Shown: piece after piece, positions 1-64,000 of the stretch
Layout: each line of letters begins with the position of its first letter
How positions within the stretch are numbered: position 1 is the first letter of the stretch
Assembly (NCBI RefSeq): GCF_007004725.1
Contig: NZ_ML660169.1
Span: forward strand, 248,001-312,000
Length of the DNA: 64,000 bases
From: Aliikangiella coralliicola
GTDB taxonomy: Bacteria; Pseudomonadota; Gammaproteobacteria; Enterobacterales; Kangiellaceae
Direction of reading: 5' to 3'
Notes under the pieces: generated by a model
The model's input: only the letters and a program-made list of their open reading frames with translations
Database searches by the model: none
Told to the model about the DNA's origin: nothing
Made by a program: the position numbers and the translations under genes

Positions 1-2
1 TT

Positions 3-1757
3 TTATTTGAGTCTATTGGGAAATTATCAGGGTTTGCTTTTCCTGATTGGTCGGCCTGGTCAATTCGAGGCGCAGTTGCGTTAATTTCAATTTTCTGGTT
101 TTGGAAAACACTGGCAAAGGAAAAAATGTTTTTGTCGCAAGCGTTCGCCAGCTCTGCACAAACTAAAGTAGCGAGCATGCGGCATCTCACCAAGCATGGC
201 GCAAAACAGACCGATAATCCAACGATTACCATTCAACCCGGTAATGAGCAATTAGTTGCCAAAGCGGAGATGACCTTGCTCGACCTGTTGGAGGCGAATG
301 GTCACAATATCAACTCAGGTTGCCGCATGGGAGCTTGTGGTGCCGATCCCGTGGCGATTGTCAAAGGCGAAGAAAACCTTAACGAAAAGTCGGGCGAAGA
401 AACTGCGACGCTTGAGCGACTAGGCTATAAAAAAGGTGTGAGAATGGCTTGTTGCGTTAAAGCAACTTCCAGCGTAACAATCAATCTCGACCCAGAGTCT
501 GTCGAACAGGAAGAAGATGAATCTGAAGTTGCGCAGGACGACAATATTCATTCAGTGGTGATTATCGGTAATGGAATCGCCGGCGTTACTGCTGCCGATT
601 ACATTCGTCGGCATCACAAAAACTGCGAGATTCATTTGATCGGTGCGGAAAAATATCCACTTTATAACCGAATGGCCATCAGTAAGTTAATCTATGGTCG
701 AACAGCGTTGCAAAGCCTCATTTTAATGCCGGATGAATGGTATAAAAAAAGAGACATTCAACAATGGTTAAATACACAGGTCGAATCGATTGACCCTACT
801 AAAAAGGTCGTTACGCTCGCCACCAGGGAATCCATTAACTACGACAAACTCATTATTACGACGGGTAGCAATGCACGGATCCCTGCAATCAAAAATTGGG
901 CAACTCAAGGTTGCTTTACGTTGCGAACTGCCGAAGACGGTATGAGTATTAGAACTTTTTTACAAGATCATCAATGTAAACGCGTTATAATCGCTGGAGG
1001 CGGCCTACTTGGTTTAGAAGCCGCTTACGCCTTTACACAGGTCGGTATGCGTGTCACAGTGTTAGAGCGCTCAAAATACCTGTTGCGCCGTCAACTCGAT
1101 GAGAAAAGTGCCAACCTGCTTCACGCCTATCTAAGCGCCCTTGGCATCACAATTATTTACCAGGCAGAGGTTGACGAGGTAATTGGTAATGAAATGCTCG
1201 AAGCCATTAAATTGAAAACCGGCGAAAAAATTCTTGCCAATCTGCTACTGGTAGCAGCCGGAATCGTTGCCAACCAAAAGCTCACCAAAGACGATATTCT
1301 AAAAACCAATAAAGGAATTTTGGTTGATGACCATTTGCAAACTAGCCAGAGAGACATCTATGCAGCCGGCGACATTGCTGAGCTCGATGGTTCCAACGGA
1401 AAGCTGCCGGGCCTGTGGCCCATTGCTGTTGACCAAGGAAGAATTGCAGCAATTAACGCATTGGGAGGCGATCAGGTTTATGTCGACAAGCCGGTAGCGA
1501 CCGGTCTGAAAGTGGTTGGTGTAGAACTCACTTCAATGGGTACATTTATTGGCGAAAAAGAAGACTCAGAAATTATTTTCAAAACGAAAGATCGCTACCG
1601 AAAATTGGTCATTCGAGATCAAAAGATTATTGGTTGTATTCTATTAGGATACCCTGAGTTTTCCGGACAGATTGCTAATTATATTAACCAGAAAAAGACG
1701 CTAACAGAAAGCGATATAAAGGCGTTACGAGAAAACGACTGGCACTTATTTATCTGA
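3..1757 (+). CDS. Membrane-anchored 2Fe-2S ferredoxin / FAD-dependent pyridine nucleotide oxidoreductase fusion (5' end outside window)
   Basis: The frame is open from the first bases of the window, so the first in-frame ATG (126) is probably internal and the gene starts upstream. The residues before that ATG include a hydrophobic run (AVALISIFWFW) followed by Lys residues, which looks like a membrane helix. From Met126 (residue 1) a plant-type ferredoxin domain covers about residues 30-125, with C66, C71 and C109/C110. The usual third ligand position is Asp74 (CRMGACGAD). A pyridine-nucleotide-disulfide reductase follows: an FAD-binding GNGIAG near residue 145, a second Rossmann motif GGGLLG near 290, and the late FAD motif YAAGDIAE. 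This arrangement resembles NirB/rubredoxin-reductase flavoproteins. It probably moves electrons between NAD(P)H and a membrane partner; the partner and the missing N-terminal part are unknown. Confidence 0.8.
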   Translation, partial: LFESIGKLSGFAFPDWSAWSIRGAVALISIFWFWKTLAKEKMFLSQAFASSAQTKVASMRHLTKHGAKQTDNPTITIQPGNEQLVAKAEMTLLDLLEANGHNINSGCRMGACGADPVAIVKGEENLNEKSGEETATLERLGYKKGVRMACCVKATSSVTINLDPESVEQEEDESEVAQDDNIHSVVIIGNGIAGVTAADYIRRHHKNCEIHLIGAEKYPLYNRMAISKLIYGRTALQSLILMPDEWYKKRDIQQWLNTQVESIDPTKKVVTLATRESINYDKLIITTGSNARIPAIKNWATQGCFTLRTAEDGMSIRTFLQDHQCKRVIIAGGGLLGLEAAYAFTQVGMRVTVLERSKYLLRRQLDEKSANLLHAYLSALGITIIYQAEVDEVIGNEMLEAIKLKTGEKILANLLLVAAGIVANQKLTKDDILKTNKGILVDDHLQTSQRDIYAAGDIAELDGSNGKLPGLWPIAVDQGRIAAINALGGDQVYVDKPVATGLKVVGVELTSMGTFIGEKEDSEIIFKTKDRYRKLVIRDQKIIGCILLGYPEFSGQIANYINQKKTLTESDIKALRENDWHLFI

Positions 1758-1806
1758 CTCGTATTTATCTGACTCGTATTTATCTAACCTGTATTTATCT
1801 AGCCTG
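1747..1806. repeat. 15-bp tandem repeat, four copies, spanning the stop codon
   Basis: Four head-to-tail units lie at 1747-1761, 1762-1776, 1777-1791 and 1792-1806. The first two are identical (TATTTATCTGACTCG); the last two differ in the final six bases. The first unit encodes the last residues and the TGA stop of the oxidoreductase, so the array grew from the gene's 3' end into the spacer. Confidence 0.9.
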
Positions 1807-1845
1807 AATTAGAGATAAATATTACTAACGCGTTTTAGCAATATT

Positions 1846-2232
1846 TCAGTTTTTATCTAGCCACTCGATGGCATCTTGATCGTTATTAAAAATTCTTACA
1901 TTCATCGAAGTTGGTCGAGGGATTTTTTCGCCCATGACATTATCCGCGTAAGATGTCGAGTTGTGATCAACCCAGGCACAAGTTACTGGCCTCGAATCGT
2001 TGAGCTGAATAAGTTTATTGATGAGCAGTGGAATTTCCATTTTGTCAATTTGTCCATTCAACAACACGGTCGCGTGGATCTTGTTAACGCCATACTCTTC
2101 GCAATCTCGATAAATTCGTTTCCAGAGCAGGTAAGATGAGCGGAAATCGCGGTCACCAGTGACCAGGTAACGGAGGCGATCTCCTTCATGCCTCATGATG
2201 ACTTCATAGCTTGTGCATTCGACGTCTAGCAA
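1846..2232 (-). CDS. Hypothetical protein, possibly SpoIIAA/STAS-like fold
   Basis: A 128-residue cytoplasmic protein without signal peptide or membrane segment. I do not recognise a named family with certainty. The pattern, an early beta-rich segment (DRLRYLVTGDRDF), a central LLNGQIDKMEIP and a C-terminal VRIFNNDQDAIEWL, resembles small SpoIIAA-like proteins that end in a strand plus an 'A..WL' helix. The listed start is TTG with only a weak G-rich stretch upstream; an ATG twelve codons in (2196) is the alternative. It is convergent with the preceding oxidoreductase and stands alone. Confidence 0.6.
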   Translation of the reverse strand: MLDVECTSYEVIMRHEGDRLRYLVTGDRDFRSSYLLWKRIYRDCEEYGVNKIHATVLLNGQIDKMEIPLLINKLIQLNDSRPVTCAWVDHNSTSYADNVMGEKIPRPTSMNVRIFNNDQDAIEWLDKN

Positions 2233-2824
2233 AATGATTGCCCCCGAATCGATCGAAACTAGTTGATGGCACTTTTTTATCGTTATTTATCATCATCCCT
2301 AACTTGATTGGTGTACATAACCGATTGCCTCACGCAGTCTATTATCTCACATCGTCGATTATCACCTGCCGTTTATTGTCATTTATTCCTTTTAATAGCA
2401 TTTATTTTTTAAACGCTTACCAAATCAGACAGCCTTAGGATGCAACAAGGTTTATCAAATTGAATGTAACTTCAATCCATACCATTGATTCGACTTCTAG
2501 AGGGTTCATTCAAGTTTTATTGAGATAGAAACGCCAAAGTCCAATTCTAAAATACCACTTTATCACAATTACTACTATTTCATAGCGAAATTAATAACGC
2601 GCTAAAAATGTGAATTATGTCACACTTTGTCTGGCAGTAATCCTTTTAGCATGGACAGACCACTGACCTCTTCCCAGTATCGTGTTTCCTGAAATGATTT
2701 TTAAGGTTGCATCGTAAAATTTGTCTTATCAATGTGGTTAATTGAATAAATTTTTAATCCTGAAAAACATTTTCAGCGTTTTACTCCAACAACATTAATC
2801 AATCGAGTATGGAAGGCGATGAAA
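2233..2824. other. Intergenic region, no gene seen
   Basis: About 590 AT-rich bases between the divergent hypothetical gene and the lipase-like gene. A short open frame at 2238-2438 has no ribosome site or recognisable content and I do not call it. The region must hold promoters for both flanking genes, but I could not pick a convincing -35/-10 pair. Confidence 0.6.
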
Positions 2825-4966
2825 ATGAAATTATCGAACAAGCTCTTAAAAGCTAATTTATTAACAACCAGTATTGCCAGCTTATTTTTTACAACTTTTA
2901 CTGTTGGTGCGGCGCAAAACCCACCTCCCACTTCTCTAGCCAAACATGTCGCCGTCGCGGCCGAAAATCTTGCCGAACAAAAATTACCGAGTGCTCAATC
3001 CAAAGGTATTTTTAGCCACTCAAGCATGTTACCCATTTTAATACCTCGTTCTACTAGTGGAACACTCAATGCTAAGTCTACTTCACAGGCTACGAATCAA
3101 CCGCTCACTATTAATCAATCGATTCTTTTCGATGGAGAATCGAATAGCCCGTTAGTGTTTATCAGCCCAGACTCTGAACAATGGTTGTTGACTGTTACCG
3201 ATCCTGACGGACGACAAGTTCTTAATGAAACTAACGCCACCAACAATCGACTGACAGTAGAAAACATTACAGTTGGACAGAAGAGCTTTAAAGGAAAACA
3301 ACTGCTAATTAAGACGCCAATAGCAGGAAAATGGAATGTTCAACTTACCCGCAACGAACGCGTCAAAAATTCGACCTCAGTCTCATCGACCAACGATAAA
3401 ATTGATACTGCAAATCAGCCAATTGGGTATCTATTATTCAAAGGCGATCCAAACTTCAAGCTATACTCTCACCTGGACGATAACCTGACTATTCTCAACA
3501 GAAATATTAATGTTGTAGCTTACATGGTCAATGCTAAAACTGATCGCGGTGATCGAGAGCTTATGTTACGGAAACATCCACTTCAAGGGATGATAACCAA
3601 AGCAACAGCAAGAATTACAACGCCAGGCAATAATCTGGTTAAACTTGATTTGGCAGATGATGGGCTCAACGGAGATAAACTGGCAGGAGATGGAGTTTTT
3701 TCTGCGAAAATACCCACCCATGAAACTGGGGTTTACACCAGCCAAGTCACTATTGAAGGCATTCGCTCAGATGGCATCCGTTTTTCTCGCACTACCACCG
3801 ATCTTTATCCTGTCGAAGCCCCCGCTTTCAATTTCACTCAAGCAGCGGCAAACTTAACACTTAGTGGCCAAACAACCGGAATAGTTTCTGTACCGGTAAA
3901 ACAATTGGAGCCAGAAACTTCAGTTTTCATGGCCGGAGAAATCTGGGGAACTGACGCCTATGGTTTACAAAAACCTGCTGCCTGGATCGGCGGCATCGTA
4001 TCTCCGGAAAAAAGTAATCAGAATGCTAATCTGAACTTGTCGTTCGATATTCGTTGGTTAAAACGCGCAAAACTAACGGCACCTTTCGTTTTGAAATCTC
4101 TCCGTTTGCAAACCGTTAATACCAATGTACCAATTGCTCAGGTAGAACAGCTACCGCTCAATCTATCTCATCAAACATCACGCAATCTGCAAGCCGTTTT
4201 AGCGGAAAATAAGTGGCAGAAAAACGCGCTTGATGGAAATCTTGAAATCACACCTGAAATGCTGAGAGGCAAACCACCAGTATCACTAAACAAAACCACA
4301 CAAGCTGCTTCGGGTAGCGCATTAATGTTAGTTCATGGCTATTGCTCAGGCGGTGTCTGGAATACTAATCACTTCACCAATTCGATAGAATTTCAAGACT
4401 ACAAAAAGAACCGAACTCATGATGAATTTGCCCAGCTAATAAAGAATTTTGGCGCGAGCTATTCGTCCTTTGGTGTGGTCGCTCACAGTCAGGGTGGCGC
4501 AGCAGCGTTACACCTGCTTGCGAAATATTGGACCGGTTTAGACAATGCCAGCGGCGGTCGTAAAATTCAATCATTGGGCACACCTTACCAGGGAACTGCA
4601 CTGGCTGGAAACGCAGCGCTACTCGGTCAGTTATTTGGAATCGGCTGTGGCCCAAATACCGACATGACATACAGCGGCGCGGCAAACTGGTTGGCAACAA
4701 TTCCTAGTTGGGCAAGAGCTGAAGTGGATTATTATACAACCTCGTTTAAAACTCGCTGGTGGGCTTACGATTATTGCCATTTAGCAACCGATCTATTTCT
4801 TGATGATCCAGAAGATGGAACCACTGAGAAATGGGCGGGACAGTTATCCGGCGCAGTGAACAAAGGCCACAAAAAAGGTTGGTGTCACACAACGGGAATG
4901 CGGGATACCGCGCAATATAAAGATAGCAGCCGCAACTCGTCTATGAACTCCCGAGCTGCACGATAA
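2825..4966 (+). CDS. Secreted alpha/beta hydrolase (lipase/esterase-like) with Ig-like middle domain
   Basis: The protein starts with a signal peptide (hydrophobic run LLTTSIASLFFTTFTVGA, predicted cleavage after it). The middle region contains DDGLNGDKLAGDGVFSA, typical of the 'choice-of-anchor X'/Ig-like segment found in secreted proteins. The C-terminal third is an alpha/beta hydrolase: an oxyanion region LVHGYCSGG, a nucleophile elbow AHSQGG and a GTPYQGTALAG loop as in extracellular lipases. Counting from the ATG at 2819, His506 and Ser557 are the oxyanion-region His and the probable nucleophile. I prefer the ATG at 2825 because GGAAGG (2811-2816) is 8 bases before it but only 2 before the ATG at 2819. 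Substrate is not readable. It stands alone, with a hairpin downstream. Confidence 0.8.
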   Translation: MKLSNKLLKANLLTTSIASLFFTTFTVGAAQNPPPTSLAKHVAVAAENLAEQKLPSAQSKGIFSHSSMLPILIPRSTSGTLNAKSTSQATNQPLTINQSILFDGESNSPLVFISPDSEQWLLTVTDPDGRQVLNETNATNNRLTVENITVGQKSFKGKQLLIKTPIAGKWNVQLTRNERVKNSTSVSSTNDKIDTANQPIGYLLFKGDPNFKLYSHLDDNLTILNRNINVVAYMVNAKTDRGDRELMLRKHPLQGMITKATARITTPGNNLVKLDLADDGLNGDKLAGDGVFSAKIPTHETGVYTSQVTIEGIRSDGIRFSRTTTDLYPVEAPAFNFTQAAANLTLSGQTTGIVSVPVKQLEPETSVFMAGEIWGTDAYGLQKPAAWIGGIVSPEKSNQNANLNLSFDIRWLKRAKLTAPFVLKSLRLQTVNTNVPIAQVEQLPLNLSHQTSRNLQAVLAENKWQKNALDGNLEITPEMLRGKPPVSLNKTTQAASGSALMLVHGYCSGGVWNTNHFTNSIEFQDYKKNRTHDEFAQLIKNFGASYSSFGVVAHSQGGAAALHLLAKYWTGLDNASGGRKIQSLGTPYQGTALAGNAALLGQLFGIGCGPNTDMTYSGAANWLATIPSWARAEVDYYTTSFKTRWWAYDYCHLATDLFLDDPEDGTTEKWAGQLSGAVNKGHKKGWCHTTGMRDTAQYKDSSRNSSMNSRAAR

Positions 4967-5016
4967 AACTCACTTAATGTGAAAATATCACCCAGTAAAA
5001 ACTAAAATAATCAAGG

Positions 5017-5050
5017 CCTGATAGTAGTGGATTTTTCCACAACTATCGGG
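5017..5050. terminator. Hairpin between convergent genes, possible bidirectional terminator
   Basis: GATAGT-A-GTGG (5020-5030) pairs with CCAC-A-ACTATC (5037-5047) across a 6-base loop, extended by a CC/GG pair. It sits between the ends of the lipase gene and the hybrid kinase gene. Neither strand has a clear T run, so true termination is uncertain. Confidence 0.45.
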
Positions 5051-5120
5051 TCTAAAATCATTTAAAAATTGAAACTGAAGATAGGCCGAAGGAGATCAAG
5101 GTAGTAGCTGGTTGAAATGA

Positions 5121-8100
5121 CTAGTTATTGTCAATCATTGACTGAGTCACATCGGTTATCTGTTCAAACTCGAATTGAGAAACCACCCGATTAATTTTCT
5201 CGGCTAAAATTTCATTTTGTTGTTCGATAGAAATATTCAACTGTTCGATAGAACTTACATCTCCGCTAAGTGCAGCATTATGCAGCTGAGTTAGCTGCGC
5301 CACTGAGAGCACAGCTAAATCTTCAACGGTAATTTTTTTCGTGCTATCCGTTTCAGCAGAAATATCGTTTTGATATTCAAACTGAACATTTAAGTGTCTA
5401 GTCATAAGCTCGAATAATTCTTCAGCTCGAAATGGTTTACGCAAAAAATCATCACAACCTGCGCCTAACACAATCGAGCGCTCTTCTTCAAATGCGCTGG
5501 CAGTTAATGCAATAACCACAGTGTTATTTCCATTAACCGACTCTTTTATTTTTTCAGTGGCACCATAGCCATCTAACACGGGCATCTGCATATCCATCCA
5601 GATTAAATCAGGATTTATTTCTTTCCAGACAGCTATTGCTTCTTCGCCATTACTTGCACTGTGAACCTCAAAGCCAACATTCTGCATGAGATTAACCAAC
5701 AACTGACGACCGTCTGAACTATCATCCACGACCAAAATGCGGTATTGGCGTTGTCCTTTTGCAAGCCTGATTACTCTTCGTCCGGTGGAATAGGATGCTA
5801 TTGAGTGAGTACCGGCTTCTTTAATGTCTATATCAAACCAAAATCGACTACCTGAGCCTACTTTGCTAACAACTTTAATCTGCCCCCCCATGAGCCCTAC
5901 AAATTCCTGGCTGATTGATAACCCCAAACCTGTTCCTTCCCTCGCCTGGCGCCCAACTTCAGTTTGACTGAAAGGCTTAAACAGTAGAGCCAATTCTGAA
6001 TCGGCAATACCTGGACCGGTATCCTCAACTTCAAAGCCTAAACGAGGCTGAGGTAGCTTTTGGTATTTTGCGCTTAGCGTTACCCCGCCTTGTGTCGTAA
6101 ATTTAACTGCATTAGACAATAAATTAATCAGTACCTGACGTAATTTCCGTTCATCAGTTCTGACTGTTCTGGGTGTTAGCTCAATATTTTCAAAACGCAA
6201 AAAGATACCTTTGTTTTTCGTGCGCAAACTAAACATTTCTTCAATATTGTTTAAAGCAGTGTGAAGGTCAAAATCTTTTGGCTCAAAAGCACTACTGCCT
6301 GCTTCGATTTTTGCCATATCCAGAACATCATTGATTAAGTCAAGAAGGTGCTCACCGCTTCGGTGGATAGTTCCTAGATACTCATTAACTTTTTTCGGAA
6401 CGCCAGCAGCAAATTGAGAGAGTTCTGAGAATCCTAGAATAGCATTTAAAGGTGTGCGTAGCTCGTGGCTCATATTCGCCAAAAAAGCGCTTTTAGCCTT
6501 GTTGGCTTCCTCGGCAACTTCTTTGGCTTGCAGCAGTTCCGCATTAGCTTCTTCAAGCTGCGCCGTACGAAGTTGTACTCGTTCTTCAAGTTCAGCATAT
6601 ACCTTGGCGTTATCAAGTGAAACCGCTGCTTGCGCAGAAAGTATCTCCAAAAGTTCAACTCGAGCCTCGGTAAAAACACCAGCACTTAAATTATTTTCCA
6701 AATACAGCAACCCCATCTGCTCAGCCTGCCGCGTAATTGGCATACACAAAATAGATTGTGCTTCACTGGTAACTAAATAGGGATCTGAGGCAAAACGCTC
6801 ATCCAGCAATGCTTCATCTAGAACAATTGTTTCGCCGGTACACTGAACATAGGTCACTATTGCCAACGACAACGAGTCGCTTTGTTCCACTGAAATTTGC
6901 GGACATACCCGAATATTCCCCGGCGCTATTTCACCCTCTGCTTCAATTCGCAAATCACCTTTTTCATCAAGCAGCAGCGTGCCTTTTCTTGCACCAGCAT
7001 TTTCCATCATGATTCTCAACATGACCACCAGCAACCTTTCCAGATTGATTTCTCTGGCGATTGCATTTGCTGCTTTGGTTACTGTCATCAGATCAAGTGG
7101 GCCAATCTCCTGAGTACCTGCAGTCGGCGTAATGCCAGTACTAGTTTGAGTGTTTTTCTGAGCCATTTGCGAACTGAATGAAAATAACTGACTGAACTTT
7201 TCTTCCAGGTCTCTAGCTTTACTTTCAGCGCCCCATAACTTGTATCCATACACGGCATCAGCAAGGTAAGTCGCTGCAATTTTCTTACGCCCTTGTCTCA
7301 ACCAGAACTGCCCGCAAAGTTCACTACCGAGTGCTTCATATACAGTAAACCCCTGCTCTTTGGATGCGGCAATTGCATGATCATATAAGTCAGCGGCCTT
7401 CAAAGGATCATTACAAATTTCCGCCTCGACAAGAAGATATTTATCCAGAAAATTATCTGGACATAACTCAGCCCACATCTTCATTTGCTGCTGGTTTTGG
7501 TTGAGTTGCTCTGCCCAGTCTTTTTTTTCTGATTCTGTCCCATCACAACAAAGGCGCGCCAGGATCAGGGAGTCATAAAAATAATGGATGGCTGCAGATA
7601 TAAAGGGTTTGAATAATGGTAGAAGCTCTCTGGCTTTCTGACTCATCGATAGCGCTTCACGATATAGACCAAACAGGTAATAGTTCAATGACTTGTATAT
7701 ATAATAGTCACCGATATCAATCCCCGCATGTTGTGACTGTTCGATAAAGGTTTCTTCATCAAAATCGTCGCTGTTGAAACTAAAAGGTATCTCGTTTTTT
7801 CCCTGGAGGCAGAGAAGAATGTGTCGGTTACAATTTGAGCCCTGATAGCAAAATAGGTTACCTGTTTTAGCAGAAAAAGCCATGCCTTCTTCGACAGTTT
7901 TTAACACCTCGGATAAAGCCTTACCTTCTTCAAGAAATATTCCAAACCTTGCCAAGTAAGTATATCCTGCATTTTGCAGATCGCCCATTTCAACGAGATA
8001 CCGAAGCGCATTAGAAGAATATTCTCTTGCTTCTCGATATGGCCGATGCCACAGACAAGCGGCAGCGCAATAACTAAAATAAGCTTTGCCCAGTGCGAGC

Positions 8101-11060
8101 GGATCGCCAAATTTTTCTGCGATACGAGTGCCTAATAACCCCAACTCGTAACCTGATTTATAATCGTTCATCATTCCTGTAAATGCAGTGCTTACAGCGC
8201 CACAGGCATAAGCGTGAACACTCGACAGACCTTTACGTAAAGAGATATTAAGCATGGAGAAAGCAAACAGGCCAACCAAGCTTTGGTTATATAAAAAAGC
8301 GGGGGATAACAGCGTCGATAATATATCTAGTGTCATTTGTTGCTTTTCATCTGACAATGGTGGTAGCTCCAACAATTCTTCGAATGTTCGTCCTCGCAAT
8401 CCCTGTTGAAAACGCCCTAACTCATTCTGAATAGCTTCTTCCAGATTCTCCTCTGATAGCGGCAAACCCAACTCCTCGAGAACACGGAACCCGGCATACA
8501 CTGCCTCTTGAAAATAGCCCTGAGTGGTCAGTTGCGTAATATTGATTATATACAATTGAGCGCGCTCCATCAGCGTTTGCGCTTTAGTGAGGAGTTCTTC
8601 AAACAGAGTCTTCGCCCGTTCAAAATCTGCTGTCAGAAACGCGGTTTCAAATAATCCCAGATAGAGTTCAAATGTCAGCGTATATTCACTTTGCCAGGGA
8701 GAATCAGGTAAATAGTCAATCCCTTTTTGATAATAACTACCAGCGTCCTGATAAGCCGTTGAAAGTTTAGCCTGCAAGCCCGCTTGTAAATTAAGACGGG
8801 CCAGTCGCAAACGCTCTTCGCCCTCTTCTATCAATGCTTCACCATAGTTGAGATGATCAACCAGACTAAACAATTGTTGTTCTCGCTCTTTCTTCGAGAG
8901 GCTCGCCAATAATACTCGACCGATCTCAAAATGAAATTGTTCTTTCAGATTTTCTCCAACTAATGCATATGCGGCCTGTTGCATGCGGTCGTGAGCAAAC
9001 CAAACTATGACAGGCGTTTCCTCTTGATCTTGCTCTTCCTGATCGCTAGCCCATTGCAATATTTGTGTGCCCTCCCGAGCAAGCACTAATCCCGCTTGTA
9101 ATGCCGGCCATAATGCCTGGCAAGCATCGACAAGAGACAGTCCGGTTACCAAAGCCAGGACTCGCACATCGAACTGTGCTCCCATACAACTTGCCACTTC
9201 TAATAACCGTTGCGTCGATTCTGGCATTCGTTCGATTTGCTGAGTCATCAGATCGACTACATTGTCAGCCATTTGTAAAGAGTCAATTTCGGCGACATTC
9301 CAAACCCAATCTCCCTGCGCTTCATTAAATGAAACTAACTGAGACTCATAAAGGCTCTTTAAAAATTGATTAACAAAAAATGGATTTCCTGCAGTCTTGC
9401 GCATAACCAACTCACTGAGGCTTTCCGCAGCGTCAACCTCGACTTTAAAGGTATCAACAATCAACTCGGTTAAATTCGAATTATCCAGTGGACCGACTTC
9501 CAACGAATTAACTTTTGAAGTTTTCTGACCAATTTCCTCTAATATTCTGGCTAACGGGTGAGACATATCCACCTCATTACTTCGATATGCTCCCAACACG
9601 AGTAGATATTGATATTCTGGATTAACAAGCAGTACTTCAAGTAAACTTAAGCTAGCCATATCAGCCCATTGCAGGTCGTCGATAAAAATAACAAGAGGAT
9701 GATCTTTTTGAGCGAAAACGCTGACAAAATCCTGAAAAGCCAGGTTAAACCTATTTTGAGTTTCGGCGGCACTCAATAATGGAACTTCCGGCTGTGGTCC
9801 AATAAGTTGCTTAAGCACGGGAAACACATCAACAATCACCTGTGCATTACGCCCAAGTACTTTGAGCATAGTTCTTTTCCATTCCTCAAGCCGTTTCTCA
9901 GGCTCAGCCAACAGTTGGTGGATCAGTCCATCAAACGCTTTTCTAAAAGCAGAATAAGGAATGTTTTTCTGGTATTGATCAAACTTCCCTGATGCGAAGT
10001 TTCCTCTTCTGGCGACAATTGGCTTATGCACTTCCTGCACCAGCGATGTTTTTCCGATCCCCGAGTAACCGGTCACCATCAGTAACTCAGCATGGCCCTT
10101 GCTAGCACGTTCGAAGGCACTCAATAACGCTGCTACTTCAGACTCGCGCCCATATAGCCGTTTTGATAAATTAAGCCGTGCGGTGATATCTCGTTGGCCT
10201 AATGGGAAAGTTTTTATTTCTCCGGTCTCAGCCAACTCAGATCGACATCTTTCCAGATCAACGATAATGCCTGCGGCACTCTGATATCTTTCTTCTGCAT
10301 TTTTCGCCATTAGTTTCATGACAATTTCAGAAAGCATTACAGGAATTTCGGGATTGTGTTGATGAGGTAACACAGGTTGCTGTGCCAGATGGCAATGGAT
10401 CAACTCCATCGTATCATCAGCTTCAAAAGGCAACCTGTTTGTCAATAATTGGTAAAGTGTAACCCCCAGAGAATAAAAATCAGTTCGATAATCAACCGCA
10501 CGATTCATTCGTCCAGACTGCTCAGGAGACAAGTAATTAAGCGTTCCTTCCAGACTATTGAGAGCTTGAGCCGAAGTGACTTCTTCACTCAGCGAAGTCG
10601 CAATACCAAAGTCAATGATTTTTACCTGGCCTGTAGCAGGGTTCCACACCAGGTTGGCTGGATTAATATCCTTATGAATAATTCCTGCACTGTGTACATC
10701 TTTTATGCCTTCTGTAATTCTTATTGCTATAAAAAGAATTTCTTCGAAAGAAAAAGCAGCGTTCCTTATTCTTTGTAATTCAACTAGAGACTCTCCATCA
10801 AAGTCTTCGATGAGGATCACCGATGTGTTTTCATATTTTTCCAAACCATAAACTTTAATTACGAATTCGGAATTTAAGGTTTTAGTTAATTCAAATTCTC
10901 TGCGATGTTTTGCCAACTCTTTAACGGACGGCTTATCCTGCTTAAGAACCTTCAGGATGACAGGCGGCTGATTAGTTTTATTTAGAGTACGATAGATCAA
11001 AGTACGATCACTTTCATAGCATTTATCAGTCAGCTGAAAGCCCGCAATATTTTTTTTCAA
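5121..11060 (-). CDS. Hybrid Ser/Thr kinase - AAA ATPase - GAF - histidine kinase - receiver protein
   Basis: A 1979-residue cytoplasmic signalling protein. Domains in order: Ser/Thr kinase (about 5-270) with catalytic HKDINPANL (Asp131) and DFG, but no classic glycine-rich loop; an AAA/predicted ATPase with GYSGIGKTS (Lys337), about 300-620; a long helical TPR-like region, about 700-1290; a GAF domain, about 1310-1480; a short coiled coil; histidine kinase with SHELRTPLN (His1532), NLLSNAVKF, DTGPGIAD and GTGLGLS; and a receiver with WMDMQMP (Asp1823) and a conserved Lys in FLRKPF. About 70 Gln/Glu-rich residues follow. This matches the known 'trifunctional' kinase family best known from cyanobacteria and myxobacteria. 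Start is TTG, supported by GAGG eight bases upstream. No output DNA-binding domain is present, so downstream partners must be elsewhere. Confidence 0.93.
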   Translation of the reverse strand: MKKNIAGFQLTDKCYESDRTLIYRTLNKTNQPPVILKVLKQDKPSVKELAKHRREFELTKTLNSEFVIKVYGLEKYENTSVILIEDFDGESLVELQRIRNAAFSFEEILFIAIRITEGIKDVHSAGIIHKDINPANLVWNPATGQVKIIDFGIATSLSEEVTSAQALNSLEGTLNYLSPEQSGRMNRAVDYRTDFYSLGVTLYQLLTNRLPFEADDTMELIHCHLAQQPVLPHQHNPEIPVMLSEIVMKLMAKNAEERYQSAAGIIVDLERCRSELAETGEIKTFPLGQRDITARLNLSKRLYGRESEVAALLSAFERASKGHAELLMVTGYSGIGKTSLVQEVHKPIVARRGNFASGKFDQYQKNIPYSAFRKAFDGLIHQLLAEPEKRLEEWKRTMLKVLGRNAQVIVDVFPVLKQLIGPQPEVPLLSAAETQNRFNLAFQDFVSVFAQKDHPLVIFIDDLQWADMASLSLLEVLLVNPEYQYLLVLGAYRSNEVDMSHPLARILEEIGQKTSKVNSLEVGPLDNSNLTELIVDTFKVEVDAAESLSELVMRKTAGNPFFVNQFLKSLYESQLVSFNEAQGDWVWNVAEIDSLQMADNVVDLMTQQIERMPESTQRLLEVASCMGAQFDVRVLALVTGLSLVDACQALWPALQAGLVLAREGTQILQWASDQEEQDQEETPVIVWFAHDRMQQAAYALVGENLKEQFHFEIGRVLLASLSKKEREQQLFSLVDHLNYGEALIEEGEERLRLARLNLQAGLQAKLSTAYQDAGSYYQKGIDYLPDSPWQSEYTLTFELYLGLFETAFLTADFERAKTLFEELLTKAQTLMERAQLYIINITQLTTQGYFQEAVYAGFRVLEELGLPLSEENLEEAIQNELGRFQQGLRGRTFEELLELPPLSDEKQQMTLDILSTLLSPAFLYNQSLVGLFAFSMLNISLRKGLSSVHAYACGAVSTAFTGMMNDYKSGYELGLLGTRIAEKFGDPLALGKAYFSYCAAACLWHRPYREAREYSSNALRYLVEMGDLQNAGYTYLARFGIFLEEGKALSEVLKTVEEGMAFSAKTGNLFCYQGSNCNRHILLCLQGKNEIPFSFNSDDFDEETFIEQSQHAGIDIGDYYIYKSLNYYLFGLYREALSMSQKARELLPLFKPFISAAIHYFYDSLILARLCCDGTESEKKDWAEQLNQNQQQMKMWAELCPDNFLDKYLLVEAEICNDPLKAADLYDHAIAASKEQGFTVYEALGSELCGQFWLRQGRKKIAATYLADAVYGYKLWGAESKARDLEEKFSQLFSFSSQMAQKNTQTSTGITPTAGTQEIGPLDLMTVTKAANAIAREINLERLLVVMLRIMMENAGARKGTLLLDEKGDLRIEAEGEIAPGNIRVCPQISVEQSDSLSLAIVTYVQCTGETIVLDEALLDERFASDPYLVTSEAQSILCMPITRQAEQMGLLYLENNLSAGVFTEARVELLEILSAQAAVSLDNAKVYAELEERVQLRTAQLEEANAELLQAKEVAEEANKAKSAFLANMSHELRTPLNAILGFSELSQFAAGVPKKVNEYLGTIHRSGEHLLDLINDVLDMAKIEAGSSAFEPKDFDLHTALNNIEEMFSLRTKNKGIFLRFENIELTPRTVRTDERKLRQVLINLLSNAVKFTTQGGVTLSAKYQKLPQPRLGFEVEDTGPGIADSELALLFKPFSQTEVGRQAREGTGLGLSISQEFVGLMGGQIKVVSKVGSGSRFWFDIDIKEAGTHSIASYSTGRRVIRLAKGQRQYRILVVDDSSDGRQLLVNLMQNVGFEVHSASNGEEAIAVWKEINPDLIWMDMQMPVLDGYGATEKIKESVNGNNTVVIALTASAFEEERSIVLGAGCDDFLRKPFRAEELFELMTRHLNVQFEYQNDISAETDSTKKITVEDLAVLSVAQLTQLHNAALSGDVSSIEQLNISIEQQNEILAEKINRVVSQFEFEQITDVTQSMIDNN

Positions 11061-11802
11061 GGTGCTATCCTCAACGACCGATTAATGCAGAATGGGAAAA
11101 ACAAAAGCATGCGATTACAACCAGTTTTAATTTTTTGGTTAATCTCACAGGCGCAATACCTCGATGCTCGCAAACACCAAAAGTTGAGAAACTAGAAGTA
11201 ACATAAGGTTCTAATTTTTTGTTATTAATATGAAAAAAATGATCAGGAATGAAGTTTGATAAGTAGAAATAAAAAGTCTGTAAGGCTTGGTAATAACATC
11301 TCATAATCCGTTACTCTTTTACTCCATTGCTAAATGTTTTTATACATTAAAGTTATACAAAATGACTATAAAAAACACCAGTACAGTTTAAAAAAATGAC
11401 TTGATTTTTTCTTATAAAAAAACCGAAAAACCAGCTCAAATGCGACTATTTAAACATAGACACACTTTGACCAATTAGCAAATTTCACTTCAACGTGCCC
11501 GCAGGCTCCAGCTACGTCAATGAAGGTTTCATCCAAACTTAATGCTATGAAAAAACAGGCTCCTTAATCCAAAATTTACTAAACAAAAACTTGAACAATC
11601 ATATAGTGAAAACCATACTCTATTTTGTTCTTCGAATATCCTTGTAGTTTGTACTTTACTGCTACAAAAATATTAATTGTGTAAATCACATGACCCAAAT
11701 ATTTGTTAGCCATTTCCTAATTGGCAGGATATATGAGTGCTCATCCAGATGGAGCATTTATAAAAATGCGACTTGGAAGCCACAATCAAAGGGATTGAAA
11801 TT
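11061..11802. other. Long AT-rich intergenic region
   Basis: About 740 bases between divergently transcribed genes, the hybrid kinase and the ceramidase. A 77-codon open frame on the minus strand (11071-11304) has no family resemblance and I do not call it. No clear promoter, RNA or repeat stood out. Confidence 0.6.
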
Positions 11803-13863
11803 ATGCCTACCATTAAACTTGCGTTTCTCACAGTATTACTATTCTTAACTTTTCCATGCAAAGGCGCTGAAAGCACTTACCAAATAGGAACAGGAATTTA
11901 TGACATTACCGGACCGGCGGCCGAAATAGGTTTATATGGTTATGTGAATGAATCGCAAATAGCCAGAGGGATCCACCAGCGATTGAGATCGCGAGCTTTT
12001 ATTGTCAATAAACCCTCAACCAATAAGCGGATTGTCTTTGTCAGCGCCGATGTTTCTGCGATTTTTCCGGCGGTGAAATTGGAAGTGGTGAAACGATTGG
12101 CTGCAACATATGGCACGCTTTACACCCATGATAATGTCATGCTCACAGCAACCCACACTCATACTGGACCAGGTGGTTCAGGCCATCATGGACTTTTCGT
12201 GCTGGCATCAATTACGGGCTATTCTCCACAAAATTTTGAAGCGGTGGTCAACGGTATCGTGCAATCGATTGAACGCGCTCACGCTAACCTCGCGCCGGGT
12301 TCAATTAAATTTTCCCGCGGAGAGTTAACGGGTGCAGCACTTAATCGCTCTTTGACTGCTTATAATCAGAATCCAGACAAAACAGCATATCCAAAAAACA
12401 CCAACACAGATATGACCTTGCTTAAATTTGTTAAGGACGGCGGGCAGGAAATTGGCATGATCGACTGGTTTTCTACCCATAATACCAGTTTTAGCAAGAA
12501 TTTTACGCTGATAAGCGGCGATCATAAGGGCCACGCTTCTTACCTGTTTGAACAGGATAAGGGAACCGATTATCGAGCCGCGGAAACTTTCGTGGCGGCT
12601 TTTGCCAATAGTGATGAAGGAGACACCGTTCCATCCGATGGCAACGCTTTTTCAATGCCTGGATTTCAGGGAAGTAGTGATGAATACTCAAATACACAGG
12701 CTGCCGCGTTAAAGCAATACCAAAAAGCAGTGACTCTGTATTCATCGGCCACCGAAGCGATGGATGGAGCCCTGGACTACCGACATAAGTGGGTAAACAT
12801 GAACGGTTATCAGGTAAACGCGGCTTACACCGGCACCACGAATAAACAGCTCTGCCAGGCAGCTCGTGGATTTTCAATGCTAGCCGGCGGAGAAAACGGA
12901 CCGGCTAATATTCCAGGTATTTATGAAGGAATGGTGGTCGGCGGTTTTAACATGAATGACGCGCTGGCAGCCGCCGATAATTTCATTGGCAGCCTGATTC
13001 AACTTATCCTGGGTGCAATTTTATTAGGTACCGATGATCCCTGCCAACATCCCAAACCAGTATTCATGCCGACAGGCTCCTTAGGGCTAGAACCACAGAT
13101 TTTGCCTTTCCAGATTTTTGTCATTGATAAGCTGGCTATCATTGCAGTCCCTGCTGAAATCACAACCATGTCAGGACGCCGTTTACGGGCAAAGGTTTTA
13201 GCCACGCTAGCTAACGAAGATGTCGACTATGCAGTTATTGCCGGCCTGGCTAATTCATACTCTGGCTACTTATCGACTTTTGAAGAATACCAGGTTCAAC
13301 ATTATGAAGGCGCATCAACTTTGTTCGGCCCCCACACACATCACGCCTATGAACAAATTTTTAACGAGCTTTCTACCGCGCTGGCCAACGGCACAGCAAT
13401 TACCGGTTCAGCAACACCCGTAGATTTAAGTAGCACCGCTTCCACGCTTTACCAGTCTCCCGGCGTCGCATACGACGATAAACGTTTGTTCGAATCTTTT
13501 GGCCAGGTAATGCAAGGGCCCAACGCAACTTACACGAAAGGTAATACAGTAACCGTGACCTTTCGTGCCGGTCACCCAAAAAACAATCTGAAGATACAGG
13601 ACTCTTTTATCAAAATTCAAAAACGGGTCGGTTTTAACTGGGTCACAATTGCTGAAGACTGGGATTGGAGTACCCGCTATGAATGGCGCCGAGACACAGC
13701 GATTGATTGCCTGGCCTGTTCATTCGTTGACGCTATCTGGACGATTCCCAGTAATGCTTCAAGCGGTATTTATCGTATCCAACACGATGGCCACTGGAAA
13801 CAGGCCATAACAGGCACGATCTTCCCTTACAGTGGCGCTTCTACAACATTTACGGTGAATTAA
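11803..13863 (+). CDS. Secreted neutral ceramidase
   Basis: It hydrolyses the amide bond of ceramide to release sphingosine and fatty acid; the family is secreted and zinc dependent. From the ATG at 11803 (686 residues) it has a signal peptide (LAFLTVLLFLTFPCKGA). The N-terminal family signature follows (GTGIYDITGPAAEIGLYGY, then GIHQRLRSRAF), then zinc-binding THTHTGPGG (His118, His120) and the ISGDHKGHAS segment carrying the family's serine nucleophile (Ser238). The last ~130 residues form the beta-sandwich typical of this enzyme. The frame can be extended to a TTG at 11773, but the ATG directly precedes the signal peptide and has AGGG upstream. Monocistronic. A marine bacterium could use it on eukaryotic sphingolipids. 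Confidence 0.93.
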   Translation: MPTIKLAFLTVLLFLTFPCKGAESTYQIGTGIYDITGPAAEIGLYGYVNESQIARGIHQRLRSRAFIVNKPSTNKRIVFVSADVSAIFPAVKLEVVKRLAATYGTLYTHDNVMLTATHTHTGPGGSGHHGLFVLASITGYSPQNFEAVVNGIVQSIERAHANLAPGSIKFSRGELTGAALNRSLTAYNQNPDKTAYPKNTNTDMTLLKFVKDGGQEIGMIDWFSTHNTSFSKNFTLISGDHKGHASYLFEQDKGTDYRAAETFVAAFANSDEGDTVPSDGNAFSMPGFQGSSDEYSNTQAAALKQYQKAVTLYSSATEAMDGALDYRHKWVNMNGYQVNAAYTGTTNKQLCQAARGFSMLAGGENGPANIPGIYEGMVVGGFNMNDALAAADNFIGSLIQLILGAILLGTDDPCQHPKPVFMPTGSLGLEPQILPFQIFVIDKLAIIAVPAEITTMSGRRLRAKVLATLANEDVDYAVIAGLANSYSGYLSTFEEYQVQHYEGASTLFGPHTHHAYEQIFNELSTALANGTAITGSATPVDLSSTASTLYQSPGVAYDDKRLFESFGQVMQGPNATYTKGNTVTVTFRAGHPKNNLKIQDSFIKIQKRVGFNWVTIAEDWDWSTRYEWRRDTAIDCLACSFVDAIWTIPSNASSGIYRIQHDGHWKQAITGTIFPYSGASTTFTVN

Positions 13864-13889
13864 CCCTGACACAGTGAATTAAACCTGAC
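13855..13889. repeat. Imperfect 16-bp duplication spanning the ceramidase stop codon
   Basis: GTGAATTAACCCTGAC (13855-13870) is repeated as GTGAATTAAACCTGAC (13874-13889) with one mismatch and a 19-base period. Both copies contain TAA; the first is the actual stop. Confidence 0.85.
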
Positions 13890-14147
13890 GTATTCAAGCC
13901 TTTCCCCCTGCTCTGGCAAACTTTTCATCAGAAAATTTGCTAGAGCTACCCGATCAGCAATATTCGCAAACTTCCTGTTTCTAGGACTCAAATTATCCAT
14001 AAATAAAGAACAATAAGTTCAAAAATAGCATGTTTAACCAACAAAAAAGAAACAATAGAATATCTACTTAACCAGATCAAGCGATGGGCTAAACTGGTTA
14101 AATGAGAGATTAATAGCAATTAAACAACGAAAACAGGATGGGCTCCC

Positions 14148-15686
14148 ATGAATCAACCAATAATTGCCGACAACAAACCGAAAGGTGTCGAGCTGGTCAA
14201 AGGCGAGGATTATTACTTCTGCGCTTGCGGCCAATCAAAGAACCAGCCTTTCTGCGATGGCTCGCATAAAGGAACCTCTTTTACTCCAAAGCATTTCGTC
14301 GCAGAAGACGATGAAACAGCTTACCTCTGTATGTGCAAACATACCGCTAATGCCCCATTTTGCGATGGCACTCATAAGAAGTTTTCTGCCGAGCAGATTG
14401 GAAAAGAAGGCCCCGGTGTTCAAATCCAGACAACCCAACTGCCAACCGCTGAACCAACCCCAGAAGAACCGACAGTTGCCTACATTCATGAACTGGCTAA
14501 AAATGGACTCTCCAAAGTTGGCCATCATGGCCCTATGACTTCGATGGGCGTGCCACGAAACCAGTTACCACATTGGGATGATATTCAGGTCATGGTCGCA
14601 CAAATGGCGCGAAAACCGCTGTTTGATGATCATCCAGTGGACACTAAACTGGTTATCGGGCCCAATGCAAAGAAACCGCTTGAACTCGCGTTTCCATTGT
14701 TTGTTTCAGACATGAGTTTCGGTGCATTATCTGAAGAAGCGAAAACAGCACTAGCAAAAGGTGCTGAGCTAGCGGGAACTGGAATTTGTTCGGGAGAAGG
14801 AGGCATGCTACCGGAAGAACAACAAAATAACTCGCGTTATTTCTACGAACTGGCAAGCGCTCAATTTGGTTACAAAGAAGAGCTACTGCAGCGAGTTCAG
14901 GCATTTCATTTTAAAGGTGGTCAAGGTGCTAAAACAGGAACCGGCGGACATTTACCCGGTAATAAAAATATTGGTAAAATTTCTGAAGTTCGTGGAATTG
15001 AAGCGGGAAAACCAGCGGTATCGCCGCCAACATTTAAGGACTTGAAAAGTGTCGATGATTTTAAAAAGTTTGCCGATCGAGTAAGAGAAGTTTCCGGTGG
15101 AATTCCAATTGGTTTTAAATTAAGTGCCAATCACATCGAGCAAGATATCCAGTTTGCTATTGACGCAAGCGCTGACTATATCATCCTTGACGGGCGCGGC
15201 GGCGGCACGGGTGCGGCACCGGAAATATTCAGAGATCACATTAGCGTACCGACAATACCTGCACTGGCGCGCGCGCGCCGCTACCTGGATAAGCAAGGTC
15301 TTTCAGGAAAGATTACATTAATTATTACCGGTGGGCTACGCACGCCTATCGATTTTGTTAAGGCACTTGCGCTGGGCGCTGACGGAGTCGCAGTTTCTAA
15401 TAGTGCAATGCAAGCAATCGGGTGTGTCGCAGCAAGAATGTGTAACACCAACAATTGTCCATCGGGAATTGCTACACAAAAACCTGAGCTGAGAAAAAAA
15501 TTAAACGTAGATAACGCCGCGACAAAGTTGAAAAACTTTTTTGAAGCATCGGTCGAATTAATGCAAGTGATGGCTCGCGCCTGCGGTCATGAAAAGTTAA
15601 GTGATTTTAACCATGATGATCTGGCGACCTGGCATCATGAAATGAGTCGTATTTCCGGTATTAAATTTTCCGGTTTTGAAGTGTAA
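14148..15686 (+). CDS. Double-CDGSH iron-sulfur / FMN-binding glutamate-synthase-like fusion protein
   Basis: The first ~85 residues carry two CDGSH-type iron-sulfur motifs (CACGQSKNQPFCDGSH and CMCKHTANAPFCDGTH), each expected to hold a 2Fe-2S cluster through three Cys and one His. The remainder is the FMN/synthase domain of glutamate synthase: KGGQGAKTGTGGHLPG, DGRGGGTGAAPE, and the Cys-rich MCNTNNCPSG, which in glutamate synthases supplies 3Fe-4S ligands. There is no glutaminase domain, so ammonia-forming chemistry is not implied; such stand-alone synthase-domain proteins mostly have unknown substrates. No membrane segment. A strong palindromic terminator follows. The fusion of the two domains in one chain is clear. 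Confidence 0.88.
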   Translation: MNQPIIADNKPKGVELVKGEDYYFCACGQSKNQPFCDGSHKGTSFTPKHFVAEDDETAYLCMCKHTANAPFCDGTHKKFSAEQIGKEGPGVQIQTTQLPTAEPTPEEPTVAYIHELAKNGLSKVGHHGPMTSMGVPRNQLPHWDDIQVMVAQMARKPLFDDHPVDTKLVIGPNAKKPLELAFPLFVSDMSFGALSEEAKTALAKGAELAGTGICSGEGGMLPEEQQNNSRYFYELASAQFGYKEELLQRVQAFHFKGGQGAKTGTGGHLPGNKNIGKISEVRGIEAGKPAVSPPTFKDLKSVDDFKKFADRVREVSGGIPIGFKLSANHIEQDIQFAIDASADYIILDGRGGGTGAAPEIFRDHISVPTIPALARARRYLDKQGLSGKITLIITGGLRTPIDFVKALALGADGVAVSNSAMQAIGCVAARMCNTNNCPSGIATQKPELRKKLNVDNAATKLKNFFEASVELMQVMARACGHEKLSDFNHDDLATWHHEMSRISGIKFSGFEV

Positions 15687-15714
15687 GTTTTGTCTGAGTA
15701 AAGTTTAGCTTCAA

Positions 15715-15747
15715 TAAAAAATGCCCGACTAGTCGGGCATTTTTTTA
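15715..15747. terminator. Bidirectional intrinsic terminator
   Basis: The perfect palindrome ATGCCCGACTAGTCGGGCAT (15721-15740) is flanked by an A run on the left and a T run on the right. It therefore works as a terminator for the glutamate-synthase-like gene on the plus strand and for lysS on the minus strand. Confidence 0.93.
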
Positions 15748-15770
15748 TTCAAGTTCCTGAGCCAAAAGAG

Positions 15771-17348
15771 CTAGCCTTGAGGTTTCATATGTGGGAATAA
15801 AATAACATCTTTAATTGTTGGTGAATCAGTAAACAGCATTACTAATCGATCGATTCCGATACCTTCCCCCGCAGTCGGCGGCAATCCGTACTCCAACGCA
15901 TTAATATAATCGGCGTCAAAATGCATGGCTTCATCATCACCGGCATCTTTTTCTTCAACCTGCTTTTTAAACCGCGCCGCCTGATCTTCTGCGTCATTAA
16001 GCTCAGAGAATCCATTGGCTAATTCTCTACCGCCAACAAAAAACTCAAAACGATCAGTGATGAATGAATTTTTATCATTGCGACGCGCAAGTGGTGACAC
16101 TTCCCATGGATACTCCGTGATGAAAGTTGGTTGAATCAGTTTGTCTTCGGCTGTTTCTTCGAAAATTTCAGTGATGTACTTTCCTGGTCCCCAGATGCCA
16201 TCAACCTCCGGCTCTTTAACGTGAACACTTTTCGCATACTCGCGAATTTTATCGAAGTTTTCTTCTGGATTTCTAAATACATTTTCATCAAAATCAGGAT
16301 TGTATTTTAATATCGCATCAACCATCGATAAACGCTGAAATTTAGCGCCAAAATCATAAGTAATTTCTTCGGTTACATTGCCATCGGAATCTTTTACTGT
16401 GTTAACCACAGTTGTTGTGCCTAGTACATCGTTGGCAACGGTGCGCAACATATCTTCCGTCAGATCCATCAGATCATTATAATCAGCGTACGCCTGATAA
16501 AACTCAAGCATGGTAAATTCTGGATTGTGACGGGTAGACAAACCTTCATTGCGGAAGTTTCTGTTGATTTCAAACACTCGGTCAAACCCGCCAACAACGA
16601 GTCTTTTCAAATAAAGTTCTGGCGCGATACGTAAATACATATCGATGTCCATTGCATTGTGGTGAGTGACAAAAGGTCGTGCAACCGCACCACCAGGAAT
16701 AACCTGTAGCATTGGAGTTTCCACTTCCATGAAGTTTCGTTCAACTAAAAAGCGACGAATACCCTCAACCACTTTACTGCGCACCAGGAAGTTTTTTCGA
16801 GTTTCTTCGTTAGTGATTAGATCAACATAGCGTTGACGATATTTAATTTCCTGATCTTTTAGTCCTTGATATTTTTCAGGAAGAGGACGCAATGACTTAG
16901 TCAACAGATGATACTCATCCATCCCTACAAACAAATCACCTTTACCTGATAATTTAAGCTGCCCTTTCACGCCGATAATATCGCCGATATCAATGCCAGA
17001 CCAACGCTCCTTAATATCTTTTTGCGCATCTTTACTGGCATATGCCTGAATGCGACCGGTCATATCCTGAACCACAAAAAATGGGCCCCGTTTAGCCATC
17101 ACTCGACCAGCAATGCTGACAATTTGATTAAGCTCAGCGATAGTTTCTTTATCTTTATCGCCAAACTCCTGTTGCAAATCAGCAGCATAGTTCGCCGGTT
17201 TAAAATGATTAGGATGACCATTTGACTCGCAGTTCTTGCGGATATTTTCGAGTTTGCCACGTCGTTCAGCAATTAGTTTATTGTCTTCGGCATTCGCCTC
17301 TACTCTACTTTCTGCGTTATTCTCTAAACCGGTTTCTTGATTGCTCAT
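15771..17348 (-). CDS. lysS: Lysine--tRNA ligase, class II
   Basis: It charges tRNA-Lys with lysine in the cytoplasm. An N-terminal OB-fold anticodon-binding domain (residues ~65-170, containing [18 protein letters not shown]) is followed by the class II catalytic core: the motif 2 region [20 protein letters not shown] and motif 3 [10 protein letters not shown]. The length (525) is slightly above the usual ~505 because of an acidic, Glu/Asn-rich leader of about 25 residues. It lies 89 bases downstream of prfB on the same strand, the conserved gammaproteobacterial prfB-lysS order, so the two are probably co-transcribed. Confidence 0.97.
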
Positions 17349-17437
17349 AATTTTTACTTTCTTTAACTGTTTTAAAATTTTGTCGCGCCACTATCGGCAC
17401 CTTACTCGATTAATATTCCGAAGCTAATATTCAGTGA

Positions 17438-18536
17438 CTACAAGCCAGCCTTTAAACTTTCTTCGATAAATCCGTCTAAGTCACCGTCCAAAATTGCCTG
17501 CGTATTGGTAGACTCATAGCCGGTGCGTAAATCTTTAATTCTTGACTGATCTAGCACATAAGACCGAATCTGACTTCCCCAACCGATATCAGATTTTGAC
17601 TCTTCCATCTGTTGTTTTTCAGCATTTTGTTTCTGTATTTCTAGCTCATAAAGTTTGGCCTTAAGTAATTTCATGGCCTGATCTTTATTTTTGTGCTGCG
17701 AGCGATCATTCTGACACTGCACGACACTATTTGTCGGTAAATGGGTTATTCGCACAGCAGAATCAGTTTTGTTAACGTGCTGTCCGCCAGCACCACTCGC
17801 CCGATAAGTATCAATTCTTAAATCTGCAGGATTAATATCAATTTCAATATCATCCTTAACTTCAGGATAACAAAATACGCTGGCAAAACTTGTGTGTCGA
17901 CGGCTGCCTGAATCGAATGGAGATTTACGAACTAAGCGATGGACACCGGTTTCAGTTCTTACCCAGCCGAAAGCGTATTCGCCCTGAATTTGTATCGTCG
18001 CACTTTTAATGCCTGCAACATCGCCGTCAGATTTTTCGATCAGTTCGGCATTAAATCCACGGCTTTCACACCAACGCAAATACATACGCAATAGCATATC
18101 TGCCCAATCTTGAGCTTCTGTCCCACCCGAACCAGCCTGAATATCGATGTAGGCGTTTTGTGTATCCATTTCGCCGCTAAACATCCGTCTGAACTCAAGT
18201 TTGGCGAGTTCTTTTTCCAATCCGGCTAAATCACTGACCAATTCATTAACGGTATCTTCATCATTTTCTTCAACAGCCATCTGTAGCAAATCATCGGCAT
18301 CCGCCAATCCTGACTCCAGGTTTTCGATGGTGTTAACAACGACTTCAAGGCTAGATCGCTCTTTTCCAAGGGCCTGGGCACGGTCTGGTTCATTCCAGAC
18401 ATCAGGCAATTCCAGCTCTCTTTCGACTTCGATTAAACGCTCTTTTTTGGTATCGTAGTCAAAGATACCCCCTAAGAGAACTTTTACGGGACTGTAACTC
18501 TTTGATTTGTTCTCGAATAGATGTGACTTCTATCAT
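17438..18536 (-). CDS. prfB: Peptide chain release factor 2, programmed +1 frameshift
   Basis: It recognises UGA and UAA stop codons and triggers peptide release. The gene is in two frames. Translation starts at ATG 18536 ([14 protein letters not shown]...) and reaches an in-frame UGA as codon 26 (18461-18459). That UGA sits in the canonical slip site AGGGGGTATCTTTGAC: an internal Shine-Dalgarno AGGGGG, then CUU UGA C. After a +1 shift at CUU, reading resumes with Asp (GAC, 18460-18458) and continues to 17438, giving 365 residues, the same length as E. coli RF2. The body has the SPF stop-recognition tripeptide and the GGQ catalytic motif ([10 protein letters not shown]). A plain frame reading gives only a false 323-residue start at 18409. 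Autoregulated by RF2 level, as known for this family. Confidence 0.96.
18459..18475 (-). promoter_or_regulatory. prfB: prfB programmed frameshift site
   Basis: On the minus strand: the AGGGGG Shine-Dalgarno-like stretch, TAT, then CTT TGA C. This is the textbook RF2 autoregulatory site; the UGA is codon 26, as in E. coli. Confidence 0.95.
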
Positions 18537-18665
18537 CGCAAAATTCGTCTATATTTGTTAGGGTTGGTTAATAGACCCAAGTTTGCCGGGCCCTTTGTTA
18601 GAGGGCGCTATTCTACTAAAACTGTAGCAGTTAGCCCAGCTAAATATTGAAGAGGAATAAGCACC

Positions 18666-19118
18666 ATGAAGAGATTAATTAATCCACTGTTAATGATATT
18701 TGGCGCTTTCGTTTTATCCGCTTGTACTAGCATTCCGATAGAGCAGGTTGACGGTCGCATCAGTGCATGGAAAGGGCTTCATATTGATGAACTCGTTAAA
18801 TATTGGGGTCTACCGAGCAATCAGCGCCAAGTAGGCGATAAACATTATGCTGAATGGGTCAATCAGAGCAGTGAGCCCGGCAATACCGCGGTGACTATCG
18901 GAACTGGTCGCCACAGCAGGCATTCTGCTATAGGCGTTGGTTTCACCTTATTCGATTTGGGCGGTAAGGATGATGCCTGCAGTCGCTTGGTCACTCACAC
19001 CGAAGCAGGTCTGGTAACAGACATCAGCTGGCAAGGCACGCAAAATTATTGTTTTGAGATTACGCCAGATTTATCCAAAGTTCGTGAAAACAAAGCGGTG
19101 GTTCAGAAAAAAAGCTAA
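18666..19118 (+). CDS. Hypothetical outer-membrane lipoprotein
   Basis: A 150-residue protein with a lipoprotein signal: basic start, hydrophobic core and lipobox LSAC with Cys20. Thr at +2 suggests sorting to the outer membrane. After the lipobox, the segment WKGLHIDELVKYWGLPS resembles the start of small SmpA/OmlA-like lipoproteins in which a helix precedes a 'WG.P' turn, but I cannot assign the family. A GAGGAA ribosome site lies about eight bases before the ATG. It is divergent from prfB; function unknown. Confidence 0.8.
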   Translation: MKRLINPLLMIFGAFVLSACTSIPIEQVDGRISAWKGLHIDELVKYWGLPSNQRQVGDKHYAEWVNQSSEPGNTAVTIGTGRHSRHSAIGVGFTLFDLGGKDDACSRLVTHTEAGLVTDISWQGTQNYCFEITPDLSKVRENKAVVQKKS

Positions 19119-19266
19119 GTTACTAGCTGTTTTAGGTGCTTTCCCTCTATAAGACGCTGGTTTTAAGACGACGCTTGTTTAAGCTCGAACGCCAGCTAAA
19201 CGGTCACACAGCCGGATTCCCGAGTTCAAGTTTTAATTTAATATTGCTCTAAAGGTTCTATTGACC

Positions 19267-19788
19267 TTACAAGGCTAGCCTGAAACCAAATACGGGAAAG
19301 CCTTCCTGCATAAAATCCAGGTCTTTTGAGCGTTCAAACCCAAGCTTTTCGTAAAAACCCCATGCAATTTGCATAGCTTGGGTGGTGTGCAATACAACTT
19401 CAGCGTGTCCTTTTTCTTTGGCTAGCTGAATGCAGGCATTGGTTAGGGCTTTTCCAGCACCACTTCCCCGATATTTTGGATCGACACCTAACAATCGGAT
19501 CCCTGAGGCATTTTTGACACTGGTTGCAGTTCCACCGGAACCATACTGAGCCATATCGCCAAAATACACGACCCCACCGATTAATTCGCCTTCTTTCGAT
19601 AATGCCACTAATACTTTTGTGTCTTTTTTTTCCGTAAAACGACCAATATTAGCCAGCATTTCATAATACTTGGGCTGCTCTTCCTGCGATGGAAAACCTT
19701 CAAGATTTGCATAAACTTCAACCATCAACTGGCCAAGCAACAAAAACTCTTCTTTACGGATATCACGGATCTCAAGGCTTGAAGTCAT
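19267..19788 (-). CDS. GNAT-family N-acetyltransferase
   Basis: A 173-residue single-domain acyltransferase. Motif A, which binds the pyrophosphate of acetyl-CoA, is clear in LLGVDPKYRGSGAGKALTNA, followed by the beta-strand AEVVLHT and the C-terminal FYEKLGFER typical of GNAT enzymes. The acceptor substrate cannot be read. Same strand as mutT and secA upstream, but 144 bases from mutT, so it may or may not share their transcript. Confidence 0.88.
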   Translation of the reverse strand: MTSSLEIRDIRKEEFLLLGQLMVEVYANLEGFPSQEEQPKYYEMLANIGRFTEKKDTKVLVALSKEGELIGGVVYFGDMAQYGSGGTATSVKNASGIRLLGVDPKYRGSGAGKALTNACIQLAKEKGHAEVVLHTTQAMQIAWGFYEKLGFERSKDLDFMQEGFPVFGFRLAL

Positions 19789-19932
19789 TTTTTATCTCGA
19801 ACACGGGTTAGATATTTTTATATTTTGACTAGCGGCGGCCAATAAATCAATCGCAAAAAACAACTCGAAAGCGAGCTAAAGGTAATCTATAAAGATGGGA
19901 AAACTCAAGCTTAACCAATTAATATTAAAAGG

Positions 19933-20340
19933 TTAATACTCCGCTTTAGAATCACTCATACTGAGTAACTTTTCTACAACAGGCAAGTTGGCTTCTGGAA
20001 ACTGATAATTCTCGATCTGGTTGATGGCGACCCATTGAACCGGTTGACCTTCTAACCCTCGAGGTTCACCATTAAATTCAGTCACCAGGAAAAATTTCAG
20101 AAGGACGCTTTTCTCAGGATAATCAAATCGTATTTCAGAGAACTCTGCAGGATCAGCGATGTGAATATCCAATTCTTCAAGTAGCTCTCGCGCTAAGGCA
20201 CTCTCGGCGCTTTCGCTAGCTTCTATCTTACCACCAGGAAATTCCCAATAGCCGCCCTTGTGTTTTTCGGCAGGTCGCTGCGCAATCAATACCTGATTGT
20301 CTTTGATAATAATTGCCGCAGCTACTTGAACTAATGACAC
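19933..20340 (-). CDS. mutT: 8-oxo-dGTP diphosphatase MutT (Nudix hydrolase)
   Basis: It removes oxidised dGTP from the nucleotide pool to prevent A:T to C:G mutations. The Nudix box is complete: GGKIEASESAESALARELLE, then EL. The N-terminus (VQVAAAIIIKDNQVLIAQRP) and the length (135 residues) fit MutT. It lies 40 bases downstream of secA on the same strand, the conserved gammaproteobacterial secA-mutT neighbourhood, which supports MutT over a generic Nudix protein. Confidence 0.93.
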   Translation of the reverse strand: MSLVQVAAAIIIKDNQVLIAQRPAEKHKGGYWEFPGGKIEASESAESALARELLEELDIHIADPAEFSEIRFDYPEKSVLLKFFLVTEFNGEPRGLEGQPVQWVAINQIENYQFPEANLPVVEKLLSMSDSKAEY

Positions 20341-20380
20341 GAATTCAGCCGACTATAATCGTGAAAATAATACCGTTAAC

Positions 20381-23092
20381 CTAGCTTAACCTTCCGTGAC
20401 ATTGTTTATATTTCTTCCCAGAGCCGCAAGGACAAGGTTCATTGCGCCCAACTTTTTGCCCTTCTCTCACATACGGAGTATGCGCATCTGCTGGCTCGGC
20501 TTCATTACCCGGCATCGCTGATTGCTGTTCGTGTTGATATTGAACATCACGAGAAGCTGCCTCACGTCGACGTTGTTCTTCAACAGCATCAACATCTTCA
20601 GAATCTTTCACTTGTACCTTAGACAAGATAGAAATCACGTCAAATTTGACGTTATCGAGCATTTGAGCGAATAACTCAAAAGCTTCCCGCTTGTACTCTT
20701 GTTTCGGATTTTTCTGAGCGTAGCTACGCAGGTGAATACCTTGACGTAAATGGTCCATTGCAGCCAGGTGCTCTTTCCAATGGCTGTCAAGGTTTTGTAG
20801 CATTATTGACTTTTCGAAATGACGAATAACGACATCACCGACTTTCTCTTCTTTTTCAGCGTAATCTTCCATTAAAGACTCAACAACCTTCTGGCGTAAA
20901 GTCTCTTCGTGCAAATTGTCGTCTTCTTCTAACCATTGTTTGATTGGCAGCCCAATCGCAAAATCGCTCTTAAGACGTTCTTCAAGTCCTTCAACATTCC
21001 ACATATCTTCAATACTTTGTGGCGGAATATACTGGGCAAATACGCTACTCACAACGTCAAAGCGCAAAGACTTCACAGTTTCAGAGACATCTTCTGTGGA
21101 CATCAAATCAGCTCGTTGCTCATAAATAACTTTACGCTGATCATTCGCAACATCGTCATATTCAAGTAGGTTTTTACGAATATCAAAGTTACGACCTTCA
21201 ACTTTACGCTGGGCGTTTTCGATGGCTCGCGATACCCATTTATGCTCAATCGCTTCGCCTTCTTCCCAACCCATTTTTTGCATCATGTTGGCCATACGGT
21301 CAGACGCAAAAATTCGCATTAAATCGTCTTCCAAAGACAAGTAGAAACGACTACATCCGGGATCTCCCTGACGGCCTGCTCGTCCTCGAAGCTGGTTATC
21401 AATGCGGCGAGATTCATGACGTTCAGTACCAATAATCGCCAAACCACCAGCATCAAGCACTTGTTGGTGTCTTGTATTCCAAGCCTCTGTAATCTCTGCT
21501 ACTTTTTCTTCGGTCGGGTTCTTCAAACCATCGATATCTGCTTGAAGGCTTCCCCCCAACACGATATCCGTACCACGACCAGCCATATTTGTCGCAATGG
21601 TAACTGCGCCGGCGCGGCCCGCCTGGGCAATAATATCTGCTTCTTTCGCATGGAATTTAGCGTTTAATACCTGATGCTTAATCTTTTTCTGTTTTAGCAC
21701 AGAAGAAACAATTTCCGACGATTCAACCGAAGCTGTTCCTACCAGAACAGGTTGTCCATTTGCCGTACGCTCTTCAATTTCTTCAATAATGGCGAGATAT
21801 TTTTCTTGCTTAGTCAAGAAAATCAGGTCTCCCATATCGTCACGCAGCATTGGTTTATTGGTTGGAATAACAATAACTTCCAGTCCGTAAATCTGATTCA
21901 ACTCGAACGCTTCTGTGTCAGCTGTTCCGGTCATTCCGGATAGCTTGTCATAGAGCCGGAATAAATTCTGGAAGGTGATAGATGCGAGCGTCTGATTTTC
22001 ATTTTGAATGTTGGCACCTTCTTTGGCTTCTACTGCCTGGTGCAAACCATCGGACCAACGACGGCCCGGCATTGTGCGTCCGGTATGTTCATCAACAATC
22101 ACCACTTCACCGTCTTTGACGATGTAATCGACGTCTCTCTTAAATAAAACATGGGCTCGCAACGCGGCGTTTACGTGGTGTAAAAGAGAGATGGAGCTAG
22201 CGTTGTAAAGGGATGCGCCATCGGATAAAAGACCCGCACCAATAAGCAGGTTTTCGACATTTTCCTGGCCTTTTTCACTGAGATGCACCTGCTTCGATTT
22301 TTCGTCAACAGAGTAATCTCCACTTTGCTGATCTTCTTCATCTTCAAGTTGTTTAAGTTCAGGAATAAGTTTGTCAATCTGTCGATATAAATCAGAACTA
22401 TCCTCTACAGCGCCCGATATAATCAGCGGCGTTCGAGCCTCATCGATCAGGATTGAGTCAACTTCATCAATAATCGCATAGTGGAGGTCTCGTTGAACTT
22501 TATCTTCTGTGGAAAACGCCATGTTGTCGCGCAAATAGTCAAAACCAAATTCATTATTGGTTCCGAAAGTAATATCGCAGGCATAGGCTGCACGCTTAAC
22601 TTCAGTTTCCTGGCCCGAAAGGATTACACCGACGGATAATCCGAGAAATTGGTAGAGCGGCCCCATCCAGTCAGAGTCACGTTGGGCAAGATAATCATTT
22701 ACTGTAATAATGTGAACGCCTTTGCCGCTTAGCGCGTTCAAGTATGCCGCAAGAGTCGCAACCAGGGTTTTACCTTCCCCAGTTCTCATTTCGGCTATTT
22801 TACCGTCATTCAACACCATCCCGCCGATCATCTGGACATCGAAATGGCGCATGTTGAGCACACGTTTACCGGCTTCCCGCACAACAGCAAAAGCTTCTGC
22901 TTGAATATCAATAAGGGTTGCGCCTTCGGAAAGTTTACCTTTAAATTTTTCCGTATATTGCTTCAGCTCTTCATCGCTGAGCTTCTGCATTTCTTCTTCC
23001 AGCGCGTTAATACGTGCAACTTTTTTATTCAGTTGCTTGACTACCCGCTGATTTCTACTTCCGAAAATTTTAGTTAGGATATTCCCAAACAT
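20381..23092 (-). CDS. secA: Preprotein translocase ATPase SecA
   Basis: The motor of the Sec export pathway. 903 residues, the usual length. Walker A lies in [18 protein letters not shown]; the [16 protein letters not shown] segment carries Walker [21 protein letters not shown] is the conserved NBD2 end. The C-terminal zinc-binding tail that contacts SecB is intact ([14 protein letters not shown]), after an acidic/Gln-rich linker. No secM-like arrest peptide or lpxC is seen upstream; instead there is about 620 bases of non-coding DNA, so SecM-type control seems absent here. Confidence 0.98.
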
Positions 23093-23712
23093 GGACGCTA
23101 GTTTCCTGATTTTTATTCAATTTTATAAACAAATCTTGACGATATTCAAAGCTTTTAAATAGACGGGCTTTGCTGACAAGTCCCGAATAATTTCGCAATT
23201 TATGTAGAAAAGCTCAATTTTCCACATAAATTAGCTAATTTAAACCGCGGAATTGTACCTTTTTAATAGCCTTAGCACTATTATTTCTTAAATTAAACTT
23301 CTTAAATTTTAACCACTGCTAGGTAAAGGTTACCTGCAATGTGAAGCTCTGCAAAAGAATTGATGGGGACTTTTCGGCGGATCACAAGCCAATTGGGAAA
23401 TTTACCTAAAAATAAGATGAATTTTAAATAGTATGAGGCTTTTTACTGGTCAACCTCAACTGCGCATAAGAAGAGCCGGCCAATACACTGAAGCTAAGCT
23501 CTATACTTGGCCCGGTCAATCACAATAAGCGATTGACACCTTGAAAGAACTAGAACAACACGGTGATCCATGCGCCTTAAAATTCACATAGAACCCATTT
23601 TTATCAATTTGTGCAATGATAAAGAATTCCAGGCAATAATCACCCGGTTAAAGATCGACTCGCTTTAGCTTGCTACAGCTATCATTAACATCCTTCAGAT
23701 TGCCCACAAGGA
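23093..23712. other. Intergenic region upstream of secA
   Basis: About 620 bases without a credible gene. It contains a small inverted repeat, GTCAATC (23515-23521) and GATTGAC (23531-23537). The secA promoter must lie here, but I could not define it. No short ORF with a SecM-like arrest motif was seen. Confidence 0.5.
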
Positions 23713-24489
23713 TTAGATAAATATTGAATCTGCTAAAAATCGTTTTTGATAGTTAAAGTTCGACTTTTTCAAATCATAAGTGATTCGTACCGCAATATTG
23801 ACCAATTCATGAAACTCTTCAATACAATATTCGATTTGAAGAATATCCTGTTCAAGTCCTGGCAGCTTATCTCTGAAAACAGTTTTAGAACGATCAGTAT
23901 GCTCGCGCAACTCATAAATCAGACCACAAAGGATTTCCCAGGCGATCATAATTGATAAATAAGAGTGAAATTCACACTGGTTAACGATGGTATTAATTCG
24001 TTCTAATACACGAGATAGTTCAGGTTCTGTTTGATTGAGTGACGGTGTCAGCTTTTCGAGAGTCAAGGCCAGCTGCTCGAACTCATATTCAATACCTGAT
24101 GTCTTTATCGCCGTTGCAAACAAGTCATCTTTGATGACTCGGTGGTTTTTTATATTACGATATTCGTCGTGCCGAAACCTGACCAGATGCTTTTGATTCT
24201 CAAATAACACGTTCAATAAAGAAGCTCTTTGTCCCGGAGATTCAGTTTGTTTTTCTTGAAAAATTATTGATTCTTTTACAATGGCTTTAAACCAATCTAA
24301 ATCCTTGAGTTCAGGCATTTTTCCAGTCAGCATGTTGGCCATGAGTAATAGCCTGGAGTTAACATTGGATACCTCTTCATGCTTATTTTCATAGATCAAC
24401 GAAATGGTATCAGTGACCGTACTTTCAAAATCCCCAAGCAACTTCTCAACATTATTAGCCGTAGCCTTTGTAAAATTCATGTTATTCAC
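23713..24489 (-). CDS. Hypothetical alpha-helical protein
   Basis: A 258-residue protein that I do not recognise. It has no signal peptide or clear transmembrane helix and is predominantly helical, rich in Glu, Leu, Ile and Asn, with heptad-like stretches (FEQLALTLEKLTPSLNQ; GLEQDILQIEYCIEEFHELV). A basic patch, HLVRFRHDEYRNIKNHRVIKDD, lies near residues 113-134. The MNNMNF start has a second in-frame Met at position 4. It is divergent from the membrane-bound regulator at 24921, which may indicate shared control, but nothing in the sequence proves it. Confidence 0.65.
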   Translation of the reverse strand: MNNMNFTKATANNVEKLLGDFESTVTDTISLIYENKHEEVSNVNSRLLLMANMLTGKMPELKDLDWFKAIVKESIIFQEKQTESPGQRASLLNVLFENQKHLVRFRHDEYRNIKNHRVIKDDLFATAIKTSGIEYEFEQLALTLEKLTPSLNQTEPELSRVLERINTIVNQCEFHSYLSIMIAWEILCGLIYELREHTDRSKTVFRDKLPGLEQDILQIEYCIEEFHELVNIAVRITYDLKKSNFNYQKRFLADSIFI

Positions 24490-24920
24490 TTCCAGTAATA
24501 TGGACGCTATCTTTAAAAAGACAGGTGATCGAAATCAGCTAATCAAGCAGCGCTTCTTGTTAAAATATATCCTCTGATACTGACAGTCCAAAAATTACTT
24601 TAAATAACGAATTATTAGGAGTGAACGAAAGTGAAATTAGCGTTAAAAACAACGCTTTTGTCTGATTTTTAATCTTTTTTTTAAAAATTTCAGAGGCTTA
24701 AATCCGTCAAACTGTAGTAACATAAGTCACAGGAATAGTTTGGAAACTCTCACCTGGTTTGAGAAGTTTCTATCGATGGAAACCATTGAAAAGTAAAATA
24801 AGTCCTTCGGTACTATTCAATGCTTTAAGAGCTTAATCTCTTAATCGAAATATGCTATACCTAATTCATCCATAAAAATCTCATATCATGATAAATTGAT
24901 TTAAGGGCAGTTCAGATTAC
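24490..24920. other. Divergent intergenic region
   Basis: About 430 AT-rich bases between the helical hypothetical gene and the membrane-bound regulator. I see no gene, terminator or confident promoter pair. Confidence 0.5.
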
Positions 24921-26996
24921 ATGGAAGCAGCCAAACCAAACAGTTGTCAACATTACCGGATAGGGAAATTTGAAGTTAATTTTTCTGAACGGTCGATTAC
25001 CAGTCCCGATGGTAATACCAGTCATCTGACCAACAAACACGTTGAGCTTCTTAAAATTCTGATTGATAACCGAGAAACCTACTTAAAATCTTCTGAGATA
25101 CTAAATCTACTTTATGGTGAGCAATATGTCGAAGTCGCGGTTATCAGACAACATATTAAAAATATCAGAGGATTATTTCATGTCGGCATCCATGAAACTG
25201 AACAGGCAGAATACATCAATTCGAAGCGCGGTGGTGGTTACCGTCTGGTTGCCGAAGTAGAAGAGATTTTCGTTAAAAAAACAGTCGGCAACAATCTTTC
25301 AATCAATTTAATGGCTGTTTTATTGTTCACCGTTATAACAACGGTTGCAATTTTGAGTTTTTATACCGAGCCGACCGACCAGAAACTTGTCAATGACAGC
25401 TTTAAAAAGTTCGTACCACTGACATTTCTAAAAGGGATTGAATTTTATCCCAGCCCTTCACCTGATGGAAATTGGATGATATTTGGCCACAAACCACCAC
25501 AAAGTGGATTTTGGCTCCTATTTGTCAAAGACTTCAACACCGGTCAAATCACCCAGCTCACCCGTGGCGAATTTGTCGATACCAATGTGAGTTGGAACAA
25601 AGACTCTGACAAAATACTATTTACCCGGATAAAGAAAGGACAATGCTATTTTATGCAGGCAGACTTTCATCCCAAAACCCAAAGCCTGAGCGACATTAAC
25701 GCGGTTCATCGTTGTCCCCATGATGCGCAAAGTTCGTACGCTGTATTCTGGCCGGATGAGCAAGGAATTTTTTATTCCACCACAGAGTCTTTTAGTGAAC
25801 CATACAATTTGTACTCGTTCGCTTTTGAGAACCAACAAGGCTGGCAGGTGACAGCATCTCCCCCTAAAGGACGTGGAGACTATTATCTTGCACTCTCGAA
25901 CTCCGGCGAGAAACTTGCGGTCTTGCGCAGTAAAAACTGGTTTGACACTGAGATCAGAGTACTCAATACCAAAACCTGGGAATCCCAGTTAATCGATCAG
26001 GTCGAGGAACCCTTATTTAGCGTCAGTTGGTCTGCTGATGATCAAAACCTCTATTACAAGAATGCTTCAAACGAAGTTGTTAAGACACATATTGAAACAC
26101 TCGAAACGCAGATAATATCCAGAGCATCAGTGCCGATCTATTATCCCAAGCTGGTTAACTCTGATCCCCCCAGCATCATTGCAGTTCATGGCGGATTTTC
26201 GACTAACGATATTATCAGCCACGACCTGATGACCGGGGAGCAGACCACACTGATTGAGTCTGATTACAATGACTATATGCCAAGCATTTCACCAGACGGT
26301 CAGCTCCTGACCTGGATATCAAATCGTTCTGGGAGGTACCAGGTGTGGTTGAAAAATAGCAAAGGCCAAATAAAACAGTTAACTAACCTGCCCAAAAACC
26401 GGCGTTTTACCAGTCTTGATATCAATGCTGATGCCACCAAAATTGGCGGCACGGTACATGGCGAGTGGTTTGTGTATGATATCTACGAAAACCAGATAAA
26501 GTGGAGCGACGACGCTAACGGCAAATTCAATAACTTTAAGTGGACCAGCGATCCGAATAAAGCTTACCTCGCTAAAGAGTCCGGTGAAAGATGGAGTCAG
26601 GTAATTCTCGATGTCGAAACAGCTGCGACCAATTCGACCTTAAATACTGACACTTACCTGGCTGTGGACAGCATCGATGGCAATAGTACTTACCATATGT
26701 CTCTGAGCGGAAAAGCAATGACAATTGAAGATAATATGTCGAGCAATCAAAAAACCATACAGTTAATCGATAAAATCATCTACTCATACCAGTGGGATAC
26801 GACGCAGCTTGGACTCTTTTATTCCCAAAAGGGCGAACTCGGGTGGGAGCTCCATTTATTGCCAGCGAATAATAACAAGGTACCATTTTCCCCGATTCCA
26901 ATTCCGTCTGGCTCAGTAACAATTTCAAAAGAAGTCAAACAACTAATCACCAGTAAAAACCTCGAAGGGAAAACCGAAATCGTCATCCTGCAATGA
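24921..26996 (+). CDS. ToxR/CadC-like membrane-bound winged-helix regulator with periplasmic beta-propeller
   Basis: Residues ~10-112 form an OmpR/PhoB-type winged helix: YRIGKFEVNFSERSI, then VEVAVIRQHIKNIRGLF as recognition helix and a wing in INSKRGGGYRLV. A single transmembrane helix follows (INLMAVLLFTVITTVAILSF, ~128-150). The remaining ~540 residues are periplasmic and contain TolB/PD40-type blades (YPSPSPDGNWMIFG, MPSISPDGQLLTWISNRSG), so the outer part is predicted to be a beta-propeller. By analogy with CadC it senses a periplasmic state and acts directly on DNA from the membrane. The gene for a small secreted protein follows 172 bases downstream on the same strand and is a possible target. 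Confidence 0.87.
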   Translation: MEAAKPNSCQHYRIGKFEVNFSERSITSPDGNTSHLTNKHVELLKILIDNRETYLKSSEILNLLYGEQYVEVAVIRQHIKNIRGLFHVGIHETEQAEYINSKRGGGYRLVAEVEEIFVKKTVGNNLSINLMAVLLFTVITTVAILSFYTEPTDQKLVNDSFKKFVPLTFLKGIEFYPSPSPDGNWMIFGHKPPQSGFWLLFVKDFNTGQITQLTRGEFVDTNVSWNKDSDKILFTRIKKGQCYFMQADFHPKTQSLSDINAVHRCPHDAQSSYAVFWPDEQGIFYSTTESFSEPYNLYSFAFENQQGWQVTASPPKGRGDYYLALSNSGEKLAVLRSKNWFDTEIRVLNTKTWESQLIDQVEEPLFSVSWSADDQNLYYKNASNEVVKTHIETLETQIISRASVPIYYPKLVNSDPPSIIAVHGGFSTNDIISHDLMTGEQTTLIESDYNDYMPSISPDGQLLTWISNRSGRYQVWLKNSKGQIKQLTNLPKNRRFTSLDINADATKIGGTVHGEWFVYDIYENQIKWSDDANGKFNNFKWTSDPNKAYLAKESGERWSQVILDVETAATNSTLNTDTYLAVDSIDGNSTYHMSLSGKAMTIEDNMSSNQKTIQLIDKIIYSYQWDTTQLGLFYSQKGELGWELHLLPANNNKVPFSPIPIPSGSVTISKEVKQLITSKNLEGKTEIVILQ

Positions 26997-27168
26997 CGAC
27001 GAATACTTTTTGAAAAGAAACGATTGAGATTCCATCTTCATTTCTATTAGAGATATTAATTTAACGCTATTTTCACTCCTTTTTAACTCTCACTATCTGA
27101 ATAATTCACTAGAGTATGCCCTGAGACGTCTCTACTAACTTAATCAATCTTATTTTAGGAGAGAAGAT

Positions 27169-27438
27169 ATGCATAAAACCAGTATTGTTGTAGGGTTGTT
27201 GTTGCTTTTAGGCTCAGTAACTAGTTTTGCAGACTCTCAAAAGTCAAATTCGAAACAAAATACCCAGCAAGAGAAAAAAACCCAGTCTAAAAAACAGGAA
27301 AGCGAGAAAAATATTTTTGATGTTTTATATCTTTGCGAACCTTATCCTGCTTGCGTAGTTTGGCCGGGAGGTGGCGGCAACGACAATTCAAATACCCAAA
27401 AGGCTTCGGCCGACAGGAATAAACTGAATTCAAAATAA
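27169..27438 (+). CDS. Small secreted low-complexity protein
   Basis: 89 residues with a clean signal peptide (SIVVGLLLLLGSVTSFA), a strong ribosome site (TAGGAGAGA, 27156-27164) and a terminator after it, so it is very probably real. The mature part starts with a Lys/Gln/Ser-rich stretch of ~25 residues, then a compact hydrophobic motif, LYLCEPYPACVVWPGGGG, with two Cys five residues apart, then an Asn/Lys-rich tail. I know no family with this pattern. Two close Cys could form a disulfide or bind a cofactor. It lies behind the ToxR-like regulator. Confidence 0.75.
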   Translation: MHKTSIVVGLLLLLGSVTSFADSQKSNSKQNTQQEKKTQSKKQESEKNIFDVLYLCEPYPACVVWPGGGGNDNSNTQKASADRNKLNSK

Positions 27439-27486
27439 AGTAAAACGGACATTCAATAAATTTCAATCCGTTGTAGCAGTGTAACT

Positions 27487-27519
27487 AAAAAGGCTTCCAC
27501 TTTTAGTCGAAGCCTTTTT
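27487..27519 (+). terminator. Intrinsic terminator after the small secreted protein
   Basis: AAAAAGGCTTC (27487-27497) pairs perfectly with GAAGCCTTTTT (27509-27519) across an 11-base loop, ending in a T run. Confidence 0.9.
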
Positions 27520-27722
27520 AATGTTGTGCCTCCAACAAAATAGTTAGAGGGGCAATAATATTAAGCAGCATTAGACTAGTATTCGCCCCTTTCAAATAAC
27601 GAACAATTTCCTCAGAACGTTCTTTGGCTCACCCATGTTTCCTTTTAACGAGCGATTAATTTTTGCTATTCAGCTTTTTTATGATTAAAGTGAAAACCAG
27701 ATTCAACCCTGGTTTTATTCAA

Positions 27723-28904
27723 ATGAGCAACCACTGGAAAAACTTATTTCCCGCATTGACCAATTCCAACATCGCTTACCTTGATTCGGCTTCCAGCTGC
27801 CAAGTCCCCGAAGTAGTTATTGATGCGGTCAGCCAGTATCTACGCGAGGGCCATGGCAACCCGCACCGAGGTATGTATTCTTATAGCGAAAATGCGGAAG
27901 CAATTTTTAATCGTTGTCGAGAAAAAGTAGCTAACTTTCTCAATTGTCAATCGACAAAAATAGCCTTTACCAAGGGTACAACTGAGTCAATTAACCTAGT
28001 GGCCAACAGCCTTCAAAATAAAATCAATTCAGATGATACAATTCTGGTCACTCAAATGGAGCACCACGCCAACCTGCTTCCGTGGCAAAGATTGAGCGAG
28101 CAGACCGGCGCCCGATTAAATCTGTTGCCGGTTACCCAGAACGGCGAACTGAAGCTCGATAACCTCGATAACTTTCTGGCAGATAACTGTGCCATTTTCG
28201 CATTCACTCACTGCAGTAATGTTATCGGTACATCCAACCCGATTAACCAGTTGGTTTCAGCTGCTAAAAAACACCATGTCGCCACATTAATTGATGGCGC
28301 TCAGGCTGTCGCTCACAATAAAGTCGACGTCTTAGATCTTGATTGCGACTTTTACGCGTTTTCCGGCCACAAAATATACAGCCCTGGCGGCATCGGAGTT
28401 TTATATTCCCGCCAGCCAGACTCAATTTCTCCCCTGCTGCTAGGAGGTGGCATTGTTAATCGAGTAACAGATAGCAATTACCAATTAACGGATGAGATCA
28501 CGCGCTTCGAAGCAGGAAGCATAAATATGCCAGGTATTGTTGGACTGGATGCAGCTCTCGACTTTATGACTGAGTTAGATATTGAAAAAATTGCGGTACA
28601 CGAAATCAGGTTGATTGACCAGATTAGAAAAGCTATTGAGCCTACTGACTATAAAATTATTTCACATCAGAAAAGTAAAAATATCGTGTCAATAGCCAGC
28701 GCTCAGTTCCACTCCCATGACATTGCCTCGATTCTGGCAGACGAACAAGTGGCTATACGAGCGGGCCATCACTGTGCGCAGCCTTGCTTGTCAGCATTAG
28801 GGTTTAAACATTGTGTCCGGATTTCAGTCGGGTTGTATAACAGCGAAGATGATCTAAATAAATTAATGGAAGCCCTTGAGAAAGTTCGAAGCTATCTAAA
28901 GTAG
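27723..28904 (+). CDS. Cysteine desulfurase, CsdA/SufS type (class V aminotransferase)
   Basis: A PLP enzyme that takes sulfur from cysteine for Fe-S cluster or other sulfur transfer. From the ATG at 27723 (393 residues), the start NHWKNLFPAL..IAYLDSAS aligns with the group II desulfurase N-terminus. The PLP lysine is in AFSGHKIYSPGG (Lys217), and the persulfide cysteine is in RAGHHCAQP (Cys351), the group II arrangement. The frame extends upstream to a TTG at 27663 and an ATG at 27681, but these extra residues are not typical; no start has a strong ribosome site. No suf or csdE gene is adjacent, so CsdA is slightly preferred over SufS. Confidence 0.9.
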   Translation: MSNHWKNLFPALTNSNIAYLDSASSCQVPEVVIDAVSQYLREGHGNPHRGMYSYSENAEAIFNRCREKVANFLNCQSTKIAFTKGTTESINLVANSLQNKINSDDTILVTQMEHHANLLPWQRLSEQTGARLNLLPVTQNGELKLDNLDNFLADNCAIFAFTHCSNVIGTSNPINQLVSAAKKHHVATLIDGAQAVAHNKVDVLDLDCDFYAFSGHKIYSPGGIGVLYSRQPDSISPLLLGGGIVNRVTDSNYQLTDEITRFEAGSINMPGIVGLDAALDFMTELDIEKIAVHEIRLIDQIRKAIEPTDYKIISHQKSKNIVSIASAQFHSHDIASILADEQVAIRAGHHCAQPCLSALGFKHCVRISVGLYNSEDDLNKLMEALEKVRSYLK

Positions 28905-29326
28905 TGACAATTCTGTAGCCAGTTATTTCAATGGCGCAAAAAATTCCGCTCGAAAATATTACTGCGATTCCATCCTGTTTTTATTCTGCTAGTCACTCAT
29001 GTAATTCTGTAAGTCTTTTATCTACAAGCTCGATAAAATTAGTCAGTTAATCAGAACTCATTACCAATGTTGGCGTATTTTTTAACTAACCTGAACTCGG
29101 GTATCTAATCTGGACAAACAGATCAAATTTTTCTTCTGCTATTTTGCATTAATATCTCGGTCGATTTTTTGCCAAAAAAAATCTCCTGACGAGAATGTTA
29201 ATGTAAAAAAATAATTTTCATCTACCAGCAATTAACCTTTTATCATTACTAAACCGGCTATCTGGAAACCTGCCACTTTACTGTCTACACTGATATACAA
29301 GCAAACCACAACGGATTAGAAAAACC
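28905..29326. other. Intergenic region with AT-rich spacer
   Basis: About 420 bases with no gene. At 29088-29101 it contains AACCTGAACTCGGG, close to the left arm of the hairpin repeat seen at 39463 and 61862, but without a matching right arm. Confidence 0.45.
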
Positions 29327-29800
29327 TTGAACGTAGAGTTTATTAACCCATTTCTTTCATCAATGACAAACGTACTCGCCACAATGGCAAGCCTGGTTCC
29401 CCAAGCGAACGGACCACAAATCAAACATTCTGAATTACCTCCAGGAGACATCACCGGTATCATACCAATGTCTTCACCACAAGCGGATGGTACATTGGCA
29501 CTTTCGTTTTCTGAACCAGTCATACTGCATATTGCCTCCAATATGCTCGGCGATACATTTAGTGAGATTGACGATGAGATTGCCGATCTCGTAGGAGAGC
29601 TCACCAATATGGTGACCGGTGGTGCAAAAAAATTATTAGAGAGTAAAGGTTATGATTTTGACATGGCTACGCCAACAGTGATTAGAGGAAAAGGCCAAAA
29701 GATAACTCATGCCTCAAGCTCCGGTGCAGTTATTATTGTTCCTTTTAATACCGAAGCGGGAGATTTTTATGTTGAGGTGTGCTTTAAAAACAAAAGATAA
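29327..29800 (+). CDS. CheX-family chemotaxis phosphatase
   Basis: It removes phosphate from CheY-type receivers. 157 residues. The N-terminus VEFINPFLSSMTNVLATMAS is characteristic of CheX, and the catalytic ExxN motif is present in GELTNMVTGG (Glu91, Asn94). The start is TTG; it is kept because the residues right after it match the family N-terminus, and the next Met lies within that helix. No other chemotaxis gene is nearby, so this is an orphan copy. Confidence 0.9.
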   Translation: MNVEFINPFLSSMTNVLATMASLVPQANGPQIKHSELPPGDITGIIPMSSPQADGTLALSFSEPVILHIASNMLGDTFSEIDDEIADLVGELTNMVTGGAKKLLESKGYDFDMATPTVIRGKGQKITHASSSGAVIIVPFNTEAGDFYVEVCFKNKR

Positions 29801-29888
29801 GATACGTGCAAGGCCCTATGATTTACTAGAAAATATTTTAATCATCGAGACCTTCGAAAATAGCCGATTCTCTGGCAGCGTGTTCAGG

Positions 29889-30113
29889 TTAAGAGAATAT
29901 TCTTAGATCTTCTGTATCTAGCTGTTCTTCTATTTCCACAACCTGCATAAAAACTTTCAGATCATTTCTTGCATCAGCTTCTGTTTCGAAGGGACCATTA
30001 AGTTTGCCTCCGCGAACTTTATAGAAAACGCCACGATCATTAATAATTATCCTTTGGGTCTTGGCGTAGGTCTTGTTAAGCGAATCTGTTTTTCGGTGAA
30101 TTGCGCGGTTCAT
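29889..30113 (-). CDS. Small conserved-looking protein (GPF-motif, DUF6316-like)
   Basis: 74 residues, basic start and acidic C-terminus, no signal peptide. The core GVFYKVRGGKLNGPFETEADARNDLKVF ('wxxxRxG...GPF.s...A...L..F') resembles short proteins of the DUF6316 type in marine gammaproteobacteria; I am not certain of the family number. ATG start at 30113. It is divergent from the export operon at 30429. Confidence 0.65.
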   Translation of the reverse strand: MNRAIHRKTDSLNKTYAKTQRIIINDRGVFYKVRGGKLNGPFETEADARNDLKVFMQVVEIEEQLDTEDLRIFS

Positions 30114-30250
30114 ATGAAATCCCTTTAATTAATAATCGGCACTATAATAACCCTATTAGTAGTAAAATGGCACCGTAATTTTCCCATAGTCATGTAAGTT
30201 ATCTCTCACATTCTTGTCCCAACCATGCCAATCAGATGCGGGTGTCCGTT

Positions 30251-30276
30251 ATTGTCCGGCGGATATTACGGACAAT
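30251..30276. promoter_or_regulatory. Inverted-repeat operator, candidate enhancer for the sigma-54 activator
   Basis: ATTGTCCG (30251-30258) and CGGACAAT (30269-30276) are perfect 8-base inverted arms 10 bases apart. Extra half sites flank them (TGTCCG at 30244, TGTCC at 30276). The centre is ~100 bases upstream of the -24/-12 promoter, a normal distance for an NtrC-type enhancer. A further CGGACAA lies at 36647-36653, just before the histidine kinase gene. Confidence 0.75.
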
Positions 30277-30363
30277 GTCCATCCATTAATTCAAACCGTA
30301 CACACAAGCTATCGCTCATATAATACTCTTTTAAATCAATGAGATAAGATGCAATTATTGCTT

Positions 30364-30378
30364 TGGCATAGTTCCTGC
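30364..30378 (+). promoter_or_regulatory. Sigma-54 (-24/-12) promoter of the export operon
   Basis: TGGCATAGTTCCTGC has the invariant GG and GC with the required 10 bases between them and fits TGGCAC-N5-TTGC at most positions. It lies 51 bases before the adaptor start codon, on an operon whose last-but-one gene is a sigma-54 activator. Confidence 0.75.
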
Positions 30379-30428
30379 TATATACAAGCCAATAATAGGT
30401 TTATTATCCACCGGGAGCACTTACTTCA

Positions 30429-31697
30429 ATGATACGAGACACATCATCTCAAGACGTAATATTAGATAAACCCAAATACAATAAACACTGGTTACAACTT
30501 GGAATAGTCATAGGATTAATCGTTACCCTGGGGATCTTCGCCTACCCTTCTCTGGCCAACTGGTCTTCCGCAGATGTGTCTGTGGATTCTTCACGAGTTC
30601 GATTAGCCACGGTAAAAAGAGGCGATTTTGTCAAAGACATTTCATTGCAGGGCAATATTGTCGCTGCTAACAGCCCAAAACTTTATGCCCCGGCCCAAGG
30701 GACAGTCACTTTAATTGCCAACCCCGGCCAGTCTGTAGAGAAAGGGGAAAAGGTGGCAACCGTCAGCAGCCCTGAACTGACCAATCGACTACAGCAAGAG
30801 CAAGCGAAACTGAAAAGCCTGGCGATTGAGTTACAACGAAAAAAAATAGAGGCAAAACAAACCAAAATAAAAACCCGCCAGCAAATTCAGTTGGAAAAAG
30901 TGGTACTCGACGCTGCAAAGCGGGAAATGAGACGAGCAACTGAGTCGATCAAAATTGAAGCGATTAGTCAGTTAGATTATGAAAAAGCCATCGACGATCT
31001 AAAGCGCTCACAATTGAAATATGATTTCGCCGTCGAACAGGCCGAGCTGGAAAAAGAAAACCTGGCATTCGAAACTCAGACAGCCGAATTTGAAGTTAAC
31101 CAATACCGACTACAGGTAGAAAACACACAACGCCTGGTCAATGAACTCGATATTATTGCACCAGTATCTGGCATTGTCGGCTCCTGGTCTGTCGAGCAAA
31201 AATCAGCGGTGTCACTGAATGAAGCTTTACTAACGGTGGTTGACTTGTCTGCCTTTCAAGTAGAGATCGATATTCCCGAAGCGTATGCCGACGAATTAGG
31301 AATCGGCATGGTAGCGAAAGTCACTTACAACGGCAAAGAATTCGACGCAGCAATGGCGACGATTTCACCGGAAGTCACCAACAATGTGGTAAAAGGCCGG
31401 CTCGCTTTTACTGCTGAACCTCCGCCAGGAATAAAGCAAAATCAGCGCGTATCAAGCCGAGTCATTTTAGATGAAAAACAAAACGTGTTGTTTTTGCCTC
31501 GGGGCTCATTTGTGCAACACCACGGTGGTCGCCGCGCTTTTGTTGTGAACGAAGGAGTCGCCACCCTGACCGACATCAACCTTGGTACTAGCAGCATTAA
31601 CAAAATCGAAATTATTTCTGGCTTGCAAGAAGGTCAGGAAATCATTATTTCGAACACTGACTTTGTACGCGACGCAGAAATTTTAATTTTAAACTAA
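30429..31697 (+). CDS. HlyD/MacA-type periplasmic adaptor of ABC exporter
   Basis: A membrane-fusion protein linking an inner-membrane ABC pump to an outer-membrane channel. One N-terminal transmembrane helix (LGIVIGLIVTLGIFAYPSL, ~residues 24-42) is followed by a barrel-sandwich half (ISLQGNIVAANSPKLYAPAQ, ~75-95), a long coiled-coil hairpin (about 120-235, rich in Lys, Gln and Glu), the second lipoyl half (IIAPVSGIVGSWSVEQ), and beta-barrel and membrane-proximal domains. 422 residues fits the family. First gene of the operon, under the sigma-54 promoter at 30364. The ATG follows GGGAGC at 30413-30418. Confidence 0.92.
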   Translation: MIRDTSSQDVILDKPKYNKHWLQLGIVIGLIVTLGIFAYPSLANWSSADVSVDSSRVRLATVKRGDFVKDISLQGNIVAANSPKLYAPAQGTVTLIANPGQSVEKGEKVATVSSPELTNRLQQEQAKLKSLAIELQRKKIEAKQTKIKTRQQIQLEKVVLDAAKREMRRATESIKIEAISQLDYEKAIDDLKRSQLKYDFAVEQAELEKENLAFETQTAEFEVNQYRLQVENTQRLVNELDIIAPVSGIVGSWSVEQKSAVSLNEALLTVVDLSAFQVEIDIPEAYADELGIGMVAKVTYNGKEFDAAMATISPEVTNNVVKGRLAFTAEPPPGIKQNQRVSSRVILDEKQNVLFLPRGSFVQHHGGRRAFVVNEGVATLTDINLGTSSINKIEIISGLQEGQEIIISNTDFVRDAEILILN

Positions 31698-31706
31698 TTC
31701 CGGGTC

Positions 31707-31748
31707 CTTGATCTTCAACCCAAATATCTTGATCTTCAACCCAAAAAT
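31707..31748. repeat. 21-bp tandem duplication after the adaptor stop codon
   Basis: Positions 31707-31727 (starting CTTGATCTTCAACCC) are repeated at 31728-31748 with one mismatch, between the adaptor and ATPase genes of the operon. Confidence 0.9.
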
Positions 31749-31771
31749 TTTGACCTAAGAGGAAATCTAAC

Positions 31772-32473
31772 ATGCTTAAAATGAATAATATTAAAAAAGT
31801 TTTTCGAACAGATCTCGTTGAAACTCATGCCTTACGAGACTTTAGTTTACAGGTTGAAGAAAAAGAATTTGTTGCGGTGACCGGCCCCTCCGGTTCTGGG
31901 AAAACAACATTTCTCAATATCACCGGTATGTTAGAAACCTTTGACGGTGGCGTCTATGAACTCGATAACGAAGATGTAAGCAAACTCAATGACAAACAGC
32001 GTTCTCGACTAAGAAACGAAAAAATCGGTTTTATCTTTCAAAGCTTTAATCTTATTCCAGATTTAAATCTATTTGACAATGTCGACGTGCCTCTAAGGTA
32101 TCGTGGTTTTAACGCCAAAGAGAGAAAACAAAGAATTGAAAATGCGTTAGAAAGAGTTGGTTTATCGGCTCGATTGAAACATCTACCGTCACAACTTTCC
32201 GGCGGACAGCAACAAAGGGTTGCAATTGCTCGAGCGCTGGCAGGTGACCCAAGATTTTTGCTTGCTGACGAACCAACCGGAAACCTCGACTCGCTTATGG
32301 CTCGTCAAGTAATGCAGTTATTAGAAGAGATCAATCAACAAGGAACAACCATTATTATGGTTACGCATGATTCTGAATTAGCACGCAGAGCTCATAGAAA
32401 TATTCATATCGTTGATGGCCAAGTCAGCGACTATCAAGATTTACAGCCTGTTCTTGACGTTGCGGAAGCTTAA
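31772..32473 (+). CDS. ABC transporter ATPase, MacB/LolD family
   Basis: It energises the export pump. 233 residues with every motif: Walker A GPSGSGKTT (Lys44), Q-loop FQSFNLIPDL, signature LSGGQQQRVAIARAL, Walker B LLADEPTGNLDS, and the H-switch MVTHDSELA. 'PTGNLDS' with a Q-rich signature is typical of the MacB/LolD (type VII, mechanotransmission) class that pairs with FtsX-type permeases, as here. An AAGAGGAAA ribosome site precedes the ATG; the permease starts 13 bases after the stop. Confidence 0.96.
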   Translation: MLKMNNIKKVFRTDLVETHALRDFSLQVEEKEFVAVTGPSGSGKTTFLNITGMLETFDGGVYELDNEDVSKLNDKQRSRLRNEKIGFIFQSFNLIPDLNLFDNVDVPLRYRGFNAKERKQRIENALERVGLSARLKHLPSQLSGGQQQRVAIARALAGDPRFLLADEPTGNLDSLMARQVMQLLEEINQQGTTIIMVTHDSELARRAHRNIHIVDGQVSDYQDLQPVLDVAEA

Positions 32474-32485
32474 GAGGAATTCACG

Positions 32486-33799
32486 ATGTTCCAATATTAT
32501 TTAAAACTCTCCTGGTTAAGTATAAAAAGAACGCCGATGTTGTCAGCACTAATGGTGATTGCGATTGGTCTTGGAATTTCGGTGAGTATTACAGTGCTTA
32601 CCGTTGACTATCTTATGTCTAAGGATCCGTTACCGGGAAAAAGCCACAAGCTATTTCACGTTCAATTAGATACCTATAACAAAGGAAATACTGATAGTGC
32701 GCCGGGCGGTTTGCCATACCAGCTAACCTATCAGGATCTTATGAACCTGTCTCGTTCAGAAATTCCTTCCAAACAATCACGTAGTTTACGCTCAGGTTTT
32801 TCAGTAATACCGGAAAAAGTCGGGCTTACTCCATTCTCACGTTCAGCACGAGTTATCGATAATGATTTTTTTGAAATGTTTAAGGTGCCTTTTTTGTTTG
32901 GTAGCCCGTGGGAAGATGAAGTCAACAATAAAGCCAAAAAAGTTGTGGTCATCGCAAAGCGACTCAATGACAAATTGTTTGATGGCGAAAATAGTGTTGG
33001 GAAAACCATCAATCTTGATAAGCAATTGTTTACCATTGTTGGCGTGATTGATACCTGGGAACCTACACCACGATTTTACGACGTGAACAACGGCGCATTT
33101 AGCGATACCGAACAATTATTTATTCCTTTTTCGCTAATTCCAGTATTGGAACTTCCCAGTTGGGGTAGCAACAATGCCTGGAAATCTGAAGTATTCGAAT
33201 CTTATGAAGATAAACTCAGATCAGAAACGATGTGGCTTCAATATTGGGTACAACTCGATACCAAAGCGAAACAAGAGGAATACCGTGAATTTCTCGCCGG
33301 TTATGTTGAACAACAACGTCCACTCGGCCGCTTTGAAAAAGAAGATGCGAAAACCGATATCAAAGATGTTGTTCAATGGATGGAGAATAACCGTGTTGTT
33401 AGTGACGATAATTCAGTATTAGTTGGATTGTCTTTCATGTTTCTAGCAGTCTGTATGCTTAACACTATCGCACTACTTCTGGCCAAATATTTGAAACGTG
33501 CGCCGGAAGTTGGTGTCAGACGCGCTTTGGGTGCAAGCAAATTAGAAATTTTCACTCAGCATATAGTAGACGTTGGCTTAATTGGGCTGGCAGGAGGAGC
33601 GTTAGGTTTGCTCCTGGGTCAGCTAGGCTTGCTTGGAGTAAAAAGTCTTTATGCAAATTACGAACGCCTGGTAAACATGGATTTAACGCTCATCGCAACG
33701 GCAATTGGATTAGCAATCGGAGCTAGTATCATCGCTGGACTTTATCCGGCATGGTTAATTTGTCGTACCAATCCATCTATTTATCTGAAGACTCAGTAG
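32486..33799 (+). CDS. FtsX/MacB-type ABC permease 1
   Basis: 437 residues: one N-terminal transmembrane helix (TPMLSALMVIAIGLGISVSI), a large periplasmic MacB-PCD domain, and three C-terminal helices (FMFLAVCMLNTIALLLAKY; GLIGLAGGALGLLLGQLGLL; LIATAIGLAIGASIIAGLYP). The RRALGASKLEIFTQHI loop is the FtsX coupling signature that docks on the ATPase. It is separated by 9 bases from the second permease; the two probably form a heterodimer. Confidence 0.92.
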   Translation: MFQYYLKLSWLSIKRTPMLSALMVIAIGLGISVSITVLTVDYLMSKDPLPGKSHKLFHVQLDTYNKGNTDSAPGGLPYQLTYQDLMNLSRSEIPSKQSRSLRSGFSVIPEKVGLTPFSRSARVIDNDFFEMFKVPFLFGSPWEDEVNNKAKKVVVIAKRLNDKLFDGENSVGKTINLDKQLFTIVGVIDTWEPTPRFYDVNNGAFSDTEQLFIPFSLIPVLELPSWGSNNAWKSEVFESYEDKLRSETMWLQYWVQLDTKAKQEEYREFLAGYVEQQRPLGRFEKEDAKTDIKDVVQWMENNRVVSDDNSVLVGLSFMFLAVCMLNTIALLLAKYLKRAPEVGVRRALGASKLEIFTQHIVDVGLIGLAGGALGLLLGQLGLLGVKSLYANYERLVNMDLTLIATAIGLAIGASIIAGLYPAWLICRTNPSIYLKTQ

Positions 33800-33808
33800 G
33801 AGAAGCAC

Positions 33809-35014
33809 ATGTTAGAAATAAAACCAATTTTAAGTGCTTTGCTTCGCCACAAGAGCAGCACGTTACTCATCGTTTTACAAATAGCACTGACCTTAGCCGT
33901 GGTGGTCAATGCAGTTTATATTATTTCAGAACGTCTCAGTTTAATTGACTCAAAAAGTGGGCTTCCCGAATCAGAAATATTTACATTAGGCATGAATGCT
34001 TTTGGAGAAAACCCTGACCTCAAATACGATATTCAAGCCGACCAGGAACTGATAAGAAATATGCCCGGCGTAGTCGATGCAGTTGTTATTAATGCGACGC
34101 CTTTAGGACGAGGCGGCGACAACAGCAGCGTTGCCGGCACCAAGGAAGATTACGATAATGGCAACAACGTCAATGTTGCATTTTATCGCGGCGATTCACA
34201 TATGCTGAATAGCTTCGGTATCAATCTCATTAGTGGAAGAAATTTTACTGAAGAGGAAATAATTTACAACCGAGGTTATGTTGATCCGAAAGTTGCCATT
34301 ATTACCGAAACAGTCGCCAAACGCTTGTATCCTGATGGCAATGCGCTCGGTAGTAAAATTTACTTTAATAATTATGAAGTCACCATTATCGGTATCGTCG
34401 ACTACGCGGTTAGCCCTTGGGTACACCACCCTAATCATGATATGGCAATTTTTAACCCGTTAGTTCATTTAGATGCGTTCCATAGAGTGCTTGTTCGCAC
34501 TGAAAAAGGCGCTCTAAAAGAAGTCATGGGACAGATAGAAGAAAAATTACTCGAACGCAATCCTGATCGAGTGGTTTTTGCCGCAAGAACGATGGCGGAA
34601 AATAGAGAGCTCAGTTATCAGGGTGACGTCGCCATGAGTAAAATACTCACCGTGGTAATTGCCCTTCTAGTTACCATAACTGCACTCGGCATCGTTGGAA
34701 TAGTTAGCTTTAATATCAGTCAACGCACTAAACAAATTGGCACTCGTCGCGCTTTAGGCGCAAGTAAAGCAGATATTCAGCGCTACTTTGTCACTGAAAC
34801 AATTATCCTGACAACACTGGGTCTTGTTATCGGAACTATTCTGGCAGTTACCTTCAATATGCACCTGGTTGACAGCTACCAACTACCGCCCATCCAGTGG
34901 CATTATATTCCAGTGGGAATGATTACCATGTTAGTAACGGGGATACTCGCAGTTTGGGTGCCGGCCAAAAGAGCTTCTTCAGTTTCGCCGGCTGTCGCAA
35001 CACAAAGTATCTAA
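33809..35014 (+). CDS. FtsX/MacB-type ABC permease 2
   Basis: 401 residues with the same layout as the preceding permease: an N-terminal helix (LLIVLQIALTLAVVVNAVYI), a periplasmic domain, and three C-terminal helices. The coupling loop is TRRALGASKADIQRYFV. The ribosome site is AGGAGAAG just before the ATG. Two different half-transporters next to one ATPase suggest a heteromeric pump, unlike the single MacB chain. Confidence 0.92.
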   Translation: MLEIKPILSALLRHKSSTLLIVLQIALTLAVVVNAVYIISERLSLIDSKSGLPESEIFTLGMNAFGENPDLKYDIQADQELIRNMPGVVDAVVINATPLGRGGDNSSVAGTKEDYDNGNNVNVAFYRGDSHMLNSFGINLISGRNFTEEEIIYNRGYVDPKVAIITETVAKRLYPDGNALGSKIYFNNYEVTIIGIVDYAVSPWVHHPNHDMAIFNPLVHLDAFHRVLVRTEKGALKEVMGQIEEKLLERNPDRVVFAARTMAENRELSYQGDVAMSKILTVVIALLVTITALGIVGIVSFNISQRTKQIGTRRALGASKADIQRYFVTETIILTTLGLVIGTILAVTFNMHLVDSYQLPPIQWHYIPVGMITMLVTGILAVWVPAKRASSVSPAVATQSI

Positions 35015-35037
35015 TCAATTATTCCGGCGTCTCATTA

Positions 35038-35071
35038 AACTTTCCAATGATTAGTTAATTGTTGGAAAGTT
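35038..35071. terminator. Perfect 10-bp hairpin after the permease genes
   Basis: AACTTTCCAA (35038-35047) pairs with TTGGAAAGTT (35062-35071) over a 14-base loop, 24 bases after the second permease. No T run follows, so it may attenuate or stabilise the transcript rather than end it. Confidence 0.55.
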
Positions 35072-35259
35072 GATGAACAACTTCGAACTAGTTAACTTGA
35101 GTTAGAGATAGTTAAAGACGCTCTTAGTTGGAATTCGTGAGCAGTCTCAACTAAAATACCCGGCTTATCAATAAGTCATTTAAAGATATCTGTTTTGTGT
35201 TACTTTTAGCACCAACTACTCACTGTTTGATTAACCAATAATAGGACACGAATAATCCG

Positions 35260-36597
35260 ATGAACCAGATTCTGGTAATTGATGACAACCAGGGCATAGC
35301 AACCGCGTTGGAAGTTCTCTTCTCGTTGTACGACATCGAAACAATCCATGCTGATTCTCCTGAAAAAGGACTGTTTCTGCTGCAATCCAACCCAGTTGAT
35401 TTGGTTGTGCAAGACATGAATTTTTCAGAAGACACGACTTCAGGAGAAGAAGGACATATTCTTTTTAATCAAATTCACACGGCGTATCCTGACTTGCCGG
35501 TAATTTTACTGACCGCCTGGGGTAATCTTGAGATGGCAGTAGAACTGGTAAAAGCAGGTGCAGCTGACTATTTAACCAAACCTTGGGACGACAATAAATT
35601 AATTACCACTGTTAAAAATCTGATCGAACTTGGCCAACTACGTCAACAAACCAACTCAATGCTTTCGCAAAAATCCAACCAGGCCAATGAGCTCGCCAAC
35701 CAATATGATTTATGCGGTACTATTTTTAGTAGTCAACGCATGTTACAGAGTTTAACCATGGCGACTCAGGTAGCTCATTCAGACATTCCCGTATTGATTA
35801 CCGGCCCTAATGGTAGTGGTAAAGAAAAAATTGCTGAGACCATTCAAGCAAACTCTAGCGTCAAAGATAAACCTTTTGTCAAAGTAAATATCGGAGCGCT
35901 ACCGGTGGAATTGTTAGAAGCAGAACTATTCGGCGCAGAAGCTGGTGCATTTACCGGTGCAGCCAAAAAGAGAATCGGCCGTTTCGAGTCTGCTGATGGC
36001 GGCACGCTTTTTCTAGACGAAATCGGCAACCTGCCACTCTCAGGACAAATAAAACTTCTGCGTGTACTGCAAACCGGGGAGTTTGAACGACTAGGTAGTT
36101 CTGAAACTCGAAAAGTTAATGTAAGAGTTATCAGCGCAACTAACGCCGACCTGCTCGAAGAAATCAAGACAGGTCAGTTTAGAGAAGATCTCTATTATCG
36201 ATTGAATGTCATCGAAATTAAAGTGGCACCACTTTCCCAACGTGTAGACGATATACTCCCCCTTGCGTTGCATTTTATGCCTGATGATCATACGCTTTCC
36301 CACGACGCAGAAAGAACATTGCTAAACTATGCTTGGCCAGGCAATGTACGTGAACTTGAAAACGTGATTAAAAGAGCAAGTTTATTAGCAAAAAATAAAC
36401 GCATTGAAGCTGAAGATTTTGGTATCTCTGTAGAAAAAATTGAGGTTACTCAACGACAATCTAATGAACCGGACAAAGCGATGATTATTCAAGCGTTAGC
36501 AGAAAACAAAAACAATATCTCCCAGGCTGCTAAACAACTCGGATTAAGTCGCCAATCGCTCTATCGTCGCATGGATAAATTTTCGATACCCAAATAA
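35260..36597 (+). CDS. Sigma-54-dependent response regulator (NtrC family)
   Basis: 445 residues in three parts: receiver (1-120, phospho-acceptor Asp52 in VVQDMNF), AAA+ domain with Walker A GPNGSGKEK (Lys188) and the sigma-54 contact GAFTGA (229-234), and a C-terminal Fis-type helix-turn-helix (NISQAAKQLGLSRQSLYRRM). GAFTGA is intact, so it should drive sigma-54 promoters. The -24/-12 element upstream of the adjacent exporter is the obvious target. The cognate kinase lies 81 bases downstream. Confidence 0.96.
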   Translation: MNQILVIDDNQGIATALEVLFSLYDIETIHADSPEKGLFLLQSNPVDLVVQDMNFSEDTTSGEEGHILFNQIHTAYPDLPVILLTAWGNLEMAVELVKAGAADYLTKPWDDNKLITTVKNLIELGQLRQQTNSMLSQKSNQANELANQYDLCGTIFSSQRMLQSLTMATQVAHSDIPVLITGPNGSGKEKIAETIQANSSVKDKPFVKVNIGALPVELLEAELFGAEAGAFTGAAKKRIGRFESADGGTLFLDEIGNLPLSGQIKLLRVLQTGEFERLGSSETRKVNVRVISATNADLLEEIKTGQFREDLYYRLNVIEIKVAPLSQRVDDILPLALHFMPDDHTLSHDAERTLLNYAWPGNVRELENVIKRASLLAKNKRIEAEDFGISVEKIEVTQRQSNEPDKAMIIQALAENKNNISQAAKQLGLSRQSLYRRMDKFSIPK

Positions 36598-36678
36598 AGC
36601 CAGCTAAAAAATATTACTTAAAACCACAAAGCAAAATAACGGCAATCGGACAACGACTCAACAACCATAGGGTTCTTT

Positions 36679-37998
36679 TTGAAACTTAAATTAACGCTTG
36701 AAGCACAACTGACAATTCTGACTTTTACGCTGGTGCTCTCGATTATTTTCGTGACAGCTAGCCTTCACTATTGGCTGGATAATATCGCTCTTGCCGTTCT
36801 ATTTTCGGCCGCTCTGATTATCCCCGCCAGCTTTGCCGTATTAAGATTCTATATGAATCCAATTAACCGGATTCTGGTGGCACTCAACGATGGCTTTCAT
36901 AACTTTCTCGATAATGATTTTAGCGTTTCCATCGCTAAAATCAGAAATGATGAGCTCGGAGATTTAATCGAAACTTACAATAAAGTCGGTACAGCACTAC
37001 GCAACGAGCGTGTTTATCTCTATCAGCGAGAACTCTTGCTTGACACTGTTATTCAGACGACGCCTCTATCGCTAGTATTAACCGACGACTCCCACACAAT
37101 CATTTACAGCAATAGTGCAGCACGCAAACTATTCAACCAGGGAAAAGCCATTAATGGGTATCAATTCGATAAATTGTTAGACGCATTGCCAACTTCTTTT
37201 AATCGAGCAGTTAAATCGGAACTCAATGGCTTATTTACTGTGTCGGAAAAAGAGATCAACAAGACTTACCACTTAACGCAAAATCGATTTCTTCTCAATG
37301 GTAGACAACACCAGCTGTACCTGTTCAAGAGTTTAACTAAAGAAATTAATCGCCAGGAAGTCAATATCTGGAAAAAAGTGATTCGCCTGATAAGCCATGA
37401 ACTCAATAACTCCCTGGCTCCCATTTCGTCTTTGGCACACTCTGGTCAACTATTGAGTCAGAGAGACCAACTCACTAAACTCGATGGTATCTTCTCAACC
37501 ATTGAAGAAAGAGCTAAGTATCTACAACATTTTATTGAAGGTTATGCCGAATTTGCCCGACTTCCCAAGCCAAGAATTCAACGAATTGAAACCTTTCAAT
37601 TTCTTAACAGTCTTGCAAAAATAAAACAATTCAGACTAATTTGCGATGAAAATGCCCCGCCTTTATATTGTGATCCTTCACAACTACAACAAGTTATTAT
37701 TAACCTGATAAAAAATGCACACGAATCAGGTTCTGAAATAGAAGCCATCGAATTAATTGCCAATAGCAACGCCGATACTTTTGAAATTCAGATTAATGAC
37801 AGGGGTAAAGGTATGAGCGATAAAAACCTGAGTAACGCACTATTGCCGTTTTACTCGACAAAATCAGAAGGAACAGGGTTGGGTTTACCGCTATGTCGCG
37901 AAATCGTTGAAGCCCATGGCGGCAGAATGATGTTTAACAATCGTAATAATGGCGGGCTCAAAATTACTTTAGCGATTCCAAATAAAAAGCCCGAATAA
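36679..37998 (+). CDS. Sensor histidine kinase of the export module
   Basis: 439 residues. Two transmembrane helices (ILTFTLVLSIIFVTASL; LAVLFSAALIIPASFAVL) with only a very short periplasmic loop between them, so it probably senses a signal in or near the membrane. Then a HAMP-like segment, a PAS-like region, the phospho-accepting His240 in RLISHELNNSLAP, and an ATPase core (NLIKNAHESG, DRGKGMSD, GTGLGLPLCREI). Start is TTG. This matches NtrY-like kinases paired with sigma-54 activators. The CGGACAA half site at 36647 suggests the response regulator may act here too. Confidence 0.92.
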   Translation: MKLKLTLEAQLTILTFTLVLSIIFVTASLHYWLDNIALAVLFSAALIIPASFAVLRFYMNPINRILVALNDGFHNFLDNDFSVSIAKIRNDELGDLIETYNKVGTALRNERVYLYQRELLLDTVIQTTPLSLVLTDDSHTIIYSNSAARKLFNQGKAINGYQFDKLLDALPTSFNRAVKSELNGLFTVSEKEINKTYHLTQNRFLLNGRQHQLYLFKSLTKEINRQEVNIWKKVIRLISHELNNSLAPISSLAHSGQLLSQRDQLTKLDGIFSTIEERAKYLQHFIEGYAEFARLPKPRIQRIETFQFLNSLAKIKQFRLICDENAPPLYCDPSQLQQVIINLIKNAHESGSEIEAIELIANSNADTFEIQINDRGKGMSDKNLSNALLPFYSTKSEGTGLGLPLCREIVEAHGGRMMFNNRNNGGLKITLAIPNKKPE

Positions 37999-38067
37999 GA
38001 ATTAGGATCGTCGTTTAAGCTAGTAGTCTCGATAAATAATTTCTTAATTCATTCTGTGTTGAGAAAA

Positions 38068-38086
38068 CCTCGATTAGAAATCGAGG
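38068..38086 (-). terminator. Intrinsic terminator of the DsbA-like gene
   Basis: CCTCGATT (38068-38075) and AATCGAGG (38079-38086) form an 8-base stem. Read on the minus strand the stem is followed by TTTTCTC, placing a terminator 48 bases after the stop of the gene at 38134. Confidence 0.75.
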
Positions 38087-38133
38087 CTACTTACTAAAAA
38101 AAGGAAACAACAGCTCTATATTTTATCAAAAAA

Positions 38134-39165
38134 TTACTGATTGATTTCTTCGTCGATCATCTGTTGAAAAATATCAATTGGCTGTGCGCCTTTGATAAAA
38201 CGACCATTAACATAAAATGCCGGGGTTGACTGAATTCCAAGTCGCTGCGCTTGCTGGACTTCCGCTGCAACTCGTGCAGCATATTTACCCGTCGATAAAC
38301 ACTGGTTAAACGATTCTGTATTCAAACCAATTTCTTTTGCCATATCTTTAATAATACCCACAGACAAATTTCGGTAGTTCTCAAACATTTTGTCGTGGAG
38401 TTTCCAGAAATTCCCCATGCCTTGCTCTTGTGCGCAAATTGATGCTTCAGCGGCTTTTTCAGCACCGGGATGAATGGAAGACAGTGGGAAATGTTTGTAA
38501 ACAATTTTGATTTTGTCACCGTACATCTTGCTCAGTTGATATAAAGTGTCATTCGCGCGCGAACAATAAGGACATTCAAAATCAGAAAATTCGATAATAG
38601 TGACTTTTGCATTTTCACCACCCCGATAAGGCGCGCCTTCAATATCAACGTCAAACCTTGGCTCTTCTGGTTCCCGCAGATTAATTTGAATATTGTGTTT
38701 CTTAGTCTGACCGTTAAACCAGGAATCAATTTGCTCAGAAATTTGCTGGCTCATCATGTAACGCCGAACCTGCTCTTTTAAGTTCGTGTTAATTTTATCT
38801 TGAGGGATCCGTCTTTTAACAATAAAAGCATCGATTTGAGCATCTGTAACAGGTTTAGGCTGCGCAATATACTGACTGATATACTGCTCTTCCGACATCT
38901 CCTTGCTACGCGGATCAAGTTTAATCAGCTTCTCAATGAGTAGTTTTCGCAGATTGGCCATCTGTAAACTGTAAAGCGCTTTTTCAGCTTCATAAATCTC
39001 CAGTTCACTACCTTTTGTCAGCGAATCATAAGTGATGTTTTCACCATTAAGCGAAGCCGCAACATCGGCAGAGGCAGCACTTGCAGAAAACGTAGCGCCA
39101 AAAACTACACACAATAATAGCCCTGCTAACAGCTTGATTTTAACTAACATCTTTTTGACCAACAT
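38134..39165 (-). CDS. Periplasmic DsbA-family thioredoxin with SurA-like N-terminal helices
   Basis: 343 residues. A signal peptide (LLAGLLLCVVFGATFSASA) is followed by a helical region (residues ~35-155) that resembles the chaperone part of SurA/parvulin-like proteins (LNGENITYDSL; MANLRKLLIEKLI). A thioredoxin-fold domain with active site FECPYC (Cys198, Cys201) and cis-Pro loop STPAFYVNG follows. The CPYC dipeptide and the large helical insertion place it with DsbA/DsbG-like or 'thioredoxin domain' proteins that shuffle or oxidise disulfides. Two Met codons (1 and 6) are possible starts. Monocistronic. Confidence 0.87.
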   Translation of the reverse strand: MLVKKMLVKIKLLAGLLLCVVFGATFSASAASADVAASLNGENITYDSLTKGSELEIYEAEKALYSLQMANLRKLLIEKLIKLDPRSKEMSEEQYISQYIAQPKPVTDAQIDAFIVKRRIPQDKINTNLKEQVRRYMMSQQISEQIDSWFNGQTKKHNIQINLREPEEPRFDVDIEGAPYRGGENAKVTIIEFSDFECPYCSRANDTLYQLSKMYGDKIKIVYKHFPLSSIHPGAEKAAEASICAQEQGMGNFWKLHDKMFENYRNLSVGIIKDMAKEIGLNTESFNQCLSTGKYAARVAAEVQQAQRLGIQSTPAFYVNGRFIKGAQPIDIFQQMIDEEINQ

Positions 39166-39513
39166 CTGATATCTCCAGCCTTATTTCGGCAAACATAAAT
39201 TCATATAACGCTTTAACAAGAAACACCGATCAGTGAGTCGAGCTTCCATTAAATGGGTCGACAATAGTAATGATATTTACTACCTGAATCAACGACCCGC
39301 CCCACAAATAGCGGGTATAAACACTACTATGACCACATTAATCGCAAACTATTACAAAATATTCTAATATTGTTGCAAGGCCAGCTAACAAAACATTGCA
39401 ATCTCAAAGTTATTTTTAAACACAATGCATGCTCAGGCCGAAACTCCATCAGATCAATAACCAACCTGAATTAGGGATAAGAACTCAGGTTAACTAATAA
39501 TAAGGAGAAACCT
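39166..39513. other. Divergent intergenic region with hairpin repeat
   Basis: About 350 bases between the DsbA-like gene and a membrane protein gene. It holds the hairpin repeat at 39463-39493, directly before the ribosome site (AATAAGGAGAAA) of the membrane protein. Confidence 0.5.
39463..39493. repeat. REP-like hairpin, copy 1
   Basis: AACCTGAATT (39463-39472) and AACTCAGGTT (39482-39491) form a 10-base stem with one G-T pair; the loop is AGGGATAAG. A second copy with matching arms and loop lies at 61862-61887. Left-arm fragments occur at 1803 and 29088. Confidence 0.65.
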
Positions 39514-40077
39514 ATGATTTCAATCGCAAGCCTTTGGCTGCCAATATTACTCTCTGCTGTCGCTGTATTTATCGTTAGTTCAATTATCCATATGTTATTG
39601 CCATACCATCGCTCGAACTTGTCCGCCGTTCCCGACGAGCAAAACTTCAGAGATACCGTCAGACCACTTCAAATCCCTGCCGGAGAATACATGTTTCCCT
39701 ACGCGGGAAGCCCTAAAAATATGGAGTCAGAGGAATATCAACAAAAGTTAAAAGAAGGTCCAGTAGGAATACTGGTATCGTTACCTAATGGTCCGTGGCC
39801 CATGGGAAAAAGCCTGGTGCAATGGTTTATCTACAGTTTGGTCGTAGGCATATTCGCTGCTTATATTGCTGTCCAGTCTTTGCAGGTTGGTGCCAATTAT
39901 TTGGCCGTGATGCAGATGGTCGGTGCCAGCGCATTTGCCGGGTATGCACTCTCGTTACCGCAAAACTCTATCTGGTATTTTCGTGCCTGGAGTACGACAG
40001 CGAAATTTATTTTCGATGGAATTATCTATGCACTACTAACCGGTGGAATTTTCGGTTGGCTTTGGCCTGCCGCCTGA
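39514..40077 (+). CDS. Hypothetical integral membrane protein
   Basis: 187 residues with about four transmembrane helices: IASLWLPILLSAVAVFIVSS at the N-terminus and three in the C-terminal half (WFIYSLVVGIFAAYIAV; AVMQMVGASAFAGYALSL; FIFDGIIYALLTGGIFGWL). A ~70-residue soluble segment sits between helices 1 and 2 (YMFPYAGSPKNMESEEY). It has a strong ribosome site (AAGGAG). No transporter or enzyme motif is visible and I do not know the function. Confidence 0.82.
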   Translation: MISIASLWLPILLSAVAVFIVSSIIHMLLPYHRSNLSAVPDEQNFRDTVRPLQIPAGEYMFPYAGSPKNMESEEYQQKLKEGPVGILVSLPNGPWPMGKSLVQWFIYSLVVGIFAAYIAVQSLQVGANYLAVMQMVGASAFAGYALSLPQNSIWYFRAWSTTAKFIFDGIIYALLTGGIFGWLWPAA

Positions 40078-40154
40078 GCAACATAAATGCCATAGATAAT
40101 CAGTGCCGGAGATAATTAATAGCAAAATATATCAATTAAAAATTACACGCTTTG

Positions 40155-40192
40155 CTCTAAAACCACTAACTTATCCGTTACTGGTTTTAGAG
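40155..40192. terminator. Perfect 11-bp hairpin between convergent genes
   Basis: CTCTAAAACCA (40155-40165) pairs with TGGTTTTAGAG (40182-40192) across 16 bases, between the membrane protein gene and the MocR gene. T-rich stems but no following T run; it may act in both directions. Confidence 0.6.
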
Positions 40193-40227
40193 TGGAGAGT
40201 CTTTGTGAAGAAGGTAGCATGAAAAGG

Positions 40228-41691
40228 CTACCCCGCCTTACTCATTTTTTTATTCAACAGGCTATAGCTCAACTCTCCCAGTTTTTTTACCGCACTTTCT
40301 ACAGTCTGACACCAGGGTAAACCATAACTGATTCTGGCGCATCGCTTGTATTTTCCAGTGGCGGAAAACAGTACTCCAGGTGTTATACTAATGCTCTCAC
40401 TCACTGCCAGCCGAAACCATTCAGTCGAATCACATCCTGGTGGTAATTCAACCCACACTACCCCGCCTCCCTGAGGATTAGACACACAGGTTTTTTCAGG
40501 AAAATATTGTTCGATCAATGACAAAATTCGTTCTTTATTTTGGCGCAATACCTGTCGTAATCGTTTGATGTTGCGATCAAAGTCACCACTACGCACATAT
40601 TCAGTTAACACCCACTGATTTAACAGCGATGATGAACAAGATAATGCTCGTTTAAATCCCTTCGCTTTTTGTTCATATCGACTAGACAGCATCCAGCCAA
40701 TTCGATAACTGGGAGCGGCTGTTTTTGAAAATGAGCTGCAAGTAATAACTAATCCTTTTTTTGAATATGCTTGCAATGGCAATACCTCTTCATCACAAAA
40801 ATGTAGCTCTCCGTAAACATCATCTTCAATCAGCGGAATGTTTCTCGACTCGATAATTTCAACTAATCTTTGTCTTTTACGTTCCGGCATACAAGAACCG
40901 GTGGGATTGTTAATTAATGAAGAGAATATACAGGCTTTAACATCATGAGCATCAAGCGATTCTTGTAAATCGTCTAAACAAATTCCATCAAGAGAACAGG
41001 TTGGAATTTCCAGAGCCATCATCCCCAGGTTTTCGATTAATTCAAGAATGCCAAAATAAGTCGGAGACTCAACCGCAACAATGTCCCCTGCTTTTGCAGT
41101 ACATTGAATTGCAATCGCCAGCGCTTCCTGAGCGCCGTTGGTAATAATAATATCTTCTTGCCTGGCCTCAACGCCCTGTTCTAAATACCGCTGTGCGATT
41201 TGACGTTTTAAGGGCGCATATCCATCCATCGGTCCGTAAGCCATCGCTTTTGGGCCTGCTTGCGCTAAAACTCGGCGCATAATTCGTGCTAACGCTTTAT
41301 CAGGTGGGCTCGCCATAACCGGGTGGGAAACACCTAGCGGCATCATGTTAGGTGAATGTACGGCTTCGTATGCTTCTTCAATAAGCGTTTGACACCGCAC
41401 CTCTACCGGACGCCTGACAAAAGTCGGACGCTTTGGACTGGCAATTCCCATTCGCGCAGAGCGTAGGTAATATCCCGACTTGGGCCTGGCGTCAACTTTA
41501 CCTAATCGTTCCAGTTCAACGTAAGCTTGTTTAACGGTGGGAATACTCACATTTAACTGACTGCTCAATTTACGCAAGGAAGGCAATTTATCTCCCGGCC
41601 TCAAAGTACCGGAGGTTTGCATCGCCTGAATTAAGTCAATCACCTGTTGATACAAAAAATGATCGCTTCCCTTTTGAATCATGCTAGACAT
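40228..41691 (-). CDS. MocR-family transcriptional regulator (GntR HTH + aminotransferase fold)
   Basis: 487 residues. The N-terminal GntR winged helix (GDKLPSLRKLSSQLNVSIPT; ERLGKVDARPKSGYYLR) is joined to a class I aminotransferase domain with the PLP lysine in SSFSKTAAPSYRIGW (Lys323). MocR proteins use PLP or an amino compound as effector, not for catalysis. It is divergent from the EamA transporter at 41967, a common pairing in which the regulator controls a transporter for a vitamin B6 or amino compound; here that is inference. Confidence 0.93.
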   Translation of the reverse strand: MSSMIQKGSDHFLYQQVIDLIQAMQTSGTLRPGDKLPSLRKLSSQLNVSIPTVKQAYVELERLGKVDARPKSGYYLRSARMGIASPKRPTFVRRPVEVRCQTLIEEAYEAVHSPNMMPLGVSHPVMASPPDKALARIMRRVLAQAGPKAMAYGPMDGYAPLKRQIAQRYLEQGVEARQEDIIITNGAQEALAIAIQCTAKAGDIVAVESPTYFGILELIENLGMMALEIPTCSLDGICLDDLQESLDAHDVKACIFSSLINNPTGSCMPERKRQRLVEIIESRNIPLIEDDVYGELHFCDEEVLPLQAYSKKGLVITCSSFSKTAAPSYRIGWMLSSRYEQKAKGFKRALSCSSSLLNQWVLTEYVRSGDFDRNIKRLRQVLRQNKERILSLIEQYFPEKTCVSNPQGGGVVWVELPPGCDSTEWFRLAVSESISITPGVLFSATGKYKRCARISYGLPWCQTVESAVKKLGELSYSLLNKKMSKAG

Positions 41692-41881
41692 AACAAAAAG
41701 TTCTCATATATTGGTTAGTATAAATAGTCTCCAAAACTATTACCTACCGCATTCAATTGTGCCTGAAACGCCCAACTAACAGGCCTCGAAACCAAATTAT
41801 TTTCAATTATAAACAGCTCAAGTTTTACAACAAAGCTACTCACAAATCTGTATAGGTCGTATTTTCATTTTTCTGTGTATG

Positions 41882-41905
41882 TTAAGTATACACATTAAGC
41901 GTATA
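41882..41905. promoter_or_regulatory. Candidate MocR operator
   Basis: Related sequences TTAAGTATA (41882-41890) and TTAAGCGTATA (41895-41905) form an imperfect direct repeat in the divergent spacer, about 60-85 bases before the EamA start. MocR regulators often bind direct repeats; this is only a positional suggestion. Confidence 0.4.
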
Positions 41906-41966
41906 TTTATCATCCTGTTTAACAATAAATTCAGTTTGCAAATGGTTTTGCAAAAGGGCCACCAAT

Positions 41967-42998
41967 ATGAAGAATACATTTTTATATACGATCACGGTTT
42001 TGATCTGGGGGTCAACCTGGTTCGCCATTGAGTATCAACTTGGCGAAGTTGCTGTTGAAGTATCACTGATTTATCGATTTGGTCTGGCAGGTATTCTTAT
42101 TTTACTTTTTAGTAAAATCGCAGGACTTAATTTACGTTTTAGCCTCAAACAACATGGCTACATCGCCGTATTAGGTTTGCTCAATTTTTGTTTAAATTAT
42201 GTGACCCTTTATGAAGCACAAAAATATCTATCGTCGGCAATAACCTCGATTGGCTTTTCGATGTTGTTGTTAATGAATATTGTGAACACAAGAATATTTT
42301 TCGGTAAAAAAATTCCGATAAAAACTTACTTTGGTGCACTGGTAGGCATCTCTGGCATATTGGTTTTGTTTTGGCCAGAAGTGATTAGTTACCAAGCTGG
42401 TGAGAGTACCTTACTAGGTCTTGGATTAGTATTGGGCGGCGCCTTTTCGGCTTCACTGGGTAACATGGTCAGCGTTAGAAATTCTCAAAACGATTTTCCA
42501 GTCTTGCAAACCAGCGGATGGGGAATGTTATACGGTACATTTTTCTTACTAGTGTTTGCGTTATTTAACCAAGCTGAGTTTACTTATAGCACTCAACCCA
42601 GTTATTGGATTTCATTCGCCTATTTAACTATTTTTGGAACAATTGTTGCCTTTTACAGTTACTTTGTATTGCTTAAAAATATCGGCCCGGAAAAAGCCAG
42701 TTACAGCATCGTTCTTTTTCCGGTTGTCGCAGTCATTTTAAGTACGCTTTATGAAGGGTTTACCTGGACTGAGTTTACTATCGGAGGCTTCTTATTAGTC
42801 GCCGGCGGTAATCTAATTGTACTAATACCTGCCGAAAAAATGAAAGCGGCTTTCTCCAGAATGTTAAGCGGAGTTAAATTGAAGCAAGAACCTCATGGTT
42901 CGTCGATTAAGGTAAAAGGATTGAAAACAGTTAACCTGAAAGCTAATCGCTTAGCAACTAGCGGTCTGAAAGTTACTCAGACCAATCAACCGAGTTAG
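41967..42998 (+). CDS. EamA-family (DMT superfamily) transporter
   Basis: 343 residues with about ten transmembrane helices in two EamA repeats, starting with the diagnostic VLIWGSTWFAIEYQLG and ending with FTIGGFLLVAGGNLIVL. A basic, low-complexity cytoplasmic tail of ~60 residues (KLKQEPHGSS; KANRLATSGLKVTQ) goes beyond the usual ~290-300 length. It probably exports a small metabolite. It is divergent from the MocR regulator and closely similar in its N-terminus to the EamA protein at 62989. Confidence 0.93.
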   Translation: MKNTFLYTITVLIWGSTWFAIEYQLGEVAVEVSLIYRFGLAGILILLFSKIAGLNLRFSLKQHGYIAVLGLLNFCLNYVTLYEAQKYLSSAITSIGFSMLLLMNIVNTRIFFGKKIPIKTYFGALVGISGILVLFWPEVISYQAGESTLLGLGLVLGGAFSASLGNMVSVRNSQNDFPVLQTSGWGMLYGTFFLLVFALFNQAEFTYSTQPSYWISFAYLTIFGTIVAFYSYFVLLKNIGPEKASYSIVLFPVVAVILSTLYEGFTWTEFTIGGFLLVAGGNLIVLIPAEKMKAAFSRMLSGVKLKQEPHGSSIKVKGLKTVNLKANRLATSGLKVTQTNQPS

Positions 42999-43022
42999 TC
43001 TGCACAGCCATGTGCCCCTTTG

Positions 43023-43068
43023 TCCCAACCAGATATAAGAGTCTCCTATGTTTAGGTTGGGATTTTTT
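43023..43068 (+). terminator. Intrinsic terminator after EamA gene
   Basis: TCCCAACC (43023-43030) pairs with GGTTGGGA (43055-43062), followed by six T residues. Confidence 0.88.
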
Positions 43069-43205
43069 ATACTTTACAATATTTTTGTCAGCTTATTTCT
43101 CGATACTATTTATTTTGGCAAAATTATTTTCTAGCCTCTTTTAAAACAGGTTTATTTTCCTCGCTCACAAATATTGTGGTTACCCAGCTGTTGAGGCTAA
43201 ATCAG

Positions 43206-44195
43206 CTAAAGGTTAAACAACTTACCTCTCACCATTTCACGATACTCTTTAGGTGTAATTTTGTTTTTTAGTTTAAATTGTCGAGAAAAATAAGCAGCGT
43301 CTTTAAAACCAACTTGATCGGCAATATCCTGATGACTTAAGTTGGTTTTTTTTAATAAATCTCTGGCAGCTTGCATTTTTAAATCCGCGCCATAAGCTAA
43401 TGCAGACTTTCCAACCGCCACCTTAAAACGCCTGGAAAAGTTTCTGACGCTCATATTCGCGAGTTCAGCCAGAGCTTTTAAATTAAACTCTTGAGAATAG
43501 TGAGATTGCATCCACTGTTGAACTTCGATAATGCCTTCGTCGGGATGACGCGAAGTGCCTGTACTATACCAGGGCTTGTCATAAGTTCGGTTGATTTCGT
43601 GACTAAAGTGTTGTTCGATAACCTGACTGACATCTTTCCCGAAATAACTCTCGATAAAATAAACCGTCAAGTCCACAAGCGCATTGATGCTTCCACAGCA
43701 AAATAAACGTCCGGCTTGAGTAATAAAATGATGCCGTTGCAGACTCACATCAGGATATTTGTTTTCGAATTCATCAAAGTAATACCAATGGGTTGTGGCA
43801 ACTTTGCCATCTAATAAACCCGCTTGTGCCAACAAACAAACGCCGGTGCCGGTTGCACATATCTGTGCTCCAGATTCATGCTGCTGCAAAAGCCAGTCAA
43901 CGAGCTGAGGCGATTTATCTACAATAACATCAGGCTTTCCCCAAATAGGTGGAAGAAAAATCGTCTGCGGCTGCGGGCTATTCGACAAATCATAACTTGG
44001 CAATATATTCAGTCCTTTGGCGAACTCGATGGGCTCTTTTGCGTTGGAATGAGCCGCAACAATATGGCACTGCCAGTGCCTGTTTTCAGCCCTTTTGATT
44101 CTTGCAACCGACGTGGCCGCAGCAATCATTTCCATTGGTAAGCTTATACTGGTTAGCAATGCCCGTGGATAGCAGATAAATAGAGATGGACCCAT
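43206..44195 (-). CDS. GlxA-family AraC-type regulator (DJ-1/PfpI + HTH)
   Basis: 329 residues. The first ~180 form a DJ-1/PfpI amidotransferase-like domain with the nucleophile-elbow region ATGTGVCLLAQAGLL, in which Cys replaces the usual order but is retained. The last ~100 hold two AraC helix-turn-helices (FNLKALAELANMSVRNFSRR; LSHQDIADQVGFKDAAYFSR). This layout defines GlxA-like regulators, which often control catabolism of quaternary amines or amino acids. It is isolated, with no obvious target gene beside it. Confidence 0.92.
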   Translation of the reverse strand: MGPSLFICYPRALLTSISLPMEMIAAATSVARIKRAENRHWQCHIVAAHSNAKEPIEFAKGLNILPSYDLSNSPQPQTIFLPPIWGKPDVIVDKSPQLVDWLLQQHESGAQICATGTGVCLLAQAGLLDGKVATTHWYYFDEFENKYPDVSLQRHHFITQAGRLFCCGSINALVDLTVYFIESYFGKDVSQVIEQHFSHEINRTYDKPWYSTGTSRHPDEGIIEVQQWMQSHYSQEFNLKALAELANMSVRNFSRRFKVAVGKSALAYGADLKMQAARDLLKKTNLSHQDIADQVGFKDAAYFSRQFKLKNKITPKEYREMVRGKLFNL

Positions 44196-44405
44196 GATAT
44201 ATACCCGATCAAGTCAGCGTTATCGAAGTAATTAACCTGAGATTAAAGATTTAAGTCAGTTCATTTGAACAAGCCAAATCAGGTTCATAAGAAACATGGC
44301 TTAAATATACAATTACTCGGCCAGATTATCCTATATAATTTTTAGTCAGGTCAAATAAACTAGCGTCAGCAAATTAATACTTTCGTTACATCTGGATAGG
44401 TCAAA

Positions 44406-46250
44406 ATGCAAAGGTTACCCGTAATTGTAGGTTTTGGTGGCGTCAATGCCGCCGGAAGAAGTTCTTTTCATCATAGCTATCGGCGCATGGTCCACGAAGC
44501 GCTCAAAGAAGAAGATCTGGCCCCAATGTTTGAAGGCCTGGCCAAACTGATGGGAAAAGAAGAAGACAGTGATCGCCAGGCGATGCTCGACCAGACGTTG
44601 ATTCGTAAGATAGAACCCCAAACCTTTGATATTAATAGCGTCAAAACCCATCGTAAAACCACCATGCAAGCTGATGGTGAAGCGATTAAATTTCAGACTC
44701 GCAAACGCCAATTGCCTACCGAACTCCCTGAAAACTGGGAGGTTGAAGATTTAGGTGGTGGAACCGTCAATGTCACTGTAAAAGGCGAAATGGAAGTGAT
44801 GACTCACGACAGCTACACGCCAGCAGTTACCAGCGCCGCACAACTACCAACTGGTTTTGATCCTGCCGCACTCTACACTTCGCGCAACCAACCAAAAGGG
44901 TTGCAATTGGCCGTTTTTGGCGCCTCTGACGCTATCCATTCGCTTGGAATGGACTGGGAAACAGTTTTAGAACACATCGGTCCTGATGAAATTTCTGTCT
45001 ATGCCGCATCTGCCATTGGACAACTTGACGACTTCGGTGGTCGTGGATTAGCGCAAGCAATGCTAAAGGGCGGTCGAGTAACGTCTAAGCAAATGCCGCT
45101 TATGCTGACTCAAATGCCCGCTGATTTTGTTAACAGCTACATGATTAATAGCGTTGGCTCTACTGGCGCGAATATCGGTGCTTGCGCGACCTTTCTCTAT
45201 AATCTTCGCCAAGGCGTCGGTGATATCCAGGCCGGACGCGCTCGTGTTGTTATCGTAGGCGGTGCAGAAGCCCCAATTCAACCAGAGGTTATCGAAGGCT
45301 TTAAAGCGATGGGCGCATTAGCCGAAGATGCCCAATTAGCGGCAATTGATGGCACAGAACAAGCTGACAATAAAAGGGCATGCCGACCATTTGCCGAAAA
45401 TGCAGGCTTTACCATTGCAGAAGCTTCTCAGTTTTTTATCCTCATGGACGACGAATTAGCACTTGAGTTGGGCGCCACTATCTATGGTTCGGTTCCCGAC
45501 GTTTTCGTAAATGCTGACGCTAACAAAAAGTCCATCTCATCTCCTGGTGTCGGCAACTATATTACCGTTGCGAAAGCCATGGCGCTGGCGAAAAATATAT
45601 TAGGCGAAGAAGGTGTAAAACAAACATTTGCCCAGGCACACGGAACCGGAACCCCACAAAACAGAGTAACCGAATCTCACATATTAAATGAGGTAGCCAA
45701 AACTTTCGATATCGAAAAGTGGCCGGTGGCTGCAATAAAATCCTATGTTGGCCATTCCCTTGGACCGGCTGGTGGCGATCAGTTAACAGCCACTCTGGGC
45801 GTTTGGGAATATGGTTTTATTCCTTCAATCAATACCATCTCTAAAATCGCTGACGATGTTTATGATTCTAATCTTGAATTTTGCATGGAGCATAAAGCCG
45901 TTGGTGACAAGGGCAACCAAATGAAAGCCGCTATTTTGAACTCAAAAGGTTTTGGCGGTAACAACGCCACCGGTCTGGTTCTATCTCCCCACACGACGAT
46001 GGAAATGCTTGAGAAAAAATATGGCGCAGAAACCATTGCTAAGTATCAAACGAAGAATCAAAACGTGAAAGAGAACGCAAAAGCTTATGACGAAGCAGTC
46101 ATTGGCGGCGACTTTAAAGTGATTTATCATTTCGGCACTGAAGTGATGGAAGGAACTGACTTGAAAATCACCAAAGACGGTATTGAGTTAGACAAATTTA
46201 AAAACCAGCTAAAATTCAGTACAGATAATCCCTATTCTGAGTACTGTTAA
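44406..46250 (+). CDS. Large beta-ketoacyl synthase (FabB/FabF-like)
   Basis: It condenses acyl groups with malonyl-ACP. 614 residues, about 200 longer than FabB/FabF. The catalytic triad is present: Cys260 in IGACATFLYN, His412 in QAHGTGTPQ and His450 in YVGHSLGPAGG. The extra ~140 N-terminal residues (after PVIVGFGGVNAAGRSSFHHS) and a C-terminal extension are specific to this subtype. No acyl carrier protein, ketoreductase or thioesterase is nearby, so it works alone or with housekeeping partners. A hairpin terminator follows. Confidence 0.9.
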   Translation: MQRLPVIVGFGGVNAAGRSSFHHSYRRMVHEALKEEDLAPMFEGLAKLMGKEEDSDRQAMLDQTLIRKIEPQTFDINSVKTHRKTTMQADGEAIKFQTRKRQLPTELPENWEVEDLGGGTVNVTVKGEMEVMTHDSYTPAVTSAAQLPTGFDPAALYTSRNQPKGLQLAVFGASDAIHSLGMDWETVLEHIGPDEISVYAASAIGQLDDFGGRGLAQAMLKGGRVTSKQMPLMLTQMPADFVNSYMINSVGSTGANIGACATFLYNLRQGVGDIQAGRARVVIVGGAEAPIQPEVIEGFKAMGALAEDAQLAAIDGTEQADNKRACRPFAENAGFTIAEASQFFILMDDELALELGATIYGSVPDVFVNADANKKSISSPGVGNYITVAKAMALAKNILGEEGVKQTFAQAHGTGTPQNRVTESHILNEVAKTFDIEKWPVAAIKSYVGHSLGPAGGDQLTATLGVWEYGFIPSINTISKIADDVYDSNLEFCMEHKAVGDKGNQMKAAILNSKGFGGNNATGLVLSPHTTMEMLEKKYGAETIAKYQTKNQNVKENAKAYDEAVIGGDFKVIYHFGTEVMEGTDLKITKDGIELDKFKNQLKFSTDNPYSEYC

Positions 46251-46277
46251 GTAGCGGGTTAGTCCATTGCATTGACG

Positions 46278-46310
46278 AACGCCCAGAAACCCTTGATTTC
46301 AGGGCGTTTT
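46278..46310 (+). terminator. Intrinsic terminator after the ketoacyl synthase
   Basis: AACGCCC-A-GAAA (46278-46289 region) pairs with TTTC-A-GGGCGTT (to 46308) with one A-A mismatch, followed by TTTTATT. Confidence 0.8.
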
Positions 46311-46324
46311 ATTCAACCAGTAGA

Positions 46325-46888
46325 TTATTCCTTCGTATAAAACACCGCAAATTTTTCTAATAACGGGTGCTGAGGATCTGAAAAAGACCGTATTCCGAGT
46401 ACCTCACCATCAGGGTCGATAAATACCAAACCTGGCGTCCCTGTAATTCCGTAATTTTCTGCAACGGCATCACCCTCAAGCACAGCATCAAATTTGTACT
46501 CATGGTTACGCCAATATACTTCAGGCTTCCAGTCTTCCCGAATGTTAACTGCGATAACTTTTAACCCTTTGCTTTCATATTTTTCATTAAGCTCTGCAAT
46601 TCCGGGAAGTAATTTTTTACAATAGGGACACCAGGTAGCCCAAAAAACGAGTAATACTGGTCGTCCCTGGTAATCAGAAAGTCGTACTTCCTGGCCTTCA
46701 AGATTCTTTAAAGACCAGTCAACTCCCTGGTAAGGCACATCAGTTTTTTTCTCACCGGAAGCAGCTACTTTACCAGGTGGCAGCGAAGAAACTTCTGTTT
46801 GAGGTAAGTACTTCCACACCGCAAACCCCGCAATAATAAACAATAATCCCGCGCTTGCAATGACTTTCCGAAATACCGACGACTGCAT
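46325..46888 (-). CDS. TlpA/ResA-like membrane-anchored thiol-disulfide protein
   Basis: 187 residues. An N-terminal signal anchor (VIASAGLLFIIAGFAVWKYL) leads to a periplasmic thioredoxin domain with the active site WATWCPYCKKLLPG (Cys87, Cys90) and the GTPGLVFIDPDG cis-Pro loop. TlpA/ResA-type proteins reduce apocytochrome thiols or copper-binding proteins. It lies 300 bases away and divergent from the cytochrome operon at 47191, which fits a role in cytochrome c maturation for that operon; this is inference. Confidence 0.88.
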   Translation of the reverse strand: MQSSVFRKVIASAGLLFIIAGFAVWKYLPQTEVSSLPPGKVAASGEKKTDVPYQGVDWSLKNLEGQEVRLSDYQGRPVLLVFWATWCPYCKKLLPGIAELNEKYESKGLKVIAVNIREDWKPEVYWRNHEYKFDAVLEGDAVAENYGITGTPGLVFIDPDGEVLGIRSFSDPQHPLLEKFAVFYTKE

Positions 46889-47190
46889 AATAACTCCTAC
46901 TCAAATATTAAAATATCCAACTTTTTATGTTCAGCGTTGAAATTGTCTGGTTTTGTGACTAAACCAGCTAACAACTAGACGCAGCTTCAGCTCATTCATT
47001 ACACCAAGAGATGGATACACGAGATCAGTGAATAAATTTCGTAGGGGAATGTTCTACAACGGAACATCAGATTGAGTTTCTGCGATTTTTACTTGCAAAT
47101 GGCCCAAAACCTCGCCAATATGCCTATATAATTAGTACGAAAGTACCACTTAATAAACAATAACAAGTAAAGTAACCAAGAGTCTCCGCT
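46889..47190. promoter_or_regulatory. Divergent promoter region of the TlpA-like gene and the cytochrome operon
   Basis: About 300 bases without a gene. A perfect -10 hexamer TATAAT lies at 47127-47132 for the plus strand, without a good -35 at normal spacing, suggesting activator help or a weak promoter. A palindrome immediately follows at 47135-47146. Confidence 0.6.
47135..47146. promoter_or_regulatory. Operator-like palindrome GTAC-GAAA-GTAC, site 1
   Basis: GTACGAAAGTAC begins three bases after the TATAAT at 47127-47132, so it would overlap the transcription start and block it when bound. The same word, as GGTACGAAAGTACC, recurs at 61709-61722 in the promoter of the TonB receptor gene. 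Confidence 0.6.
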
Positions 47191-47859
47191 ATGAAGTTAT
47201 TGAAAAGTATCACTTTTTTCGTAGTTTACCTTGGATTGACCGTTTCAATGGCAAGCGCAGAAGAGCTAACGAACAACTACCAAACTTGCGCAGTTTGCCA
47301 TGGGGAAAAAGCGGAAGGTAACGAAATGCTCTCTGCACCAGCATTAGCCGGTTTAGAGGAATGGTATACCGTTCGTCAATTAAACAATTTTAAAAAAGGT
47401 ATTCGTGGAGATAAGTCAGAAGATATTTTTGGTTTGCAAATGAAAGGTGCCGTCGCCAATCTGACTGACATTCAAATCAATAGTCTTGCTAAAGAGTTAG
47501 CCGCGTTGACGCCAAAAATTCAAACACCAGAAATCCAAACGCCAGAATCCCAAAATACAGAATCCCAAAATCCAGACACCCCGGCAAACTCAACAAACGC
47601 CGAGTCAGGTAAAAAATATTACCTCTCTAATTGTGCTGCCTGCCATGGTAGTAAAGGACGGGGTAACAAACAGCTCAACTCGCCAGGATTAACCATTCAG
47701 AGCGACAGGTATTTGATCCATCAATTAAAGAATTTCAGCGCAGGGCTCAGAGGATCTCACCCTCAGGACAAATATGGCAAACAAATGGCTATGATGGCCA
47801 AAACGCTCCCCGATGAACAAGCAATACTGGACGTCGTCGCTTACATCAAGACACTATAG
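47191..47859 (+). CDS. Diheme cytochrome c (cytochrome c4-like)
   Basis: 222 residues with a signal peptide (ITFFVVYLGLTVSMASA) and two c-type heme sites: CAVCH (Cys33, Cys36, His37) and CAACH (Cys148, Cys151, His152). Each domain has the 'GNxxLxxPxLAGL/..Q..Y...QLxNF..G.R' pattern of cytochrome c4/c553 proteins. A repetitive Gln/Thr/Pro/Glu/Ser linker separates them. It is the probable electron donor to the diheme peroxidase that starts 9 bases downstream. First gene of the operon. Confidence 0.93.
   Translation: MKLLKSITFFVVYLGLTVSMASAEELTNNYQTCAVCHGEKAEGNEMLSAPALAGLEEWYTVRQLNNFKKGIRGDKSEDIFGLQMKGAVANLTDIQINSLAKELAALTPKIQTPEIQTPESQNTESQNPDTPANSTNAESGKKYYLSNCAACHGSKGRGNKQLNSPGLTIQSDRYLIHQLKNFSAGLRGSHPQDKYGKQMAMMAKTLPDEQAILDVVAYIKTL
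47521..47580. repeat. In-frame 15-bp tandem repeat coding a linker
   Basis: Four imperfect units of 15 bases (47521, 47536, 47551, 47566), each starting CAAA, encode QTPEI-QTPES-QNTES-QNPDT between the two heme domains. Copy number could vary among strains without breaking the frame. Confidence 0.85.
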
Positions 47860-47868
47860 GAAAAACCA

Positions 47869-49140
47869 TTGAACACTAGACGATACATTGATTCTTTTCT
47901 GGTTCTATCGATTATTGTTTTTTCTCACGCTCTTTCCGCAGATTCAAATCTGCCAATTCAATTCAAAACAATTCCTGCCACGCAAAACTCGCAAGATGAT
48001 AGCGCATTTACTTTATCCGTTAACTGCCCACCTGGTTTTGAAAACATTGAACAAAAATGTCATTTACGCTCACTCTACCAACAGTATGATTCTTTATACG
48101 ATAAAGGAGTCGGAGGATTGAAAACCGCATTACCGACAGTCCGCGACGGTTTTTCTCCACAGCAAATAGACCTGGGCCGTTTACTCTTTTTTGATCCCTT
48201 ATTATCTGGCGATAACACGCTCTCCTGCGCAAGTTGCCACGAACCCGACAAGGGATTTAGCGACGGCCTGCCGCGCTCAATCGGCGCTAATCAGGTTGAT
48301 GTTGGAAGAGCTTCTCCAACACTTTGGAACGTCGCTTTTCTAAGCAATTTTTTCTGGGATTCTCGCGCCCATTCACTTGAAGAGCAAATGCTTGGACCAC
48401 TCTACTCCGAAAAAGAAATGGCGACTACGCCAGTTCAATTAATCAATGAGCTGAATAACAATAAAACCTACCAGCGCTTGTTTCGGCAAGCTTTTCCCAA
48501 CGGTCAATCAGCGAAGATTACTTTGCAACAAATTTACACCAGCATTACCGCTTTTGAAGCATCTTTGATCAGTTTAAACAGTCGCTACGATCACTATGCC
48601 CATGGTTATCATCAGGCTCTGACAGAGAATGAAATAGAGGGACTCAATATTTTCCGTTCTTTCGTCGCCCGTTGCGCCGAGTGCCATACGCCTCCCCTGT
48701 TTACCAACCAACAAATTGCGGTGCTTGGTTCACCAGAACCGCCAGGTAGAGAATTAGATATCGGCGCAGAAAAAACCTTCAATAACCCAGACCTTCGCGC
48801 GGGTTTTAAAGTTCCGTCACTGAGAAATATCGTAAAAACCGCCCCTTACATGCATTCTGGAAGATTCGAAAACCTGAGAGATACTGTGGAGTTTTATACT
48901 AAAGGCCGAGGCCATGCTGTACCGGAAGGCGAAAAACTCCTGCTTCATTGGCACATATGGGAACCGGATTTAACCGAACGAGAACTTGATCGTTTGGTCG
49001 ATTTTCTAGGCACCCTGACCGATGAAAGTTTTACCCCGAAAATTCCACAGAAAGTACCGTCAGGACTACCTGTGAATGTTGGCCAAAACATTACCAAAAA
49101 AATTAAAAAATATACTTCTGTTAGAGGAGAAAAACCATGA
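47869..49140 (+). CDS. Diheme cytochrome c peroxidase / MauG-like protein
   Basis: 423 residues, a TTG start supported by TAGGA eight bases upstream, and a signal peptide (SFLVLSIIVFSHALSA). Two heme sites: CASCH (Cys120, Cys123, His124) and CAECH (Cys269, Cys272, His273), with WDSRAHSLEEQ and PSLRNIVKTAPYMHSG typical of the CcpA/MauG superfamily. A short pre-domain holds a Cys pair in CPPGFENIEQKC. The family either reduces H2O2 or oxidises a protein partner (MauG, MbnH). Its place between a cytochrome and a beta-helix protein leaves the substrate open. Confidence 0.93.
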   Translation: MNTRRYIDSFLVLSIIVFSHALSADSNLPIQFKTIPATQNSQDDSAFTLSVNCPPGFENIEQKCHLRSLYQQYDSLYDKGVGGLKTALPTVRDGFSPQQIDLGRLLFFDPLLSGDNTLSCASCHEPDKGFSDGLPRSIGANQVDVGRASPTLWNVAFLSNFFWDSRAHSLEEQMLGPLYSEKEMATTPVQLINELNNNKTYQRLFRQAFPNGQSAKITLQQIYTSITAFEASLISLNSRYDHYAHGYHQALTENEIEGLNIFRSFVARCAECHTPPLFTNQQIAVLGSPEPPGRELDIGAEKTFNNPDLRAGFKVPSLRNIVKTAPYMHSGRFENLRDTVEFYTKGRGHAVPEGEKLLLHWHIWEPDLTERELDRLVDFLGTLTDESFTPKIPQKVPSGLPVNVGQNITKKIKKYTSVRGEKP

Positions 49141-50678
49141 GCCAAACCAGCAAAAGGACAACGCGAAATTGGAAAACCTACCTGTTAATGATCGTCATTT
49201 TCGCTATCGGATTGTTAGTCGGCAAGATGAACATCGATGGTTCAGCCACAATTGTTGGCGACGCCAACCGTTACCAGAAAAGCGCAGCATTGGAATCAAC
49301 TGCAGATAACAATGTCAGTTTTGGTTCAGTCGCCACCATTAAACGCCGCCCTTTCAATGGCCAAGTTCATACAGTTAACGACGGCGAGTCAATTCAAGCA
49401 GCCGTTAACCAAGCCAAAGCCGGAGACATGGTAAAAGTTATGCCCGGTGTTTACAAAGAGACAGTCTATATTGATAAAGACGATATCACGCTAACCGGTG
49501 TCATCGTCAAAGGCGAATGGCCGGTACTTGACGGCGAGAAAAAATTGAATGACGCCATACTTTACTCCGGCAACAACTTTACTGTAGAGAATTTCAAAAT
49601 TACCCATTACAAAGGTAATGGGGTGATGGGACAGGCAGGCAACAATTTTATCATTCGAAACAACATGATTATCGATACCGGTGTTTACGGTATTTTCCCT
49701 GAGTTTGGTAAAAATGGCATCGTTGAGTACAACGTCTTAACTGGAATTGAAGATGCGGCGATTTACGTCGGCATGTGCGACAACATTCATGTTGCGCACA
49801 ATCAAGTATTCGGCAATGTTGCTGGCATAGAAATCGAAAACTCACGTCACGCAATTGTCGAAAATAATTTTGCTCATAACAACACAGGTGGCATTCTCGT
49901 TTTCATCACACCCGGGTTACCGATTAAAACGACCTACGATGTCATTATTCGTGACAATTTCGTGATTGATAACAACCATGAGAACTTCGGTGCACCGGGT
50001 TCGATCGTCGCAGGCATTCCAAAGGGGACCGGCATATTAATTATGGCCGGCGACGAAGTCACACTGCAAAACAATGTGATTACTGGTAATAATAATGCCG
50101 GGATCATCATTACCGATCATGGACACGCAGCCAACCTGACACTCGATCCGGAGGCGGAACCCAACTCCGACAAAATCGCGATACTTGATAATGTGATGTA
50201 CAACAATGGCAATGAACCTGTTAATGAAGTCAAAGCGCTGATGTTGACCAAGCTGTCTAATCGCGGCCCTGATATCATTCGCGTGGGAGAAAGCAAAGAA
50301 AGTTGCATTTTGAACCGAGAAAAATACTTAACTTTCGGTATCGATGAGTTTGGAACTTGTGCATTCGATAGTACCTACGGCACCAAGACTTACTTACTTG
50401 AAAAACCAGTGGAACCTCGAAAGATTACTGCGGAAGAAAGGGGTAAGCTTGCATACTACGGTATATGTGCCGGTTGCCATGCCTACAATGTCAAAATGGT
50501 TGGGCCGCCCACTCAGGTCATCCAGGCACTTTACATGGAAAACCCACAAGGGATTGTTGATTACATTACCAACCCGGTTAAAAAGCGCGATGACTATCCG
50601 GAAATGCCACCCCAAAACTACCTTTCTGAGGAAGTGAGAATCGCTGCAGCAAAGTATATGCTGGATGTTAAAAAGTAA
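49137..50678 (+). CDS. Membrane-anchored parallel beta-helix protein with C-terminal cytochrome c domain
   Basis: 513 residues. A signal anchor (TYLLMIVIFAIGLLVGKM) is followed by a right-handed parallel beta-helix (residues ~85-390) with NosD/CASH-type repeats such as ENFKITHYKGNGVM, NNFIIRNNMIIDTG and NIHVAHNQVFGN. A heme-binding CAGCH (Cys444, Cys447, His448) domain follows, with a likely axial Met490 in EMPPQ. The start codon overlaps the stop of the peroxidase gene (ATGA), so the two are translationally coupled. NosD-type beta-helices act in copper or metallocofactor maturation, but fusion to a cytochrome c is unusual; the beta-helix could also bind polysaccharide. I cannot decide. Confidence 0.9.
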   Translation: MSQTSKRTTRNWKTYLLMIVIFAIGLLVGKMNIDGSATIVGDANRYQKSAALESTADNNVSFGSVATIKRRPFNGQVHTVNDGESIQAAVNQAKAGDMVKVMPGVYKETVYIDKDDITLTGVIVKGEWPVLDGEKKLNDAILYSGNNFTVENFKITHYKGNGVMGQAGNNFIIRNNMIIDTGVYGIFPEFGKNGIVEYNVLTGIEDAAIYVGMCDNIHVAHNQVFGNVAGIEIENSRHAIVENNFAHNNTGGILVFITPGLPIKTTYDVIIRDNFVIDNNHENFGAPGSIVAGIPKGTGILIMAGDEVTLQNNVITGNNNAGIIITDHGHAANLTLDPEAEPNSDKIAILDNVMYNNGNEPVNEVKALMLTKLSNRGPDIIRVGESKESCILNREKYLTFGIDEFGTCAFDSTYGTKTYLLEKPVEPRKITAEERGKLAYYGICAGCHAYNVKMVGPPTQVIQALYMENPQGIVDYITNPVKKRDDYPEMPPQNYLSEEVRIAAAKYMLDVKK

Positions 50679-50706
50679 CCTTTGTTAGCGCCCTCGCTAA
50701 CAAAGG
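50679..50706 (+). terminator. Perfect 12-bp hairpin directly after the beta-helix gene
   Basis: CCTTTGTTAGCG (50679-50690) and CGCTAACAAAGG (50695-50706) pair perfectly with a 4-base loop, starting at the base after the stop codon. No T run follows, so it may stabilise the 3' end or slow the polymerase. Confidence 0.7.
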
Positions 50707-50720
50707 AGGGTTGAGAATGC

Positions 50721-50930
50721 ACTCGAGATGACAACAGGGAGGACTGTCATCTCGACCAACGTGGACCTCGGTGCCGCTTGACGGTAGAGATCTCCCGCAG
50801 ACATTGACTCACTCAATAACCCATCAATTACTTATTTAAGAAAGCCATTCCAATTCAGTCTTTATTTCAATGCCTGTCCAAACCTTTAGGAGATCTCTCG
50901 ACTGCGCTCGAGATGACATTGGAGAAAACT
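50721..50930. repeat. Intergenic repeat with TCGAGATGACA arms
   Basis: TCGAGATGACA occurs at 50723-50733, inverted as TGTCATCTCGA at 50745-50755, and direct again at 50908-50918. GAGATCTC occurs at 50791 and near 50890. The pattern GAGATCTC...CGAGATGACA is a dispersed intergenic repeat type seen in many bacterial genomes. The copies face each other across ~150 bases. Confidence 0.65.
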
Positions 50931-51006
50931 GTCACTTGAAACAACAGATAACGAAATGGCAGTTCTAACAGCCATCTCCTATATTTATATTAGCTCCCAA
51001 ACAATA

Positions 51007-53094
51007 ATGAAGTCTGCTCATCAAAAAATGAAACACTTTGTCTGCGTTGCCTGTCTTTTTGCAATTATTCATATGAACGCAAATGCTGAACAAATTGACA
51101 TCATGGACTTGTCTCTTGAAGAGCTAATGCAAGTCAGAGTTATCAGCGCCACCAAACGCGATGAAGAACAAATGGAAGCCCCGCTATCGATCTCTGTTAT
51201 CACTCGAAAAGAAATTATTCAAGCTGGTGCTAGTTCATGGGGTGATGCATTACGACTATTACCAGGTACGCTGGTTAGGGAGCAGTCTGCCGGAAATTAT
51301 GATATTCATATTCGCGGGTTTGATAATATCCCACCCAATTCTCTGCTACCTTTTCTTGCTAATTCGCTGACTTTAGTGATGATTGATAACCGCATCGTGT
51401 ACAACTATTTTGCCGGGGGAACTTTTTGGGAAACCTTGCCAATCAGTTTGCTAGACGTTGACAGGATTGAGTTAGTCAGGGGGCCAGCATCGCCACTGTA
51501 TGGTCCCAATGCTGTATCAGGCGTCATTCACATCATCACCAGACACGCAAAATCTGAAGGCTTCCGATTCAATGGTCGGGCCGAGGCTGGGGAAAACAAC
51601 ACAAATTCCGCTGCTTTGTGGATTCAATATGAATCATCGCACTGGTCCTGGTTAACTTCAGCGAATTATCAACAAAGAGACAGAAAAGATTCTCAATATT
51701 TTAGCCTGGTTGAAGAAAGGTACATCAACGATGCACTTGACCTGGTTGAATTCGATACTCAGCTCCCCTCACCACTCAACAACAGGCGTTTTCCCGATCA
51801 ATCACTTGCACGAGAATTAAAGGGCATTAATACAACTCTTTTATTTAAACCGGAAAACAGCTGGCACTATGAAATGCGACTTGGCCACCAGGATTCAAAA
51901 GCGCAAACAGCCTATTTTGAAAATGGAGTAACACCGCTCAATACCACTGTTTCAAATTCAACTTACCTGGATTTAGTCGCTCAACACCAAAGTTTTAAAG
52001 CCCAGGTTTCTGTTCTGGATGGCGAACAAGAAGCACTAGGAATTGCCGGATGGCAATGGCAATTCGATACGCTCGATGCACAATTCGAATACCAATACCA
52101 AGTGACTGACAACTTTTTACTACGACCAGCGCTAAGCTATCGCAACGCATCTTATGACGGCATTTTTATCCAGGGAGAAAAACACCTCATAACCAATGCA
52201 GCCTCAGTTCATGCCGACTTTCGCCCCGCCGAATCCTGGCGAATAATTGGTGCTGTTAGAGCAGATCAGTATCATACTCCCGATACAACAGAAACCTCGT
52301 CTCAACTAGCCATCAACTACTATCCGAATCAACAACTTCATTGGCGATTCAGTATGGGCCGCTCCCATCGAGCACCTTTTATTCTGGATATATTTCAAAA
52401 TACAGCATTCACAACGCCGACAGGGTTATTGTTCGAATTAAAGGGAAACCAGGAGCTTGATCCATTAGTCAGCAAATCCGCAGAAATAGGAGTACGTTAT
52501 AAAATAAGCAGCAAAGCGCTGTTTGAAGCTGAATTTTTTTATGCCAAGAATAAAAACTATAGTGACGTCCAATTGAATTTTGTTGGCAATGACGGCAACT
52601 TTTTTCGAACAAGCGGTCAATACGAAAATTTGCCACTGCAAACCTCAATGAACGGAGTGACTTTAAGCCATAGCCAATCCCTGAGCGAGCAGACTTATTT
52701 TCGCGGTTTTGTCACCTTTGTAGAAAACCAGATAGACAACCACATCCAGCCGCCTGAAACACCAATAACCAGCTTACCTGATATCAACCTGATTGATCTC
52801 GATAGCCAGGCCACTCCCAATTACTATGGCGGTTTTTTACTCAATCACACTCAAGGAAATTGGAATTATAACTGGAATTTTTATTTTTATGATGACCATA
52901 GAATGAGCCACGTGATTGTAGAAAATGACATCGCCAGTAAAGTTATCGCTAACTTCAAGCTGACACATCGAATATCCAATACAATTGATATTTATTTAAA
53001 CATCCGAAACATTGAAAACTCTCAAGAAAATGAATTCCTGTTTACCGACAAAGTTGATCGACAAATTACGCTGGGTTTCGACATAGACACCTAA
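51007..53094 (+). CDS. TonB-dependent outer-membrane receptor
   Basis: About 690 residues from the ATG at 51007; the open frame extends to 50956, but the signal peptide (KHFVCVACLFAIIHMNANA) lies just after the ATG codons at 51007 and 51028. The plug domain is clear: SATKRDEEQMEAPLSISVIT, DVDRIELVRGPASPLYGPNA and SGVIHIITR, followed by beta-barrel strands. The closest resemblance is to catecholate/vitamin-type or 'SusC-less' TonB receptors; substrate unknown. It sits ~330 bases after the beta-helix cytochrome gene, with a repeat in between, and could serve the same system. Confidence 0.9.
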   Translation: MKSAHQKMKHFVCVACLFAIIHMNANAEQIDIMDLSLEELMQVRVISATKRDEEQMEAPLSISVITRKEIIQAGASSWGDALRLLPGTLVREQSAGNYDIHIRGFDNIPPNSLLPFLANSLTLVMIDNRIVYNYFAGGTFWETLPISLLDVDRIELVRGPASPLYGPNAVSGVIHIITRHAKSEGFRFNGRAEAGENNTNSAALWIQYESSHWSWLTSANYQQRDRKDSQYFSLVEERYINDALDLVEFDTQLPSPLNNRRFPDQSLARELKGINTTLLFKPENSWHYEMRLGHQDSKAQTAYFENGVTPLNTTVSNSTYLDLVAQHQSFKAQVSVLDGEQEALGIAGWQWQFDTLDAQFEYQYQVTDNFLLRPALSYRNASYDGIFIQGEKHLITNAASVHADFRPAESWRIIGAVRADQYHTPDTTETSSQLAINYYPNQQLHWRFSMGRSHRAPFILDIFQNTAFTTPTGLLFELKGNQELDPLVSKSAEIGVRYKISSKALFEAEFFYAKNKNYSDVQLNFVGNDGNFFRTSGQYENLPLQTSMNGVTLSHSQSLSEQTYFRGFVTFVENQIDNHIQPPETPITSLPDINLIDLDSQATPNYYGGFLLNHTQGNWNYNWNFYFYDDHRMSHVIVENDIASKVIANFKLTHRISNTIDIYLNIRNIENSQENEFLFTDKVDRQITLGFDIDT

Positions 53095-53378
53095 AAATCT
53101 ATTATCCTATTAGCTGTTCAGAATGACGCGATTTAACTTAATTTCGGGTCATTTCATCGCTAGCTGGTTAATCTTCAATAGCCCATTGATTATACTCAAG
53201 CGGAGATTATTCCTGTGAATTTGGGGCAAACTGACTCACTAAAGATAGCAAACCGAGTTAAACACCATTGAAACTTGGCCACACTGACGCTAAGCTTTCA
53301 TCAGCTACACCACAAAAATGTATAATTAAGCTTGGATATGCACCTTACCAAGGCACAGAGGCCGTTACGACTAATAAA

Positions 53379-53843
53379 ATGTCACTAAAACAACTCTATC
53401 AGCAAACAATCAAACAGCACAGTCAATCGCCAATTGGCGCTAACGCTCAGTTTACGCCGACCCATCAGGCAGAAGGATATAATCCGAGCTGTGGTGACGA
53501 ACTCGATATTTATTTGCAACTTGAGCCAACAAAATCGGCATCGACAACGCAGATTAAAGCCATTGGGTTTCACTCTGATGCTTGCGCGATATGCACAGCC
53601 TCAGCTTCAATGCTTTGTGAACATAGTGAAGGTAAAACGGTAGAAGAGTTACAAAAATGCGTCGACGATTTATCTATATCGATTAAAAATCGAACGACTC
53701 TTTCAGAGTCCCTTTGCACTAGCAGCCCTCTCAATTGTCTAACAGCTGTTTCCGCTTATCCCAGTAGAATCAATTGTGCTTTGTTACCCTGGCAAACACT
53801 AGGCAGAGCGCTACAAACTGCGCAAAAATCAACGCAAAGCTAA
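53379..53843 (+). CDS. SufU/NifU-like iron-sulfur cluster scaffold
   Basis: About 154 residues from the ATG at 53379 (the frame reaches back to a TTG at 53268, but family members begin near 'SLKQLYQQTIKQH'). The NifU_N Cys set is present: HxxxxNPSCGDEL, DACAICTAS and LNCLTAV. It binds a transient Fe-S cluster or zinc. It stands directly upstream of XdhC- and MobA-like genes and a 2Fe-2S molybdoenzyme, so it probably supplies clusters (or sulfur) for that enzyme. Confidence 0.82.
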   Translation: MSLKQLYQQTIKQHSQSPIGANAQFTPTHQAEGYNPSCGDELDIYLQLEPTKSASTTQIKAIGFHSDACAICTASASMLCEHSEGKTVEELQKCVDDLSISIKNRTTLSESLCTSSPLNCLTAVSAYPSRINCALLPWQTLGRALQTAQKSTQS

Positions 53844-53855
53844 ACGAAAATCCTA

Positions 53856-54905
53856 ATGCTTAACTTGTTAACATCACTAAAAAATTTCGATCAGAACAGC
53901 GACTATGTACTTGCAGTCATACTCGACACGCAAGGGTCAACCTATCGTAAAACCGGTGCCATGATGTTACTGAATTCTTCCCTGGATTATTGGGGGCTCA
54001 TCAGCGGCGGCTGTCTTGAAGGTGACATTCAACAACACAGCGCGGAAGTTTTTAAGCAGAAAAAAGATAAAATCCTCCACTACGATATGCGTGGCGACGA
54101 AGATTTACTATGGGGAATGGGATTAGGCTGCGACGGTGCCATTAACGTGCTGCTAAAATACTTACCGGCGACTGAAAACCATCTTGGTTTTTTCGAAATA
54201 TTAAACCGAGTGTCTGCTGGTCAGGATCATCTGTTAATAATTGACCGGGTATCGATAAACTCAGCCTCGGCGTCCGAAAGCCCGCTGCACAACAGCTTTA
54301 GTTATCTGGCACTAAAAAAGCGGCAGGCAACAATAAAAATCGACAACCAGGAAGTGACTATTGCTTCCGCTCCGTGGTTAGAGAAGAGTAGTCAACAGTT
54401 AGTCATACCTTTCAATGCGCCACTCAATATTTTAATTTGCGGTGCGTCACCTGATGTTCCGCCAGTTACTTCACTTGCCCAGCAGCTAGGTTGGCAAACA
54501 ACGATTATTGATCATCGCAAAGACTTCGCTTCTGCAGGAAACTTTCCAGCTGCGCACAAAGTTGTTCACGTAAAAAGAAGCCAATGGGAAACATTTGAGT
54601 TAGAAAATTTCGATGCTGTGGTCGTAATGAGTCATCAATTTGAAAGAGACCAGGCGTATTTATCAAGGTTAATCGATAGCCCTGTCCAGTATATAGGTCT
54701 GCTTGGCCCTAGCAAACGTCGCGATAAGTTACTTGAAGAGTGCGGAACCGCATTTGCCGACCACGAAGGCCGAATATTTGGTCCGGTTGGTCTGGATATT
54801 GGAGCCGACTCTCCAGAAACCATTGCACTGGCAATCGTCGCTGAAATTCAAGCAGTGAAAACGAAAAAAGATGTCGGCTTCTGCTATCAGGACAAAACGC
54901 GATAA
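53856..54905 (+). CDS. XdhC/CoxI-family molybdenum-hydroxylase accessory protein
   Basis: 349 residues. The N-terminal XdhC/CoxI domain (VILDTQGSTYRKTGAMML, ISGGCLEGD) and the C-terminal Rossmann domain (LNILICGASPDVPPV; IFGPVGLDIGADSPE) are both intact. XdhC binds molybdenum cofactor and delivers it, sulfurated, to xanthine dehydrogenase-type enzymes. Its stop overlaps the next start by one base (TAATG), so it is translationally coupled to the MobA-like gene. Confidence 0.93.
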   Translation: MLNLLTSLKNFDQNSDYVLAVILDTQGSTYRKTGAMMLLNSSLDYWGLISGGCLEGDIQQHSAEVFKQKKDKILHYDMRGDEDLLWGMGLGCDGAINVLLKYLPATENHLGFFEILNRVSAGQDHLLIIDRVSINSASASESPLHNSFSYLALKKRQATIKIDNQEVTIASAPWLEKSSQQLVIPFNAPLNILICGASPDVPPVTSLAQQLGWQTTIIDHRKDFASAGNFPAAHKVVHVKRSQWETFELENFDAVVVMSHQFERDQAYLSRLIDSPVQYIGLLGPSKRRDKLLEECGTAFADHEGRIFGPVGLDIGADSPETIALAIVAEIQAVKTKKDVGFCYQDKTR

Positions 54906-55684
54906 TGAACAGCTCACTAAAGCCAATTTCTGAACTTAGGTCTGAGACATCGAAGCACTCACAACAGAGCCCGACACTCAATCTTGCCTGCGCAATTATC
55001 GCCGCTGGAAACTCATCAAGATTGGGTCAAGCAAAACAATTAGTTGTACAAAACGGACAAAGTTTGCTGAATAAGGCCGCGATGTTAGCTACAGCAATTA
55101 GCCGCAATGTCAGCTGCGTTTTAGGCTTTCGTGCAGAGGTGTTTTGCAAGGAAATTGAGACTTTAAATGTTAAGCCAATCCTTAACCAGAATTGGCAGCA
55201 AGGCATGGGCTCGTCAATTGCTACATGTGTGAATTCACTCAGCGATGATACAAATGGCGTGATGATTTTGTTGTGTGATCAGTGGGCACTGACACCAGTC
55301 GATCTGCAAGCACTGACAACACAATGGCAAAAAACACCGGACAAAATTGTGGCAGCGAACTACTACGATCACAAACATAAAAAAATGGTGATGGGCGCAC
55401 CAGCGATATTCCCACGAAGTTTTTTTTCAGAATTGACCGAGTTACGCGAAACTGGTGCGCGAAAACTGCTGATGCGACATGAAAGTGACGTTGAAAAAGT
55501 AAAAATTGACAATGCTGCGTTTGACCTGGATATACCAGCAGATTTTAAACATTTTAATCTGGTGAATAAAAAACTGAATACAGCTAAAAATCAATTATCA
55601 AACCAGAACAAATCACTACAGAAAAAGCACTATCAAAATAAACCTTCTAAAAATAATCAATGGGTCATTGAAGGGTCAACGTAA
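54905..55684 (+). CDS. MobA/MocA-like molybdenum cofactor nucleotidyltransferase
   Basis: 259 residues. A nucleotidyltransferase fold beginning [18 protein letters not shown] (the GxSxRxGxxK nucleotide loop) and [11 protein letters not shown]. MocA-type enzymes add CMP to the cofactor for xanthine-dehydrogenase-family proteins; the XdhC neighbour supports that over MobA. A low-complexity Lys/Asn/Gln-rich tail of ~40 residues follows the domain and is not expected in the family. Confidence 0.9.
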
Positions 55685-55698
55685 ATCGGAGAGAAACT

Positions 55699-56163
55699 AT
55701 GATCGAATTAACTATTAACGGTACTAAACAAAAATTTGATGTCGATCCGGAAATGCCGCTGCTATGGGCGCTTCGTGATATCGCCAAACTCACCGGTAGT
55801 AAATATGGATGCGGCAAAGGATTATGCGGCGCTTGCACAGTGCATATCGATGGCCAGGCAGTTCGCTCATGTATTATGCCAATATCGGCGGTAGTGGATA
55901 AACAGGTCACAACAATTGAAGGACTATCCGAACAGGGAGATCATCCTGTACAGCAAGCCTGGCAAGATCTGAACGTGCCGCAATGTGGTTATTGCCAGCC
56001 CGGTCAAATCATGTCTGCCTCAGCTTTGCTCGCGCAAAATGCTGCGCCAACCGATGAAGATATCAACAACGCTATGTCTGGAAATATTTGTCGTTGCGGC
56101 ACTTATCCACGTATTCGAGCAGCCATTCATAAAGCCGCTAAACTCGCTCGCGAGGTAAAATAA
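55699..56163 (+). CDS. 2Fe-2S subunit of molybdenum hydroxylase
   Basis: 154 residues with both clusters: plant-type [15 protein letters not shown] plus a distal Cys, and the helical cluster [10 protein letters not shown]...[10 protein letters not shown]. The usual small subunit (IorA/CoxS-like) of isoquinoline-oxidoreductase and aldehyde-dehydrogenase-type enzymes. The ribosome site GGAGAGAAAC precedes the ATG. The catalytic subunit follows after one base. Confidence 0.96.
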
Positions 56164-56164
56164 A

Positions 56165-58486
56165 ATGATTAATAACATTGGTGAAGATTTAGATAAGGAT
56201 TGGCTTATTGACGAACAACTAAATGATCCAACGGCAAACGAAACAGTGATAAAAAATGTGAGTCGTCGACACTTTTTAAAAGGTCTCGGAATTGCCAGTA
56301 GCAGTATGGTGTTAGGCATACAATTGTCACCGGCTTTAGCGGCGGCAGAAAATAACAACGAGGATCTATTTTCTCCCGACGTATTTGTTTCCATCGCAAC
56401 AGACGGACAAGTCACTATCATTTGCCATCGTTCTGAAATGGGCCAAGGCATTCGTAGCACATTGCCCTTGTTGGTAGCAGACGAACTTGAAGCAGATTGG
56501 AAAAGAGTAACGGTTGAGCAGGCAATCGGCGATCAAAAATACGGTAGCCAAAACACCGACGGCTCTCGTAGCGTTAGAAAAAATTATCAAAAGTTGAAAG
56601 AAGCAGGTGCAATCGCCCGAACGATGCTGCAACAAGCTGCGGCGAAAACCTGGAAAGTAAAACCTTCTGTCGTAACCATCAAAAACCACGCCGCCAGATT
56701 AAAAGATAGTACTCAGTCGTTGGATTTCTCGGAATTGGTCAGCATCGCTGCCACTATGCCTGTTCCTGAGAGAAGTTCTCTTAAGTTAAAAACAGAAAAA
56801 GAACAGCGCTACATCGGCAAAGACAATATTCCGTTAGTTGATGGTAAAGCGTTCGTAACCGGTCGCGCCACTTTTGGTTTTGATGTTGATATCGATGACA
56901 TGAAAGTTGCCGTTATTGCCCGCCCACCGGTAGTGTTTGGCAAAGTAAAATCTTTCGATGCCCGTGAAACACTCGAAGTTCCCGGCGTGATAAAGATCGT
57001 TGAGCTGCCAGCGATTACACCACCTGCTGTTTTTAAAATGCTCGGTGGTATTGCCGTCATTGCTGACAATACATACGCAGCAATAAAAGGTCGGGAAAAA
57101 CTAAAAATTGAGTGGGATCATGGAAAAAATGCCAGCTATGACTCAAAAGCTCATGAGCAAGTATTCAAGCAAGCCCTGGAAAAACCATCAACGGTGGTAC
57201 GTAAACGAGGCGACTTTAATCAAGCCAAAACTTCTGCCAACAAGGTAGTTGAAGCGGACTATTATGTTGGAGGATTAATCCATGCACCGATGGAACCACC
57301 AGCAGCAACGGCGCGAATGACAGACGATGGCGTTGAAGTTTGGACCTGTACACAAACCCCTCAAACAGCGCAAAATAATGTAATGGGCGTACTACAAATC
57401 CCCAAAGAAAAAGCAGCCTCTGTAGAAATTAATGTGACGCTTTTAGGCGGTGGATTTGGCCGAAAATCTAAACCTGACTATGTTGCTGAAGCAGCCTATT
57501 TAGCCAACCAGACTAAAATGCCAATCAAAGTATTATGGACGCGAGAAGATGAAGTACAACATGGCTACTATCATTCTCCTAGCTATCAAAAGTTAGCCGG
57601 CACACTCGATAACAACGGCAAGGTGACAGGTTGGTACCACGGCATGGTTAATCATCCAATTGGCGCAACTTTTAATCCTGCCGCCAAAACCGCAGGCAGT
57701 GCAGACCTGGGCCAGGGTGACATGATGTACGACGTGCCGAATATTCTGGTTGACCTCGGCGATACCGATACTTTCTTGCGTATCGGGTGGGTTCGCTCAG
57801 TGACTAATATCAATAATGCTTTCGCTGCCAGTTCATTTGTCGATGAGCTCGCTCACGCTGCAGGCAAAGATCCAAAAGATTTTTTACTTTCTCTTATCGG
57901 AAAAGATCAGCATGTTAACTTTGCTAAAGACAGTTACAAGTATGGCAATTATGGTGAGCCGCTTGATAAGTATCCAGCTGATACCGCGCGCTTGAAACGT
58001 GTTATTGAATTGGTTGCTGAAAAATCAAATTGGGGTAAGCAATTACCTAAAGGTCATGGCATGGGAATCGCAGCTCACAGAAGTTTCTGTAGTTATGTTG
58101 CCACAGTCGTCGAAGTTTCGATGGACAATGGTCGCGTTAAACTTGAAGCCATTCACAGCGCCGTTGACGTTGGCAGGGCTTTAAACCCTGATCGAATTCG
58201 TTCACAAATGGAAGGCTCCGCAATATTTTCTGCCAGCTTGGCATTTTACGGCGACATCACTGCGAAAAATGGCGTGGTTGAGCAGAGCAATTTCCATGAC
58301 TATCAAATGGCAAGAATGAATCAAATTCCTGATATTCACACTTACATTGTGGAGAGTGATGAGTTGCCAACCGGCATTGGTGAGCCGGGAGTGCCGCCTT
58401 TTTCTCCGGCATTGTGTAATGCTATTTTTGCGGCTACTGGGGAGAGGTATCGGCGGTTGCCTTTGCAGCAGTTTGGGATTGTTTGA
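56165..58486 (+). CDS. Molybdopterin-binding catalytic subunit, isoquinoline 1-oxidoreductase beta / aldehyde dehydrogenase type
   Basis: 773 residues. A twin-arginine signal (SRRHFLKGLGIASS) lies ~35 residues in, so the mature enzyme is expected in the periplasm; the N-terminal acidic extension before it is unusual. Two Ald_Xan_dh_C2-type halves follow, with the family-conserved GGGFGRKSKPDYVAEAA and the C-terminal active-site segment GEPGVPPFSPAL. No FAD subunit is in the locus, so electrons probably go to a periplasmic cytochrome, as in IorAB and periplasmic aldehyde dehydrogenases. Substrate unknown. Confidence 0.93.
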   Translation: MINNIGEDLDKDWLIDEQLNDPTANETVIKNVSRRHFLKGLGIASSSMVLGIQLSPALAAAENNNEDLFSPDVFVSIATDGQVTIICHRSEMGQGIRSTLPLLVADELEADWKRVTVEQAIGDQKYGSQNTDGSRSVRKNYQKLKEAGAIARTMLQQAAAKTWKVKPSVVTIKNHAARLKDSTQSLDFSELVSIAATMPVPERSSLKLKTEKEQRYIGKDNIPLVDGKAFVTGRATFGFDVDIDDMKVAVIARPPVVFGKVKSFDARETLEVPGVIKIVELPAITPPAVFKMLGGIAVIADNTYAAIKGREKLKIEWDHGKNASYDSKAHEQVFKQALEKPSTVVRKRGDFNQAKTSANKVVEADYYVGGLIHAPMEPPAATARMTDDGVEVWTCTQTPQTAQNNVMGVLQIPKEKAASVEINVTLLGGGFGRKSKPDYVAEAAYLANQTKMPIKVLWTREDEVQHGYYHSPSYQKLAGTLDNNGKVTGWYHGMVNHPIGATFNPAAKTAGSADLGQGDMMYDVPNILVDLGDTDTFLRIGWVRSVTNINNAFAASSFVDELAHAAGKDPKDFLLSLIGKDQHVNFAKDSYKYGNYGEPLDKYPADTARLKRVIELVAEKSNWGKQLPKGHGMGIAAHRSFCSYVATVVEVSMDNGRVKLEAIHSAVDVGRALNPDRIRSQMEGSAIFSASLAFYGDITAKNGVVEQSNFHDYQMARMNQIPDIHTYIVESDELPTGIGEPGVPPFSPALCNAIFAATGERYRRLPLQQFGIV

Positions 58487-59057
58487 TTTTTATTGAGAGT
58501 TATAGTCAAACTGGAGGTTTGGCTATAGCTTTTTAGAGCGTTTCGCACCGCTTCGCTTGCGTGCGAGTTACTTTTTTCAAGAGCAAAAAAAGTAACCAAA
58601 AATGCCCGTACGCTTGGCCGCTAGGCAACGCGAGTACGTTAGTCATAAAATCTATAATGGTTCTTTTGCGCCTACCCACTCGTATTTAATTAGCTTCCCA
58701 CCGATGACGGTTTGTGAATTGAGATAAATTGAAAGTCCACAAGTGGGGATGAAAGGCAAAAATTAACTGAGTCGGTTGAAAAACAGAAGCAGTCATTAAA
58801 AGTTCTTCGCCCAGCGGCTATAACGAGCTTGTGGAATTCATGACTCATTGGATTAAGCGGAAAAATGTCTGAGGGAACCGAGTTTTTTTCCGCCCAATGA
58901 GTCGCTTTCAACAAGAAAGGAAAGCAAAGGCCTACCAAGTCTTACAACACTCAGAAAATTAGTTATCTTCAGCGTAAAAGCCCTTTTGGTTACTTTTGTG
59001 GCTTTGGACAAAAGTAACTCGCATGCAAGCGAAGCGATGCGAAACCGCTCTAAAAAA
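58487..59057. other. Intergenic block bounded by inverted repeats
   Basis: About 570 bases. Several overlapping short open frames on both strands are not credible genes. The ends carry ~80-base inverted repeats (see 58526-58604 and 58981-59060); the ~375 bases between show no protein-like content. Confidence 0.7.
58526..58604 (+). repeat. Inverted repeat element, left copy
   Basis: About 80 bases running TAGCTTTTTAGAGCG...GCTTCGCTTGC...GAGTTACTTTT...AAAGTAACCAAAAA. It contains an internal palindrome (GTTACTTTT / AAAAGTAAC). Confidence 0.85.
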
Positions 59058-59060
59058 CTA
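58981..59060 (-). repeat. Inverted repeat element, right copy
   Basis: The reverse complement matches the left copy over ~80 bases at roughly 85% identity by eye (TAGTTTTTTAGAGCGG...GCTTCGCTTGCATGCGAGTTAC...). The right end abuts the stop of the TonB receptor gene. Confidence 0.85.
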
Positions 59061-61556
59061 AAAATACATCCTAAAATCAATCCCCACCATCTTAGGCTCC
59101 GCCCGAGTAGTAGTAGGCGATCCAATCGCCTCCCCCTGCCCCCCAACAGAAAGCAAATACTCCTCATCCCCAAGGTTAGTCCCCCAAATAGAAACCTCCC
59201 AATCAGCATCCGCCGGATAATAACTAAGCCGAGCATTTTGCAATGTATAATCACCAATATGACGTGACTGATCAGCCCCGGTATGGTCAACCCGATCATC
59301 AGTAAAATTATGATGAAATCTAAATGCCAAATCCCCCGCCTCTCCCATATTTAAGTTGTAATCAAAAATAATATTCCACTTATTTTCTGGAATTGACGAA
59401 AGCGGCTCACCAGTCAAATCATCTGCCGCAGTTTCTCCGGGAAACAACGAGTAACTCGTATACTCAGTTTGCACATTACCGTAATTAGCGGTCACTCGAA
59501 AATTATCATTGAATTGCCAGCGTAAATCGATATCGTAACCATTACCCTCGGCATCCGCGTTACCCACATTATAAGTTGGGATAGTACCGGCAGGGCCTGA
59601 CAATTTTAAAATCTGTAAATCTTCATACTCATAATCATAAATAGCGAGATTAAAAATTAATTGATCGTCTAACCAACTACTTTTTAAACCTAGCTCGTTG
59701 TTAACTATTTTTTCTTCGTTGAAAGCAGGGTCAACGCCAAGACTATTAAACCCACCGGACTTAAAACCTTTCGCCGAGCTAAAATATGTCATTACATTAT
59801 CGCTCCACCGATAATCAACAACGAGTCTTGGAGTCCACGCATCCCAGGAATCATTTTGTTTGTTTGCGGGGTTAAACTGATCAAAGAAAACCAATCCAAA
59901 GGGCACGGGATCAACACCGGGTATTGGAATGATAAATGCGTTATCCCATGAAGTTAAAATGTCGAAAGACTTTTTGTCATGGGTGTACCTGATACCAAAA
60001 GTTACATCAAGCCTCTCAGTCATCGCGTAGGTGAAATCAGCATAAAACGCCACACTGTTATAAGTGCCATCGTCATAAGTGGTTTCCAACCAATCGCGAT
60101 TAACATTAGCGGCAACGGTCATATCTAGAATGGTTGCAGGATCAAGGCCGCTCAAAAATGAAAGCAATTGTAATTGATTGCTAAATTCGCTTCCGAAAAA
60201 TCCAGCTAACCCTCCCCCCAACGGAAGATTAGGGATCATTTCTGGCGGAACGCCTGCAGCGGTATAGAAAAAAGTATCTAATGTATTTGTCGTGATAAAG
60301 ACTTCATGAGCTTGCTTCGCGTGTTCCCAAGAGTATGTCGCACCAACGGTCCATTGCAGATCACCATCTCCCTTTGACGACAGCCTTAGCTCATGGCTCG
60401 CTTGCTCTTGATCTTCATTATTTTTGGTCGCGAAGAAAAAGCGTGGGTTGGCGCTACCGTCTTCTTCCTCAAAACTTGATGATTCGAAGGTTCTGTATGC
60501 TGCGATATAAGTTAAAGTAAAATCTGAATAATCCGATGTAATTTCGAGTGAAGCTCCCCAAAGATCTCGCTCCTCCAAAGAGTTAATATCAGATTCAATC
60601 GCACCAAATGGATTAGCAGGCGCAATCGCGGTGTTCATACTGGCAACTATCGGTGCATCTTGAGAAACCGTGTCATAGTCTACTCGAAATAAAACTTCGG
60701 TTGCGTCACTGTAGTCCCAAAGCAGCGACATTTTTAGCGATTGATTATCCTGATTACCAGTGTCTCTTTGACCGACCACAGGAATATAACCATCTCTTTC
60801 ATTGGAAACCAGGCTAGCGCGAAAATAGACATCATCGCTAAATTCAGTGTTGAACATCCCGTTAATCTGTCTGCGTCCAAAGTCACCGACAGTAACGCCA
60901 AACTCGCCGCTTGAACCTTTCTCTGGTTTTTTTGTTATCACGTGAAGCGATCCAGCCGCTGCGTTCCTGCCAAATAAAGTTCCTTGCGGACCTTTAAGAA
61001 TTTCTACTCGTTCCACATCATTAAAATTAGCCTGAGACGCGCCGCCTCTACCCACATAAACGCCGTCAACATAAACCGCTACTGCAGGGTCAGAGCCAAT
61101 TCCAAAATCGTTGGTGGTTATTCCACGAATGTTGTAACTCGGTTGAGTAAAGCTAGCGTTGTTTGTTTCAAATCCTGGTGTAATGCTGCCCAGATCATTA
61201 ATACTCAATGCCGCCATATCTTGCAGATCTTTATCTTGAAAAAGACTAATTGAAATTGGTACATCTTGTGGGTTTTCTTCACGATGCTGCGCGGTAACAA
61301 CAATCAGGTTTTCATTTTGTTTTTCTTGGCGATCACCAGCGGAATTTTCAGCACTTTGTGATTGGTAAACACCTGGTTGACTAACATTTGATTGACCATC
61401 CGGCGCAGGGCTTTTATGCATCAGCTTATCGTCCATAACCTGATCTTCTGCCGCACCAGTAGCTGGGAGCAAACTGCTAAAGAGTATTGTGCAAACTGCT
61501 AAATAAGTTTTTCTTGCGGCAAAAGGTATTCGACCGCTAGTTAATGTTAAATTCAT
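59058..61556 (-). CDS. TonB-dependent outer-membrane receptor
   Basis: 832 residues. Signal peptide (TYLAVCTILFSSLLPATGAA); plug with QHREENPQDVPISISLF, DVERVEILKGPQGTLFGRNA and AGSLHVITKKP; barrel ending in a terminal Phe (VGIDFRMYF), the usual outer-membrane insertion signal. The 'HREENPQDVPISISLF' TonB subclass is common in marine and sphingomonad-type scavengers of aromatic or terpenoid compounds and siderophores; the substrate is not known. A TTGACA -35 and an operator palindrome lie upstream, and a TetR regulator gene follows further up. Confidence 0.93.
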   Translation of the reverse strand: MNLTLTSGRIPFAARKTYLAVCTILFSSLLPATGAAEDQVMDDKLMHKSPAPDGQSNVSQPGVYQSQSAENSAGDRQEKQNENLIVVTAQHREENPQDVPISISLFQDKDLQDMAALSINDLGSITPGFETNNASFTQPSYNIRGITTNDFGIGSDPAVAVYVDGVYVGRGGASQANFNDVERVEILKGPQGTLFGRNAAAGSLHVITKKPEKGSSGEFGVTVGDFGRRQINGMFNTEFSDDVYFRASLVSNERDGYIPVVGQRDTGNQDNQSLKMSLLWDYSDATEVLFRVDYDTVSQDAPIVASMNTAIAPANPFGAIESDINSLEERDLWGASLEITSDYSDFTLTYIAAYRTFESSSFEEEDGSANPRFFFATKNNEDQEQASHELRLSSKGDGDLQWTVGATYSWEHAKQAHEVFITTNTLDTFFYTAAGVPPEMIPNLPLGGGLAGFFGSEFSNQLQLLSFLSGLDPATILDMTVAANVNRDWLETTYDDGTYNSVAFYADFTYAMTERLDVTFGIRYTHDKKSFDILTSWDNAFIIPIPGVDPVPFGLVFFDQFNPANKQNDSWDAWTPRLVVDYRWSDNVMTYFSSAKGFKSGGFNSLGVDPAFNEEKIVNNELGLKSSWLDDQLIFNLAIYDYEYEDLQILKLSGPAGTIPTYNVGNADAEGNGYDIDLRWQFNDNFRVTANYGNVQTEYTSYSLFPGETAADDLTGEPLSSIPENKWNIIFDYNLNMGEAGDLAFRFHHNFTDDRVDHTGADQSRHIGDYTLQNARLSYYPADADWEVSIWGTNLGDEEYLLSVGGQGEAIGSPTTTRAEPKMVGIDFRMYF

Positions 61557-61708
61557 CTGCTGTCCCTTTTATCTTTCGTTTTTGAATTATTCTATTTTTT
61601 ATTTCTTAATTTTGAGCAAGATCGATGACTACATTATTTTGCTTTCCAATCACACGTTCAGCAGACCATTTACTGCAATTTCGTCTGATATCGGCGAACA
61701 ACCTATCT

Positions 61709-61722
61709 GGTACGAAAGTACC
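61709..61722. promoter_or_regulatory. Operator-like palindrome, site 2
   Basis: GGTACGAAAGTACC with 5-base arms, overlapping the inferred -10 of the TonB receptor promoter. It shares 12 consecutive bases with the site at 47135-47146. A half match AAAGTACCA lies at 62727-62735 upstream of the TetR gene. Confidence 0.65.
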
Positions 61723-61861
61723 TTTTAGAACAAGGCTTGTCAATTATTGATGATAGTTCAATCATTAACAATTAATAGAAATTATTTTTTATTATTAAAA
61801 ATCAATAAGTTATTTACGCCATCACGAAAATGATAGCAGGAAGACAGAACGCACCAAATTT

Positions 61862-61887
61862 ACCTGAGTTCGGGACAAAACTCGGGT
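61862..61887. repeat. REP-like hairpin, copy 2
   Basis: ACCTGAGTT (61862-61870) and AACTCGGGT (61879-61887) pair with one G-T, loop CGGGACAA. Arms and loop match the copy at 39463-39493. It sits 30 bases after the TetR gene's stop codon on the minus strand. Confidence 0.65.
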
Positions 61888-61916
61888 TAAATTAGCAACA
61901 AATCAAAAAACTGGAT

Positions 61917-62591
61917 TTACGAAACCAGGCGTGTGAATGTTCGTTGTAAGGTTTGCAGGGCTTGCGATTCACTCACAAAACCGGCTAACAGGCTATGTTC
62001 AAGATAGAGAATAATTGCGATCAGCTCACGGCTATCAGAATCGGGGTCATTGGAGCCTAGCGCCTGAAAAAATTGCGCGATAGCATTGAGTTGTTGCAGC
62101 TCCATGTCATTAACCAGTTGCGCTAATTCGGGATTGCGTAATGACTCATTGCGAAAAGCGCGTTCGATCATACGGTCATCCTTATTTTTGACCTGCACGC
62201 TGATATGCCGCAAAATCATGTCAGTTAACCGTTCACGTATTACTTGATAATCACCATCTGCTAGCTCACTCAGACTTGCAAAGGAATCAAACAACTCTCT
62301 TCCTGCAGTTTCAAGTGATTGTAGCTGGTTAATATTACGCTCACAAAAATCGAGAAATGCATCATGTAACAAAGCATGGATATCAGGAAAATAATAGGTG
62401 GTAGCTGCGAGCGGAACATCTGCCATTTCAGCGATTGCTCTATGTTTTACCCCTTGAACACCGTGCTCTACAATGATATCTCTCACCGCTTTGAGGATTT
62501 TTTCACGGCGCTTTTTTCCGTCTGCACGGGTCGGTATGCGTCCGCGATAAGATGCCTGAATGGAGTTAAGAATTGGGTGGATTTTTTCCAT
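61917..62591 (-). CDS. TetR-family transcriptional regulator
   Basis: About 224 residues from the ATG at 62591; the frame extends to a TTG at 62651, but the extra segment is hydrophobic and not family-like. The N-terminal helix-turn-helix is clear: KRREKILKAVRDIIVEHGVQ, VKHRAIAEMADVPLAATTYY, FPDIHALLHDAF. The ligand domain is all-helical and not identified. It is divergent from the EamA gene at 62989 and on the same strand as the TonB receptor. An AAAGTACCA half site upstream hints at autoregulation. Confidence 0.88.
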   Translation of the reverse strand: MEKIHPILNSIQASYRGRIPTRADGKKRREKILKAVRDIIVEHGVQGVKHRAIAEMADVPLAATTYYFPDIHALLHDAFLDFCERNINQLQSLETAGRELFDSFASLSELADGDYQVIRERLTDMILRHISVQVKNKDDRMIERAFRNESLRNPELAQLVNDMELQQLNAIAQFFQALGSNDPDSDSRELIAIILYLEHSLLAGFVSESQALQTLQRTFTRLVS

Positions 62592-62988
62592 TAAGTTATT
62601 CAAATGTTGATGAGCGACCAAGCCATAAAACCAGTAAGTAATGCTATTCAATCAAACAAAGTTCTCACCATCATGGTGCCGGTTTAAATCAGGCAGCTCA
62701 AATGCCAGCGATTGAATACCCGTGACAAAGTACCATTGATAAAGCCTGTATCTCAAGTTAATTACTTGGGCGATAGAATATTATGGTGGTAATTAGCGCA
62801 GAGTCTTATATCATTTTGAAATTATTTAGAAACAATTTTATTACTTTTTAGTGAGTTTTTTCTCGATTTTATGCGAATTATCTATTACCGTTAAGCAGTG
62901 ATGCTTATGCTCATTAAGTTCTCAAATGAGTGCTTCGACATAGTAAACACTTAATCCACTCATTTAATCTATCCGGCATATCAAATCT
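62592..62988. promoter_or_regulatory. Divergent spacer between TetR and EamA genes
   Basis: About 400 AT-rich bases. It contains AAAGTACCA (62727-62735), matching one half of the palindromes at 47135 and 61709. No gene seen. Confidence 0.45.
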
Positions 62989-63900
62989 ATGCAAAATATT
63001 GGCTTGTTTATCATTTCCGCAGTCATCTGGGGCTCAACCTGGCTGATGATTACCTTTCAGCTAGGTGTCGTTGAACCTATCATATCGGTCATTTACCGCT
63101 TTGGATTAGCCAGTCTCATTTTGTTCAGTATTTGTTTGATCAAAAAGAAGTCGTTTCGCTTTGAGCCCATTGACCAGTTTCTCATTTTGCTGCAAGGCTT
63201 ATTATTGTTCGGCTTTAACTACTGGTTGACTTATTTGAGCATTTCACACATCAACAGCGCACTTGCCGCAGTTTTAAGTACCAGTATCGTCTATTTTAAT
63301 GTCGTCTTCGCAAAGGTCTTCCTGGGCGATGAAATTCGTAATGAAGTGCTCGTTGGCGCAACAGTTGGCGTATTAGGAATCGTTTTAATTTTTATGCCGG
63401 AGTTAGAGTTTTCAGGCGATCAAAATAATGCCTGGTATGGAATCAGTTTGCTGCTTTTAGGCAGTGTGTTCGCTTCTCTTGGCAATATTGTTTCAGCGAA
63501 AACACAACGTCGAAAAATACCAGTGTTGCAAGCCAACGCTCTGGGCATGGGCTATGCTTCATTATTCATTGGTGTCATTGCATTAATCAGCGGCTATCAA
63601 TTCAGCTTCGATGCGTCTTTCAGTTATATTGGCTCACTGCTTTATCTCGCACTATTTGGCTCCGTGATTGCTTTCGGCGCTTTTCTCACCTTGCTGGGCA
63701 GAATAGGCCCGGACAAAGCAGGTTATGTGACCCTGGTTTATCCGGTCATTGCGATGATCCTTTCAACTTTCTTCGAAAATTACCAGTGGACCCTCGAAGG
63801 ATTATTTGGATTACTAGCAATTCTACTCGGTAATTTTATCGCCATGGGGAAATACAAAAACCTGTCAATCTATCAGCGCTTGAGGAACAACAAAACTTAG
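62989..63900 (+). CDS. EamA-family (DMT superfamily) transporter
   Basis: 303 residues, ten predicted transmembrane helices, starting AVIWGSTWLMITFQLG and ending LLAILLGNFIAMGKY. The opening and the SVIYRFGLASLILF segment match the EamA protein at 41967 (SLIYRFGLAGILIL), so the two are paralogs of one subfamily. This copy has the normal length without the long tail. It is next to a TetR regulator rather than a MocR one. Substrate unknown. Confidence 0.93.
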   Translation: MQNIGLFIISAVIWGSTWLMITFQLGVVEPIISVIYRFGLASLILFSICLIKKKSFRFEPIDQFLILLQGLLLFGFNYWLTYLSISHINSALAAVLSTSIVYFNVVFAKVFLGDEIRNEVLVGATVGVLGIVLIFMPELEFSGDQNNAWYGISLLLLGSVFASLGNIVSAKTQRRKIPVLQANALGMGYASLFIGVIALISGYQFSFDASFSYIGSLLYLALFGSVIAFGAFLTLLGRIGPDKAGYVTLVYPVIAMILSTFFENYQWTLEGLFGLLAILLGNFIAMGKYKNLSIYQRLRNNKT

Positions 63901-63938
63901 GTGACTGAATCGTTGTTCAAAAACACGAATAGCGCAAA

Positions 63939-63989
63939 TACCATATAGCTGGTCTACACTTGATAATTATAACTACAAGCTATTTGGTA
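63939..63989. repeat. Imperfect inverted repeat at window edge
   Basis: TACCATATAGCT (63939-63950) and AGCTATTTGGTA (63978-63989) pair with one mismatch across 27 bases after the EamA stop. It could be a terminator or the start of a repeat running out of the window. Confidence 0.4.
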
Positions 63990-64000
63990 ATCCCGAGAAA

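Follow-up and report, generated by a model that had tools for sequence, protein, structure and literature searches.

The P1-P2-P3 operon of Aliikangiella coralliicola is a newly recognised variant of a known, uncharacterised beta-helix/cytochrome system. We located it in a 64,000-nt stretch of contig NZ_ML660169.1 (positions 248,001 to 312,000, hereafter the window), where a c4-like cytochrome gene (P1), a gene for a MauG-like diheme enzyme (P2) and a gene for a beta-helix protein carrying its own heme (P3) follow one another (Table 1). Curated databases name the beta-helix family (TIGR03805) and its diheme partner (TIGR03806), and we found no function for either. Two alternative heme partners are now tied to a single beta-helix core, a single family of TonB receptors and a set of related regulators, a linkage that makes the function testable. 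The operon had been flagged as possibly undescribed, and our search of the open-licence literature agrees, having returned no paper on P1-P2-P3 or on the function of the TIGR03805/TIGR03806 pair.

Table 1. Features of the operon and its neighbourhood (positions in the window)
Feature	Position	Strand	Basis
TlpA/ResA-like thioredoxin, divergent	46325..46888	-	AhpC-TSA 4.2e-23
P1, c4-like diheme cytochrome c, probable electron shuttle	47191..47859	+	two CxxCH, two Cytochrom_C stretches
P2, CCP_MauG superfamily diheme enzyme	47869..49140	+	TTG start; PF03150 5.2e-52
P3, anchor + TIGR03805 beta-helix + monoheme cytochrome c	49137..50678	+	TIGR03805 191 bits
P3 beta-helix part, putative substrate site	49365..50282	+	core residues conserved in 20 P3-type proteins and 45 relatives
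P3 cytochrome c domain, about residues 434-511	50436..50669	+	CAGCH at 444; PF13442 1.1e-4
TonB-dependent receptor, shared transporter partner	59058..61556	-	matches receptors beside beta-helix genes
TetR-type regulator adjoining the 59058-61556 receptor	61917..62651	-	TetR-beside-beta-helix matches

Gene order and the beta-helix cytochrome

The tight coupling described in the original prediction was confirmed: all three open reading frames lie on the same strand, 9 bases separate the P1 stop from the P2 start codon, and P2 and P3 share an ATGA overlap. The predicted domain layout was likewise recovered, with two Cytochrom_C stretches in P1 (2.7e-21), a CCP_MauG match in P2, and a helix, a beta-helix and one CxxCH motif in P3; P2, like P1, has two such motifs. 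Compared with cytochrome c4, P1 has the two cytochrome c domains and, judged by eye, a signal-like N-terminus suggesting export, and no NCBIfam model scored above its cut-off.

The arrangement goes beyond chance, because the P1-P2-P3 order reappears in distant bacteria. Among 20 P3-type loci, P2 is found upstream of P3 in all 19 that have upstream sequence, and P1 upstream of P2 in 17 of those 19; locus G729 lacks P1, which was also not observed upstream in G180; G180 carries in addition a second P2-like gene with no adjoining beta-helix gene. The cultured marine bacterium Ruegeria pomeroyi DSS-3 has the operon, with SPO_RS20595 as P1, SPO_RS20600 as P2 and SPO_RS20610 as P3, and a TPR gene lies between P2 and P3 at the Ruegeria locus. 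Across 369 genomes of the class, the P2 subfamily (E<=1e-60) occurs in four, and these are also the four with P3. The data support treating P1-P2-P3 as one conserved redox unit.

P3 had initially been called NosD-like. The TIGR03805 model (beta_helix_1) fits it better, scoring 191.1 bits over residues 86-369 against a curated cut-off of 141.5, whereas the NosD model TIGR04247 reaches 57.2 bits against a cut-off of 300. In Pfam, P3 matched Beta_helix (1.4e-18), NosD (3.9e-12) and, weakly and below cut-off, Cytochrome_CBB3. The AlphaFold2 model (mean pLDDT 78.6) contains a helix at residues 12-30, which we read as an anchor, and a beta-helix from about residue 77 to about 382, with block pLDDT mostly 83-96 up to residue 330; the cytochrome region was modelled with low confidence. 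When that region was compared with solved chains by phmmer, it matched cytochromes c551/c552 (best E 0.001), and Met490, within the motif EMPPQ, is its likely sixth heme ligand, being Met in all 19 proteins that have the region. Cys390 and Cys408 are Cys in 20/20 P3-type proteins; because two alignments disagree on the presence of Cys408 in the sister form, its conservation is asserted here just for P3-type proteins.

Two forms of one system

As a comparison set, TIGR03805 loci without a fused cytochrome were reduced from 90 short rows to 46 loci at 85% identity, with stretches longer than 9 kb for 28 of them. The TIGR03806 (SO2930) diheme cytochrome is present in 41 of the 46, adjacent in 34 and fused in 7, and one further locus has it by annotation. 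Within the stretches fetched, none of the 46 showed a homolog of P1 or P2. An association of the beta-helix protein with the peroxidase, on which the original prediction had staked itself, therefore holds for loci of P3 architecture (P2 in 19/19) and fails for the wider beta-helix relatives (0/46). In the loci seen, the two forms exclude each other. The TIGR03805 family is described as forming a two-gene pair with TIGR03806; the neighbour of P3 is instead P2, and the genome has a single TIGR03806-like gene, which lies on another contig and scores below the family cut-off.

In both forms the beta-helix comes from one family and keeps its invariant core, a c-type cytochrome is usually encoded close by, and the TonB receptors and regulators are related. 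They differ in that P3 fuses a monoheme cytochrome and that the MauG-like enzyme and c4-like cytochrome replace TIGR03806. P3 also bears an anchor helix, whereas several sister proteins look lipoprotein-like by eye. SO_2930 is listed in an outer-membrane/extracellular column in one report (PMC4837345). On a tree, the 20 P3-type loci occupy one side of a branch with SH-aLRT 99, and by its sequence the P3 type is a distinct clade of the TIGR03805 family.

Residues were counted in 45 relatives, leaving out of the 46 a Hymenobacter protein (L076) whose gene sits among glycoside hydrolase genes. The core Y184, D206, Y210, E232, E234, N235, N279, N283 and F284 is invariant in the 20 P3-type proteins and invariant, or conserved in all but one, in the 45 relatives. 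Around an unchanged D/Y/E/E/N core, the putative active site of P3 carries M, F and M where relatives have K164, Y187 and Q213; Lys is present in 42/45 relatives and Tyr in 45/45. Tyr111, Met164 and Met213 are found in 20/20 P3-type proteins and Tyr158 in 19/20, compared to 0/45 relatives for each.

Both forms share TonB receptor and regulator families. The receptor at 59058-61556 is 57% and 46% identical to receptors adjoining beta-helix genes in genomes G011 and G049, respectively. It was found in 9 of 61 related genomes, and these are the nine whose beta-helix matches, whichever the form, are the stronger ones, on a 1e-35 line that was set after the results were seen and with only part of the receptor candidates scored in many genomes. 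A related receptor lies near 9 of the 20 P3-type loci, some of whose stretches are short, and five of these nine are distant (26-31% identity). The neighbouring TetR-type protein, whose Pfam TetR matches are weak and under cut-offs, is 45% identical to the TetR beside the TIGR03805/TIGR03806 pair of G011 and 36% to a TetR in the P1-P2-P3 region of G049. An AraC-type regulator is common to P1-P2-P3 loci G314 and G410 and to TIGR03805/TIGR03806 loci G016 and G019, and four other P1-P2-P3 loci share it more distantly.

Neither of the two flanking genes pointed out at first was supported as a shared partner. The TonB receptor that directly follows P3 (at 50956) is not the shared one: it was not found in the related loci compared, resembles the shared receptors by 25-28% over 178-195 residues only, and was rejected. 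The divergent TlpA-like gene had matches of 51-61% only in L002 and L003, both Kangiellaceae-type relatives, among the loci compared, and was rejected as a general partner.

P2 compared with tyrosine-ligated diheme enzymes

The description of P2 as MauG-like holds for its ligand residues, as judged by alignment: both His residues of MauG, together with its Tyr, Trp, Gln and Glu, have counterparts in 19/19 P2 orthologs. In MauG the Tyr is an axial ligand, the Trp lies between the hemes, and the Gln and Glu are distal. The axial Tyr of P2 would be Y343, and a conserved Cys-Pro motif is found at the N-terminus. The ligands were assigned by alignment, and a P2 structural model built from 8 sequences (pLDDT 44) was set aside.

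P2 resembles both MauG and MbnH in being diheme, in this set of aligned residues, including the axial Tyr, and in having a partner gene adjoining it. However, P2 falls under the curated cut-offs of both models (MauG, TIGR03791, 181.0 bits against 443.85; MbnH, TIGR04039, 211.1 bits against 362.85), and the position of MauG Trp199 is Phe in 19/19 P2 proteins. The partner of P2 is a beta-helix cytochrome and not methylamine dehydrogenase or MbnP, and P2 adjoins P1 and P3 rather than the genes of a mau operon. The diheme gene adjoining MbnP is recorded as MbnM; its two CxxCH motifs and its alignment lead us to interpret it as MbnH. Another precedent is BthA of Burkholderia, a diheme enzyme with the corresponding tyrosine that is reported to reach a bis-Fe(IV) state and, like P2, lies outside a mau operon beside a conserved, unexplained partner gene; that partner is a putative phosphatase, and BthA is reported only from Burkholderia (PMC6405878).

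A search for a conserved Trp near the heme had been suggested for P3. None of the residues that are invariant in the P3 type alone is a Trp (20 P3-type proteins compared with 45 relatives), and Trp128 is Trp in 10/20 P3-type proteins; a tryptophan target in P3 was therefore rejected, and a substrate of the MauG/MbnH tryptophan style is unlikely.

Proposed mechanism and alternatives

We tentatively favour, at somewhat less than even confidence, a reading in which P1-P2-P3 is a TonB-linked periplasmic oxidoreductase built on a distinct TIGR03805 branch, with hemes that carry electrons and a P2 that oxidises P3. A compound would enter through the receptor at 59058-61556 and bind the acidic, Tyr-bearing face of the beta-helix, which the anchor would hold at the inner membrane. 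Electrons would move between this putative site and the P3 heme c, and onward via P1. With H2O2 or O2, the diheme centre of P2 would become high-valent and then oxidise P3, as a single maturation step or in each turnover. We infer the substrate binding, the direction of electron flow and the action of P2 on P3. If P2 does act on P3, it would add one more substrate class to the known MauG-like reactions, to our knowledge a short list.

This reading draws on the P2-P3 pairing in 19/19 loci while 46 sister loci show no P1 or P2, on the co-occurrence of the P2 subfamily and P3 in the same four genomes, on the receptor that tracks the stronger beta-helix matches in both forms, on the AraC-type regulator common to both, and on the MauG-equivalent ligands, for which BthA serves as a model. 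Against it stand the related receptor near fewer than half of the P3-type loci, five of them distant; the loci where P1 is missing or was not observed, the intervening TPR gene in Ruegeria and the unpaired second P2-like gene of G180; and the evidence for a polysaccharide role considered below.

P2 could instead be a plain cytochrome c peroxidase, serving H2O2 removal or respiration and supplied with electrons by P1 and the P3 heme, while the beta-helix would only bind a surface or envelope polymer. We consider this somewhat unlikely. The closest solved relatives of P2 by phmmer are indeed di-heme cytochrome c peroxidases, and P1 belongs to the usual donor type. Peroxidase activity has also been reported for BthA, which carries the corresponding tyrosine (PMC6405878). 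However, in bacterial cytochrome c peroxidases Met is the axial ligand of the high-potential heme; Tyr343 aligns with a Met in peroxidase 2c1u and is Tyr in 19/19 P2 proteins. The P2 subfamily is rare and tied to P3, the 46 sister-form loci yielded no homolog of P2, and detoxification would need no beta-helix.

A special case of the oxidoreductase reading is that P2 modifies a P3 residue once, leaving a protein-derived cofactor, while P1 and the P3 heme carry electrons. MauG-type ligands in the P2 alignment, the strict P2-P3 pairing, and the Tyr and Met residues confined to the P3 type are consistent with such a maturation, as are the models offered by MbnP with its diheme neighbour and BthA with its phosphatase. 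Nevertheless, we regard it as unlikely, given the missing P3-only Trp, the Phe in place of MauG Trp199, and a family core retained where no MauG-like gene was found nearby. It is distinctly unlikely that P2 represents a novel MauG type which installs a protein-derived cofactor in the P3 beta-helix, so that P3 becomes a dehydrogenase connected to the heme it carries; the candidate cofactor residues would be Tyr111, Tyr158, Met164 and Met213, near the invariant Tyr210. If true, MauG enzymes would gain a new substrate class, and the scaffold of a sugar enzyme would have been converted into a dehydrogenase, a redox enzyme of a novel kind.

P3 might also be a lyase or epimerase of the alginate-epimerase type, with the cytochromes as redox sensor or anchor. 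Foldseek placed the modelled beta-helix closest to alginate epimerase and polysaccharide lyase beta-helices (AlgE4 A-module, RbmB and PL6; E 3e-8 to 4e-6), but at 9-17% identity among the 50 matches listed, and beta-helices resemble one another generically. Genomic context offers the glycoside hydrolase genes around the Hymenobacter relative and Bcam1339, a TIGR03805-labelled protein with one transmembrane helix in a Burkholderia cenocepacia exopolysaccharide cluster (PMC3584217). The possible acid-base Lys and Tyr of the relatives are nevertheless Met and Phe in P3, and P2 would be left unexplained, making this role for P3 very unlikely. A NosD-like copper-handling role, an option raised at the outset, is scarcely credible and was rejected: despite the Pfam NosD domain and a MauG-like diheme gene adjoining a gene annotated as copper-binding MbnP, P3 scores far under the NosD subfamily cut-off, no nos family appeared among the 11 window proteins scanned, and the 24 universal residues of the beta-helix family include no Cys, His or Met.

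Under the oxidoreductase reading, the sister form would rely on a TIGR03806 diheme cytochrome, either fused or separate, and do without a MauG-like enzyme. TIGR03806-like domains below cut-off also occur fused to glucose/sorbosone dehydrogenase domains, one of them in this genome, suggesting that oxidising enzymes can have cytochromes of this kind next to them.

Gene layout and conservation of the operon

The predicted tight coupling of the three genes was confirmed: a 9-base spacer separates P1, a c4-like diheme cytochrome c, from P2, a diheme enzyme of the CCP/MauG family, and P2 and P3 overlap by ATGA. Residues 86-369 of P3, which joins a membrane anchor, a beta-helix and a monoheme cytochrome c domain, match TIGR03805 at 191 bits (cut-off 141.5; NCBIfam). 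This assignment replaces the NosD-like label of the original prediction, as the NosD model reaches 57 bits, far under its cut-off of 300. P3 is the sole TIGR03805 match in the 7.04-Mb host genome and is 81-82% identical in its closest named relatives, an Aliikangiella and a Kangiellaceae MAG.

Features of the P1-P2-P3 operon, its surroundings and the compared loci
Feature	Location	Strand	Content
P1	window 47191-47859	+	ORF; two cytochrome c stretches
P2	window 47869-49140	+	ORF, TTG start; CCP_MauG domain
P3	window 49137-50678	+	ORF; matches to beta-helix, NosD and (weakly) cytochrome c
Mo-hydroxylase region	window 53268-58486	+	five proteins between operon and shared TonB receptor: SufU-family (over cut-off), XdhC-related (under cut-off), MobA-like (by eye), 2Fe-2S subunit, Mo hydroxylase subunit with Tat-like N-terminus (by eye)
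Shared TonB receptor	window 59058-61556		
Upstream genes	window 44406-46250		beta-ketoacyl-synthase-like protein (by eye) beside AraC regulator
TPR gene	L074 10832-11908		Ruegeria pomeroyi, between P2 and P3
VWA-domain protein	L074 13456-17892	opposite	large; downstream
Extra P2-like gene	L084 6717-8027		G180; stands alone
FAD-binding dehydrogenase	L004 1-1505; L008 4571-6262	divergent	NF009472; two related MAGs
Single-ORF fusions	L116 8110-10755; L117 7935-10559		beta-helix + TIGR03806-type diheme cytochrome, 874-881 residues
TIGR03805-like protein	L076 7812-8810		Hymenobacter
Dehydrogenase fusion	G000:C16:17194-18072 (L115 3177-5657)		TIGR03806-like domain (under cut-off) + glucose/sorbosone dehydrogenase; window's own genome

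We assembled 20 proteins of P3 architecture from the window, eight loci on named genome contigs (L002-L009; in L005 the sequence breaks off inside P3), ten further genomes and Ruegeria pomeroyi DSS-3 (L074); genomes G001 and G005, whose contigs are those of L003 and L002, were each counted once. P2 lies upstream of P3 on the same strand in all 19 loci with upstream sequence, and 17 of these also have P1; the exceptions are G729, where none was found, and G180, where none was seen in the stretch fetched upstream of P2. Of 369 genomes of the class, four contain the P2 subfamily (E<=1e-60), and these are the four that carry P3. The searches scored no more than the top few candidates in each genome, so absence from the others is not proof.

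Some loci differ locally. R. pomeroyi carries an inserted TPR gene and a VWA-domain protein, and the extra P2-like gene of G180 (44% identical) has no P3 homolog within the surrounding 15 kb that was fetched. A FAD-binding dehydrogenase adjoins the operon in two related MAGs, over the NF009472 cut-off in L008 and under it in the L004 copy, which is cut off by the contig end. The beta-ketoacyl-synthase-like and AraC genes also lie upstream of the operon in L003 and were not seen in L002.

The sister form and a shared beta-helix core

The pairing of beta-helix and diheme enzyme holds for the P3 type and was not seen in the other family members compared. The comparison set comprised 46 non-redundant TIGR03805 proteins that have no fused monoheme domain (the sister form). 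A search of the DNA fetched around them, longer than 9 kb in 28 cases, gave no homolog of P1 or P2 at E<1e-10. Instead, 34 of the 46 have a TIGR03806-type diheme cytochrome next to them and 7 are fused to one; in one more (L075) it is adjacent by annotation. In L116 and L117 beta-helix and cytochrome share a single ORF. Of the other four loci, two reach the end of the sequence fetched, and L130 and L076 are without such a cytochrome in our scan. Two of the cytochrome partners were run against the curated TIGR03806 model and both exceed its cut-off, as do ten matches in 9 of 61 related genomes. The L076 protein lies near glycoside hydrolase genes, with no annotated cytochrome partner.

The TIGR03805 family and its usual TIGR03806 partner are already catalogued, without a function. 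In the open-licence literature searched we found no paper on the P1-P2-P3 operon and none that gives the TIGR03805/06 pair a function.

A maximum-likelihood tree, built for 66 proteins by a quick search and with long branches for L076 and L074, separates the 20 P3-type proteins from all others at a branch with SH-aLRT 99. One member of this clade comes from a Flavobacteriales MAG, which suggests transfer if the MAG is correctly binned.

Twenty-four residues, including Y184, D206, Y210, E232, E234, N235, N279, N283 and F284, do not vary in the P3 type, and among 45 relatives (L076 left out) each is constant or has a single exception. Other positions separate the two groups: M164, F187 and M213 are present in all 20 P3-type proteins, whereas the relatives carry K (42/45), Y (45/45) and Q (45/45), respectively, and Y111 (20/20) and Y158 (19/20) occur in none of the relatives. 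The core is therefore common, and its surroundings have been altered together with the heme partner. In the AlphaFold2 model of P3 the beta-helix is predicted with confidence, residues 12-30 form a helix and the cytochrome part is modelled poorly; from the coil spacing of the model, we infer that core and altered residues would share one face.

P2 among MauG-like enzymes

We aligned P2 with Paracoccus denitrificans MauG and with a Methylocystis diheme protein encoded beside MbnP, named MbnM in its record and read here as MbnH. Equivalents of MauG His35, Trp93, Gln103, Glu113, His205 and Tyr294 are present in 19/19 P2 proteins and that of Pro107 in 18/19, while the Trp199 position is Phe in 19/19; the numbering is that of MauG, and the letters agree at an offset of 20. 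P2 falls under both curated cut-offs, MauG and MbnH, and peroxidase 2c1u has Met where P2 carries Tyr343. Burkholderia BthA has the tyrosine, as P2 does, forms bis-Fe(IV) and likewise adjoins a conserved partner gene, one without a known role (PMC6405878). P2 may mature P3, turn over together with it or act as a plain peroxidase.

Receptor linkage and possible function

The original prediction pointed to the TonB receptor at 50956, directly after the operon, which was not found in the P1-P2-P3 relatives examined. The shared receptor further downstream has divergently oriented counterparts in two genomes, beside the TIGR03805/06 pair in G011 (57% identity) and beside the P1-P2-P3 operon in G049 (46%); a TetR regulator is also common to these three regions. 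Orthologs of the shared receptor (E<=1e-100, fixed beforehand; in many genomes 16 of a larger candidate number scored) were found in 9 of 61 genomes, of which four have the P3 type and five the sister form. The nine genomes, which are not independent of one another, are exactly those whose beta-helix match lies below 1e-35, a threshold chosen after the fact. No receptor ortholog was found in G016, G019, G041 and G058 (TIGR03805 matches of 1e-25 to 1e-21) or in G022 (beta-helix match 9.4e-4). Within two genera (3/7 and 4/17 genomes), presence and absence of receptor and beta-helix agree in each genome. At five other P3 loci the neighbouring receptor is more distant (26-31% identity), giving a related receptor near 9 of 20 P3 loci. 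An AraC regulator is common to the P1-P2-P3 loci of G314 and G410 and the TIGR03805/06 loci of G016 and G019 (33-37% over 287-332 residues), and four more P3 loci have relatives of it (31-36%).

In the window, the operon and the shared receptor are separated by a region that includes a molybdenum-hydroxylase gene pair. These two genes, with a conserved Mo subunit, are also present in L002 and L003, and a relative (30%) adjoins the TIGR03805/06 pair in G742. TIGR03806-like domains under the family cut-off are also fused to glucose/sorbosone dehydrogenase domains, so such cytochromes can serve oxidising enzymes. Dehydrogenases of this type use PQQ. By analogy, the beta-helix may occupy the place that a dehydrogenase would hold. 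We tentatively regard P1-P2-P3 as most likely a periplasmic oxidoreductase linked to TonB, in which the beta-helix would be the substrate site. Counting against this reading, a protein labelled TIGR03805 lies within a Burkholderia cenocepacia exopolysaccharide cluster (PMC3584217), a setting that would suit a polysaccharide enzyme. Alginate epimerase and polysaccharide lyase beta-helices rank top for P3 among the 50 Foldseek hits listed (9-17% identity), which is evidence of the fold and not of the function.

The window's own genome encodes one TIGR03806-like/dehydrogenase fusion (L115), and similar fusions are present in G049 and G008.
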